Shown here one piece after another: positions 1-38,670 of a DNA stretch of 38,670 nt. Under the pieces are notes generated by a model that worked only from the letters and a program-made list of their open reading frames with translations, did not search any database and had not been told where the DNA came from. The DNA is from Rhodocyclaceae bacterium (GTDB taxonomy: Bacteria; Pseudomonadota; Gammaproteobacteria; Burkholderiales; Rhodocyclaceae): positions 1-38,670 of the forward strand of contig JAGRGB010000045.1 of the NCBI GenBank assembly GCA_020445745.1, written 5' to 3'. Made by a program: the position numbers and the translations under genes. Every line of letters begins with the position of its first letter. The stretch's first letter is position 1.

Positions 1-127
1 CGCGCATCGGCACTCGGATGTCGGGGCGCGAGCCCGCGATGAAGACCTTGCGCGAGTTCGGCAGCGGGCTGATCGCGGCCTCGTCCACGTGGGCCGTGGC
101 GGCGACGAATTTGTCGGTGGCGTTCAT
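1..127 (-). CDS. thiC: Phosphomethylpyrimidine synthase ThiC, N-terminal fragment
   Basis: Reading leftward from an ATG at 125-127, the 42 visible codons begin [19 protein letters not shown] and continue with the ThiC hallmark [20 protein letters not shown]. The gene runs off the left edge, so the radical-SAM core and C-terminal Fe-S cysteines are not seen. ThiC converts aminoimidazole ribotide to the hydroxymethylpyrimidine phosphate half of thiamine. A ribosome-binding site (AGGAG on the minus strand, about 133-137) lies just upstream, and a TPP riboswitch sits in the leader. The kinase acting on the ThiC product, ThiD, lies 4.6 kb away on the same strand but is not in the same operon. The identity is secure because N-terminal motif and riboswitch agree. 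Confidence 0.93.
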
Positions 128-164
128 GGCTTCTCCTCGTTTCGAACGGGCAACAAGGAGCGAA

Positions 165-256
165 CGCGAACCGCTTCCCTGCGTTGGCATTACCCGTACA
201 GGTTCGAAGGGTGTTTCTCAGCCATCGCCCATGTCGGCGACAGCACCCCTAGCAAT
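165..256 (-). promoter_or_regulatory. TPP riboswitch (THI element) upstream of thiC
   Basis: On the minus strand the conserved THI-box blocks appear in order: GGGGTGC (about 249-243), GCTGAGA (about 222-216), ACCCTTCGAACCTG (about 212-199), then GGGTAATGCCAACGCAGGGA (195-176). These are the nearly invariant TPP-binding segments. The element ends about 40 bases before the thiC start codon, so it probably acts by hiding the ribosome-binding site or by early termination when TPP is plentiful. The mechanism is inferred; no clear U-tract terminator is visible between the element and the start codon. Confidence 0.96.
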
Positions 257-478
257 CCGCGAGGTTACGCTTCGGCTTGGGCACTGTAAACCGTCCGTGA
301 TCGGCTGCGCAGGCGCCGGTCGGCACGGCGGGTAGCCTTGCGAGCTGTGTTGCCCGATGATCGGCATCCAAGTAGGCTCGTCGCGGCCCAACCCGGTGGA
401 ACGATCCATGGCATGCATCCCTGTCCCGTCGTCCGAACTGCCCGCTGATTGGCTTGCCGTCGGGTGGTGCCGCGCTCG

Positions 479-1750
479 ATGAGGATGGCGCTGAAAATTC
501 GCCCGCTGGCGACGGCAGCGGCTATTGCCGTCGCCGTACTGCTGCTCGCAATGGTGGCGGTCGGCGAGTTGGCGCGCAGCGACAGCGAACGGCGCCAGAC
601 GGAACTGGCGAAAGCGCTGTTGCGGCCTCTGGCCCGCATCGGCGATCTCTATCATGCGCTGACCCGTACCCGGCTCCACGAAGGCGAGTTGCTGCGCACG
701 GCAGCGGGTGGCGCGGTGGTCGAACTGGTCGAGCGCATCGGCGCGGACGAGCGCGAAGTCATGGGCCTGCTCGAGGGCATCGAACAAGGCCTGCCCACCG
801 CCGGGCGTGATGAGCTGTTCGGTATCGTCGAACAGTGGCGTCGCTACCGGGTCGACCTCGACCGGGTCACCGAAGCCGCGCTCGCGGGCGATCTCGACCA
901 GGCCGCGCGCTATGTCAATTTCCTGACGGGTCCCCGCTTCGAGGCGATCGTCGCGCAACTCGAACGACTGCACGAAGACGTCGCGAACCGCATTGGGGTT
1001 GACCTGCAGGCGGCTACCGATGCCCGCCTGCGCCTGCGCTGGCTGTCGTTGCTCACGGCACTGGCCGGAATGGCTGCGGTGGCGGTCGGCCTGACCGTCT
1101 TTGTCGGCCACGCGAGGGCACGAATTGCGCGCCTGGGATCAGCCATCGCCTCGCTCGGCAGCACCGAAGGGTACGAGCCGGCGGGGCTGCGCGGCGGCGA
1201 CGAGATCGCCGAACTGGCATCGCTGCTCGATGCGTCTCGGCAGCGCCTCGCGGAGCAGGAACGACAGGGTTCCGGGCTGCTCAGGCTCGCGGAGGGACGG
1301 GAAGTGGAGCGCGTGCGGGATCTTCGCCGCGCGCGCGCCGATTTGCGGCGCGAGCGGCGCGCATGCAAGGATCTCGAGGCCCGGCACCGGCTGCTTTCGG
1401 ACGCCCTGGAACAGTGCCCGGTCGATCTGCTGCTGCTCGACATACGCGGCGATGTGGTGCATGCGAGCAGCGGCTACCTGCAGCGGGAAGGCAAGCGGCT
1501 TGCCGAGGTCGTCGGCCGGCGTCCGGCGATGATCAGCAAGGACGAGGCTCACGCCACCTTGTTTGCGAAGATGTGGACGATGGTGCTGAGTGGCACGCGC
1601 TGGGAAGGGGTGGTCGATGCCGACACCGGCGAGTCCGGGCGGCCGGGCGGAGATGTGTTGCGGGCGATTCCGTTGCGAGGTACCGATGGCATCGTCAGCC
1701 ACGCGCTGCTGATCCGCCAGCCGGTCGGCGGGGAGGCGTCGCGGCCCTAG
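479..1750 (+). CDS. Membrane-bound PAS-domain sensor-like protein without an output domain
   Basis: From the ATG at 479 (MRMALKI...) this is a 423-residue protein; an ATG at 485 or an upstream TTG at 449 are alternatives, and no strong ribosome-binding site decides between them. Residues about 8-30 form a first membrane helix, followed by a roughly 150-residue helical, presumably periplasmic region. A second membrane helix lies at about 186-210. A HAMP-like stretch, a highly charged Arg/Glu-rich coiled coil (about 255-310) and a PAS-like domain (about 315-410, with LLLLDIRGDVVHASSGYL) follow. No histidine kinase, GGDEF, EAL or methyl-accepting signalling motif is seen after the PAS domain. 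It lies 71 bases upstream of the glycoside phosphorylase on the same strand and may be cotranscribed with it. The role is unknown. Confidence 0.8.
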   Translation: MRMALKIRPLATAAAIAVAVLLLAMVAVGELARSDSERRQTELAKALLRPLARIGDLYHALTRTRLHEGELLRTAAGGAVVELVERIGADEREVMGLLEGIEQGLPTAGRDELFGIVEQWRRYRVDLDRVTEAALAGDLDQAARYVNFLTGPRFEAIVAQLERLHEDVANRIGVDLQAATDARLRLRWLSLLTALAGMAAVAVGLTVFVGHARARIARLGSAIASLGSTEGYEPAGLRGGDEIAELASLLDASRQRLAEQERQGSGLLRLAEGREVERVRDLRRARADLRRERRACKDLEARHRLLSDALEQCPVDLLLLDIRGDVVHASSGYLQREGKRLAEVVGRRPAMISKDEAHATLFAKMWTMVLSGTRWEGVVDADTGESGRPGGDVLRAIPLRGTDGIVSHALLIRQPVGGEASRP

Positions 1751-1821
1751 GCTGTGCGGCAGCCCGGCATTGTCACCGGGACCGACGCGATTCGATCGAT
1801 CGACGACTACAGGAGCTATCG

Positions 1822-3264
1822 ATGACTTTGAGCAGGTCGGTACAACTGATCGCCTACCCGGACAGGATCGGTCGCGATCTGAAGGATCTGGAACGGTTTC
1901 TGTCTGGCCCGGTGGGTGACGCGATCGGCGGTGTTCACCTGCTGCCGCCGTTTCCGTCGAATGCCGACGGCGGCTTCTCGCCGCTGACCCATACCGAGAT
2001 CGCACCGGCCTACGGCGACTGGGCGGACGTCGAGCGCCTGGCTGCGCGATTCGATCTGTGTATCGATCTGGTGCTCAATCACATTGCGGACGAATCCCCG
2101 GAATTCCTCGACTACGTGACCAACGGGCGCAAGTCGGCGTTCGCACCGATGTTCATCGACGTCGATGCGATGGGCGAGATCACCAGCGACGACCTTGCCA
2201 AGATCCACATCCGCAAGGAAAAGGAACCGTTCCGGGAAGTGGTGTTCGCCGACGGCAGTCGCGGACGGGTGTGGTGCACCTTCACCGAGCGGCAGATCGA
2301 TCTCGACTATCGTTCGCCGCGGACCTTCGCGTTCATGGACGACAACCTGCGGTTCCTGACCGACCGCGGTGTCAAGCTGTTCCGCCTGGATGCCTTCGGC
2401 TACACCACCAAGGAGATCGGCACCAGCTGTTTCCTGGTCGAGCCGGGAGTCTGGGAAATCCTCGAGTGGTTCCGCGACAAGGCGGCCGAATACGGCGCCG
2501 AGGTGCTGCCCGAGGTCCACGATCATCCGAGCTGGCAGTTCGCGATCGCCGACCGCTCGATGTGGTGCTATGCCTTTGCACTGCCCCCGCTGGTGCTGCA
2601 CGCCTTGCTCGACGCCGACAGCCGCTATCTGAAGGGGTGGCTGCGGATGTGCCCGGAACAGCAGGTGACGGTACTCGACACCCACGACGGGATCTGCATT
2701 CCGGATGTCGAGGGCATGTTGCCGCCGGCTGCGATCGAGGCGCTGATCGCCAATGTGTCGGAGCGCAGTGCCGACCCGATCCTGCGTGGTTCCGCAGCGA
2801 ACGTGCACAGCGTCGGCGCGATCTACCAGCTGACCTGCACGTTCTACGATGCGCTCAAGCGCGACGACGACGCCTACATCGCGGCGCGCGCGATCCAGCT
2901 GTTCGCACCCGGCATTCCGCAGATCTACTACGTCGGACTGCTGGCCGGCCAGAACGACGAAGCGCTGATGACCTCGACCGGCGAGCTGCGCGACATCAAC
3001 CGCCACTTCTATACCCTAGACGCAGCCAACATCGCGGTCGCGGCGCCCGTGGTGCAGCGCCTGCTCGCGCTGATGCGGCTGCGGCGCAACCATCCGGCCT
3101 TTGCCGGACAATTCGAACTGCATTATTCCAACGACAGCAGCGTCGCGATGGGCTGGCGCAACGGCCAGCAGTCCTGTCGCGTTCTTGTCGATCTGCGCTT
3201 CCGTACCGTGACGGTGAAGCTGACCGATCCGGAAAGTGGACGACTGACCAGCTTCAGGGCCTAG
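1822..3264 (+). CDS. GH13 subfamily 18 sugar phosphorylase (sucrose phosphorylase family)
   Basis: This 480-residue protein matches the sucrose phosphorylase family along its whole length. These enzymes reversibly split an alpha-glucoside with phosphate to give glucose 1-phosphate. The ATG at 1822 follows AGGAGC (1811-1816) at good spacing. The catalytic set is present: nucleophile D190 (FRLDAFGY), acid/base E231 (LPEVHDH) and transition-state stabiliser D286 (VLDTHDGI). The C-terminal DINRHFY motif is also present. The acceptor-side loops differ from true sucrose phosphorylases: KEKEPF replaces the RPRPGLPF segment, and SAANVHSVGAIYQ replaces AASNLDLYQ. The natural acceptor may therefore be something other than fructose, such as glycerol or glycerate. 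No sugar transporter or fructokinase lies beside it. The family is certain and the substrate is not. Confidence 0.93.
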   Translation: MTLSRSVQLIAYPDRIGRDLKDLERFLSGPVGDAIGGVHLLPPFPSNADGGFSPLTHTEIAPAYGDWADVERLAARFDLCIDLVLNHIADESPEFLDYVTNGRKSAFAPMFIDVDAMGEITSDDLAKIHIRKEKEPFREVVFADGSRGRVWCTFTERQIDLDYRSPRTFAFMDDNLRFLTDRGVKLFRLDAFGYTTKEIGTSCFLVEPGVWEILEWFRDKAAEYGAEVLPEVHDHPSWQFAIADRSMWCYAFALPPLVLHALLDADSRYLKGWLRMCPEQQVTVLDTHDGICIPDVEGMLPPAAIEALIANVSERSADPILRGSAANVHSVGAIYQLTCTFYDALKRDDDAYIAARAIQLFAPGIPQIYYVGLLAGQNDEALMTSTGELRDINRHFYTLDAANIAVAAPVVQRLLALMRLRRNHPAFAGQFELHYSNDSSVAMGWRNGQQSCRVLVDLRFRTVTVKLTDPESGRLTSFRA

Positions 3265-3276
3265 CCCGGTTTTTTT
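3257..3276 (+). terminator. Weak possible intrinsic terminator after the GH13 gene
   Basis: A short GGGC-CTA-GCCC hairpin (3257-3267) overlaps the stop codon and is followed by GG and seven T residues (3270-3276). The stem is only four base pairs, so termination may be inefficient. Confidence 0.4.
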
Positions 3277-3524
3277 CGCCCGACCGGCCCCGAGGCCAGC
3301 GCGGGCCGAGCCGCTGTTCCTCGCCGGCCCGAGAGCTGCCGGACGATCTGCCGGATTCACGGTCGGAGTCGAAACGCCGCAGCGTTCATGTCGACCGGTG
3401 CTATGGCGCCGTTGGCGAGCCGTCGTCCTCGCTTCCGACCACGGCGGGATCCGCCCGGCAGGGTGCGCGGCGAGGCGTGGTGCGGCATCCGGCCGCAACG
3501 CTTCGGATCTCGGCAGGACAGCGC

Positions 3525-4440
3525 TCACCCCGATTGCCTGGCGAGGCACTCTTGCGCGCGCAGCAGTTGACGTTTCGCCGCCCGCAGCCGGCCCGGACCT
3601 GCGGCGCGCAAGCTTCGGCAGAACTTCGCAAAGCGGCGCTCGGCGCGGTAGAAGTCGAGCAACGCCCGGTTCAGCCGCCGTGCGTCGCTCGTAGCCATCG
3701 ATGAAGGCCGCGGTCCGCGCGTCCACCGGAATCCGCGTGTGACGCTCGAAGTCCCGTTTACCGATCAAGGTCGCGACGTCGAGTCGGGGATCACCGAGTG
3801 TGAAGCCGTCGAAGTCCATGAGCCCCAGCCCGGCCGATGATTCGAGCCACGGCTGCGTGCGGGGCGCCCCGTGGATCGGCCGCGGCGCGGGCGCCGGGAC
3901 GGGCACGAGCATGCCGGCGAGCGCGCCGACCAAGGAATCGATCCCGCTTGCCAGCGCGGGTGCGATCCTTGTCGCGAGCCTCGCCTTCTGCTGCGCCTGC
4001 CGCAGCGTCATGGCCGCGCTGGGACTCGGCGGCGCCAGTCTGGCGGTTGGATCCGATGCACAGGTGTGGCCCATGCGCGACGCGATGTCCACGCCGTCGT
4101 CGCCGCAAAGGCGCCCGGCAGCCGCGCGCCCGTCCATCAGGCGCCGATACGGGCACCCCGTCGCAGCATCCCGGAACCGCGAATTCGAGCCCGCCCCGGG
4201 CCACCGCCTCGCGGAGTTCGATGCGGGCGACGTGAATCCGCTCGCTCCGGGCGTCCGGGAAGGCCTAGACGATCATCTGCTCGCCATCCCGCGCGACGAG
4301 CAGCGTACACCGCCGCTACGGCCGCTCGCGCAGTATCGCGTAGCGCCGCGATTGGGCAAGGACCACCTCCGGAGCGGGGAAGCCGGGGTCGCAGGTGAAT
4401 CGCATCCGCCGCAGCTGGCCGAGGTCGGGGCCGCTCCGGT
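3525..4440 (-). pseudogene. Decayed aminoglycoside-phosphotransferase-family (APH) kinase
   Basis: Family-like segments appear in order on the minus strand but in different frames. An N-terminal piece (RRCTLLVARDGEQMIV, about 4315-4268) is interrupted by TAG codons at 4316-4318 and 4265-4267. The second sits where the family usually has a lysine, one base change from AAG. Downstream come an altered catalytic-loop region (PIHGAPRTQPWLESS), then LMDFDGFTLGDPRLDVATLI, the metal-binding DFD region of APH-type kinases (about 3820-3765). After a frameshift near 3690 the C-terminal helices resume (LNRALLDFYRAERRFAKFCR, then QLLRAQECLARQSG) to a stop at 3525-3527. The catalytic HGD is changed to HGA. 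The 5' limit is approximate. The 260 bases between the GH13 gene and this remnant hold no gene that I recognise. Confidence 0.75.
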
Positions 4441-4748
4441 CAACGCGTCCCGGCATGGCAGCCGGCGGCGGCGGAGACTCGTACGGTCCGACCGGGCACG
4501 CGTGGCGGGGCACGCCGGCATCGACGTATGCGAAGGTGCAGCAGCGCGCTTCACCGGGATTCGGCCGGCCGTCGCTGCGCGTCCATGACCCCGAGTCCGG
4601 CCACCACGACCTGTCTTGCCCGATCGCCACCGATCGGCGCCGCCGGCGGCTTTTGCCGGATCGGATCGCGCGCTTCTGGTCGTGCCGGATCACGTCCGCG
4701 GTGGGGTCGTCGGCCAGCCCGGGCGACGGTCCGGGCCGCGGCGCCCCT
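4441..4748. other. Gene-free GC-rich stretch between the pseudogene and thiD
   Basis: Open frames exist on both strands, but they are rich in Arg, Pro and Ser, resemble no family I recognise, and lack ribosome-binding sites. This may be further eroded upstream sequence of the phosphotransferase pseudogene. No hairpin, promoter or repeat stands out. Confidence 0.5.
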
Positions 4749-5585
4749 TCAATCGCGTCCCAGGGCGTGGCAATGATGGACCGGGCCGTGGCCATGGCCC
4801 ACGGTCAATCGCCCGGAGGCCGCGATCGCCGCGACGAGATAGTCACGCGCCTGCCGCACCGCATTTTCCACCGGACGAAATCCGCCCAGGTGGCGGGGCA
4901 GCAGCGCCGCGACCGCGGAAGACAGGGTACAGCCGGTACCGTGGGTGTTGCGCGTGTCGATCCGCGTCGACGACATCTCGACCATGCGGTCGCCGTCGAA
5001 CAGCAGGTCCGTGAGCTCGCTGCCGGGCAGATGGCCGCCCTTCAGCAGCACCCAGCGCTCGCTGTCCAGCGGCAGCAGGTCCCGCAGTTGTTCCGCGGCG
5101 CGATACATCTCCCGCAGCGAATCCGGGGCCCGCTGGCGCAGCAGCACGCCCGCTTCCGGCAGGTTGGGCGTCAACATGAACGATTGTGGCAGCAAGGCTT
5201 CGCGAACCATCGAGACGGCCTCCGCTGACATCAGGTGGTCGCCGCTCTTGGCGATCATCACCGGGTCGCACACCACTCGTGGTGCCGCGAAGTGGGCGAG
5301 TCGCTCGGCCACGGTGCGCACGCTCGCCGCGTCGGAGAGCATGCCCAGCTTGACGGCGTCGATCGCGACATCGGCAAACAAGGTGTCGATCTGCTGCCGG
5401 AGGAAGTCGACGGGTGGCACGTGCACGGCATCGACCGACCGGGTGTTCTGCGCGGTCAGTGCCGCCACCACACCGCAACCGTAGGCACCGAGGGCCGAAA
5501 AGGTCTTGATGTCGGCCAGCAAGCCCGCGCCACCGCTCGGATCGACTCCGGCGATGCTCAGGACATTGGGAATGGTGCGGCCCAT
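4749..5585 (-). CDS. thiD: Hydroxymethylpyrimidine/phosphomethylpyrimidine kinase ThiD
   Basis: This 278-residue ribokinase-like enzyme phosphorylates HMP to HMP-P and then to HMP-PP, the pyrimidine donor for thiamine phosphate synthesis. The N-terminus has the ThiD signature VLSIAGVDPSGGAGLLADIK, then ALTAQNT, the central CDPVMIAKSGDHL and LTPNLPEAGVLL. The ATP/anion-hole motif NTHGTGCTLSSAVAALL is near residue 210, with the catalytic Asp/Cys region intact. The short His/Gly tail (GHGHGPVHHCH) is unusual but lies beyond the fold. The gene is monocistronic here, divergent from the carbonic anhydrase gene, with no TPP element of its own. Its partner thiC lies downstream on the same strand and is separately controlled. 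Confidence 0.95.
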   Translation of the reverse strand: MGRTIPNVLSIAGVDPSGGAGLLADIKTFSALGAYGCGVVAALTAQNTRSVDAVHVPPVDFLRQQIDTLFADVAIDAVKLGMLSDAASVRTVAERLAHFAAPRVVCDPVMIAKSGDHLMSAEAVSMVREALLPQSFMLTPNLPEAGVLLRQRAPDSLREMYRAAEQLRDLLPLDSERWVLLKGGHLPGSELTDLLFDGDRMVEMSSTRIDTRNTHGTGCTLSSAVAALLPRHLGGFRPVENAVRQARDYLVAAIAASGRLTVGHGHGPVHHCHALGRD

Positions 5586-5702
5586 CGGCAGGCTCCAGCT
5601 TGACAGAGCCGCAACACTACCGGAGTGGCCGGCGGGTACTCAAGTCGCCGCCGAGCGTGCCGACAACCACCTTGTATCGAAACGATTTTTCGGAGGATTC
5701 CG

Positions 5703-7298
5703 ATGCGAGTATGCCGCTTCGCCGTGTCATGCCTGATGCTGTTCGCAGGCTCGGCGATGGCCGCTGAATGGGTCGAGATCGTGGCGGGCCGCGAACGCAG
5801 TGTCGAGATCGATCGCAACAGCATTCTGCAATCAGACCCTGGCACCAAGGTCGCCTGGGGCCGCATCGTGATGAAGGACGCGGACGTCGACTCCGCCGGC
5901 TACAAGAGCGTCAAGGCCCTCAATCGCTACGATTGCCGCGCCGCGACGTTTTCGACGATCAAGCGGGTGTACCTCGACGCCGAGCAGAACGTGATCCGGG
6001 AAGAGCGCGTCGTCGAACCCAAGGTCATCGAGGTGACGCCCGGCAGCGTCGACGAGCGGCTGTTCCGGGAGGTCTGCCAGCCGCCGACCGCAAGCAGGCT
6101 GGCACAGATCGCCGAAACGGCCGGTGAGGTGGCCGCGACGCAGGCTGCCGCCGATGGGGCCGAGGGGTCGACGCCCATCGACCATGAAAAGGGTGCCGAG
6201 GAGCGCAAGAGCATCATTCCGCAGATCGTCAAGCCCCTGTCGCTGGCGGAGCGGCAGGCGGCGGTGGCGGCACGAATCGAGGCCCGCGAGCGCGCCGCGG
6301 CGCTCAGGCGAGTCGGCGGCGATCACGACGGCGGCGCCGGCGCCGATGCCGAGCACAAGACGCACGGCGCCGCGGACGGCCACGCTGCCGCGGACAGCCA
6401 TGCTGCCGCGGACGGCCACACTGCCGCGGCTCCGCATGCCAAGCCCGAGAGTCACGCCCGGGCCGACACCACCGACAGGCCGGCGCCGCAACCGCAGGCC
6501 CGCGAGATCGAATCGAAGCCGGTCAGGCCGACGGTCGTGCTCGCCCGATCCGACCCGCAAAGTGGCCACCGCAAGAGCTCTGCCAGCCATGCCTCGAAGG
6601 ACAAGCCGCGGGCGCCCGCAGCGCCCGTCGCCTGGTCCTACGAAGGCGCGGGAGCGCCGGACAACTGGGCGTCGCTGAATCCGGATTTCGCGTTGTGCGG
6701 CCATGGCCGGCGGCAGTCGCCGATCGACATCAACGACGGCATCCGGGTCGATCTGGCACCGATCCAGTTCGACTACCGGCCGAGCTACTTCCGCATCGTC
6801 GACAACGGTCACACGGTCCAGGTGAGCATCGGCGAGGGCAGCTCGATCCGGGTGATGGGGCGGGTGTACGACCTCAAGCAGTTTCATTTCCACCGGCCGT
6901 CCGAGTTCCGCATCGACGGTCGCGGCTACGACATGGAAGTCCACCTGGTGCACGAGGATCTGGACGGTCGCCTGGCAGTGGTGTCGGTGATGCTGGCGCG
7001 GGGCACCGCCCATCCGCTGGTGCAGACCCTGTGGAACAATCTGCCGCTGGAGCGGCACAGCAGCTATGCACCGGAAGTCGCGATCGATGCCAACGAACTG
7101 CTGCCCGAAGACCGGCGCTACGCCACCTTCATCGGCTCGCTGACGACGCCGCCGTGCACCGAAGGCGTACTGTGGATGGTGATGCGCCAGCCGGTGCAGC
7201 TGTCGTCCGATCAGATCTCGATCTTCTCCCGCCTGCACCCGATGAACGCCCGACCGATCCAGGACATGGCCGGGCGCCTGGTGAAGATGTCCCGCTGA
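5703..7298 (+). CDS. Secreted adhesin-E-like / His-repeat / alpha-carbonic anhydrase fusion
   Basis: The 531-residue product starts at ATG 5703 behind CGGAGG. It opens with a signal peptide (about 1-20, ending GSAMA). Residues about 22-125 resemble the surface-adhesin protein E domain (EWVEIVAGRERSVEIDRNSI...). A charged, low-complexity linker (about 130-310) includes four six-residue AADGHA-type repeats (223-246) and many further histidines. The C-terminal about 220 residues form an alpha-class carbonic anhydrase: QSPIDIND, zinc ligands H395 and H397 (QFHFHRPSE) and H414 (EVHLVH), and SLTTPPCTEGVLW with the gatekeeper threonine. All catalytic residues seem intact, so it should hydrate CO2 in the periplasm or at the surface. 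The His repeats may bind zinc; that is inference. It converges with the ABC permease gene 7 bases away. Confidence 0.92.
   Translation: MRVCRFAVSCLMLFAGSAMAAEWVEIVAGRERSVEIDRNSILQSDPGTKVAWGRIVMKDADVDSAGYKSVKALNRYDCRAATFSTIKRVYLDAEQNVIREERVVEPKVIEVTPGSVDERLFREVCQPPTASRLAQIAETAGEVAATQAAADGAEGSTPIDHEKGAEERKSIIPQIVKPLSLAERQAAVAARIEARERAAALRRVGGDHDGGAGADAEHKTHGAADGHAAADSHAAADGHTAAAPHAKPESHARADTTDRPAPQPQAREIESKPVRPTVVLARSDPQSGHRKSSASHASKDKPRAPAAPVAWSYEGAGAPDNWASLNPDFALCGHGRRQSPIDINDGIRVDLAPIQFDYRPSYFRIVDNGHTVQVSIGEGSSIRVMGRVYDLKQFHFHRPSEFRIDGRGYDMEVHLVHEDLDGRLAVVSVMLARGTAHPLVQTLWNNLPLERHSSYAPEVAIDANELLPEDRRYATFIGSLTTPPCTEGVLWMVMRQPVQLSSDQISIFSRLHPMNARPIQDMAGRLVKMSR
6369..6440 (+). repeat. Four in-frame 18-bp tandem repeats encoding a His/Ala linker
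   Basis: Units start at 6369, 6387, 6405 and 6423. The first three are nearly identical (GCCGCGGACGGCCACGCT type) and the fourth is diverged. They encode AADGHA, AADSHA, AADGHT and AAAPHA inside the linker of the carbonic anhydrase fusion, so copy number can change without shifting frame. Confidence 0.9.
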
Positions 7299-7305
7299 GC
7301 CCCGC

Positions 7306-8508
7306 CTACTCGGCGCGCAGGGCCTCGATCGGGTCGAGGCGCGCCGCCCGGCGTGCAGGAAGGACGCCGGCGGCGAGACCGATCAGGCCGGCGAGCGCCT
7401 CGGCGACCAGTACGAAGCGCCACGGCAGGGCCACCGGCAGGCCCGGCAGCAGCAAGCCGGCAAGGGCCGCGAGGCCGGTCCCCAGGATCAGCCCGAACAG
7501 CCCGCCCAGCAGCGACAGCAGCACGGCTTCGGCGAGGAACATCGACAGTATCGTCGCGCGCCTGGCACCTAACGCCACCAGCAGCGCGATCTCGCCGGTG
7601 CGCTCGGCCACCGCGATGGTCATGATCGTGACGATGCCGACGCCGCCGACCACCAGCGAGATGCCGCCCAGGGCACCGACCGCGGCAGTCAGCACGTCGA
7701 GAATCCGGGAAAGGCTCCGCAGCATGTCCTCCTGGGTGATCACGGTGAAATCCTCGCGCCCGTGCCGGGCGCGCAACAGGGCGCGCACCGCGGCGACCAG
7801 GCGACCCGCCGAAAGGCCCTCCGCATAGGCCAGGTTGATCTCCTGCAGGCCTTCCCGGTTGGTCATCGCCAGCGCTCTCGCGGCAGGGATGAAGACCGAA
7901 TCGTCGAGGTCGGTGCCGAGGAACTGGCCCTTGGGCGCCATCACGCCGATCACCCGGAAGCGCTCGCCGGCGATCCGCAGGCGCGCGCCGAGGGCGTTGG
8001 CCGAGCCGAACAGTTCGTGCTTGAGCTTGGCGCCCAGCACCGCCAGCGGTCGCGGCTGCAGCGCGTCGTCGGCCGCCGGCAGGAAGCGGCCGCTGCGCAC
8101 CCGTGCCGAATAGGCCGCGGGCATTTCCGCCCCGACCCCATAGACCGCCGTGCGGCGCAGCCGGCCGTTGGCCTCGACCTCGGCATTGCCGGCTGCCAGC
8201 GGCGTTACGGCGACGACACCGGGAATTCGCCGCAAGGCCTGGCTGTCCTCGATGGTCAGCGGGCGCGCCGTGGTCGGCAGGCCGGGTGGTCCGCCGCGGG
8301 CCGCGATCTTGCCCGGGGCGATCTGCATGACGTTGGTGCCGAATTGGGTGAACTCCTGCAGCACGAAACGATGGACACCTTCTCCGATCGCGGTGAGCAG
8401 GATCACCGCGGTGACCCCGACGGCGATGCCGAGCAGCGTCAGAAAGCTGCGCAGCGGGTGGGCGCCGATCGCGCGTGCGGTCAGGCGGATCAGGTCGGAT
8501 GCCAGCAT
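7306..8508 (-). CDS. MacB/FtsX-type ABC transporter permease (second of two)
   Basis: The start is taken at the ATG at 8506-8508 (MLASDLIRLTARAIGAHPLR), giving 400 residues; a frame open to 8544 has no better start. Layout is typical of MacB-like permeases: one N-terminal membrane helix (FLTLLGIAVGVTAVILLTAI), a large periplasmic domain (about 45-270) and three C-terminal membrane helices from about 280. The end is the family-typical PARRAARLDPIEALRAE. It lacks an ATPase domain and relies on the ATPase encoded upstream. It is last in the leftward set MFP, ATPase, permease, permease, with 91 bases separating it from the first permease. Such systems export lipids, peptides or drugs or act on the envelope; the substrate is unknown. 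Confidence 0.9.
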   Translation of the reverse strand: MLASDLIRLTARAIGAHPLRSFLTLLGIAVGVTAVILLTAIGEGVHRFVLQEFTQFGTNVMQIAPGKIAARGGPPGLPTTARPLTIEDSQALRRIPGVVAVTPLAAGNAEVEANGRLRRTAVYGVGAEMPAAYSARVRSGRFLPAADDALQPRPLAVLGAKLKHELFGSANALGARLRIAGERFRVIGVMAPKGQFLGTDLDDSVFIPAARALAMTNREGLQEINLAYAEGLSAGRLVAAVRALLRARHGREDFTVITQEDMLRSLSRILDVLTAAVGALGGISLVVGGVGIVTIMTIAVAERTGEIALLVALGARRATILSMFLAEAVLLSLLGGLFGLILGTGLAALAGLLLPGLPVALPWRFVLVAEALAGLIGLAAGVLPARRAARLDPIEALRAE

Positions 8509-8599
8509 CGGGCGATTGTCCCCGGTGGCGGATCGGCGACCCATGGCGGCTGCGTGCAGCGTCGACGGCCGGTCACGGCATGTTGTTCGCGCATCTCGT

Positions 8600-9811
8600 C
8601 TACAGTCCCCTTGCCAGGGCCTGCACCGGGTCCAGGCGTGCGGCGCGCCGGGCGGGCAGCGTGCCGAATCCCATGCCGGTGGCGAGTGCGGTGGCCAGAC
8701 CGGCGATCACCGCCCACGACGGCGGGTACGCCGGCAGATCGGGAAACGTCGCCCGCAGCACCGCGGCGCCGGCGAATCCGAGGCACTCGCCGATCGCGGC
8801 GCCGGCCAGCGACAGCATCGCCGCCTCGGCCAGAAAGGCACGCCGGATCACCATTGGCGCCGCGCCGAGCGCCTTGAGCAGGCCGATCTCGCCGGTCCGC
8901 TGGGTCACCGACACCAGCATCACGTTCATCACCAGGATGCCGGCGACCGCCAGGCTGATGGCGGCAATGCCGGCGACGGCAAGGGTCAGGGCGGCCAGGA
9001 TGCGGTCGAAGGTGCCGACCACCGCATCCTGGGTCAGCAACGTGACGTCGCGCTCGCCGTCGTGGCGCGCCGTCAGGATGTTCGCGACCTGTGACTTGAC
9101 CCGTGCCAGCGCGTCGCGATCGCGTGCCTCGACCAGGATGCGGAACAAGGTGTTGGTGTCGAACATCGCCTGGGCGCTGGCGGCCGGCACCAGCACCAGC
9201 TCGTCGGTGTTCATGCCCAGCCCCTGGCCGCTCGACGCCAGCACGCCGATCACCCGGAAACGCCGGTCGCCGATGCGCAGCCGCGCACCGAGTGCCGGTC
9301 TGGGCCCGAACAACTCCTCGCGGATGGTGGCGCCGATCACCGCCCAACTGCCGGCCCGCTCCAGCCCTTCGTTCGGCAGGAAGCGGCCCTGGGCGAGTTC
9401 GAGACGCCGCAGGCGGGCAAAATCGGCGGTCGTGCCGACCACGTAGGACGATCGCAGGCGGCCGCCGGACGACACCTCGGCGTCGCCGACCACCAGCGGC
9501 GCGACCCGGACCACGCCGTCGGCACGCAGCAGCGCTGCTGCGTCGCGCAGGGTCAGGTCGCGGGTGGTGCTGGCGGACAGGTTGCCGATGCCGATTCCGC
9601 CGGTCTCGGTCCTGCCCGGCAGAACGATCACCAGATTCGATCCCAGCGCGTTGAATTCATTGACGACGTAGCGCCGGGCGCCATCGCCCAGGGCGGTCAG
9701 CACGACCACCGCAGCGACGCCGATGGCCATCGCCAGCGCCATCAGTCCGGTACGCAGCGGGCTGCCAGCGGCGGCCTGCAGCGCGAAGCGGAGGAGGTCG
9801 CCGATGCTCAT
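8600..9811 (-). CDS. MacB/FtsX-type ABC transporter permease (first of two)
   Basis: This 403-residue permease has the same architecture as its downstream neighbour: an N-terminal helix (GLMALAMAIGVAAVVVLTAL), a periplasmic MacB-PCD-like domain with FRVIGVLASSGQGLGMNTDE, and three C-terminal helices. It ends PARRAARLDPVQALARGL. Its ATG overlaps the stop of the ATPase gene by four bases (9808-9811), so the two are translationally coupled. The two permeases share many short motifs and probably arose by duplication. They may pair as a heterodimer, though that is inference. Confidence 0.92.
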   Translation of the reverse strand: MSIGDLLRFALQAAAGSPLRTGLMALAMAIGVAAVVVLTALGDGARRYVVNEFNALGSNLVIVLPGRTETGGIGIGNLSASTTRDLTLRDAAALLRADGVVRVAPLVVGDAEVSSGGRLRSSYVVGTTADFARLRRLELAQGRFLPNEGLERAGSWAVIGATIREELFGPRPALGARLRIGDRRFRVIGVLASSGQGLGMNTDELVLVPAASAQAMFDTNTLFRILVEARDRDALARVKSQVANILTARHDGERDVTLLTQDAVVGTFDRILAALTLAVAGIAAISLAVAGILVMNVMLVSVTQRTGEIGLLKALGAAPMVIRRAFLAEAAMLSLAGAAIGECLGFAGAAVLRATFPDLPAYPPSWAVIAGLATALATGMGFGTLPARRAARLDPVQALARGL

Positions 9812-10488
9812 CGCCGCCGGTCGTCGGCGAGGCCGCCGTCGTCCAGCAGCAGGCGGCGGCGGGCGCGCTCGCCCATGACCGGATCGTGGGTCACGACGAT
9901 CAGCGTGGTGCCGCCGTGATTGAGCGCTTCGAGCAGCTGCGTGACCTCGGCGCCGGTGGCGCGATCGAGATTGCCGGTCGGCTCGTCGGCGAGCAGGAGC
10001 GCGGGTTGCATGATCGTCGCGCGCGCGATCGCGACCCGTTGCCGCTGGCCTCCCGAGAGCTGCTGGGGCCGATGGTCGGCGCGATCTTCGAGTCCCACGC
10101 CGGCCAGCGCCGCCGCAACCCGGCGACGGCGCTCCCTGGCCGGGACGCCGGCCAGCATCATCGGCAACGCGATGTTGTCTGCCGCGCTCAGCCTCGGTAC
10201 CAGATGAAAGCTCTGGAACACGAAGCCGATCCGCCGGCTGCGCACGCCTGCCTGTTGATCGGGCGGCAACGTTCCGACTTCGCGGCCTTCGAGCAGGTAC
10301 TCGCCGTGGTCCGGCCGGTCGAGAAGGCCGAGGATGTTCAGCAGCGTGGACTTTCCCGATCCGGACGGACCCATCACGGTCAGGTACTCGCCGGCTTCGA
10401 TCGACAGCGAGATCGCCTTGAGGGCATGCACGCGGGTGTCGCCGATCCGGAAAATGCGATCCACCGCGCGCAGTTCGATCTGGCCCAT
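9808..10488 (-). CDS. ABC transporter ATP-binding protein, LolD/MacB type
   Basis: The 226-residue protein carries all ATPase motifs: Walker [10 protein letters not shown] (about 40-48), Q-loop [10 protein letters not shown], signature [14 protein letters not shown], Walker [13 protein letters not shown] and the switch histidine in VVTHD. The short length and NLD after Walker B fit the LolD/MacB/FtsE group that works with FtsX-like permeases through mechanotransmission rather than classical channel transport. The gene begins 6 bases after the membrane-fusion gene and overlaps the first permease by four bases, so the cassette is one operon. It is the only ATPase in the cassette and presumably energises both permeases. 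Confidence 0.95.
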
Positions 10489-10494
10489 CGTGCG

Positions 10495-11646
10495 TTAGCG
10501 GCCATCGCCGTCGGCGCGGGCGTGTGCGCCGGCCGTGACGCCCTTGCGTTCCAGCGAGGTGACGACGCGCTCGCCGGCTTCGAGGCCGGCGCGGATCTCG
10601 GTGAATTCCCAGTTCGCGATACCCGTTTCGATGCTGCGCTCGGCGAGCCTGCCGTCCGCCGCCAGCACCAGCACCCGGTTGCCGTCGCGGATCGCCGCGG
10701 TCGGGATGCGCAGCACGTCCCGCCGACTGTCCAGCAGGATCTCGACGTCGGCGCTGTAGCCCACCAGCAGTCCGGCGAAGTCTCCCTGGTTGTCGAACGC
10801 GACCTCGACGTCGACGGTGCGTGCCTGCTTTTCGACCGCCACCACATAGGGCGCGATGCGTTGCACCGTTGCCGCGAAGCTTTGCTCGGGCAGCGCGTCG
10901 ATGGTCACGACAGCGCTTTGTCCCTTGCGAATCCGCGGCGCATCGACCTCGTCCATCGGTGCCTTGACGTAGAGGCAGCTGCGATCGATCAGATCGATCG
11001 CCGGCGGCATCGCGATTCCGGGCGGCGACGGCGTGGTGTATTCACCGAGCTTGCCGGTGATCTTGGCGATCGTGCCATCGAACGGTGCGATCAGCCGGGT
11101 GCGGTCGAGTTCGACCTGGCTGGCGAAGAGGCGGGCTTCGGCGGCCGCGACCTCGGAACGGGCGGTCGCGCAGGCGGCCTGTCGTGCCCTGGCATCGGCG
11201 TCGGCCTGCCCTTCGCGTGACGCTGAAACGAAGCCGCGGTCGAGCAGGGCCTGCTGGCGTTTCGCTTCGTCGGCCGCATTGCTCGCCTGGGTGCAGATTT
11301 CGCCCACGCGACGCCTGGCGCTTTCCAGCGCGGCACGGGCGACGGCCTGCTGGGCCTGCTGATCCTCGTTCCACAAGCTCATCAGCAACTGGCCGGCAAC
11401 CACCTCGTCGCCCTCGCGTACACCGATGTATTCGATCCTGCCGCCGGCAATCGTCGACAGCTTGGCACGTTGGCAGGACTCGACCTCGCCGGCTCGCGTG
11501 TTGGCCAGGGTCGCGTCGACGTCGCCGATCTCGACGTCCGCGACCAGGACCGCAACCGGCTCCGGTCTCGCCAGCCACCAGACGAGTGCGGCGATTGCGG
11601 CAAGGGGCAATGCGGCCAGCAACAGGCGGCGGACGAGAACAGGCAT
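10495..11646 (-). CDS. HlyD/MacA-type periplasmic adaptor (membrane fusion protein)
   Basis: This 383-residue adaptor begins with an inner-membrane anchor (about 6-25). It then shows half of a lipoyl domain (IAGGRIEYIGVREGDEVVAG), a helical hairpin (about 85-165), the other lipoyl half (RTRLIAPFDGTIAKITGKLG), a beta-barrel region (VTIDALPEQSFAATVQRIAP) and a membrane-proximal domain. It probably bridges the permeases to an outer-membrane channel; no TolC-like gene is in the window. The mature periplasmic part contains several cysteines (in VESCQRA, GEICTQA, AACATA and DRSCLY), uncommon in this family. It heads the four-gene cassette, 82 bases downstream of the ankyrin gene on the same strand. 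Confidence 0.92.
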   Translation of the reverse strand: MPVLVRRLLLAALPLAAIAALVWWLARPEPVAVLVADVEIGDVDATLANTRAGEVESCQRAKLSTIAGGRIEYIGVREGDEVVAGQLLMSLWNEDQQAQQAVARAALESARRRVGEICTQASNAADEAKRQQALLDRGFVSASREGQADADARARQAACATARSEVAAAEARLFASQVELDRTRLIAPFDGTIAKITGKLGEYTTPSPPGIAMPPAIDLIDRSCLYVKAPMDEVDAPRIRKGQSAVVTIDALPEQSFAATVQRIAPYVVAVEKQARTVDVEVAFDNQGDFAGLLVGYSADVEILLDSRRDVLRIPTAAIRDGNRVLVLAADGRLAERSIETGIANWEFTEIRAGLEAGERVVTSLERKGVTAGAHARADGDGR

Positions 11647-11728
11647 CGTGGCGCAGGATCCTCAGGTGACTGCCATGATCCTACCCATCATGCGGCACCT
11701 GCAAGCCGGCCGCCCGGTGGCTGCCCGC

Positions 11729-12904
11729 TCAGTGGCCGCGGCGCTCGCCGACTATCGTCCAGCGTTCGCCGTCGTGCGCCAGAACCAGGGTCCTGGGACC
11801 CTGCTCCCGCTGGCCGGGCGAGCGGAAGGTCTGGACGAAACGCGCCAGCGCCCGTTCGCCTTCTACCTGCAGCTCGAGATCGCTGAGGGTGACCGGTTCG
11901 GCGCCGACGATGCGCGCGCGGCGCTGCGCTGCCCACTGATCGCGCGGCATTCCGTCTTCCGGCTCGAATTCCGCGCCGTAGAAGGACAGGTAGGCGTTCG
12001 CATCCTTGGCATTCCATGCCCGGGCCCAGGCCTCGACCAGCGCGCGAAGCGTCTGTTCGCTGCCGCGTCGGTCCGGCCGCCCGGTGCGGACATCGTCGCC
12101 GTGCCCCGGCTCGAGTTCGAGGACCGACATTTCGCCGGAGGCCGGCGCGCGCCGATCGAGATAGCTGCGGGCCTTGGCAATCGTCGCCGACTGGGCTCCG
12201 GTGGCATCGAGGTAGGTGGCGAGCTCGGTCCTGGCGCGAGCCAGCCGCGGACGGGCCCGCAATTCATCGCCGACGGTACGGCCGGCGCGATTGCGACGGG
12301 CGACGTCGGCGCCGGCCTGTATCAGTTGCTTCGCGATCGCGAGGTCGCCCACCACCTTGTCGTCGAGGGCAAGCAGGTGCAGCGCCGTATTGCCGGCGGC
12401 ATCGGCCCGGTCGGCGGCGGCACCGGCGTGCAGCAACTGCGACAACAGGTCGAGGTCGCCGCGGGCGACCGCATGGTGGAGGGCAGACTGGCCGAGGAAG
12501 GCGGGACGCGGGTCCTCCAGATCGACGTCGTTGCCTTCGGCGAGCAACTGCGCCATGCGCTGCTGATCTCCGCAGGCGCTGGCTTCGATCAGTGGCGGCA
12601 CGTCGTCGGTCGCCCGCGGGCAGCGCCGGGGTACGGTCGGGCGGGCGCCGGTGGTCGTATCGAGCGCGCCCCGGGGCGGTCGTGAATCCCCGGCATCGGC
12701 GACCGGCGCGGTCGCGACCGGCGTCGGGGCGATGTCCACTGCCTGCAGGTAATGAGCCAGCCATCCGGACAGTGCCAGGACTGCAACAGTCGCGACGACG
12801 ACCAGCGCCACGCGGCGCAACTGCCGCCTCCGGCGGTGGCGCCCGCTGCGGCCGCGATGCCGGCCGTGTTGGCGACGGCCCTGGTCGGAGAAAGTCGTGC
12901 TCAA
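11729..12904 (-). CDS. Membrane-anchored ankyrin-repeat protein with C-terminal NTF2/SnoaL-like domain
   Basis: The start is uncertain. I favour TTG at 12902-12904 (391 residues, STTFSDQGRR...); the frame is open to 12988. The N-terminus is extremely basic (about 10-31, HGRHRGRSGRHRRRRQLRR), followed by one membrane helix (about 31-50, VALVVVATVAVLALSGWLA). Ankyrin-type repeats span about 110-230, including SALHHAVARGDLDLLSQLLH and NTALHLLALDDKVVGDLAIA. The C-terminal about 105 residues (from LRALVEAWARAWNAKDANAY) form an NTF2/SnoaL-like fold ending WTIVGERRGH, common in periplasmic proteins. It could be cotranscribed with the ABC cassette 82 bases downstream. It is divergent from the helicase gene. 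Its function is unknown; a protein-interaction scaffold is the simplest guess. Confidence 0.8.
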   Translation of the reverse strand: MSTTFSDQGRRQHGRHRGRSGRHRRRRQLRRVALVVVATVAVLALSGWLAHYLQAVDIAPTPVATAPVADAGDSRPPRGALDTTTGARPTVPRRCPRATDDVPPLIEASACGDQQRMAQLLAEGNDVDLEDPRPAFLGQSALHHAVARGDLDLLSQLLHAGAAADRADAAGNTALHLLALDDKVVGDLAIAKQLIQAGADVARRNRAGRTVGDELRARPRLARARTELATYLDATGAQSATIAKARSYLDRRAPASGEMSVLELEPGHGDDVRTGRPDRRGSEQTLRALVEAWARAWNAKDANAYLSFYGAEFEPEDGMPRDQWAAQRRARIVGAEPVTLSDLELQVEGERALARFVQTFRSPGQREQGPRTLVLAHDGERWTIVGERRGH

Positions 12905-13127
12905 GGCGGACGTTCGGCGGCAAAAGGGGCATGCTAGCCGATGTGCCGCGCCGCCGCACCGCAAAATTGCCCTGTGGCGCGGGCGCACTGCCGATCGCGT
13001 CCGGGCCCGCCGCCGGTCGTCTGGGCCGACGGCGCGGGCCGGCTTCTGCGAGAATGCGCGTCCCTCCGGCCCGCCTGCCGACGATTCGGCGCCGGCCGCC
13101 CCCGTCTTGCCGTCATCCTGGATTCAA

Positions 13128-15089
13128 ATGACTTCGCAGCAACTCCCCCCCGAACCTCCCCCGCAGGGATTCGACGCCCTCGGCTTGCCGGATGCCGTGC
13201 TCGATGCGCTCGGCGCGATCGGTTACGAGCGGCCGTCGCCGATTCAGGCCGCCTGCATTCCGCTGCTCCTGGACGGCGGCGACCTGCTCGGCCAGGCCCA
13301 GACCGGGACCGGCAAGACCGCGGCCTTCGCGCTGCCGCTGCTGTGCCGCATCGATGCCGGCCTGGACGCGCCGCAGGTGTTGGTGCTGACGCCCACCCGG
13401 GAACTCGCGATCCAGGTCGCCGAGGCTTTCCAGCGCTATGCGCACAACCTGCCGGGCTTCCACATCCTGCCGATCTACGGCGGGCAGAGTCTCGGCATGC
13501 AGTTGCGCCAGCTGGCACGCGGCCCGCAGGTCGTGGTCGGTACGCCAGGCCGCATCATCGACCACCTCGAGCGCGGTAGTCTGGCGGTCGGCGGCCTGCG
13601 CAGCGTGGTGCTCGACGAAGCCGACGAGATGCTGCGGATGGGCTTCATCGAGGAGGTCGAGCGAATCCTCGACGCCTTGCCCGAAGAGCGCCAGGTGGCG
13701 CTCTTCTCGGCCACCATGCCGGAACCGATCCGACGCGTCGCCCACCGCTACCTGCGGGCGCCGCGCGAGGTCAGGATCGCGGCGACGACCGCCACGGTGC
13801 CCGGCATCCATCAGCGCTACTGGCAGGTCAGCGGCGTCCACAAGCTCGACGCATTGACCCGCATCCTCGAAGTCGAGAGCGAACTGGATGCCGCGCTCGT
13901 CTTCGTCCGTACCAAGACCGCAACCGTCGAGTTGGCCGACAAGCTCGCGGCACGGGGCTACGCGGCGGTACCCCTCAATGGCGACATGCAGCAATCGTTG
14001 CGGGAACGCACCGTCGAGCAGTTGCGGCGCGGCAGCGTGGACATCGTCGTTGCGACCGACGTCGCGGCCCGTGGGATCGACGTCGCGCGGATCAGCCACG
14101 TCATCAATTACGACATTCCGTACGACGTAGAGGCCTATATCCACCGCATCGGCCGCACCGGCAGGGCTGGACGACCCGGCCGGGCGATCCTGTTCATCGC
14201 GCCGCGCGAACGGCGCATGCTGAAGCTGATCGAACGGGCCACCCGGCAACCGATCGAGGCGATGAACCTGCCTTCGATGGCGGCCCTGACGGATCGCCGC
14301 GTGGCTCGCTTCAAGCAGGAGGTGCTCGACACGCTGGAGATGCGCGGGCTCGGTTTCTTCGAATCGCTGACCGGGCAGATGGAAACCGAATTCGGCGTCG
14401 ACGCCCGACGCATCGCGGCGGCGCTGGCCTGGCTGGTCCAGAAGGACCGGCCATTGCGGCTCGACGCCGACGACAGCGAGGCAGCGCCAGCGTCGATGCC
14501 GCCATCGCGCCCGGGGGCTGCGCCGGCCAGGGCGGGCGTGGCGCCGGTGGCGTCCCCGTCGGCGCTGGTCAGATACCGGGTCGAGGTCGGGCGCCAGCAT
14601 GGTGTCACGCCGAGCGATCTGGTCGGCGCCATCGCCAACGAAGGCGATATCGAATCGCGGTGCATCGGTCGTATCGAACTGTTCGACACCTTCAGTACCG
14701 TCGAGCTGCCGGCAGACCTGACTGCCGAGGTGCTCGAAGCCCTGCGGCGGTTGCGCGTGCGGCGCGCGCCGCTGCTGATCGGACTCGATGACGGCCGCCG
14801 GCCCCCGCGTGCCACCGTCAGCCCGCGGCCGGCCGCCGGTGGCGGCGCCGGCGCAGCGCCGGCGCCCGGCGCCGGATGGCGCGATTCGCAGCGGCGCGGC
14901 AAGGGCGGCGAGCGTGGCGGCAATGCATCGCGGACGGCCCCGGCGCGCTCCCGCAGAGCACACGACGACGGGCCGGCGCGCCTTGAAGCCGGACATGCAC
15001 CGCCGAAGGCTGGCGAGGCCCGCAAGCCTCGGCATCCCGGTGGCGGTCCGGCGCGCGGGAAGAACGTCAAGCCACGCATCAAGCGCTGA
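13128..15089 (+). CDS. deaD: DEAD-box ATP-dependent RNA helicase with DbpA-type RNA-binding domain (DeaD/CsdA-like)
   Basis: From ATG 13128 this encodes 653 residues; the open frame upstream to 12897 is low-complexity and unlike the family. Helicase motifs are complete: Q motif (GYERPSPIQ, 32-40), Walker A AQTGTGKT (57-64), PTRELAIQV, TPGRIIDHL, DEAD (163-166), SAT (194-196), VATDVAARGIDVARISHVI and HRIGRTGRAG. A DbpA-like RNA-binding domain follows at about 480-560 (VEVGRQHGVTPSDLVGAIAN). The end is a disordered Gly/Arg/Pro-rich tail to HPGGGPARGKNVKPRIKR. Such helicases help ribosome assembly and mRNA turnover, often in the cold. It is monocistronic and directly upstream of flhF. Confidence 0.93.
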   Translation: MTSQQLPPEPPPQGFDALGLPDAVLDALGAIGYERPSPIQAACIPLLLDGGDLLGQAQTGTGKTAAFALPLLCRIDAGLDAPQVLVLTPTRELAIQVAEAFQRYAHNLPGFHILPIYGGQSLGMQLRQLARGPQVVVGTPGRIIDHLERGSLAVGGLRSVVLDEADEMLRMGFIEEVERILDALPEERQVALFSATMPEPIRRVAHRYLRAPREVRIAATTATVPGIHQRYWQVSGVHKLDALTRILEVESELDAALVFVRTKTATVELADKLAARGYAAVPLNGDMQQSLRERTVEQLRRGSVDIVVATDVAARGIDVARISHVINYDIPYDVEAYIHRIGRTGRAGRPGRAILFIAPRERRMLKLIERATRQPIEAMNLPSMAALTDRRVARFKQEVLDTLEMRGLGFFESLTGQMETEFGVDARRIAAALAWLVQKDRPLRLDADDSEAAPASMPPSRPGAAPARAGVAPVASPSALVRYRVEVGRQHGVTPSDLVGAIANEGDIESRCIGRIELFDTFSTVELPADLTAEVLEALRRLRVRRAPLLIGLDDGRRPPRATVSPRPAAGGGAGAAPAPGAGWRDSQRRGKGGERGGNASRTAPARSRRAHDDGPARLEAGHAPPKAGEARKPRHPGGGPARGKNVKPRIKR

Positions 15090-15214
15090 GTTTGCGGGCG
15101 GGGGAATTGGCGGGTTTTATCCCGCTTATCCCTCCGTTCGGATTGTCGGGCGGTCGCGATAATCGGTAGCTGAGACAGAGCGGAGTCGATCCGCTGCAGC
15201 TTCGGAGACCGATC

Positions 15215-16690
15215 ATGCAAGTACGCCGCTACTTCGCCAAGACCGCGCGGGAGGCCCTCAAGCAACTCAAGGACGAACTCGGCGCCGACGCCATCGTGCT
15301 GTCGAACCGCTCGGTGGAAGGCGGCGTCGAGATCCTCGCCCTGCCGGCAGACGCGGTCACCGCGACATCGCCCCGGGCGCCTGCGGCGAATGCGGTCGTG
15401 CCGCCGGTCGTCCGGGGCGCCACGTCGGCCGCCGAGGACGAGTTCCGCCGCAGTCTGGGGCGCGCCCGGTCGCGACAGCAGGCCCAGGCGACGCGCGGCA
15501 CCGACAAGCCGCGGCCCTTCAATCCGCCGCGCGTGGACCCGGATACGGTACGCCTGGCCGGCCGTGAGCCCCGCCGCCGGACAGTCGACCACGAGTTGTT
15601 CGTCGGCGCCGCGCCGCAGTTCGCGACATGCCGAGATTCCGAGGCCGCCGAGCCCTTGCCGCGCATCGCCAGTGCACCTGTCGCCGAGGCGCCTGTCGCG
15701 CGTGCCGCGCACGACGGACCGAAGCTCGACGCCGCCGCCGGCATCCGTGAGCTGCAGGCAGGCAACCAGCGGTTGATGGGCGAACTCGATGGCATCCGCA
15801 ACATCATCGAGCGCCAGTTGGCGGGCTTCGCCTGGGGCGAGATAAGCCGCAGCGCGCCGGCGCGCACGCGCCTGATGGGGGAACTGCTGGAGGCCGGCTT
15901 CTCGGCCGAACTCGCGCGGCGGGTCGCCGATGCAGTCGCCGCCGACGGCGAGCCGGCGAAGATTCGCAATGCTGCCAAGAACGTTCTGGGGCGCGATCTG
16001 CGGGCAATGGCCAACGACGCCGACATCATCGACCGGGGGGGCGTCTATGCGCTGGTCGGGCCGACCGGCGTCGGCAAGACCACGACCACCGCCAAACTCG
16101 CCGCCCGCTGCGTCGTCCGCCATGGTGCCGAGAAGCTGGCCCTGATCACCACCGATGGCTATCGCATCGGTGCCCACGAACAGCTGCGCATCTACGGACG
16201 CATCCTCGGCGTGCCGGTATTCGTCGTGCGCGATGCCGCGGACCTGCGCCACACCCTGTCCGAGATGCGCAACCGCCACATGGTGCTGATCGATACCGTC
16301 GGCATGGGCCAGCGCGATCACATGGTCGCCGAGCAGACCGCCATGCTGGTCGGCGCCGGCGAAGTCTCGCGCCTGCTGCTGCTCAACGCGACTTCGCGTG
16401 GCGACACCCTCGACGACGTCGTCTCGGCCTATCGCGGGCCGGATCTGGCGGGTTGCATCTTCACCAAGGTCGACGAAGCCGCCTCGCTGGCGCCGGTCCT
16501 CGACGTCGCCATCCGCCACCAGCTCGAACTGTTCTATGTCGCCAATGGACAGCGGGTGCCGGAGGATCTCCATCTGCCCAATCGTACCTACCTGCTGCAC
16601 CGGGCCCTCAAGGAACAGCCCGAGGGTTCGCCGTGGAAGCTGCGGCCGGAGGAGGCCGGCATGTTGATGTGCCACGGCTCGCGGGTGTGA
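15215..16690 (+). CDS. flhF: Flagellar biosynthesis GTPase FlhF
   Basis: This 491-residue SRP-family GTPase governs where flagella are built. The N-terminal B domain begins MQVRRYFAKTAREALKQLKD, typical of FlhF. A variable linker (about 55-185) is followed by the helical N domain and the G domain: P-loop GPTGVGKT at 282-289, ALITTDGYRIGAHEQLRIYG, DTVGMGQRD (the switch with the catalytic Asp) and FTKVDEAASLAP for guanine recognition. The gene starts 125 bases after deaD, so it probably has its own promoter; I could not fix one. It is followed with a one-base gap by the flhG-like gene. flhA, usually next door, is absent here. Confidence 0.95.
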   Translation: MQVRRYFAKTAREALKQLKDELGADAIVLSNRSVEGGVEILALPADAVTATSPRAPAANAVVPPVVRGATSAAEDEFRRSLGRARSRQQAQATRGTDKPRPFNPPRVDPDTVRLAGREPRRRTVDHELFVGAAPQFATCRDSEAAEPLPRIASAPVAEAPVARAAHDGPKLDAAAGIRELQAGNQRLMGELDGIRNIIERQLAGFAWGEISRSAPARTRLMGELLEAGFSAELARRVADAVAADGEPAKIRNAAKNVLGRDLRAMANDADIIDRGGVYALVGPTGVGKTTTTAKLAARCVVRHGAEKLALITTDGYRIGAHEQLRIYGRILGVPVFVVRDAADLRHTLSEMRNRHMVLIDTVGMGQRDHMVAEQTAMLVGAGEVSRLLLLNATSRGDTLDDVVSAYRGPDLAGCIFTKVDEAASLAPVLDVAIRHQLELFYVANGQRVPEDLHLPNRTYLLHRALKEQPEGSPWKLRPEEAGMLMCHGSRV

Positions 16691-16691
16691 C

Positions 16692-17492
16692 ATGTTGAAC
16701 GGACGAGAGGACCAGGCCAGCGGTCTGCGCCGCCTGTTCCGCAGGGCGCCACCAACCGTCGTCGCGATGTACGCCTGCGGCCGGGCCCCGCGGCGGCTCG
16801 CTGCCCGAACCCTGCTCGAGCTGGCACACCACGCGCCGCGGGTGATGGTGCTCGACGAGGGGCGGGGCGAGGACGGCCTGTTGGGGGACTTCGCCGAAGA
16901 CTCAAGGGGCGACCTGATCCACCTGATCGACGGTGCGACCCGGATCGGCGCGCTGGTCAGCGAACTGGCGCCGGATCTCGGTCACCTTTCCATTGCCGGG
17001 GCGGCGATGGCGCTGCCGCTGCTCGACGAGGACCGCCGCGAGCATCTGATCACCGGCCTCCACGAGGCTCAGAAGCTTTGCCGCCTGATGGTGGTCCATG
17101 GTGCCGCCGCCGGCGAGCTGCGACCGTCTCCCTTCGTGCTGGCGGCGCCGAGCCATTTGCTGGTGATCGAGGCCAGTGGCAGCGGCGTGACCGATGCTTT
17201 CGCATTGATCCGACGGCTCGCCGGCGCCGGGGCCGGCGATCTCGCGGTGGCGGTCGCCGGGGCCGGGGAACGGAGCGAAGCGGTGGCGTTGTTCCATCAG
17301 CTCGATGCGCTGGTGCGTCGGCGCGTCGGTCTGCCCCTGCGCCTGATCGGCGAGCTCGGCCGCGACGATCTCGCCGCGCGCCTGCTGGAGCAATCGCCAC
17401 CGCGACGCGAAAGGGAAGCATCCGCCGCGTTCCTGCGCCGCCTGTCGGCGTGGACCCGGGGGGACGACATATTTGGGAGGCAGCAAGCGTGA
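16692..17492 (+). CDS. flhG: FlhG/FleN-like MinD-family protein lacking the P-loop
   Basis: The 266-residue product sits between flhF and fliA, where FlhG (FleN) belongs, and keeps the family's N-terminal DQASGLRRLF helix, which in FlhG stimulates FlhF. The region that should carry the MinD deviant Walker A (GKGGVGKT) instead reads VVAMYACGRAPRRLAARTLL. The Walker A lysines are gone, and the Asp-rich switch is reduced to RVMVLDEGRGEDG. ATP binding therefore looks unlikely, although the alternating beta/alpha pattern of the fold is kept. The ATG lies one base after the flhF stop, indicating translational coupling. Its role may be limited to FlhF regulation or partner binding. Confidence 0.82.
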   Translation: MLNGREDQASGLRRLFRRAPPTVVAMYACGRAPRRLAARTLLELAHHAPRVMVLDEGRGEDGLLGDFAEDSRGDLIHLIDGATRIGALVSELAPDLGHLSIAGAAMALPLLDEDRREHLITGLHEAQKLCRLMVVHGAAAGELRPSPFVLAAPSHLLVIEASGSGVTDAFALIRRLAGAGAGDLAVAVAGAGERSEAVALFHQLDALVRRRVGLPLRLIGELGRDDLAARLLEQSPPRREREASAAFLRRLSAWTRGDDIFGRQQA

Positions 17493-17497
17493 GTATG
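17475..17497 (+). promoter_or_regulatory. Strong Shine-Dalgarno with GTG/ATG overlapping the flhG stop, in frame with fliA
   Basis: GGGAGG (17475-17480) stands eight bases before a GTG at 17489 that overlaps the flhG TGA, with an in-frame ATG at 17495. This would give FliA a 44- or 42-residue N-terminal extension. The family-typical FliA start is the ATG at 17621, which has only a weak GGAAAG site. Confidence 0.5.
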
Positions 17498-17620
17498 ACC
17501 AGGGAAAAGTCGGCACATGCGGAAGAGTTGGAGCGTCACGGGCGTGCTTTGGCACAATACGGGCGACGTCACTCTTCGACGGAAACGGGCCACTGGGTGC
17601 CCAAGCAGAGCGGAAAGAAC

Positions 17621-18382
17621 ATGTATACGGCATCTGGACACATGGACAGGGACCAGCTGGTCACCCAATACGCACCGCTGGTCAAGCGTATCGCATACCA
17701 TCTGATGGCGAAGTTGCCCGCCAGCGTGCAGGTGGACGACATCATCCAGAACGGCATGCTCGGCCTGCTCGATGCGATCAGCCGATACGAAGAAGGCCTC
17801 GGCGCGCAGTTCGAGACCTACGCGGTGCAGCGCATTCGTGGCGCGATGCTGGACGGCTTGCGCGAGAACGACTGGCTGCCTCGCTCGTTGCGTCGCGACA
17901 TGCGGCGCATCGAGGCGGCGGTGCACCAGCTCGAACAGGAGTTCGGTCGCCAGCCCAGCGAGAAGGAACTCGCCGACGCGCTCGATCTGCCGCTGTCCGA
18001 CTATCAGAAGATGCTGCAGGAGGCGCGCGGCTACCAACTCGTCTATTTCGAGGATTTCACCGCCAGCGACGACGACGACTATCTCGAGCGCCATGCGGTC
18101 GGCAACGCCCAGGACAACCCGCTCGACATGCTGATGGACCAGAACATGCGAGTGGTCCTGGTGCGCGCGATCGATGACCTGCCGGAGCGCGAGAAGATGG
18201 TGATGGGCCTGTACTACGAACAGGATCTCAACCTGCGCGAGATCGGCGAGGTGCTCGGTGTGTCGGAGTCGCGCGTGTGCCAGTTGCACAGCCAGGCGAT
18301 CGCACGCCTGCGTTCGCGCATCCATGGTGCCCGCGCAGAGCCCAAGCCGCGCCGCGGACGGCCGCCACGTAGCAGCCAGTAG
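17621..18382 (+). CDS. fliA: RNA polymerase sigma factor for flagellar operons (sigma-28, FliA)
   Basis: From ATG 17621 (MYTASGHMDRDQL) the protein has 253 residues, a normal FliA length. Sigma region 2 is at about 15-95 (LVKRIAYHLMAKLPASVQVD, IRGAMLDGLRENDWLPRSLR), region 3 at about 100-155 (FGRQPSEKELADALDLPLSD), and region 4 at about 190-240 (LPEREKMVMGLYYEQDLNLR, ESRVCQLHSQAIARLRS). The short basic tail (KPRRGRPPRSSQ) is a local extension. FliA directs transcription of late flagellar, motor and chemotaxis genes and is normally held back by FlgM until the hook is complete. flgM is not in the window. motC starts eight bases after the fliA stop codon. Confidence 0.95.
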   Translation: MYTASGHMDRDQLVTQYAPLVKRIAYHLMAKLPASVQVDDIIQNGMLGLLDAISRYEEGLGAQFETYAVQRIRGAMLDGLRENDWLPRSLRRDMRRIEAAVHQLEQEFGRQPSEKELADALDLPLSDYQKMLQEARGYQLVYFEDFTASDDDDYLERHAVGNAQDNPLDMLMDQNMRVVLVRAIDDLPEREKMVMGLYYEQDLNLREIGEVLGVSESRVCQLHSQAIARLRSRIHGARAEPKPRRGRPPRSSQ

Positions 18383-18390
18383 CCGGGACG

Positions 18391-19131
18391 ATGGACAAGA
18401 TCAGTCTGATCGGTCTGACCCTGGGCGTGACCGCGATCGTGCTGGGCCAGTATCTGGAAGGCGGGCACATCGGCTCGCTGATCCAGCCGACGGCTTTCTT
18501 CATCGTGATCGGAGGCACCCTGGGGGCGGTCATGCTGCAGAGCCCGTTGCCGGTGTTCATCGAAGGCATGCGCATGGGCCGCTGGGTGCTGATGCCGCCC
18601 GATGCGGCCGAGCAGAGCGTCATCGATCAAGTGGTCTCGTGGAGCCAGACGGCGCGCAAGGAAGGCCTGCTGGCGCTCGAAAACATGCTGCAGACGATGC
18701 CGGATCCGTTCACCCAGAAGGGCGTGCAGTTGCTCGTCGACGGTGTCGAGCCGGAGCGTCTGCGGGCGGTGCTGGAAGTCGAGATCGGCACTTTCGAGAC
18801 CCGCCTCAAGCATGGCGCCAAGGTGTGGGAGGGCGCCGGCGGCTATGCGCCGACGATCGGCATTCTCGGTGCCGTGATGGGGCTCATCCACGTCATGGAG
18901 AACCTGACGGACCCCTCCAAGCTGGGCGCCGGCATCGCCGTGGCCTTTGTCGCGACGATCTATGGCGTCGGCTCTGCCAACCTGGTGTTCCTGCCGGTGG
19001 CGAAGAAGCTCCAGGCCCACATCGGACGCCTCGTGGCCGCCCGGGAGATGGTCGTCGATGGTCTGGTCGGCATCGCCAACGGCGACAATCCCCGCATCAT
19101 CGAAAGCCGTCTGCAGGGCTACCTGGACTGA
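18391..19131 (+). CDS. motC: Flagellar motor stator protein MotC (MotA/PomA family)
   Basis: This 246-residue membrane protein matches MotC of the MotCD stator. Its N-terminus, MDKISLIGLTLGVTAIVLGQ, is followed by EGGHIGSL, the cytoplasmic ARKEGLLALE segment and the strongly conserved GGYAPTIGILGAVMGLIHVM. Four membrane helices are expected (about 5-22, 33-50, 155-172 and 185-205). The two prolines important for torque generation correspond to P154 and P202. It forms the stator with MotD, whose gene follows after 64 bases, and conducts ions to drive rotation. The 9-base distance from fliA suggests one transcript. Confidence 0.93.
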   Translation: MDKISLIGLTLGVTAIVLGQYLEGGHIGSLIQPTAFFIVIGGTLGAVMLQSPLPVFIEGMRMGRWVLMPPDAAEQSVIDQVVSWSQTARKEGLLALENMLQTMPDPFTQKGVQLLVDGVEPERLRAVLEVEIGTFETRLKHGAKVWEGAGGYAPTIGILGAVMGLIHVMENLTDPSKLGAGIAVAFVATIYGVGSANLVFLPVAKKLQAHIGRLVAAREMVVDGLVGIANGDNPRIIESRLQGYLD

Positions 19132-19195
19132 CGCCCGCAACGCTCAAGCCTGTCTCCCTCGGGCCGTTACCAGCGGTGACGGTACCGGGATCGAG

Positions 19196-20032
19196 ATGGC
19201 CAGAAGACGAAAATCCGAGGACGAGCACGAGAACCACGAGCGCTGGCTCGTTTCGTACGCCGATTTCATAACCCTGCTGTTCGCGTTCTTCGTCGTGATG
19301 TACGCGATCAGTTCGGTGAATGAAGGCAAGTACCGGGTGCTGTCGGATTCGATCGTGCAGGCGTTTCGCAGTGTCAATATCAATGCGAAGGGCAGCCAGA
19401 TCGTGGTGCAGCCGTCGATCATGACGTCCAGCGAAACCGGCCCGCCGGCGGAAAGTCCGGACGCCGCCCGAGAAAAGGCCATCGATGCCCGCCGCGAAGC
19501 CCTGTCGAAGCGCATGCGCAGCGTCGCCGACGAGATCAAGAAGGTACTCGCACCGCTGACCAAGGACGGGCAGGTGCGGGTCACCGAGGGCGCCCACGGC
19601 ATCAGCGTCGAGATCAACGCCAGCGTGCTGTTCCCGGTGGGCGAGGCACGCATCGGCAGCACCGCCGGGCGCGCCTTGACGGCGGTGGCGCAGGTGCTGG
19701 CTGGCGCCGACTTTCCGATCACGATCGAAGGGCACACGGACGACGTGCCGATCAGTACGCCCCAGTTTCCTTCGAACTGGGAACTGTCGGCGGTGCGGGC
19801 GTCGAGCGTGGTGCGCTTGTTCGTCGACGCCGGGGTCGATCCGTCGCGCCTGACCGCGGCCGGCTACGGCGACCAGCGGCCGGTGGCCGACAACGGCAGC
19901 GAAGAAGGGCGTGCCCGCAATCGGCGCGTGAACCTGTTGATCGAATCGCTGATCGACGATGGCGACGACAACATGGTGCTGACCCGGCCCGACGTCGTGC
20001 GCTCGATTCTACCGCCGGGAGCCGGCCGTTGA
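19196..20032 (+). CDS. motD: Flagellar motor stator protein MotD (MotB family)
   Basis: From ATG 19196 this is a 278-residue protein. A basic N-terminus (MARRRKSEDEHENHERW) precedes a single membrane helix, LVSYADFITLLFAFFVVMYA, with the ion-carrying aspartate at D23. A periplasmic linker with the plug region follows. An OmpA-like peptidoglycan-binding domain spans about 135-260 (ITIEGHTDDVPISTPQFPSN, NWELSAVRAS, RNRRVNLLIE). It anchors the MotC channel to the cell wall. The WERWLVSYADFITLLFAFF-type N-terminus is that of MotD rather than classical MotB. In Pseudomonas, chemotaxis genes separate fliA from motCD; none is present here. Confidence 0.93.
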   Translation: MARRRKSEDEHENHERWLVSYADFITLLFAFFVVMYAISSVNEGKYRVLSDSIVQAFRSVNINAKGSQIVVQPSIMTSSETGPPAESPDAAREKAIDARREALSKRMRSVADEIKKVLAPLTKDGQVRVTEGAHGISVEINASVLFPVGEARIGSTAGRALTAVAQVLAGADFPITIEGHTDDVPISTPQFPSNWELSAVRASSVVRLFVDAGVDPSRLTAAGYGDQRPVADNGSEEGRARNRRVNLLIESLIDDGDDNMVLTRPDVVRSILPPGAGR

Positions 20033-20138
20033 TCCGCCCGCCCGCGCCGCACGGGCGGCCCACGCGCGCCTCGAAACAAATTCTACAGATTTGCGTTAAT
20101 CAGGATGCCCAGGGCATCCATCCGGCGAGAGGTTCAGC

Positions 20139-20612
20139 ATGAGCGAAATATTCGAGTGGTCCGACGATTACAGTGTCGGTGTCCAGGAGATCGACGAACA
20201 GCACAAGGAACTGGTGGGTCTGCTGAACGACCTGCACACGGCCATCCACGAGCATCACGGAACCCAGGCGTCAAGGAGGATCCTCGACGAACTGGCGGAA
20301 TACACCCGCACCCATTTCATGGTCGAGGAAAGTCTGATGCGAATCTCGAACTATCCCGAGTTCGAGGCCCACAAGCACAGCCACGAGGAACTGATCGCCC
20401 AGGTTCAGGGGCTGCAGGAAAAGCTCGACAGTGGCCAGGCAGCGATCACCTTCGAGTTGCTGCATTTCCTGAAGGTCTGGCTGACCCGGCACATCAACGA
20501 GGCGGACAAGCGCTTCGGCAGCTACCTGACCCAGCACGGCGGTGCTGCCGAATGGTCGCCCGAGGTGAAACAGTCGATGACCAGGAAGAAGTGGTGGTGG
20601 AAGTTCTGGTAG
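20139..20612 (+). CDS. Bacteriohemerythrin with Trp-rich basic C-terminus
   Basis: This 157-residue single-domain hemerythrin has all diiron ligands: H22 (EIDEQH), H59 (RTHF), E63, H78 and H82 (HKHSH), H118 (LTRHI) and D123. It should bind O2 reversibly, serving as carrier, buffer or sensor. The start ATG follows GAGAGG. After the four-helix bundle, the protein ends SMTRKKWWWKFW, a basic and aromatic tail that could press against the membrane or a partner; that is inference. It stands 106 bases after motD and may supply oxygen information or protection to a motile microaerobic cell, though no receptor gene is adjacent. It is followed by a strong hairpin. Confidence 0.95.
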   Translation: MSEIFEWSDDYSVGVQEIDEQHKELVGLLNDLHTAIHEHHGTQASRRILDELAEYTRTHFMVEESLMRISNYPEFEAHKHSHEELIAQVQGLQEKLDSGQAAITFELLHFLKVWLTRHINEADKRFGSYLTQHGGAAEWSPEVKQSMTRKKWWWKFW

Positions 20613-20628
20613 CCACCTGAACCACCCG

Positions 20629-20658
20629 CGCCGGGATGCCCGGATGGGCACCCCGGCG
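20629..20658. terminator. Long GC-rich hairpin between convergent hemerythrin and oligomer hydrolase genes
   Basis: A 13-base stem (20629-20641 with 20646-20658) with one A/C mismatch and a GGAT loop sits between the two convergent stops. No clear T-tract follows on either strand, so it may be a bidirectional 3'-end stabiliser or a weak terminator. Confidence 0.45.
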
Positions 20659-20685
20659 TGGCGTTCCTTCTGGCCTCTCGCCGGT

Positions 20686-22761
20686 TCAATCGGGCACCAC
20701 GACGGTGCCGCGGGCGGCGTTGATCAGGTCGGAGGCGTCGGGTGTCGCCAGTATCGGCGGCAGATGCTCGTCGGTGATGGGCGGCGCAGCGCCCGGTACG
20801 CCGCCGCGGGCAATGGTGCGCACCACCTGCGAGGGCGGCAGTGGCGTGCCGGCGGTCAGGTGCGACCACATCATGTCCAGCGCACGGCCGGCATAGACGT
20901 GAAGCGGGATGTAGTGCGTGTCGAATCCCGCAAAGCCGAGGAATGCGTCGAAGTGCTGACCGTTGGTCACTTCGATATAGGACAGCCGTGAGTGCTCCCG
21001 CTCGATTCGGCTGTTGGCCGCCAGATACGCCCGCGAGGTGTGATTGACCGGAACCAGCGCGTCCGAGCGGCCGTGCACGATCAGCGTCGGCAGCCCCCTG
21101 AGGTCGCCGCGCACCGATGCCGCGCGGATGCCGTCGGCGATGGCAGGGTCGTGCCGCAAGCGACGCAGGCATTGCGCGCCATCGTAGTTGTAATCGGCCA
21201 GGCCGGTGCTCGGCGAGACCGCGAAGATTTCGCGGATCGGCCCGTTCAGGGCATTTTCGGCGATCAGGTTGATGCCCGTGGATGGCGGTACGCCGTTGTT
21301 CAGGCTCCACACCGTCGGCATCGGGCTCGCGGCCGGCGGCGCCGGCAGCCCGGCACCATCCGTGGTGCCCATCGAGAAGCCGCACAGGTTGTCGCGCACG
21401 TCGGCGCGGCCGTAGGCGTTGGCGTAGGTCACGGCGACCGCCGAAGACACCGACAGGCCGAAATGCGAGGCGTGCAATAGCTCGCTATCGGGCTCCCAGC
21501 CATAGTCGACGAGGCGCGCCTTGGCATCCTCGGCCTGGCTGACGGTGTCGGCGCCGTCGATCAGGCCGGCAGTGGCGAGCGCGCTGCAGCGGTTGGCCGC
21601 CAGCACTGGCGAGACCACGAACAGGAACGGGCTGTCGGCATTGCTCGGCGCAATTGCCGCGCAACCCTGCAACAGGTTGGCGTAGGTGATGTAGTCGTAG
21701 AGTGGCCGCCCCGGCCGCTCGATGCGGCGGTCTCCGCGGTACACCTCGAGCTGCGGGTGGTCGCGGAGGTTGATTTGCGGTTCGACCGCGACCACCGCGT
21801 CGATCAGGCCGCGGCGGGCCTGCTCGGCCGCGGCCAGCACCGCGCCCCCGCCGTTGGAGACGCTGGCGGCGATCACCAGGGTGTTGTCGGGGTGGAACAG
21901 TCGTTCGAACTTGCCGTTGTGCCTGGCATCGCCGAACTGGCGATTGAGCACGTGGAACGCGAATTCGATCGCGTCGATCGTCGCCTGGCCCCAGATCCGC
22001 TCCGGATTGTCGCCGGAATGGGCGTGCTTCATCGCATAGCGGTCGGGGTGCTGCGCCAGGTAGTCCGCGCGCTCGGCGTCGGTCAGCGGCGCGGCGAAGT
22101 AGGCTTCGCGACCGGCTTCGCCGGCCCCCGCGAGCGTGCCGTCGATCAGCGTGACGGTGTCGGTCTCGAGTTCGTGGGCGCCGGCGCCAGTGCCCTTGTC
22201 GGTGTAGGCGACTGCGCAGCCATGCTTGAGCGCCCATTCGCCGGTGGTGCCGATCGCACCATAGACGCCGCGCGAGCCGCTCGATGGCGCCGCGACGATG
22301 CATGGGTGCCCGGTGTCGAAGCTGTCGGGCAACTGCACCATCACGGTGACGTTGCGCACGCCCCGGAGGTTGCGCACGAAGGCCAGGAATTCGGTCCCGG
22401 GAATCATCCCTTCGCCGAGGGTGTCGCCGCCGTCGATGTCGATGTTCGGCCCGTAGAAGCGGCCGTAGCCCCCTGCCGACGAGGTGTCGATCAGGGCGCG
22501 GTAATTCGTGTATATCGCCAGACGCCGCAGTTCCGCAGGTGTCGGGGCAAGCGGATCGGCGATGGCCGGCGGGGTCGCGGCGGCGAGGCCGCTGGTGCCC
22601 AGGCCGGCGGTGAGCAGGTCGTCGTCGCCACGGTACGCGGTGACGCGGACCTCACCCAGCCACACGGGTCGCTGGTCGAAGCGGGATTCGCTGCTGAAGC
22701 CGGTCAGCGTCAGGCCGACGCAGACCAGTGCAAGCGCGGTGCGCGCACGGGATAATTCCAT
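20686..22761 (-). CDS. D-(-)-3-hydroxybutyrate oligomer hydrolase
   Basis: The ATG at 22759-22761 follows AGGAGAT at good spacing and gives 691 residues, normal for this family (PF10605, EC 3.1.1.22). The N-terminus (about 1-28) is a signal peptide. Recognisable stretches include NYRALIDTSSAGGYGRFYGP, PGTEFLAFVRN, SSGSRGVYGAIGTTGEWALK and the nucleophile region VIAASVSNGGGAVLAAAEQA. Near the C-terminus, LPTLIVHGRSDALVPVNH and TNGQHFDAFLGF fit the catalytic Asp and His of an alpha/beta-hydrolase. It would cut soluble 3-hydroxybutyrate oligomers released from polyhydroxybutyrate, feeding carbon back to the cell. No PHB synthase or depolymerase gene is in the window. A LuxR-type regulator gene diverges 148 bases upstream. 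Confidence 0.94.
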   Translation of the reverse strand: MELSRARTALALVCVGLTLTGFSSESRFDQRPVWLGEVRVTAYRGDDDLLTAGLGTSGLAAATPPAIADPLAPTPAELRRLAIYTNYRALIDTSSAGGYGRFYGPNIDIDGGDTLGEGMIPGTEFLAFVRNLRGVRNVTVMVQLPDSFDTGHPCIVAAPSSGSRGVYGAIGTTGEWALKHGCAVAYTDKGTGAGAHELETDTVTLIDGTLAGAGEAGREAYFAAPLTDAERADYLAQHPDRYAMKHAHSGDNPERIWGQATIDAIEFAFHVLNRQFGDARHNGKFERLFHPDNTLVIAASVSNGGGAVLAAAEQARRGLIDAVVAVEPQINLRDHPQLEVYRGDRRIERPGRPLYDYITYANLLQGCAAIAPSNADSPFLFVVSPVLAANRCSALATAGLIDGADTVSQAEDAKARLVDYGWEPDSELLHASHFGLSVSSAVAVTYANAYGRADVRDNLCGFSMGTTDGAGLPAPPAASPMPTVWSLNNGVPPSTGINLIAENALNGPIREIFAVSPSTGLADYNYDGAQCLRRLRHDPAIADGIRAASVRGDLRGLPTLIVHGRSDALVPVNHTSRAYLAANSRIEREHSRLSYIEVTNGQHFDAFLGFAGFDTHYIPLHVYAGRALDMMWSHLTAGTPLPPSQVVRTIARGGVPGAAPPITDEHLPPILATPDASDLINAARGTVVVPD

Positions 22762-22909
22762 TTTCGTATCTCCTGCTGGCTCGCGCCGCCGGCGCACAAG
22801 CCGGACATGATCCAGTGGCCGCGCGAACGCGATACGGGTGTGACGACGATCGGCCCGGCGCAGCGCCGGGCTGGCAAGAGCTTAGGTGAGTATAGGATCG
22901 CGGCAAATC

Positions 22910-23656
22910 ATGCAGATGCATCAATTCATGACGCCGCCGACGGAGGCCGAGGAGCGCGACCAGCTTCTCGAGCTGATGCGGCAGGGACTGTCCCCCGGCC
23001 CCCATTATCGCCGCAGCGCGCTGCGCTGGCTGTCGCGGCGCATCGAGTTCGACGGCTGCGTATGGGGCGTGGGTCGGCGCCTGGAAGACGGCACGGTGTC
23101 GATTGACGACGCCAGCGTCGAAGGGCGCTCGAGATCGCTGCTCGACGAGTTCGTCGACGTTGCGGGGCTCGATCCGGTCAGCCGGCGCTTCGCGCAGGAG
23201 CCGAGGCGGCTGCAGAACGTGTCGGTCGAACGCGACTACGCGGCCTCGGCCCTGCGCCCGGTCGGCGAGTACCTGCGGCGACATCGCATCGGCCAGTTGC
23301 TGTTATGCGGTGTCACTCACCCGCGGCATGGCGGACTGAGCTGGCTGACCCTGTACCGCGAGGATCCGGCCCGGCCGTTCAACTCGCGGGACGCGGATTT
23401 TGCCGAATTCGCACTGCCCTTCGTGTTGCTGGCGCAGGCTGCGCCGTGGTCAGGCGTGACCCCGCTGGCCGAGCGACTCTCCCGGCGTGAACTCGAAGTG
23501 GCGATGGCCTATGCGTCGGGCAGCGATTACAAGACCATCGCCCAGCACATGTCGCTGGCGCCGGCGACGGTGCGTTCCCATCTGCAGCGGATCTACCGCA
23601 AGCTTGCGGTGCGCAGCAAGATAGCGTTGCGTCAGCGCCTGTTCGGGGAGACGTGA
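22910..23656 (+). CDS. LuxR-type (GerE HTH) transcriptional regulator
   Basis: The chosen ATG at 22910 gives 248 residues; GTG at 22886 or ATG at 22928 are possible. The C-terminal about 60 residues form a GerE/LuxR helix-turn-helix (LSRRELEVAMAYASGSDYKT, then MSLAPATVRSHLQRIYRKLA). The first about 180 residues are an uncharacterised sensory region resembling GAF/PAS-like input. It has none of the Trp/Tyr/Asp pattern of acyl-homoserine-lactone receptors and no phosphoacceptor receiver. Divergence from the oligomer hydrolase gene suggests it may control that gene or PHB use; this is context inference only. Confidence 0.85.
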   Translation: MQMHQFMTPPTEAEERDQLLELMRQGLSPGPHYRRSALRWLSRRIEFDGCVWGVGRRLEDGTVSIDDASVEGRSRSLLDEFVDVAGLDPVSRRFAQEPRRLQNVSVERDYAASALRPVGEYLRRHRIGQLLLCGVTHPRHGGLSWLTLYREDPARPFNSRDADFAEFALPFVLLAQAAPWSGVTPLAERLSRRELEVAMAYASGSDYKTIAQHMSLAPATVRSHLQRIYRKLAVRSKIALRQRLFGET

Positions 23657-24164
23657 GTCGGCCCGCGGTCGGCTTGCTGCCGGGGGAAAATCATGCCCCC
23701 GGCCGGAAAGAGCGAACCAGGGGGAACACGCTCGCCGGCAGGGGGGCAAAAGGCACTCTTGTGCTCTCTGAAATTCGCCGGTTCCACGTCATGCGCGAGT
23801 CCGGCTGTCCTTGTTGTCCATGTTCGGCAGCTTCGATGGCGTGAAGTCTGTCGCACTCGGGGCCGATCCGCCAGCCCGGTGATTTCGTCCGATCGCGGGA
23901 TGGCGACGTGCGAACCTTTCGATGGCGTCGCGCATTCCGCGACGGGCGGCAGGTCGCTGCCGGCGCCAAGCCGGCGCGGGAAGACGCCGACACGCGGTCG
24001 CTGCGGCCGCGTTGGCCGACGGTCCGTGATGGATCCCTGGGCGAATTGCCGGATGTCTTTCAATGCCTCGAATTCTCTCCAGTGTCGTGACCGCGTCGCT
24101 GTGACGATGGACACGAGTCGTCGGACATCGCGGTGAGCGTCGATCGTACGAATCCTCCTGGCCG
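23657..24164. other. 508-bp gene-free interval with a perfect hairpin
   Basis: Between the convergent LuxR and parC genes no frame resembles a known protein. A perfect 8-bp stem (GCCGGGGG 23679-23686 with CCCCCGGC 23696-23703) encloses a nine-base A/T-rich loop. It has no following T-tract on either strand. The rest is GC-rich, without visible repeats. Confidence 0.6.
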
Positions 24165-26519
24165 CTAGCCGCCGCCGAGGCCCGTCGGCCGGATCCTCTG
24201 TGGCAGCGCCACACCCTTGCGCGCACGCCGGTGGCGCATGTTCTCGAGCTGTAACGGCTTGAGGAGCAGCGAAACTTCCCGCTTGCCGCGGCCGACGCCT
24301 TCGACGCTTACCGCTTGGCCTTCCTCCGGCAGGGCGACCGCCACCAGCGCCTCGCCAGCATCGAGCCCCATCACGATGATGCCGCGGCCACCGCCCTGGA
24401 CCTTCATCTCGGCGCGCGGGAACACCAGCATGCGGCCGTTGCCGGACAGCGCCAGGATCCAGTCGCCGCGCACCGCTGACGGGGCCAGCACCTGCTCGCC
24501 GCGGTCCAGGGTCATGAAGGCCTTGCCGGCCTTTTGTCGCGACATCGCGTCGGCGACGCTGCAGATGAAGCCGTAGCCGCCCGAGTTGGCGAACATGAAT
24601 GAAGTCTCGGGCGCAGCGCTGACCACCTGTGCTAGCTTGGCGGCGCCCTGGAAGTCGATCAGGGTGGCGATCGGCACGCCGTCGCCGCGGCCACCGGGCA
24701 GATCCGAAACCCTGGCCGTGTAGGCACGCCCCTGGCTGTCGATGACGATCAGTGGCCAGGTGGTGCGGGACTCGATCACCGCGAAGCCGAAGTCGCCGGC
24801 CTTGTAGCCGATCGCCGCAGGATCGATGCCGTGCCCCTGGCGGGTCCGTACCCAGCCGTTGCGCGAGACGATCACGGTGACCGGTTCGTCGGGGATGCTG
24901 ATCTCGGCCGGGGCGGTCGCCGCCACCGCCTCGATCAGGGTGCGGCGGTCGTCGCCATAGGTCTTGGCATCGGCCCGGATCTCCTTGAGCAGCAGCCTGG
25001 TCATCGCATTGCGGGAGTCGAGCAGATGTTGCAGGCCGGAGCGCTCGTCGCGCAATTCGCCGAGTTCCTTCTCGATGCGGATGCCCTCGAGTCGGGCGAG
25101 CTGGCGCAGTCGTATCTCGAGGATGTCCTCGGCCTGCACCTCGGTCAGGCCGAACGCGGCGATCAGCGCTGGCTTGGGCTCGTCGGATTCGCGGATCACG
25201 CGGATCACCTCCTCGATGTGGAGGAAGGCGATCATCCGGCCCTCGAGAACATGGATGCGCCGGTCGACTTCGGCCAAGCGGTGGCGGGTGCGGCGCTCGA
25301 CGGTGACGTAGCGGAAGTCGATCCACTCCGCGAGGATGCGCCTGAGGTTCTTCTGCTGGGGACGGCCGTCACGGCCGATCATCGTCAGATTGACAGCGAC
25401 CGAACTCTCGAGCGAGGTGTGGGCCAGCAGTACCGCCATGAACTCGTCGCGATCGATGCGCGAACTGCGCGGCTCCAGCACGATCCGCACCGGTGCCAGG
25501 TCGGAGGATTCGTCGCGCACCGCCTCCAGCACGCCCAGCACGACCTGCTTGAGGTTCTTCTGGTCCTGGCTCAGCTCCTTGCGCCCGGCCCGGGGCTGGG
25601 GGTTGGTCAGCGCCTCGATTTCGGCCAGTACCGCGGCGGTGGACACGCCGGCCGGGAGTTCGTCGACGATCATCCGCCACTGACCGCGCGCGAGTTCCTC
25701 GATTCGCCACCGCGCCCGCAGGCGCAGGCTGCCGCGGCCGTTCTCGTATATGTCGCGGATCGTCCCGGGGCTCGAGATCAGTTGTCCGCCGCCCGGGAAA
25801 TCGGGGCCGGGCAGCACGGTCATCAATTCCGCCAGCCCCGCGGCGGGATCACGGATCAGCAGGCAGGCGGCTTCCGCGACTTCGCGCATGTTGTGGGGCG
25901 GAATCTCGGTCGCCATTCCCACGGCGATACCGGAGGCGCCGTTGAGCAGCACCATCGGCAGGCGCGCAGGCAGCAGCCTGGGCTCTTCGAAGGCACCGTC
26001 GTAGTTGTCGACGAAATCCACCGTGCCGCGGTCGATTTCGGCGAGCAGGAGCTGGGCTACCGCGGTGAGCCGGCATTCGGTGTAGCGCATCGCCGCCGCC
26101 GAGTCGCCGTCGCGGGAGCCGAAATTGCCCTGGCCGTCCACCAGCGGATAGCGCAGCGTGAATTCCTGTGCGACGCGCACCATCGCGTCATAGACGGAAC
26201 TGTCGCCGTGCGGATGGTACTTGCCGATGACGTCGCCGACCACGCGAGCCGACTTGACGTGTTTGGCGGTCGGCGACAGGCGCATCTCGTGCATCGCGTA
26301 GAGGATGCGCCGCTGCACCGGCTTCATGCCATCCTCGACCTGGGGCAAGGCGCGCGAGCGCACCACGCTCATCGCGTACGAGAGGTAGGCGCGTTCCGCG
26401 TACTCGTCGAGGGGGAGGTAGTCACCGTTCTCGGCGTCGCCGGCATCGGCTGGCGGCGGTTCCGGCGGTTGCCCGGGCGCACCGAGTTCGGGGAAAAGGT
26501 CCAGGGTGTCGTCGCTCAT
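24165..26519 (-). CDS. parC: DNA topoisomerase IV subunit A
   Basis: The 784-residue breakage-reunion subunit of topoisomerase IV unlinks daughter chromosomes. After an acidic N-terminal extension (1-32) come [20 protein letters not shown] and [17 protein letters not shown]. The quinolone-determining region [16 protein letters not shown] has the usual wild-type serine (S107) and an Asp at 111 where E. coli has Glu. The catalytic tyrosine is Y146 ([10 protein letters not shown]). The coiled-coil gate lies near 360-480. The C-terminal blades (from about 540) lack the GyrA-box and are ParC-like. It lies 34 bases downstream of parE on the same strand, forming a standard parE-parC operon. Confidence 0.96.
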
Positions 26520-26553
26520 CGATCTGCCGTCTGCCGGGTATCGGGTGGGTGCA

Positions 26554-28527
26554 TCAGATGTCGGCCTCGACGGTGTCGCCCTTGGCTTCCATCCAGGCCC
26601 GGCGCGAAGCCGCCTCGCCCTTGCCCATCAGCAATGTGAACATCTTTCGGGTGTCGATCAATCCACCGGCACGCACCCGCACCGGCAATACGCGACGAGT
26701 GGCGGCTGCCATCGTCGTCTCGCGCAACTGGTCCGGATTCATCTCGCCAAGGCCCTTGAAGCGACCGATTTCGATGCTCTCGGGGCGGATTCCCTCCTGC
26801 TCGAGCCGGTCGCGGATTGCCGTCAGCTCGCCATCGTCGAGGGCGTACAGCCTGCGGGCAGGTCGCTTCTTGCCCTGGGCTGGCACGTCCACCCGGTACA
26901 GCGGGGGCTGGGCGACGAACACGTGGCCGCCGGCGATCAAGGCCGGAAAGTGCCTGAAGAACAGGGTCAGCAGCAGCGTCTGGATATGGGAGCCGTCGAC
27001 ATCGGCATCCGACATGATGATGATCTTGCCGTAGCGAAGCCCGGCAAGATCGGGCAGGTCGTCGGGTCCGTGGGCATCGACCGCGAGGGCGACCGCGATG
27101 TCGTGGATCTCGGTGTTGGCGAACAGGCGGTTCGGGTCCACTTCCCAGGCGTTCTGCACCTTGCCGCGCAGTGGCAGGATGGCCTGGATTTCCTTGTCGC
27201 GAGCCATCTTGGCCGAGCCGCCGGCAGAATCGCCTTCCACCAGGAAGATCTCGTTTTCGGCGATGTCCTCCGACTCGCAGTCCGAGAGCTTGCCGGGCAG
27301 CACCGCGACGCCGGAGGTCTTGCGCTTCTCGACCTTCTGGGCGTTCTTCTGGCGGGCCTGGGCCGAGCGGATCGCCAGTTCGGCGATCGCCTTGCCGGCA
27401 TCGACGTGATTGTTCAGCCAGATCTCGAACGGGTCGCGCACCACGCCTGAAACCAGCTTCACCGCCTCGCGCGAATTGAGCTTTTCTTTGACCTGCCCCT
27501 GAAACTGGGGGTCCAGCAGGCGCGCCGACAACACGAAACTCATGCGTCCGCAGACGTCGTCCTGCTGCAGCTTGACGGCACGGGGCAGCAGCGCGTGATG
27601 TTCCACGAAACTCTTTACCGCGTCGAAGACGCCGGCCTTGAGGCCTGATTCGTGGGTGCCGCCGGCCACCGTCGGGATCAGGTTGACGTAGGATTCGCTT
27701 GCCGCGGGATGCTCGAACCAGCCCAGCGCCCATGCCGCGCCCTCGCCGTCGGCGAAGGCGGCGTCGTCCTGGTCGGCGTACTTCTCCGCGGCAAAGACGG
27801 GTGCGAGTGGGCTTTGCTCGCCAGCGGCCTCTTCGAGGTAGGCGGCGAGGCCGCCGGGATAGGTCCATGATTTCGACAAGGGTGGTCCGTCGGTCTGCTC
27901 TATGTCGAGACGCACCGACACGCCGGCCAGCAGCACCGCCTTCGAGCGCAGCAGACGCTCCAGCTCAGACTGCGGCACCCGCGGGCTGTCGAAGTACTTC
28001 GGGTCGGGCCAGACCCGGACGCGCGTGCCGCTCCTGCGCCCGCATCCGCCTTCGTCACGCAGCTCGCCGATGTGTTCGCCACCCTCGGAGAAGTCGATCC
28101 GGTGGATCCGGCCATCGCGCCGGACTTCGACTTCGACCCGCGTCGACAACGCGTTGGTGACCGCCACGCCGACACCGTGGAGGCCTCCGGAGAAGGCGTA
28201 GGCAGCGTTGCCTTGGCGCTTGTCGAACTTGCCGCCGGCGTGCAGCCGGGTGAACGCCAGTACCACCACCGGCACCCCTTCCTCCGGGTGCAGGCCGACC
28301 GGAATGCCGCGACCGTCGTCGGCGACGGTCACCGAACCGTCGAGGTGAAGGCAGACCTCGATGGTTCGCGCCGAGCCAGCCAGTGCCTCGTCGGCGGCGT
28401 TGTCGATGACTTCCTGGATGACGTGGGCCGGCGAATCGGTGCGGGTGTACATGCCGGGGCGTTCCCGCACCGGTTCCAGGCCCTTCAGCACCCGGAAGGA
28501 TGATTCGTCGTATTGCTTGTTTGCCAT
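26554..28527 (-). CDS. parE: DNA topoisomerase IV subunit B
   Basis: The true start is the ATG at 28525-28527 ([20 protein letters not shown]), giving 657 residues; the open frame further upstream overlaps coq7 and is spurious. The ATPase GHKL motifs are present: [24 protein letters not shown] and [15 protein letters not shown]. The transducer domain ends with [20 protein letters not shown]. The TOPRIM acidic residues are in [17 protein letters not shown] and [19 protein letters not shown]. It pairs with ParC, whose gene follows, and 74 bases separate it from coq7 upstream. There is no GyrB-type insertion, supporting ParE. Confidence 0.96.
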
Positions 28528-28601
28528 GATCGAAAATGCAGGGTAGGGCGCCCGGCACGGGTCCGGACGGTGATCGCTGGCCGGTGATCCGCAGCCCTCG
28601 C

Positions 28602-29222
28602 TCAGACCCAGTAGGAGGTCCGCGTCATGACGCGGGAAGCGAGCTTCATCGCCGTGCGCACCGGTGCAGGGAATTCGGCGGCGCCGAGATCGACGGCCGT
28701 GCGCGCGTGGGCGGCTTCGTCCTGGCGCATCTGATCGACGATCGCCCGTGAGCGCGTGTCGTGTTCGGGCAGGCGGTCGAGGTGGTCCTTCAGGTGCTGC
28801 TCGACCTGGCGCTCGGTCTCGGCCAGGAAACCGAGATTGACACGATCTCCGAGGCGCGCGGCGATCAGGCCGAGCCCGAGGGATCCGGCGTACCACAGCG
28901 GGTTGAGCAGGCTCTTGCGCCCGCCCAGTTCCTGGATGCGCTGCTCGGTCCAGGCCAGATGCTCGGTCTCCTCGTGGGCAGCCTGCATCAGCGACTGACG
29001 GACGCCGTCGTCGCGCGACAGCAGCGCCTGCCCCTGATACAAGGCCTGGGCACAGATCTCGCCGCAATGGTTGATTCGCATCAGCGCGGCGGCGTGCCGG
29101 CGCTCCTCGGCGCTGAGTTCCCCTTCCGGGATCTCGGCGCCGGGCGTCGGCCGCAAACTGACGGGTATGCCGAAAAGTGTTCGCAGGCCCCGGTCGAACT
29201 GGATGATGAACTGGTCGATCAT
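28602..29222 (-). CDS. coq7: 3-demethoxyubiquinol 3-hydroxylase (Coq7 type)
   Basis: This 206-residue diiron enzyme performs the last ring hydroxylation in ubiquinone synthesis. Ligands of the four-helix bundle are visible: E55 in [11 protein letters not shown]85 and H88 in HEETEHLAW, a Glu at about 135-137 ([12 protein letters not shown]), and E169/H172 in [10 protein letters not shown]. Middle hydrophobic helices (about 108-123) suit membrane association. The start ATG at 29220-29222 is two bases beyond the CNP1-like gene's stop, indicating coupling. Beta- and gammaproteobacteria use Coq7 or UbiF for this step; this is clearly the Coq7 kind. Confidence 0.96.
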
Positions 29223-29224
29223 GG

Positions 29225-29725
29225 CTATCGGGAAAAACTCGGTGGTGATGAAGCCCGCAGCGCACGCAGCGCAGCCGCCCGGTCGAGCACGCTGCTTGGT
29301 CCGTCGCACAGGTATTCGAGGGCCAGCGCGGCGCGCTGCCGGTTCGGGCCGCCTTCCTCTATGCGCCGCCACTGCGGCTCGGCCACCGTCATCCAGCGGC
29401 CGTCGCGCTGACCGATGGCGATGATCCTGTACTCGGCGGTCTGGCAGCGAATGGCCTCGTAGGTGACCGTGCGGGCTCCGCCGGGCGCATCGACGACGAT
29501 GGTCAGCCGCACGTCGCGGTCCGGGTGGACGTCGATGCTGTCTTCGTCGACCTGGAACCGGTTGTCGCTGAGCCTGCTGACGGTGAACGGGAGCAGGCGG
29601 TCCTCGCTCGGATAGGCGGGTAGGGGCGGCTCCGGTGGCGCAGGCGCCGGCGTCGTCGCGCAACCCGCGATCAGCAGGTACAGCGAGCCGATCCAGGCCA
29701 CGCCAAAGGGGAATCTCGACCGCAT
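29225..29725 (-). CDS. CNP1-like family lipoprotein
   Basis: The ATG at 29723-29725 gives 166 residues beginning [19 protein letters not shown] with the lipobox LIAGC (C near residue 23), so it is probably an outer- or inner-membrane lipoprotein. A proline-rich spacer is followed by the CNP1-like domain (PF08750): [20 protein letters not shown], then [20 protein letters not shown] and [16 protein letters not shown]. The family was named from a Neisseria protein and its function is poorly known. An alternative start upstream ([14 protein letters not shown], near 29767) would bury the signal sequence. It is two bases from coq7. Its fold pattern recalls the adhesin-E-like domain of the carbonic anhydrase fusion at 5.7 kb. 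Confidence 0.85.
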
Positions 29726-29828
29726 CCAGTTCGTCGCAATGCTCTCGTGGGGCGAAGCATACCCCATTCGTCCGCGCGCCCGGCGCGACCGGTCGGTCGG
29801 CGTCGGGCGCGCTGCGGCCGGTGGTGGC

Positions 29829-30422
29829 TCAGGCGGACAGCGCAGCCTCGATTTCCGCGAAGGTCGAGGCGACCGTGCCGGACGGCATCGGAATGCCCAA
29901 CTGGCGGGCAATCTGCGAGGAAGAGAAGATGCCACGGATCGCCAGCGTGCCACCGGCAACGCGTTCGGTGACGATCATGTGCTGGCGCCCCGCGCGTGCC
30001 AGCGTGGCGACGACGTGGCCGACCTCGGCCCGGGTTACGTCGTCGATGTCGACGGCCTCGACCCGGTCGAGGGGCACCATCGCGTCCCGCACGTCGAGTT
30101 CGGCGGTGCTGATACCCCGCTGGGCGGCGAGTTGCACGGGCTTTTCGCCGAGCAGGTCGGTGGCGGTGATAAGACCCAGCAACTTGCGACCGCCCTCGAC
30201 CACGAACAGCGAGCGCACGCCGCGCAGGATCATCGCCTGGTTGGCGTCGGGCAGCGGCGTGTCCGGGGCGATGGTCGCCGCCGCGATCAACCTGAGATCG
30301 GTCATCACGTCGATCGCGGGCGAATCGGACCGTACTTTCCGGGTACGTCCGGCGTCGACGACCTCGCAATTGGCGTCGCCGATCTTCGTTTGTGCAAGCG
30401 GCGCGTAGCTTTCCCTCTCCAT
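29829..30422 (-). CDS. Tandem CBS-domain protein
   Basis: The 197-residue protein contains two CBS motifs forming one Bateman module. The first is at about 37-95 (IDVMTDLRLIAAATIAPDTP and SLFVVEGGRKLLGLITATDL). The second is at about 112-180 (VRDAMVPLDRVEAVDIDDV, then HMIVTERVAGGTLAIRGIFS). No other domain is present. Such small CBS proteins bind adenosine nucleotides and regulate a partner; the partner is not evident. A ribosome-binding site (GGGGGGAAC on the minus strand) precedes the ATG. It lies 73 bases after rppH on the same strand and about 100 bases before the CNP1-like gene. Confidence 0.9.
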   Translation of the reverse strand: MERESYAPLAQTKIGDANCEVVDAGRTRKVRSDSPAIDVMTDLRLIAAATIAPDTPLPDANQAMILRGVRSLFVVEGGRKLLGLITATDLLGEKPVQLAAQRGISTAELDVRDAMVPLDRVEAVDIDDVTRAEVGHVVATLARAGRQHMIVTERVAGGTLAIRGIFSSSQIARQLGIPMPSGTVASTFAEIEAALSA

Positions 30423-30495
30423 GCTTTGTTCCCCCCTTACGTTGCAGTAGCCGGCCCATGGGCCGGAACCCGAAATTGTCTCCGGCTGGCGCGAT

Positions 30496-31020
30496 TCAGC
30501 TGGCGACGCTGTTGGCGCGATACGCCGCCGGTCGTTCGCGAAGCCGGTCCCGGAAGATCAGCCGCGCCAATTCGTTCAGGGCGCGCTGGTACACGTCTCG
30601 CTTGAACTCGATCACCGTCTCGAGCGGCACCCAGTACTCGCTCCAGCGCCATGCGTCGAACTCCGGGTGCGAACTCGCCCTCAGCGATACGTCCGTGTCC
30701 CGCCCCACGAGTCGGAGCAGAAACCAGATCTGCTTTTGACCCCTGTATGTGTTGCGCCACTCCCTTCTGATCCAGTTCTTCGGAACGTCGTACCTCAACC
30801 AGCCTCGCGTGCGGCCGATGATCTTCACATGTTCGGGAAGGAGACCGACCTCCTCGAAGAGCTCCCTGTACATGGCCTGCTCCGGATTTTCACCGTGCTT
30901 GATGCCGCCTTGCGGGAACTGCCAGGAGTGCTCTCGTATCCGCTTGCCCCAGAAGACCTCGTTGCGCCCATTGACCAGGATGATGCCGACGTTCGGGCGA
31001 TAGCCTTCACGGTCGAGCAT
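30496..31020 (-). CDS. rppH: RNA pyrophosphohydrolase RppH
   Basis: The ATG at 31018-31020 gives 174 residues ([20 protein letters not shown]), with AGAGG upstream. The Nudix box is complete: [20 protein letters not shown], followed by VGL. WQFPQGG and the RNA-end-binding [20 protein letters not shown] are typical of RppH. It removes pyrophosphate from the 5' end of transcripts to trigger decay by RNase E. Divergent placement from proS with the reading frames 137 bases apart is common in betaproteobacteria. An operator-like dyad directly abuts its start codon. Confidence 0.96.
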
Positions 31021-31049
31021 TGTCAAACCTCTAAATGCATGGATTGACA
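31021..31049. promoter_or_regulatory. Inverted repeat between rppH and proS
   Basis: TGTCAAACC (31021-31029) and GGATTGACA (31041-31049) form an 8-of-9 dyad with an 11-base AT-rich spacer, directly before the rppH start. TTGACA at 31044-31049 also resembles a -35 box for proS, but no good -10 lies at 17 bases. It may be an operator or a chance dyad. Confidence 0.4.
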
Positions 31050-31050
31050 A

Positions 31051-31098
31051 GGATTCTTCCACAATTCCCGGGCAAAAGAAAGAAAGCCCGCAGAATCC
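31051..31098 (+). repeat. Nested inverted repeat in the proS leader
   Basis: An outer stem GGATTCT (31051-31057)/AGAATCC (31092-31098) encloses an inner stem CGGGC (31069-31073)/GCCCG (31086-31090) with a purine-rich loop. It lies 60 bases before the proS ATG and could fold in the mRNA leader or act as a protein site. Confidence 0.45.
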
Positions 31099-31157
31099 TC
31101 GAAAGCGCCAATCCCGCTAAAATCTTCCTTTTCGACATCTCCAATCCGGATCGTTCC

Positions 31158-32867
31158 ATGCGCGCATCGCAATTCTTCATTTCCACCCTGAAGGAAGCCC
31201 CTTCGGATGCCGAGGTCGCCAGCCAGAAGCTGATGCTTCGCGCCGGCCTGATACGCAAGGTCGCAGCCGGCATCTACACCTGGATGCCGCTCGGCCTGCG
31301 TTGCCTGCGCAAGGTCGAGGGCATTGTTCGCGAAGAGATGAACCGTGCCGGGGCGATCGAGTTGCTGATGCCGGCGGTGCAGCCGGCGGAACTGTGGCAG
31401 GAATCCGGCCGCTGGGAGTTCTACGGTCCCGAGTTGCTGCGCTTCAAGGACCGCCACGAGCGCGATTTCGTGATCGGTCCGACCCACGAAGAGGTGATCG
31501 GCGACGTCGCGCGTCGCGAGCTGCGCAGCTATCGCCAACTGCCGAAACATTTCTACCAGATCCAGACCAAGTTCCGGGACGAGATCCGTCCGCGCTTCGG
31601 CGTCATGCGGGGGCGCGAATTCGTCATGAAGGACGGCTATTCCTTCCATGCCGATTACGCTGATCTGCAGCGCGAATACGACAACATGCACGCCACCTAC
31701 ACCCGCATCTTCGGCCGCCTGGGGCTCGAATTCCGTGCGGTTGCGGCGGATACCGGGTCGATTGGCGGCAGTGGCTCGCACGAGTTCCACGTGATCGCCG
31801 ATACCGGCGAGGACACCATCGCCTACTGTCCCGATTCCGGCTACGCGGCCAATGTCGAGCTTGCCGAAGCCGTGGCTGCGGGCGGCGAGCGGCCGGCGGC
31901 CGCTGCAGGCCTGGCCAAGGTCCACACGCCCGGGGTGCGTACCATCGACGAGCTCGCCGCCTTCCTCGCGATCCCCGTCGAGACCACGGTCAAGGCGATC
32001 GTCGTCGAATCCACCGATGGCGTCCCGGTGCTGATGCTGCTGCGCGGGGACCACGAACTGAACGAGATCAAGGCGCAGAATCTGGCGGGCATCCGCAGTC
32101 CGCTGACCTTCGCCGCGCCGTCGGCGGTGCAGGCCGCGTTCGGCGCCGAATCCGGCTCGTTGGGGCCGGTCGGTTTCGCGGGACGCATCGTCATGGACCG
32201 GACCGTCGCGAGGATGGCCGACTTCGTGACGGGTGCCAACGAGACCGATTTTCATCTCACGGGCGTCAACACCGGTCGCGACTTCGCCGAACCGGAGGTG
32301 GCCGACCTGCGCAACGTGGTCGAAGGCGATCCGTCCCCCGATGGTGCCGGCGCTCTGCGAATCTGTCGCGGCATCGAGGTCGGCCACATCTTCCAGCTGC
32401 GCACGAAGTACTCCGAGGCACTGGGTTGCCGCTTCCTGGACGAGAACGGCCGCGAGGCCATCATGGAGATGGGATGCTACGGCATCGGCGTGTCACGCAT
32501 CCTGGGCGCGGCGATCGAGCAGAACTGGGACGACCGGGGCATCATCTGGCCGGCTGCGATCGCGCCGTTCGAGGTGGTCATCTGCCCGGTCGGCTGGGCC
32601 AAGTCCGAGGCCGTGAAACAACGCGCGCGGAGCATCTATGATGCCTTGATGGCCCTAGGTGTGGACGTGGTCCTCGACGACCGCGGCGAGCGCCCGGGGG
32701 TGATGTTCGCCGACTGGGAACTGATCGGCGTGCCGCACCGGCTCACCATTGGCGAGCGCGGACTTGCCGACGGGGTCGTCGAATACAATGCCCGGGCAGG
32801 CGGGGAGGCGGTGCGCATACCGGTCGATGAGGTGGTCGAGGGTGTTCAGCAACGGATCAGGAACTAG
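31158..32867 (+). CDS. proS: Prolyl-tRNA synthetase (bacterial type)
   Basis: The 569-residue class II synthetase starts at ATG 31158 ([20 protein letters not shown]). Motif 1 is around [20 protein letters not shown], motif 2 is [20 protein letters not shown] and motif 3 is [20 protein letters not shown]. Between motifs 2 and 3, about residues 225-380, is the INS editing domain (YbaK-like) that removes mischarged Ala-tRNA-Pro. The anticodon-binding domain occupies the last about 100 residues. It charges tRNA-Pro in the cytoplasm. The 3' end overlaps the lytic transglycosylase start by 41 bases. Confidence 0.97.
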
Positions 32868-33516
32868 TCGGGCTCGATCGCGGCTCTGTGGTGCGGCGCT
32901 GGGGCTGGCCCTGGCGGTGTGCGTGGCGCCCGCGGTCGCCGGCAACCAGCAGTACGAGCCGCTGTCGGCCAGCGTTCGGGCCTCGCTGCACTCGGCGGTC
33001 AGCGATCTTGCATCGCCCGAGCCGGTGTTTCCCTCCGAGGACGAGAAGCAGAACTGGCTCGAGGTGATGTCCGTCCGCCTGGCGCGCTTCATTGGTGACG
33101 ACCGCTACCGAGTCGCGTTCCTGAAGACGGCCTACTACGAGGCTCAGCGGGCGGGCCTCGATCCGCAACTGGTACTGAGCGTGATCCAGGTCGAGAGTGC
33201 CTTTCGCAAGTACGCGGTATCGTCCGCCAAGGCTCGCGGCTACATGCAGGTCATGCCGTTCTGGGTCGGTCTGATCGGCGACGGCGACGACAATCTGTTC
33301 CACCTGCGCACGAATTTGCGATACGGGTGCTCCATCCTGCGCCACTACCTGGACATCGAGAAGGGCAACCTGTTCCGGGCTCTGGGCCGTTACAACGGCT
33401 CGTTGGGCAAGGCGCTCTATCCCAGTCTGGTACTGCGCGCCTGGCGCCGAAACTGGCATTGGCGGGACGAAGCCGTCGTGGCGGGCGATCGGGGGGGAGA
33501 GACGGTCGCGAACTGA
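32827..33516 (+). CDS. SLT-domain lytic transglycosylase
   Basis: From ATG 32827, inside the end of proS, the product has 229 residues. A signal peptide occupies about 1-39 ([20 protein letters not shown]). The SLT domain starts near residue 95: the catalytic glutamate is E123 in [15 protein letters not shown], then [13 protein letters not shown] and [13 protein letters not shown], and [16 protein letters not shown] closes the fold. Such enzymes cut the glycan strand of peptidoglycan, forming anhydro-muramic acid. The 41-base overlap with proS implies coupled expression. It converges with the OsmC-like gene, nine bases away. Confidence 0.93.
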
Positions 33517-33525
33517 GTGCCCGCC

Positions 33526-33945
33526 TCAGGCCACTTCGACGATCTCCCATTCGTGCGATATTTCGGCGGTCTTGCCGAGCATGATCGACGCTGAGCAATA
33601 TTTTTCCGCAGACAGGTGGATCGCCCGCTCGACCTTCCCTTCATCCAGGCCCTTTCCGCTGATCGTGTAGACGAAGCGAATCCGGGTGAACACCTTCGGA
33701 TCGCTTTCGGCCCGCTCGGCGAACAGCTTCACGGTGCAGTCACGCACGTCCTGACGGGAACGCTTCAGGATCAGGACCACGTCGAACGCCGTACAGCCGC
33801 CTGCACCGGCGAGCAACATCTCCATCGGTCTGGGTGCCAGATTGCGCCCGCCGGCTTCTGGGGCGCCGTCCATGTTCACCAGGTGCCCGGTTCCGGTTTC
33901 GGCAACGAAGCTCATGCCGTCGAGCCACTTGATCGTGCATTCCAA
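33526..33945 (-). CDS. OsmC-family protein (YhfA-like)
   Basis: I choose the TTG at 33943-33945 because AGGAG stands seven bases before it and the product (139 residues, ECTIKWLDGMSF...) then matches E. coli YhfA in length and start. An upstream frame to 33987 is less likely. OsmC-type cysteines are at AGGCTAFDVV and SAEKYCSASIML, the pair that handles peroxides in true OsmC/Ohr. Other conserved parts are RPMEMLLAGAG and ILKRSRQDVRDC. YhfA-group function is not established; thiol-dependent peroxide or electrophile defence is a family-based guess. Confidence 0.9.
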   Translation of the reverse strand: MECTIKWLDGMSFVAETGTGHLVNMDGAPEAGGRNLAPRPMEMLLAGAGGCTAFDVVLILKRSRQDVRDCTVKLFAERAESDPKVFTRIRFVYTISGKGLDEGKVERAIHLSAEKYCSASIMLGKTAEISHEWEIVEVA

Positions 33946-34097
33946 GGTGCATCTCCTGTCGCGTCGGTGAGCGTCATTGTCGATCAATTTGGCGAAGGCC
34001 GCGAAATAGAGGGTGGGGGGGTTGACAGAATGCCGGTTGGGATAGAAAAATTTTATACACGCATAGAAAAGTTTGTAGTGCAGCGCACAAAAAATGC

Positions 34098-34126
34098 TTG
34101 TCGACGGCCGGTTGGTTGGCGATAAT
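34098..34126 (+). promoter_or_regulatory. Sigma-70 promoter of the candidate small RNA
   Basis: TTGTCG (34098-34103) and GATAAT (34121-34126) are spaced by exactly 17 bases. The region just upstream (34041-34096) is A/T-rich, with A-tracts repeated about 21 bases apart (ATAGAAAA at 34042 and 34063), as in UP elements or curved DNA. The predicted start is near 34133. Confidence 0.7.
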
Positions 34127-34132
34127 TCATCT

Positions 34133-34224
34133 CAGTCGGGTCGTCATCGACCCAAACGATGTCTCCTCCACCCTCCTCCTTTGGTGTGGATTTAGCGCGG
34201 CTCTCCGGAGCTGCGTTTTTTTTT
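34133..34224 (+). ncRNA. Candidate small regulatory RNA with anti-Shine-Dalgarno motifs
   Basis: The predicted transcript is about 92 nucleotides. It would begin almost at a perfect hairpin GGGTCG-TCAT-CGACCC (34138-34153). It continues as an unpaired pyrimidine-rich stretch with TCCTCC (34164-34169) and CCTCCTCC (34172-34179), complementary to ribosome-binding sites. It ends in an intrinsic terminator with nine T residues. A sigma-70 promoter stands at the right distance upstream. No convincing reading frame is inside. It lies between osmC (minus strand) and rplM (plus strand), separate from the rplM promoter at 34375. By layout it resembles Hfq-dependent repressor sRNAs. I cannot match it to a named family, and expression is not shown. 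Confidence 0.62.
34196..34224 (+). terminator. Strong intrinsic terminator of the candidate small RNA
   Basis: Stem CGCGGCTC (34196-34203) pairs with GAGCTGCG (34208-34215) with one G-T pair and a TCCG loop. Nine T residues (34216-34224) follow. The polarity is rightward only, and no protein gene precedes it on that strand for about 700 bases. Confidence 0.88.
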
Positions 34225-34374
34225 CCGGCGTGGGCGGGTCGTCGATGGGACGGCTCCACCTGCCGCTGCGCGAAGCGTTGTGCGCTGTGTCGGCGCGCCA
34301 ATCGAGTCCGGTCGCGCCGACCGGAGCCGGCACGCGGACGAAGCTGGCGGGCCGCGGGACGACAGGGCTCCTCA

Positions 34375-34404
34375 TTGACAGGCGGTGCAGTGCTGATCTA
34401 AGAT
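34375..34404 (+). promoter_or_regulatory. Promoter of rplM-rpsI
   Basis: A perfect TTGACA (34375-34380) is followed after 18 bases by TAAGAT (34399-34404) and a GC-rich discriminator CCGCGG, typical of growth-rate-controlled ribosomal promoters. It lies about 50 bases upstream of the rplM ATG. Confidence 0.75.
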
Positions 34405-34457
34405 CCGCGGCTTTCTGCTTAGCGGCCGGTTGAGGCCGATTCCGATCGAGGAACAAG

Positions 34458-34886
34458 ATGAAAACGTTTTCCGCCAAGCCGCACGAGGTCAAGCGCGACT
34501 GGTTCGTCGTCGACGCGACCGACAAGGTTCTTGGCCGGCTCGCAGCCGAGGTCGCCCGCCGCCTGCGCGGCAAGCACAAGGCTGAATACACGCCCCACGT
34601 GGATACCGGCGACTACATCGTGGTCGTCAACGTCGAGAAGCTTCGCGTGACAGGTGCCAAGGCTACCGACAAGAAGTACTACCGGCATAGCGGCTATCCT
34701 GGCGGTATCTACGAGACCAGCTTCGAGAAACTGCAGAAGAAGTTTCCCGCGCGCGTGCTGGAAAAGGCCGTCAAGGGAATGCTGCCGAAGGGCCCCCTCG
34801 GCTACGCGATGCTGAAGAAGATGAAGTGCTACGCCGGCGGTGAGCATCCGCACACGGCGCAGCAACCGAAAGCTCTCGAGATCTGA
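34458..34886 (+). CDS. rplM: 50S ribosomal protein L13
   Basis: The 142-residue product begins [20 protein letters not shown] and shows the L13 sequence throughout, including [32 protein letters not shown] and [20 protein letters not shown]. It assembles early onto 23S rRNA in the large subunit. GAGGAAC precedes the ATG. rpsI follows after 14 bases, the universal bacterial pair. In E. coli, L13 represses its own mRNA; no leader structure resembling that one is evident in the short leader here. Confidence 0.99.
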
Positions 34887-34900
34887 CTAGGAGCCGATAG

Positions 34901-35293
34901 ATGGCGGTGAGTTACAATTATGGCACCGGACGCCGCAAGACCGCGGTCGCACGGGTGTTCATGAAGCCGGGTTCCGGCAAAATCATGGTCAATGGCAAGG
35001 AACTCGACGAGTTCTTCTCCCGTGAGACAGGCCGCATGATCGTCCGTCAGCCACTGGTGCTGACCGAGAACGAAAGTGCCTTCGACATCATGGTCAACGT
35101 CACTGGCGGTGGCGAGTCCGGCCAGGCCGGCGCGGTCCGGCATGGGATCACCCGCGCATTGATCGATCACGACGGCGAATTGAAGGCTGTTCTGCGCAAG
35201 GCCGGATTGGTCAGCCGCGACGCCCGTGAGGTGGAGCGCAAGAAGGTGGGTCTGCGCAAGGCACGCCGGCGCAAGCAATTCTCGAAGCGCTGA
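34901..35293 (+). CDS. rpsI: 30S ribosomal protein S9
   Basis: The 130-residue protein is S9, starting [20 protein letters not shown], with [14 protein letters not shown] in the middle and the conserved basic tail [17 protein letters not shown] whose final Lys-Arg reaches the P-site tRNA. AGGAG is placed before the ATG. It is the second gene of the rplM operon, closed by a strong intrinsic terminator. Confidence 0.99.
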
Positions 35294-35318
35294 TCGGCGC
35301 CTGCTCGATCGCACACAG

Positions 35319-35345
35319 TGCCCCGCCATCGGCGGGGCATTTGCG
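35319..35345 (+). terminator. Intrinsic terminator of the rplM-rpsI operon
   Basis: A perfect stem TGCCCCGCC (35319-35327)/GGCGGGGCA (35331-35339) with an ATC loop stands 26 bases after the rpsI stop, followed by TTTGCG. The T-tract is short, but the stem is very stable. Confidence 0.8.
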
Positions 35346-35388
35346 TTTCGAGAGCCGAAGCCAACTGTCAATGGGCAGAGCGTGGCAC

Positions 35389-35418
35389 TTGGCTTTGGCT
35401 CCATGGTCCCTATATAGT
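35389..35418 (+). promoter_or_regulatory. Probable erpA promoter
   Basis: TTGGCT (35389-35394) and TATAGT (35413-35418) are 18 bases apart within a locally A/T-rich patch (CTATATAGTG), about 55 bases before the erpA ATG. A TTGACA at 35422-35427 lacks a matching -10. No clear IscR box is recognisable. Confidence 0.5.
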
Positions 35419-35473
35419 GTATTGACAAGCCGGCTCGGATCGTACGATTGCCGGCACCCCACAAGGAGATGGC

Positions 35474-35824
35474 ATGAATACCGCATCAGATACCCCGGCG
35501 CCGTTGGTGTTCACCGACAGCGCTGCGTCCAAGGTCAAGGAATTGATCGATGAAGAAGGCAATCCCGACCTCAAGCTGCGGGTCTTCGTGACCGGTGGTG
35601 GCTGTTCCGGCTTCCAGTACGGGTTCACGTTCGACGAAGAGGCCAACGACGACGATACGTCGATGGAGAAGAACGGCGTGACGTTGCTGATCGACGCAAT
35701 GAGCTACCAGTATCTGGTCGGTGCGGAGATCGACTACACGGAAGGCCTCGAGGGCTCGCAGTTCGTCATCAGAAATCCGAACGCAACGACAACCTGCGGC
35801 TGCGGCTCGTCGTTCAGCGTCTGA
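35474..35824 (+). CDS. erpA: Iron-sulfur cluster insertion protein ErpA
   Basis: This 116-residue A-type carrier has the three cluster-binding cysteines: one in [13 protein letters not shown] and two in the C-terminal [12 protein letters not shown]. The length and the [14 protein letters not shown] stretch mark it as ErpA rather than IscA or SufA. It hands Fe-S clusters to target enzymes such as those of isoprenoid synthesis and respiration. AAGGAG precedes the ATG. It follows rpsI as in many betaproteobacteria but has its own promoter and terminator. Confidence 0.97.
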
Positions 35825-35866
35825 GGTCCCGGCCTGTCCTCCGGGTGAGGTGGCGGTCCTGTACAA

Positions 35867-35904
35867 GATACAAGGGCGCCCTTGGGGTGCCCTTGTATCG
35901 TTTT
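35867..35904 (+). terminator. Strong intrinsic terminator after erpA
   Basis: An 11-bp perfect stem GATACAAGGGC (35867-35877)/GCCCTTGTATC (35889-35899) with an 11-base loop is followed by GTTTT. It lies between erpA and the convergent M23 peptidase gene. The reverse strand has no downstream T-run. Confidence 0.85.
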
Positions 35905-35926
35905 CGGGCGATGTCGGTGTCGGGCG

Positions 35927-37237
35927 TCAGCGGCTAGCGATCTCGGTTCGATAGTTGAGCATGGCCAACTGGGTCAGCCGCCTGTCTGCAAGCATGCGGA
36001 AGCGTGCAAGATCCGCCGATGCCAGGGGTTCGGCTTTCGGCAGGGCCACTTTCATCGGGTCGACGGGCCTGCCGTTCTTGCGGAATTCGTAATGCAGGTG
36101 CGGGCCGGTCGCCCATCCGGTTGCGCCGACGTAGCCGATAACGTCGCCTTGCGACACCGCCTGGCCCCGGCGTAGCCTGGCCGCGTAACGGCTCATGTGG
36201 GCGTACAGGGTGGTGATGCCGTTGCGGTGCCTCAAGATGACCGCCTTGCCATAGCCGCCTTTGGCGCCGACGAAGTCCACCTTGCCGTTCGAAGTGGCCT
36301 TGATCGCCGTGCCTCGCGCTGCACCGAAATCCACGCCGGTGTGTCGGCGCCATGCCTTCTTGATAGGGTGGAAACGCATCTTGAAGCCCGACGTGACGCG
36401 GGTGAATTCCAGCGGTGAACGCAGGAATGCCTGCTTCAGGTTGCTGCCGTCGGGCGTGTAATAGCCGGCGTTGCCCTGCTCGTCGTCAAACTGGATTACG
36501 GTATGGCGACGGCCGTTGTTGACGAACTCGGCAGCCAGGATGCGCTCGACGCCAACCTCTGCGCCATTGCGGGTCTCGGCTTGATAGAGAACGCTGAACT
36601 GGTCGCCGCTACGGATGTCCGTATGGAAGTCGACTTCGGTGCCGAACAGTTCCGCCAGCTTCATCGTCACCGCATCTGGCAGACCGGCACGGTCCGCGGC
36701 TTCGAACAGACTGCTCGTGATGGTTCCGGAACCGGTACGGGTCAATGTGCCGTGAAGGCCATCACTATCGACCGCGCGCAGTTTCCCGTCCATGCGCTCC
36801 AGGCGGTAGAAATCGCGCTCGGTGATCGGAATGTCGAGCGTCAGCAATACGCCATCCGGTGCTATGACCGCGCTCACCGTGCGCCCGGCCCGCATCTTCC
36901 TGATCGCCGCTTTGCCTTCCGGCGATGCGCTCATCGCCTGGACGACATCGGAGCTGCCGATACCGATGCGGGCCAGCAGATCTCCCAGAGTGTCGCCAGT
37001 GAGGATGCGCTCGGTTCGTACGAAGGGTGAGGCATCGACGGGCAGTACCTTGTGCGGCGGCGGATCGAGGGATTCGACGACCCGGCTGACGCGGGCGATG
37101 TCGCCGTCACGGCCGGGCACCATCGCCAGTGCCGAAACGAAGGCCAGCGACAAGCTCACGCCCACCAGTGTCACGCCCGCTCGCGGGCGGGCGGAGGATG
37201 CCGAATCGGCTAGAATCCCGGGCTCGGCGTCACGCAT
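35927..37237 (-). CDS. M23 peptidoglycan DD-metalloendopeptidase (MepM-like)
   Basis: The 436-residue envelope protein has one N-terminal membrane helix (about 21-40). A LysM/OapA-like region follows (LTGDTLGDLLARIGIGSSDV), then a Csd3-type middle domain. The LytM/M23 catalytic domain occupies about 275-390. Zinc ligands are H299 and D303 (HTGVDFGA) and H382 (GPHLHYEF), with H347 (LYAHMS) also conserved, so it should be active. It cuts peptide cross-links to allow wall growth, possibly tethered in the inner membrane. It diverges from tyrS across 78 bases and converges on erpA. In several betaproteobacteria anmK lies between erpA and this gene; it is not here. Confidence 0.94.
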   Translation of the reverse strand: MRDAEPGILADSASSARPRAGVTLVGVSLSLAFVSALAMVPGRDGDIARVSRVVESLDPPPHKVLPVDASPFVRTERILTGDTLGDLLARIGIGSSDVVQAMSASPEGKAAIRKMRAGRTVSAVIAPDGVLLTLDIPITERDFYRLERMDGKLRAVDSDGLHGTLTRTGSGTITSSLFEAADRAGLPDAVTMKLAELFGTEVDFHTDIRSGDQFSVLYQAETRNGAEVGVERILAAEFVNNGRRHTVIQFDDEQGNAGYYTPDGSNLKQAFLRSPLEFTRVTSGFKMRFHPIKKAWRRHTGVDFGAARGTAIKATSNGKVDFVGAKGGYGKAVILRHRNGITTLYAHMSRYAARLRRGQAVSQGDVIGYVGATGWATGPHLHYEFRKNGRPVDPMKVALPKAEPLASADLARFRMLADRRLTQLAMLNYRTEIASR

Positions 37238-37315
37238 GGGTTCCCCTCGCGATGGTTAATCCTTCAAGTCTAGCAAACAAGGCGCCAAGCATAAATGGGC
37301 CCGGAGCGTAAGGAA

Positions 37316-38521
37316 ATGCAGCACATCGACCAGGATCTATCCTTGATCAAGCGTGGCGCGAGTGAATTGTTGCTCGAGTCGGAATTGTCCGAGCGTCTGC
37401 AGACTGGTCGGCCCCTCAGGGTGAAGGCTGGCTTCGATCCGACCGCGCCAGACTTGCACCTCGGCCATACGGTACTGATCAACAAGTTGCGGCAGTTCCA
37501 GGAATTGGGTCATCACGTCCTGTTCCTGATCGGCGACTTCACCGGCATGATCGGCGATCCTTCCGGCAAGAACGCAACGCGTCCGCCGCTCACCAGGGAC
37601 GAGGTCGATCGCAACGCCGAGACCTACCGGTCGCAGATCTTCAGGATTCTCGATCCGGAACGCACCGAAATATGTTTCAACTCGCGTTGGATGAACGATC
37701 TCGGCGCAGGCGACTTGATCCGCCTGGCCTCCCTGCAGACGGTCGCCCGGATGCTCGAGCGCGAGGATTTCGCCAAGCGCTATGCGGGCAATCAATCGAT
37801 TTCGATCCACGAATTTCTGTACCCCCTGTGTCAGGGTTACGACTCAGTCGTGCTCAAGTCGGACGTCGAACTGGGGGGGACCGATCAGCGTTTCAACCTG
37901 CTGATGGGGCGTGAGCTACAGAAACATTACGGGCAGTCACCCCAATGCGTGTTGATGATGCCGCTGCTGCTGGGGCTCGACGGCGTGAACAAGATGTCCA
38001 AGTCGCTGGGCAACTACATCGGAATCGACGAAGCGGCCGGCGAGATTTTCGGCAAGCTGATGTCGGTGTCGGACGACTTGATGTGGCGCTACTTCGACCT
38101 GTTGTCGCTTCGGCCAGGCAAGGAGTTGGCCGTCCTGCGGGAACAGGCCGACCAGGGCCGAAACCCCAGGGACATCAAGTTCGAGTTGGCACGCGAGCTT
38201 ACCGCGCGTTTCCACGGCGCGGCGGCGGCCGAATCGGCCCAGGCCGAATTTCTGGCACGGTTCCAGCGGGGGGCGATGCCCGACGACATGCCCGCCGTCG
38301 CCCTGATGCTGTCGGCTGAAGGGCTCCCGATCGCGAACCTGCTGAAACAGGCTGGCCTGGTAGCGAGTACTTCCGAAGGACTCAGGATGATCGGTCAGGG
38401 GGCGGTCAAGCTCGACGGTCAGCGGATCGATGACAAGGGGCTGGTGCTGCAGGACGAGGGTGAAGTCATTGCGCAGGTCGGCAAGCGCCGCTGGGCTCGC
38501 GTGACCTTGTCAAGACCCTGA
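37316..38521 (+). CDS. tyrS: Tyrosyl-tRNA synthetase
   Basis: I take ATG 37316 ([19 protein letters not shown]), which follows TAAGGA, giving 401 residues; ATG 37295 would add seven residues. Class I signatures are HLGH (48-51) and KMSKS (226-230), with [37 protein letters not shown] and [14 protein letters not shown] between. The C-terminal about 65 residues form an S4 RNA-binding domain ([20 protein letters not shown]). It is of the TyrZ-like bacterial subgroup common in betaproteobacteria. It attaches tyrosine to tRNA-Tyr in the cytoplasm. Confidence 0.97.
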
Positions 38522-38544
38522 GCGATGGTGCTGCCGGGGTTCAG

Positions 38545-38572
38545 TTGCGGGAGCGGAGCTGGTGTGTATAAT
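38545..38572 (+). promoter_or_regulatory. Strong promoter after tyrS, possibly for an rRNA operon beyond the window
   Basis: TTGCGG (38545-38550), 16 bases, then a perfect TATAAT (38567-38572) and a GCGCGG discriminator. This form is typical of stringently controlled rRNA promoters. A second TTGACA (38664-38669) sits at the very edge of the window. No gene begins in the visible 150 bases. Confidence 0.6.
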
Positions 38573-38670
38573 GCGCGGCTCTCGAGTTTGCCGGGGCGGT
38601 ATGTCGGGCTTGTTCGAGTCGTCCGGGCGGTGTTTTTTGGTTTGTGGGCGTGGGTTGGTGTTGTTGACAG

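Follow-up and report, generated by a model that had tools for sequence, protein, structure and literature searches.

The window, by which we mean the whole 38,670-nucleotide stretch of Rhodocyclaceae DNA analysed here, contains a set of closely spaced elements predicted to form a complete small RNA gene. They lie between a divergent gene for an OsmC-like protein and an ORF that we take to be rplM (Table 1). The ORFs over the RNA element itself are unremarkable mechanical frames, and, as the earlier note had held, no plus-strand protein gene accounts for the terminator: osmC diverges, and rplM begins only at 34458.

Table 1. Features of the osmC-rplM region, in window coordinates
Feature	Position	Strand	Basis and remarks
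OsmC-like protein gene, divergent neighbour	33529..33945	-	PF02566, E 2e-17
PhaR-type palindromic box GTAGTGCAGCGCACAAA	34075..34091	+	core TGCAGCGCACAA at 34079-34090; just upstream of the -35 box
Sigma-70-type promoter	34098..34126	+	sequence and consensus scan; -35 TTGTCG (34098-34103), 17-bp spacer, -10 GATAAT (34121-34126)
Predicted primary transcript, ~92 nt	34133..34224	+	start placed by spacing from the -10 box; fold; ncS27 likewise 92 nt
5' hairpin GGGTCG-TCAT-CGACCC, 6 bp	34138..34153	+	RNA fold; outside the Rfam family core
RF02278 core (double hairpin)	34160..34224	+	62.7 bits, gathering cut-off 50, model 1-64
Anti-Shine-Dalgarno (anti-SD) seed 1, GUCUCCUCC	34161..34169	+	identical in 13/13 aligned sequences (set preselected by TGTCTCCTCC)
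Anti-SD seed 2, CCUCCUCCUUU	34172..34182	+	mostly the loop of hairpin 2; identical in 13/13 aligned sequences (same preselected set)
Intrinsic terminator, 10-bp stem and nine T	34194..34224	+	sequence, scan and fold; nine T at 34216-34224
rplM (ribosomal protein L13), downstream neighbour	34458..34886	+	ORF; adjoins osmC in relatives

Layout and fold of the RNA gene

A consensus scan of positions 33500-35000 found three promoter-like sites, against a mean of 0.4 in shuffled sequence, and by eye a promoter-like sequence is similarly placed in many osmC-linked loci. Further promoter-like sites with a perfect TTGACA lie at 34022-34051 and 34375-34404; the latter, TTGACA-18-TAAGAT, probably serves rplM. 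The same region holds one terminator-like site (34194-34217), where shuffled sequences average 1.4, so the terminator pattern by itself is not beyond chance.

We found that the RNA of 34133-34226 folds with a minimum free energy of -37.5 kcal/mol (z = -4.88), as good a value being reached by 0/200 shuffles, and that three hairpins are predicted: 34138-34153, 34167-34190 and the terminator at 34194-34217. In the second hairpin, positions 34167-34173 pair with 34183-34184 and 34186-34190, and the loop (34174-34182) displays UCCUCCUUU; GUCUCC, directly 5' of this hairpin, is single-stranded. The CUCC stretches resemble the anti-SD of 16S rRNA.

The promoter, 5' hairpin, C/U-rich anti-SD stretches and U9 terminator all lie where the earlier note had placed them, and its account of a complete-looking RNA gene of ~92 nt, with anti-SD seeds and the build of a trans-acting repressor, is supported by sequence and fold. 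Its C/U-rich "open stretch" is open in part: GUCUCC is unpaired, but the rest forms hairpin 2, with UCCUCCUUU in the loop. This central hairpin and the palindrome at 34079-34090 had both been missed.

An alignment was built from 13 sequences, the window and 12 relatives, all of them picked for containing TGTCTCCTCC. Both seeds and hairpin 2 are invariant in this set, as is to be read in light of that preselection, and in the terminator stem three pairs are changed on both sides. By pattern, the arms of the 5' hairpin (GGRTC...GAYCC or GGTCC) are found in 10/13 leaders, the window included, with G-C replaced by A-T on both sides; the RNAalifold consensus of the 13 sequences did not recover this hairpin.

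Assignment to Rfam family RF02278

We found that positions 34160-34224 match RF02278, "Betaproteobacteria toxic small RNA", over model positions 1-64 of 64 (E 1.8e-10). The characteristic double hairpin of this family, the second hairpin being the terminator, is present in both fold and alignment. On this sequence evidence, the RNA of 34133-34224 is almost certainly a member of RF02278, and the gene is of a kind already described. The description "apparently undescribed" in the earlier note is contradicted by the 62.7-bit match, and passages of PMC4603805 and PMC5688073 give Northern and RACE data for Burkholderia members of the family. According to the same passages, four B. cenocepacia RNAs, ncS03, ncS05, ncS27 and ncS62, carry RF02278; ncS27 is described as 92 nt long and able to be processed (PMC5688073), and four Herbaspirillum transcripts are reported to match the family (PMC7011215).

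It might be argued that promoter, C/U-rich stretch and terminator came together by chance, since shuffled versions of 33500-35000 yield about 1.4 terminator-like patterns on average. The RF02278 match, with its E value and its counterparts across families of the order, refutes this idea, whose probability is negligible. Two further families were tried and rejected, each for scoring below its cut-off: NmsRb (RF02877; 30.2 bits against 52) and ncS54 (RF02871; 27.2 bits against 43).

The genome that contains the window has four RF02278 matches, of which three exceed the cut-off, one being the copy in the window and two a pair on contig C114, ~390 bp apart. This pair (L002 and L003, at G000:C114:8590-8655 and 8980-9045) has identical RNA cores, each with its own PhaR-type box. 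The fourth match, on contig C214, scores 37.9 bits, has no PhaR box and may be a false positive. In a set of 61 genomes, consisting of this genome and 60 relatives from its genus, family and order (the genus includes the Rhodocyclaceae metagenome genomes HKST-UBA161, G002, and HKST-UBA163, G001), we found a match in 48/61 and a match over the cut-off in 34/61. The corresponding figures for an order-wide sample of 150 genomes, each at least 95% complete, were 96/150 and 58/150, and 14 control genomes gave no RF02278 match. One genome (G043; L029, L147-L153) has nine matches, mostly without a PhaR box despite the presence of phaR.

Conservation of the osmC-rplM arrangement

To follow the RNA across loci, we used the core string TCTCCTCC as a proxy and searched the region upstream of osmC as far as rplM or for 700 bp. 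An osmC gene is present in 102 of the first 113 loci; TCTCCTCC lies upstream of it in 82/102, and rplM lies divergently beyond in 76. Among 80 named loci picked on OsmC similarity alone, 60 have the core, 57 the rplM arrangement and 46 both. Named loci with the core include those of Azoarcus, Thauera, Zoogloea, Accumulibacter, Cupriavidus, Ralstonia, Herbaspirillum, Paraburkholderia and Burkholderia. The osmC-sRNA-rplM arrangement is widely conserved, and the check that the earlier note had proposed, conservation of this intergenic region in relatives, is borne out across the named loci.

Because the element lies on the same strand as rplM and upstream of it in many loci, it could be a leader or attenuator of rplM-rpsI that yields no free sRNA. 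Against this stand the U9 terminator ~230 nt ahead of rplM, the separate promoter-like site of rplM (TTGACA-18-TAAGAT), the paralogues in the same genome that lie away from rplM, and the published descriptions of family members as free RNAs by Northern blot and RACE in other species. We consider a leader highly improbable.

A PhaR-type box at the RNA promoters

The palindrome beside the -35 box resembles the binding site of PhaR, a regulator of polyhydroxybutyrate (PHB) metabolism. The account in PMC12849132 gives a 17-mer consensus for R. eutropha PhaR and a rule that counts as a box any site with at most 3 mismatches; the site at 34075-34091 has 2 mismatches and falls within this rule, and 1/100 shuffles of the 150-nt upstream region gave an equal match. 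In Herbaspirillum, the region protected by PhbF in footprints is described as containing TG[N]TGC[N]3GCAA (PMC3206438).

We then counted boxes in the 61 genomes, where 91/96 matches were usable (49 of the 52 over the cut-off, and 42 weaker ones). Within 150 nt upstream, a 17-mer with at most 2 mismatches was found at 40/49 over-cut-off matches (30 shuffles: mean 2.2, maximum 6), and one with at most 1 mismatch at 22/49 (shuffle mean 0.1); among the matches under the cut-off, 13/42 had a 17-mer with at most 2 mismatches. The C114 paralogues carry TTGTTGCACTGCAGCAT and TTGTTGCGCTGCAGCAT, placed over the presumed -35 box, and since the RNA core there begins right after the presumed -10 box, these copies are probably a short form without leader.

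Beyond this set, a box with at most 2 mismatches is present at 16/27 over-cut-off copies in ten named genomes and not at 11/27; two of the 16 boxes (L278 and L304) look degenerate or out of place. The 17-mer is matched with 0 mismatches at three copies in Cupriavidus, of which one scores under the Rfam cut-off, and 3/4 over-cut-off copies in Zoogloea have no box. Of the 60 core-containing named loci linked to osmC, 44 have TGCRNYGCA no farther than 150 nt away and 47 no farther than 250 nt. The position of the box varies between upstream of the -35 box and over it. Three Herbaspirillum aquaticum copies (L291, L299 and L304) lack a clear PhaR box and by eye have in common an upstream stretch like GAATATCTGATAT, which possibly serves another regulator.

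PhaR-type sites and phasin genes

The genome that contains the window has a phaR gene (PF07879 at G000:C102, E 6.3e-31), and TGCRNYGCACAA occurs 29 times in it, against 4 for the reversed control. Two sites each precede two phasin genes (PF09361), and one precedes a short-chain dehydrogenase gene near phaR, which we treat as phaB-like and which also has a second close 17-mer match. Other sites precede genes for aconitase B and for acyl-CoA ligase-like, helicase, TrkA-like, cytochrome b561-like and NMT1-like proteins; several more, seemingly inside long ORFs, may be due to chance.

A second connection with PHB emerged from the weaker RF02278 matches. In the 61 genomes, 10/42 usable weaker matches directly follow the 3' end of a phasin gene and have its orientation (L162, L176-L179, L183, L185, L189, L193 and L195); the order sample adds two (L265 and L266), L264 being the same place as L189. 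The layout of this form is CTCCTCCTCC, a hairpin, often GGTTTCA or GGATTCA, and a terminator. Because these matches score 29 to 46 bits, below the Rfam cut-off, we regard them as a related form and not as confirmed members. From their position, a small RNA would seem to form the end of the phasin mRNA. No phasin match was found beside the over-cut-off RNA loci examined, nor beside 30 RNA loci in ten named genomes. The genome of the window likewise has no phasin 3'UTR form; by eye, its two phasin genes are followed by ordinary-looking inverted repeats. Elsewhere, one phasin-type RNA (L267) has two PhaR boxes of its own and is divergent from phaR, and another (L268) lies ~300 nt from two boxes that adjoin phaR. 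The rate at which these RNAs overlap phasin 3' ends is hard to square with chance, and this provides an independent tie of the RNA type to PHB.

The box in genomes with and without phaR

phaR (PF07879) is present in 52/61 genomes of the close set, in 106/150 of the order sample and in 73/80 named genomes (37/40 and 36/40); its absence from some genomes may reflect incomplete assembly. In the order sample, a box with at most 2 mismatches was found at 26/40 loci of genomes with phaR (shuffle mean 1.9) and at 1/18 loci of genomes without it (shuffle mean 0.57). When the loci are pooled, the exact core (TGCRNYGCA) is found in the 150 nt upstream of 63/86 PhaR+ loci and 0/21 PhaR- loci (Fisher 2e-10, a value that ignores kinship). 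Counted by genome the figures are 54/69 and 0/15, and by family 16/19 and 0/9. Within families, PhaR- and PhaR+ genomes compare as 0/1 and 24/28 in f1, 0/1 and 2/3 in f10, and 0/3 and 1/1 in f43.

The correspondence has exceptions. The exact core is absent from 15/69 PhaR+ genomes, and in three families (f21, f47 and f5) phaR is present but the core is not; one genome with no phaR match (G017) lacks the exact core and yet has a site that differs from the 17-mer at 1 position. TTAGANRAT is found in 16/21 PhaR- promoters, against 1/86 PhaR+ loci; since the PhaR- promoters mostly share it, they are not independent and represent few independent losses of the box. This ATATTAGATAATTCTAATAA-like motif, seen in the promoters of L204-L221, in PhaR- genomes, and also in that of L242, lies over the presumed -10 box and may be another operator. 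Presence of the RNA itself, compared by hand in the 150 genomes, was set aside as support: it is found in 73/106 PhaR+ genomes (33 without) and 23/44 PhaR- genomes (21 without), a difference too weak to use.

These data bear on whether the palindrome is bound by PhaR, or instead by some other regulator that co-occurs with PhaR, or is a mere shared promoter feature of an RF02278 sRNA. The box-less copies in PhaR+ genomes, the differing position of the box (upstream of the -35 box or over it) and box losses that follow clades all lean towards another regulator or a shared feature. But the motif fits both the PhaR consensus and the PhbF footprint motif described for Herbaspirillum, marks the phasin and phaB-like promoters of the same genome, is perfect in the three Cupriavidus copies (one under the Rfam cut-off), and its exact core is present at 0/21 PhaR- loci. 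We judge a different regulator or a shared feature unlikely, and control of the RNA promoter by PhaR, through predicted binding at 34075-34091, likely.

Proposed role and mode of action

Taken together, our results favour, with a probability of roughly three in four, a trans-acting RF02278 sRNA that is controlled by PhaR and acts as an anti-SD repressor, coupling carbon storage to translation. Through its CUCC stretches, the RNA would pair with mRNAs for metabolism, transport and regulators at their strong Shine-Dalgarno sequences and so block ribosome loading. PhaR, bound to the palindrome beside the -35 box, probably represses transcription of the RNA. Under carbon excess, PHB granules would form and draw PhaR onto themselves; with PhaR off the promoter, the RNA would be made along with the phasins, and would then damp uptake and catabolism during carbon storage.

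Anti-SD repression is, in our estimation, a very probable mode of action. In B. pertussis, S17 is described as directly repressing a sigma-54 activator by pairing with its ribosome-binding site, and RACE, Hfq and target data are given for it (PMC11722255), so the mode of action that the earlier note had inferred has already been shown for a close relative of the family. S17 is also reported to bind Hfq (PMC11722255); hfq is present in the genome of the window, and our RNA probably binds Hfq as well. We searched this genome for the target pattern AAGGAGGAG-N3-9-ATG and found five sites against two for the control, which is not significant. One of the five precedes a gene for a sigma-54 activator (L273) and one a gene for a glyoxalase-like protein (L270), and three precede genes without a Pfam match. 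The activator gene (L273:1-1503), with its AAGGAGGAG ribosome-binding site, belongs to the class of gene that S17 targets in Bordetella. In B. cenocepacia, levels of ncS03, ncS05 and ncS27 are reported to increase in biofilms, under starvation and in medium with glucose (PMC5688073), and a review describes NcS27 as affecting amino acid and sugar use (PMC10987360).

Cloning in E. coli is reportedly what lay behind the name "toxic" in the 2012 work of Kimelman. As described in PMC4603805, growth inhibition of E. coli on cloning was seen for Burkholderia RF02278 members and is the source of the family name; ncS27 overexpression is reported to slow B. cenocepacia growth, and its silencing to speed growth (PMC5688073). 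Such observations are what one would expect of a growth-inhibiting toxin or addiction RNA. Against a toxin speak the conserved chromosomal synteny and dispersed copies of the RNA, the metabolic targets described in Burkholderia, and the statement in PMC11722255 that E. coli growing exponentially is not inhibited by S17, from which it follows that "toxic" is not a general property. We regard a toxin as very doubtful, and retain a PhaR-controlled repressor as the preferred reading.

In a broader form, to which we incline somewhat, RF02278 RNAs would be the RNA arm of the PhaR (PHB-granule) regulon across much of the betaproteobacteria, arising from PhaR-box promoters or from the 3'UTRs of phasin mRNAs, such that PhaR would sense granule formation, and broad translational repression of carbon uptake and catabolism would follow. 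What appears to be new, judging from the literature searched, is the conserved PhaR-type box that seems to tie the RNA to the PHB regulator. Among the literature matches listed, we found no PhaR-RF02278 link by title or abstract; these matches did not include a 2019 paper on NcS27 (Microbiology 165:1135) or the work of Kimelman 2012. Nor does the text of the S17 paper (PMC11722255), searched by word, mention PhaR, PHB or phasin.

Of these results, the PhaR box and the phasin 3'UTR form most deserve to be pursued. Speaking generally of its B. cenocepacia sRNAs, Sass 2017 states that the regulation of their accumulation "is thus yet unknown", and points in Fig. S3 to a shared upstream motif (PMC5688073). 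The literature covered names no regulator for the RF02278 family; our reading proposes one. The role of riboregulation in PHB production by Cupriavidus necator remains undeciphered, in the words of a 2021 review. If a PhaR-controlled anti-SD RNA exists, and phasin mRNAs end in such an RNA, both questions become testable, with a bearing on the engineering of bioplastic producers.

Comparison with known systems

The earlier note had likened the RNA to Neisseria NmsR. In structure the comparison holds well, and it is also drawn by Sass 2017 (PMC5688073), but our RNA differs from NmsRb (RF02877) in family, its score of 30.2 bits falling below the cut-off of 52. In Sinorhizobium, AniA (PhaR) is described as repressing the sRNA MmgR (PMC8401924). 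That system, likened here by description, is similar in having an sRNA under negative PhaR control in a PHB producer; unlike ours, it is alphaproteobacterial, and MmgR is described as lowering phasin levels.

The core and anti-SD sites of B. pertussis S17 are closely similar to those of our RNA, a likeness drawn from the published description. According to PMC11722255, the 5' part of S17 is nearly the same as that of a Burkholderia member, and its core is conserved as far as Aromatoleum in the Rhodocyclales. S17 differs in having a primary form of 190 nt, which RNase E processes to 67 nt, and in being Bvg-dependent (PMC11722255).

Compared with the B. cenocepacia ncS RNAs, our RNA belongs to a Rhodocyclaceae lineage with a 5' hairpin of its own. 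It is like them in its covariance match, its two hairpins and CUCC stretches, and its 92-nt form, as in ncS27, and it resembles them further in occurring in several copies per genome and in the theme of carbon and growth arrest.
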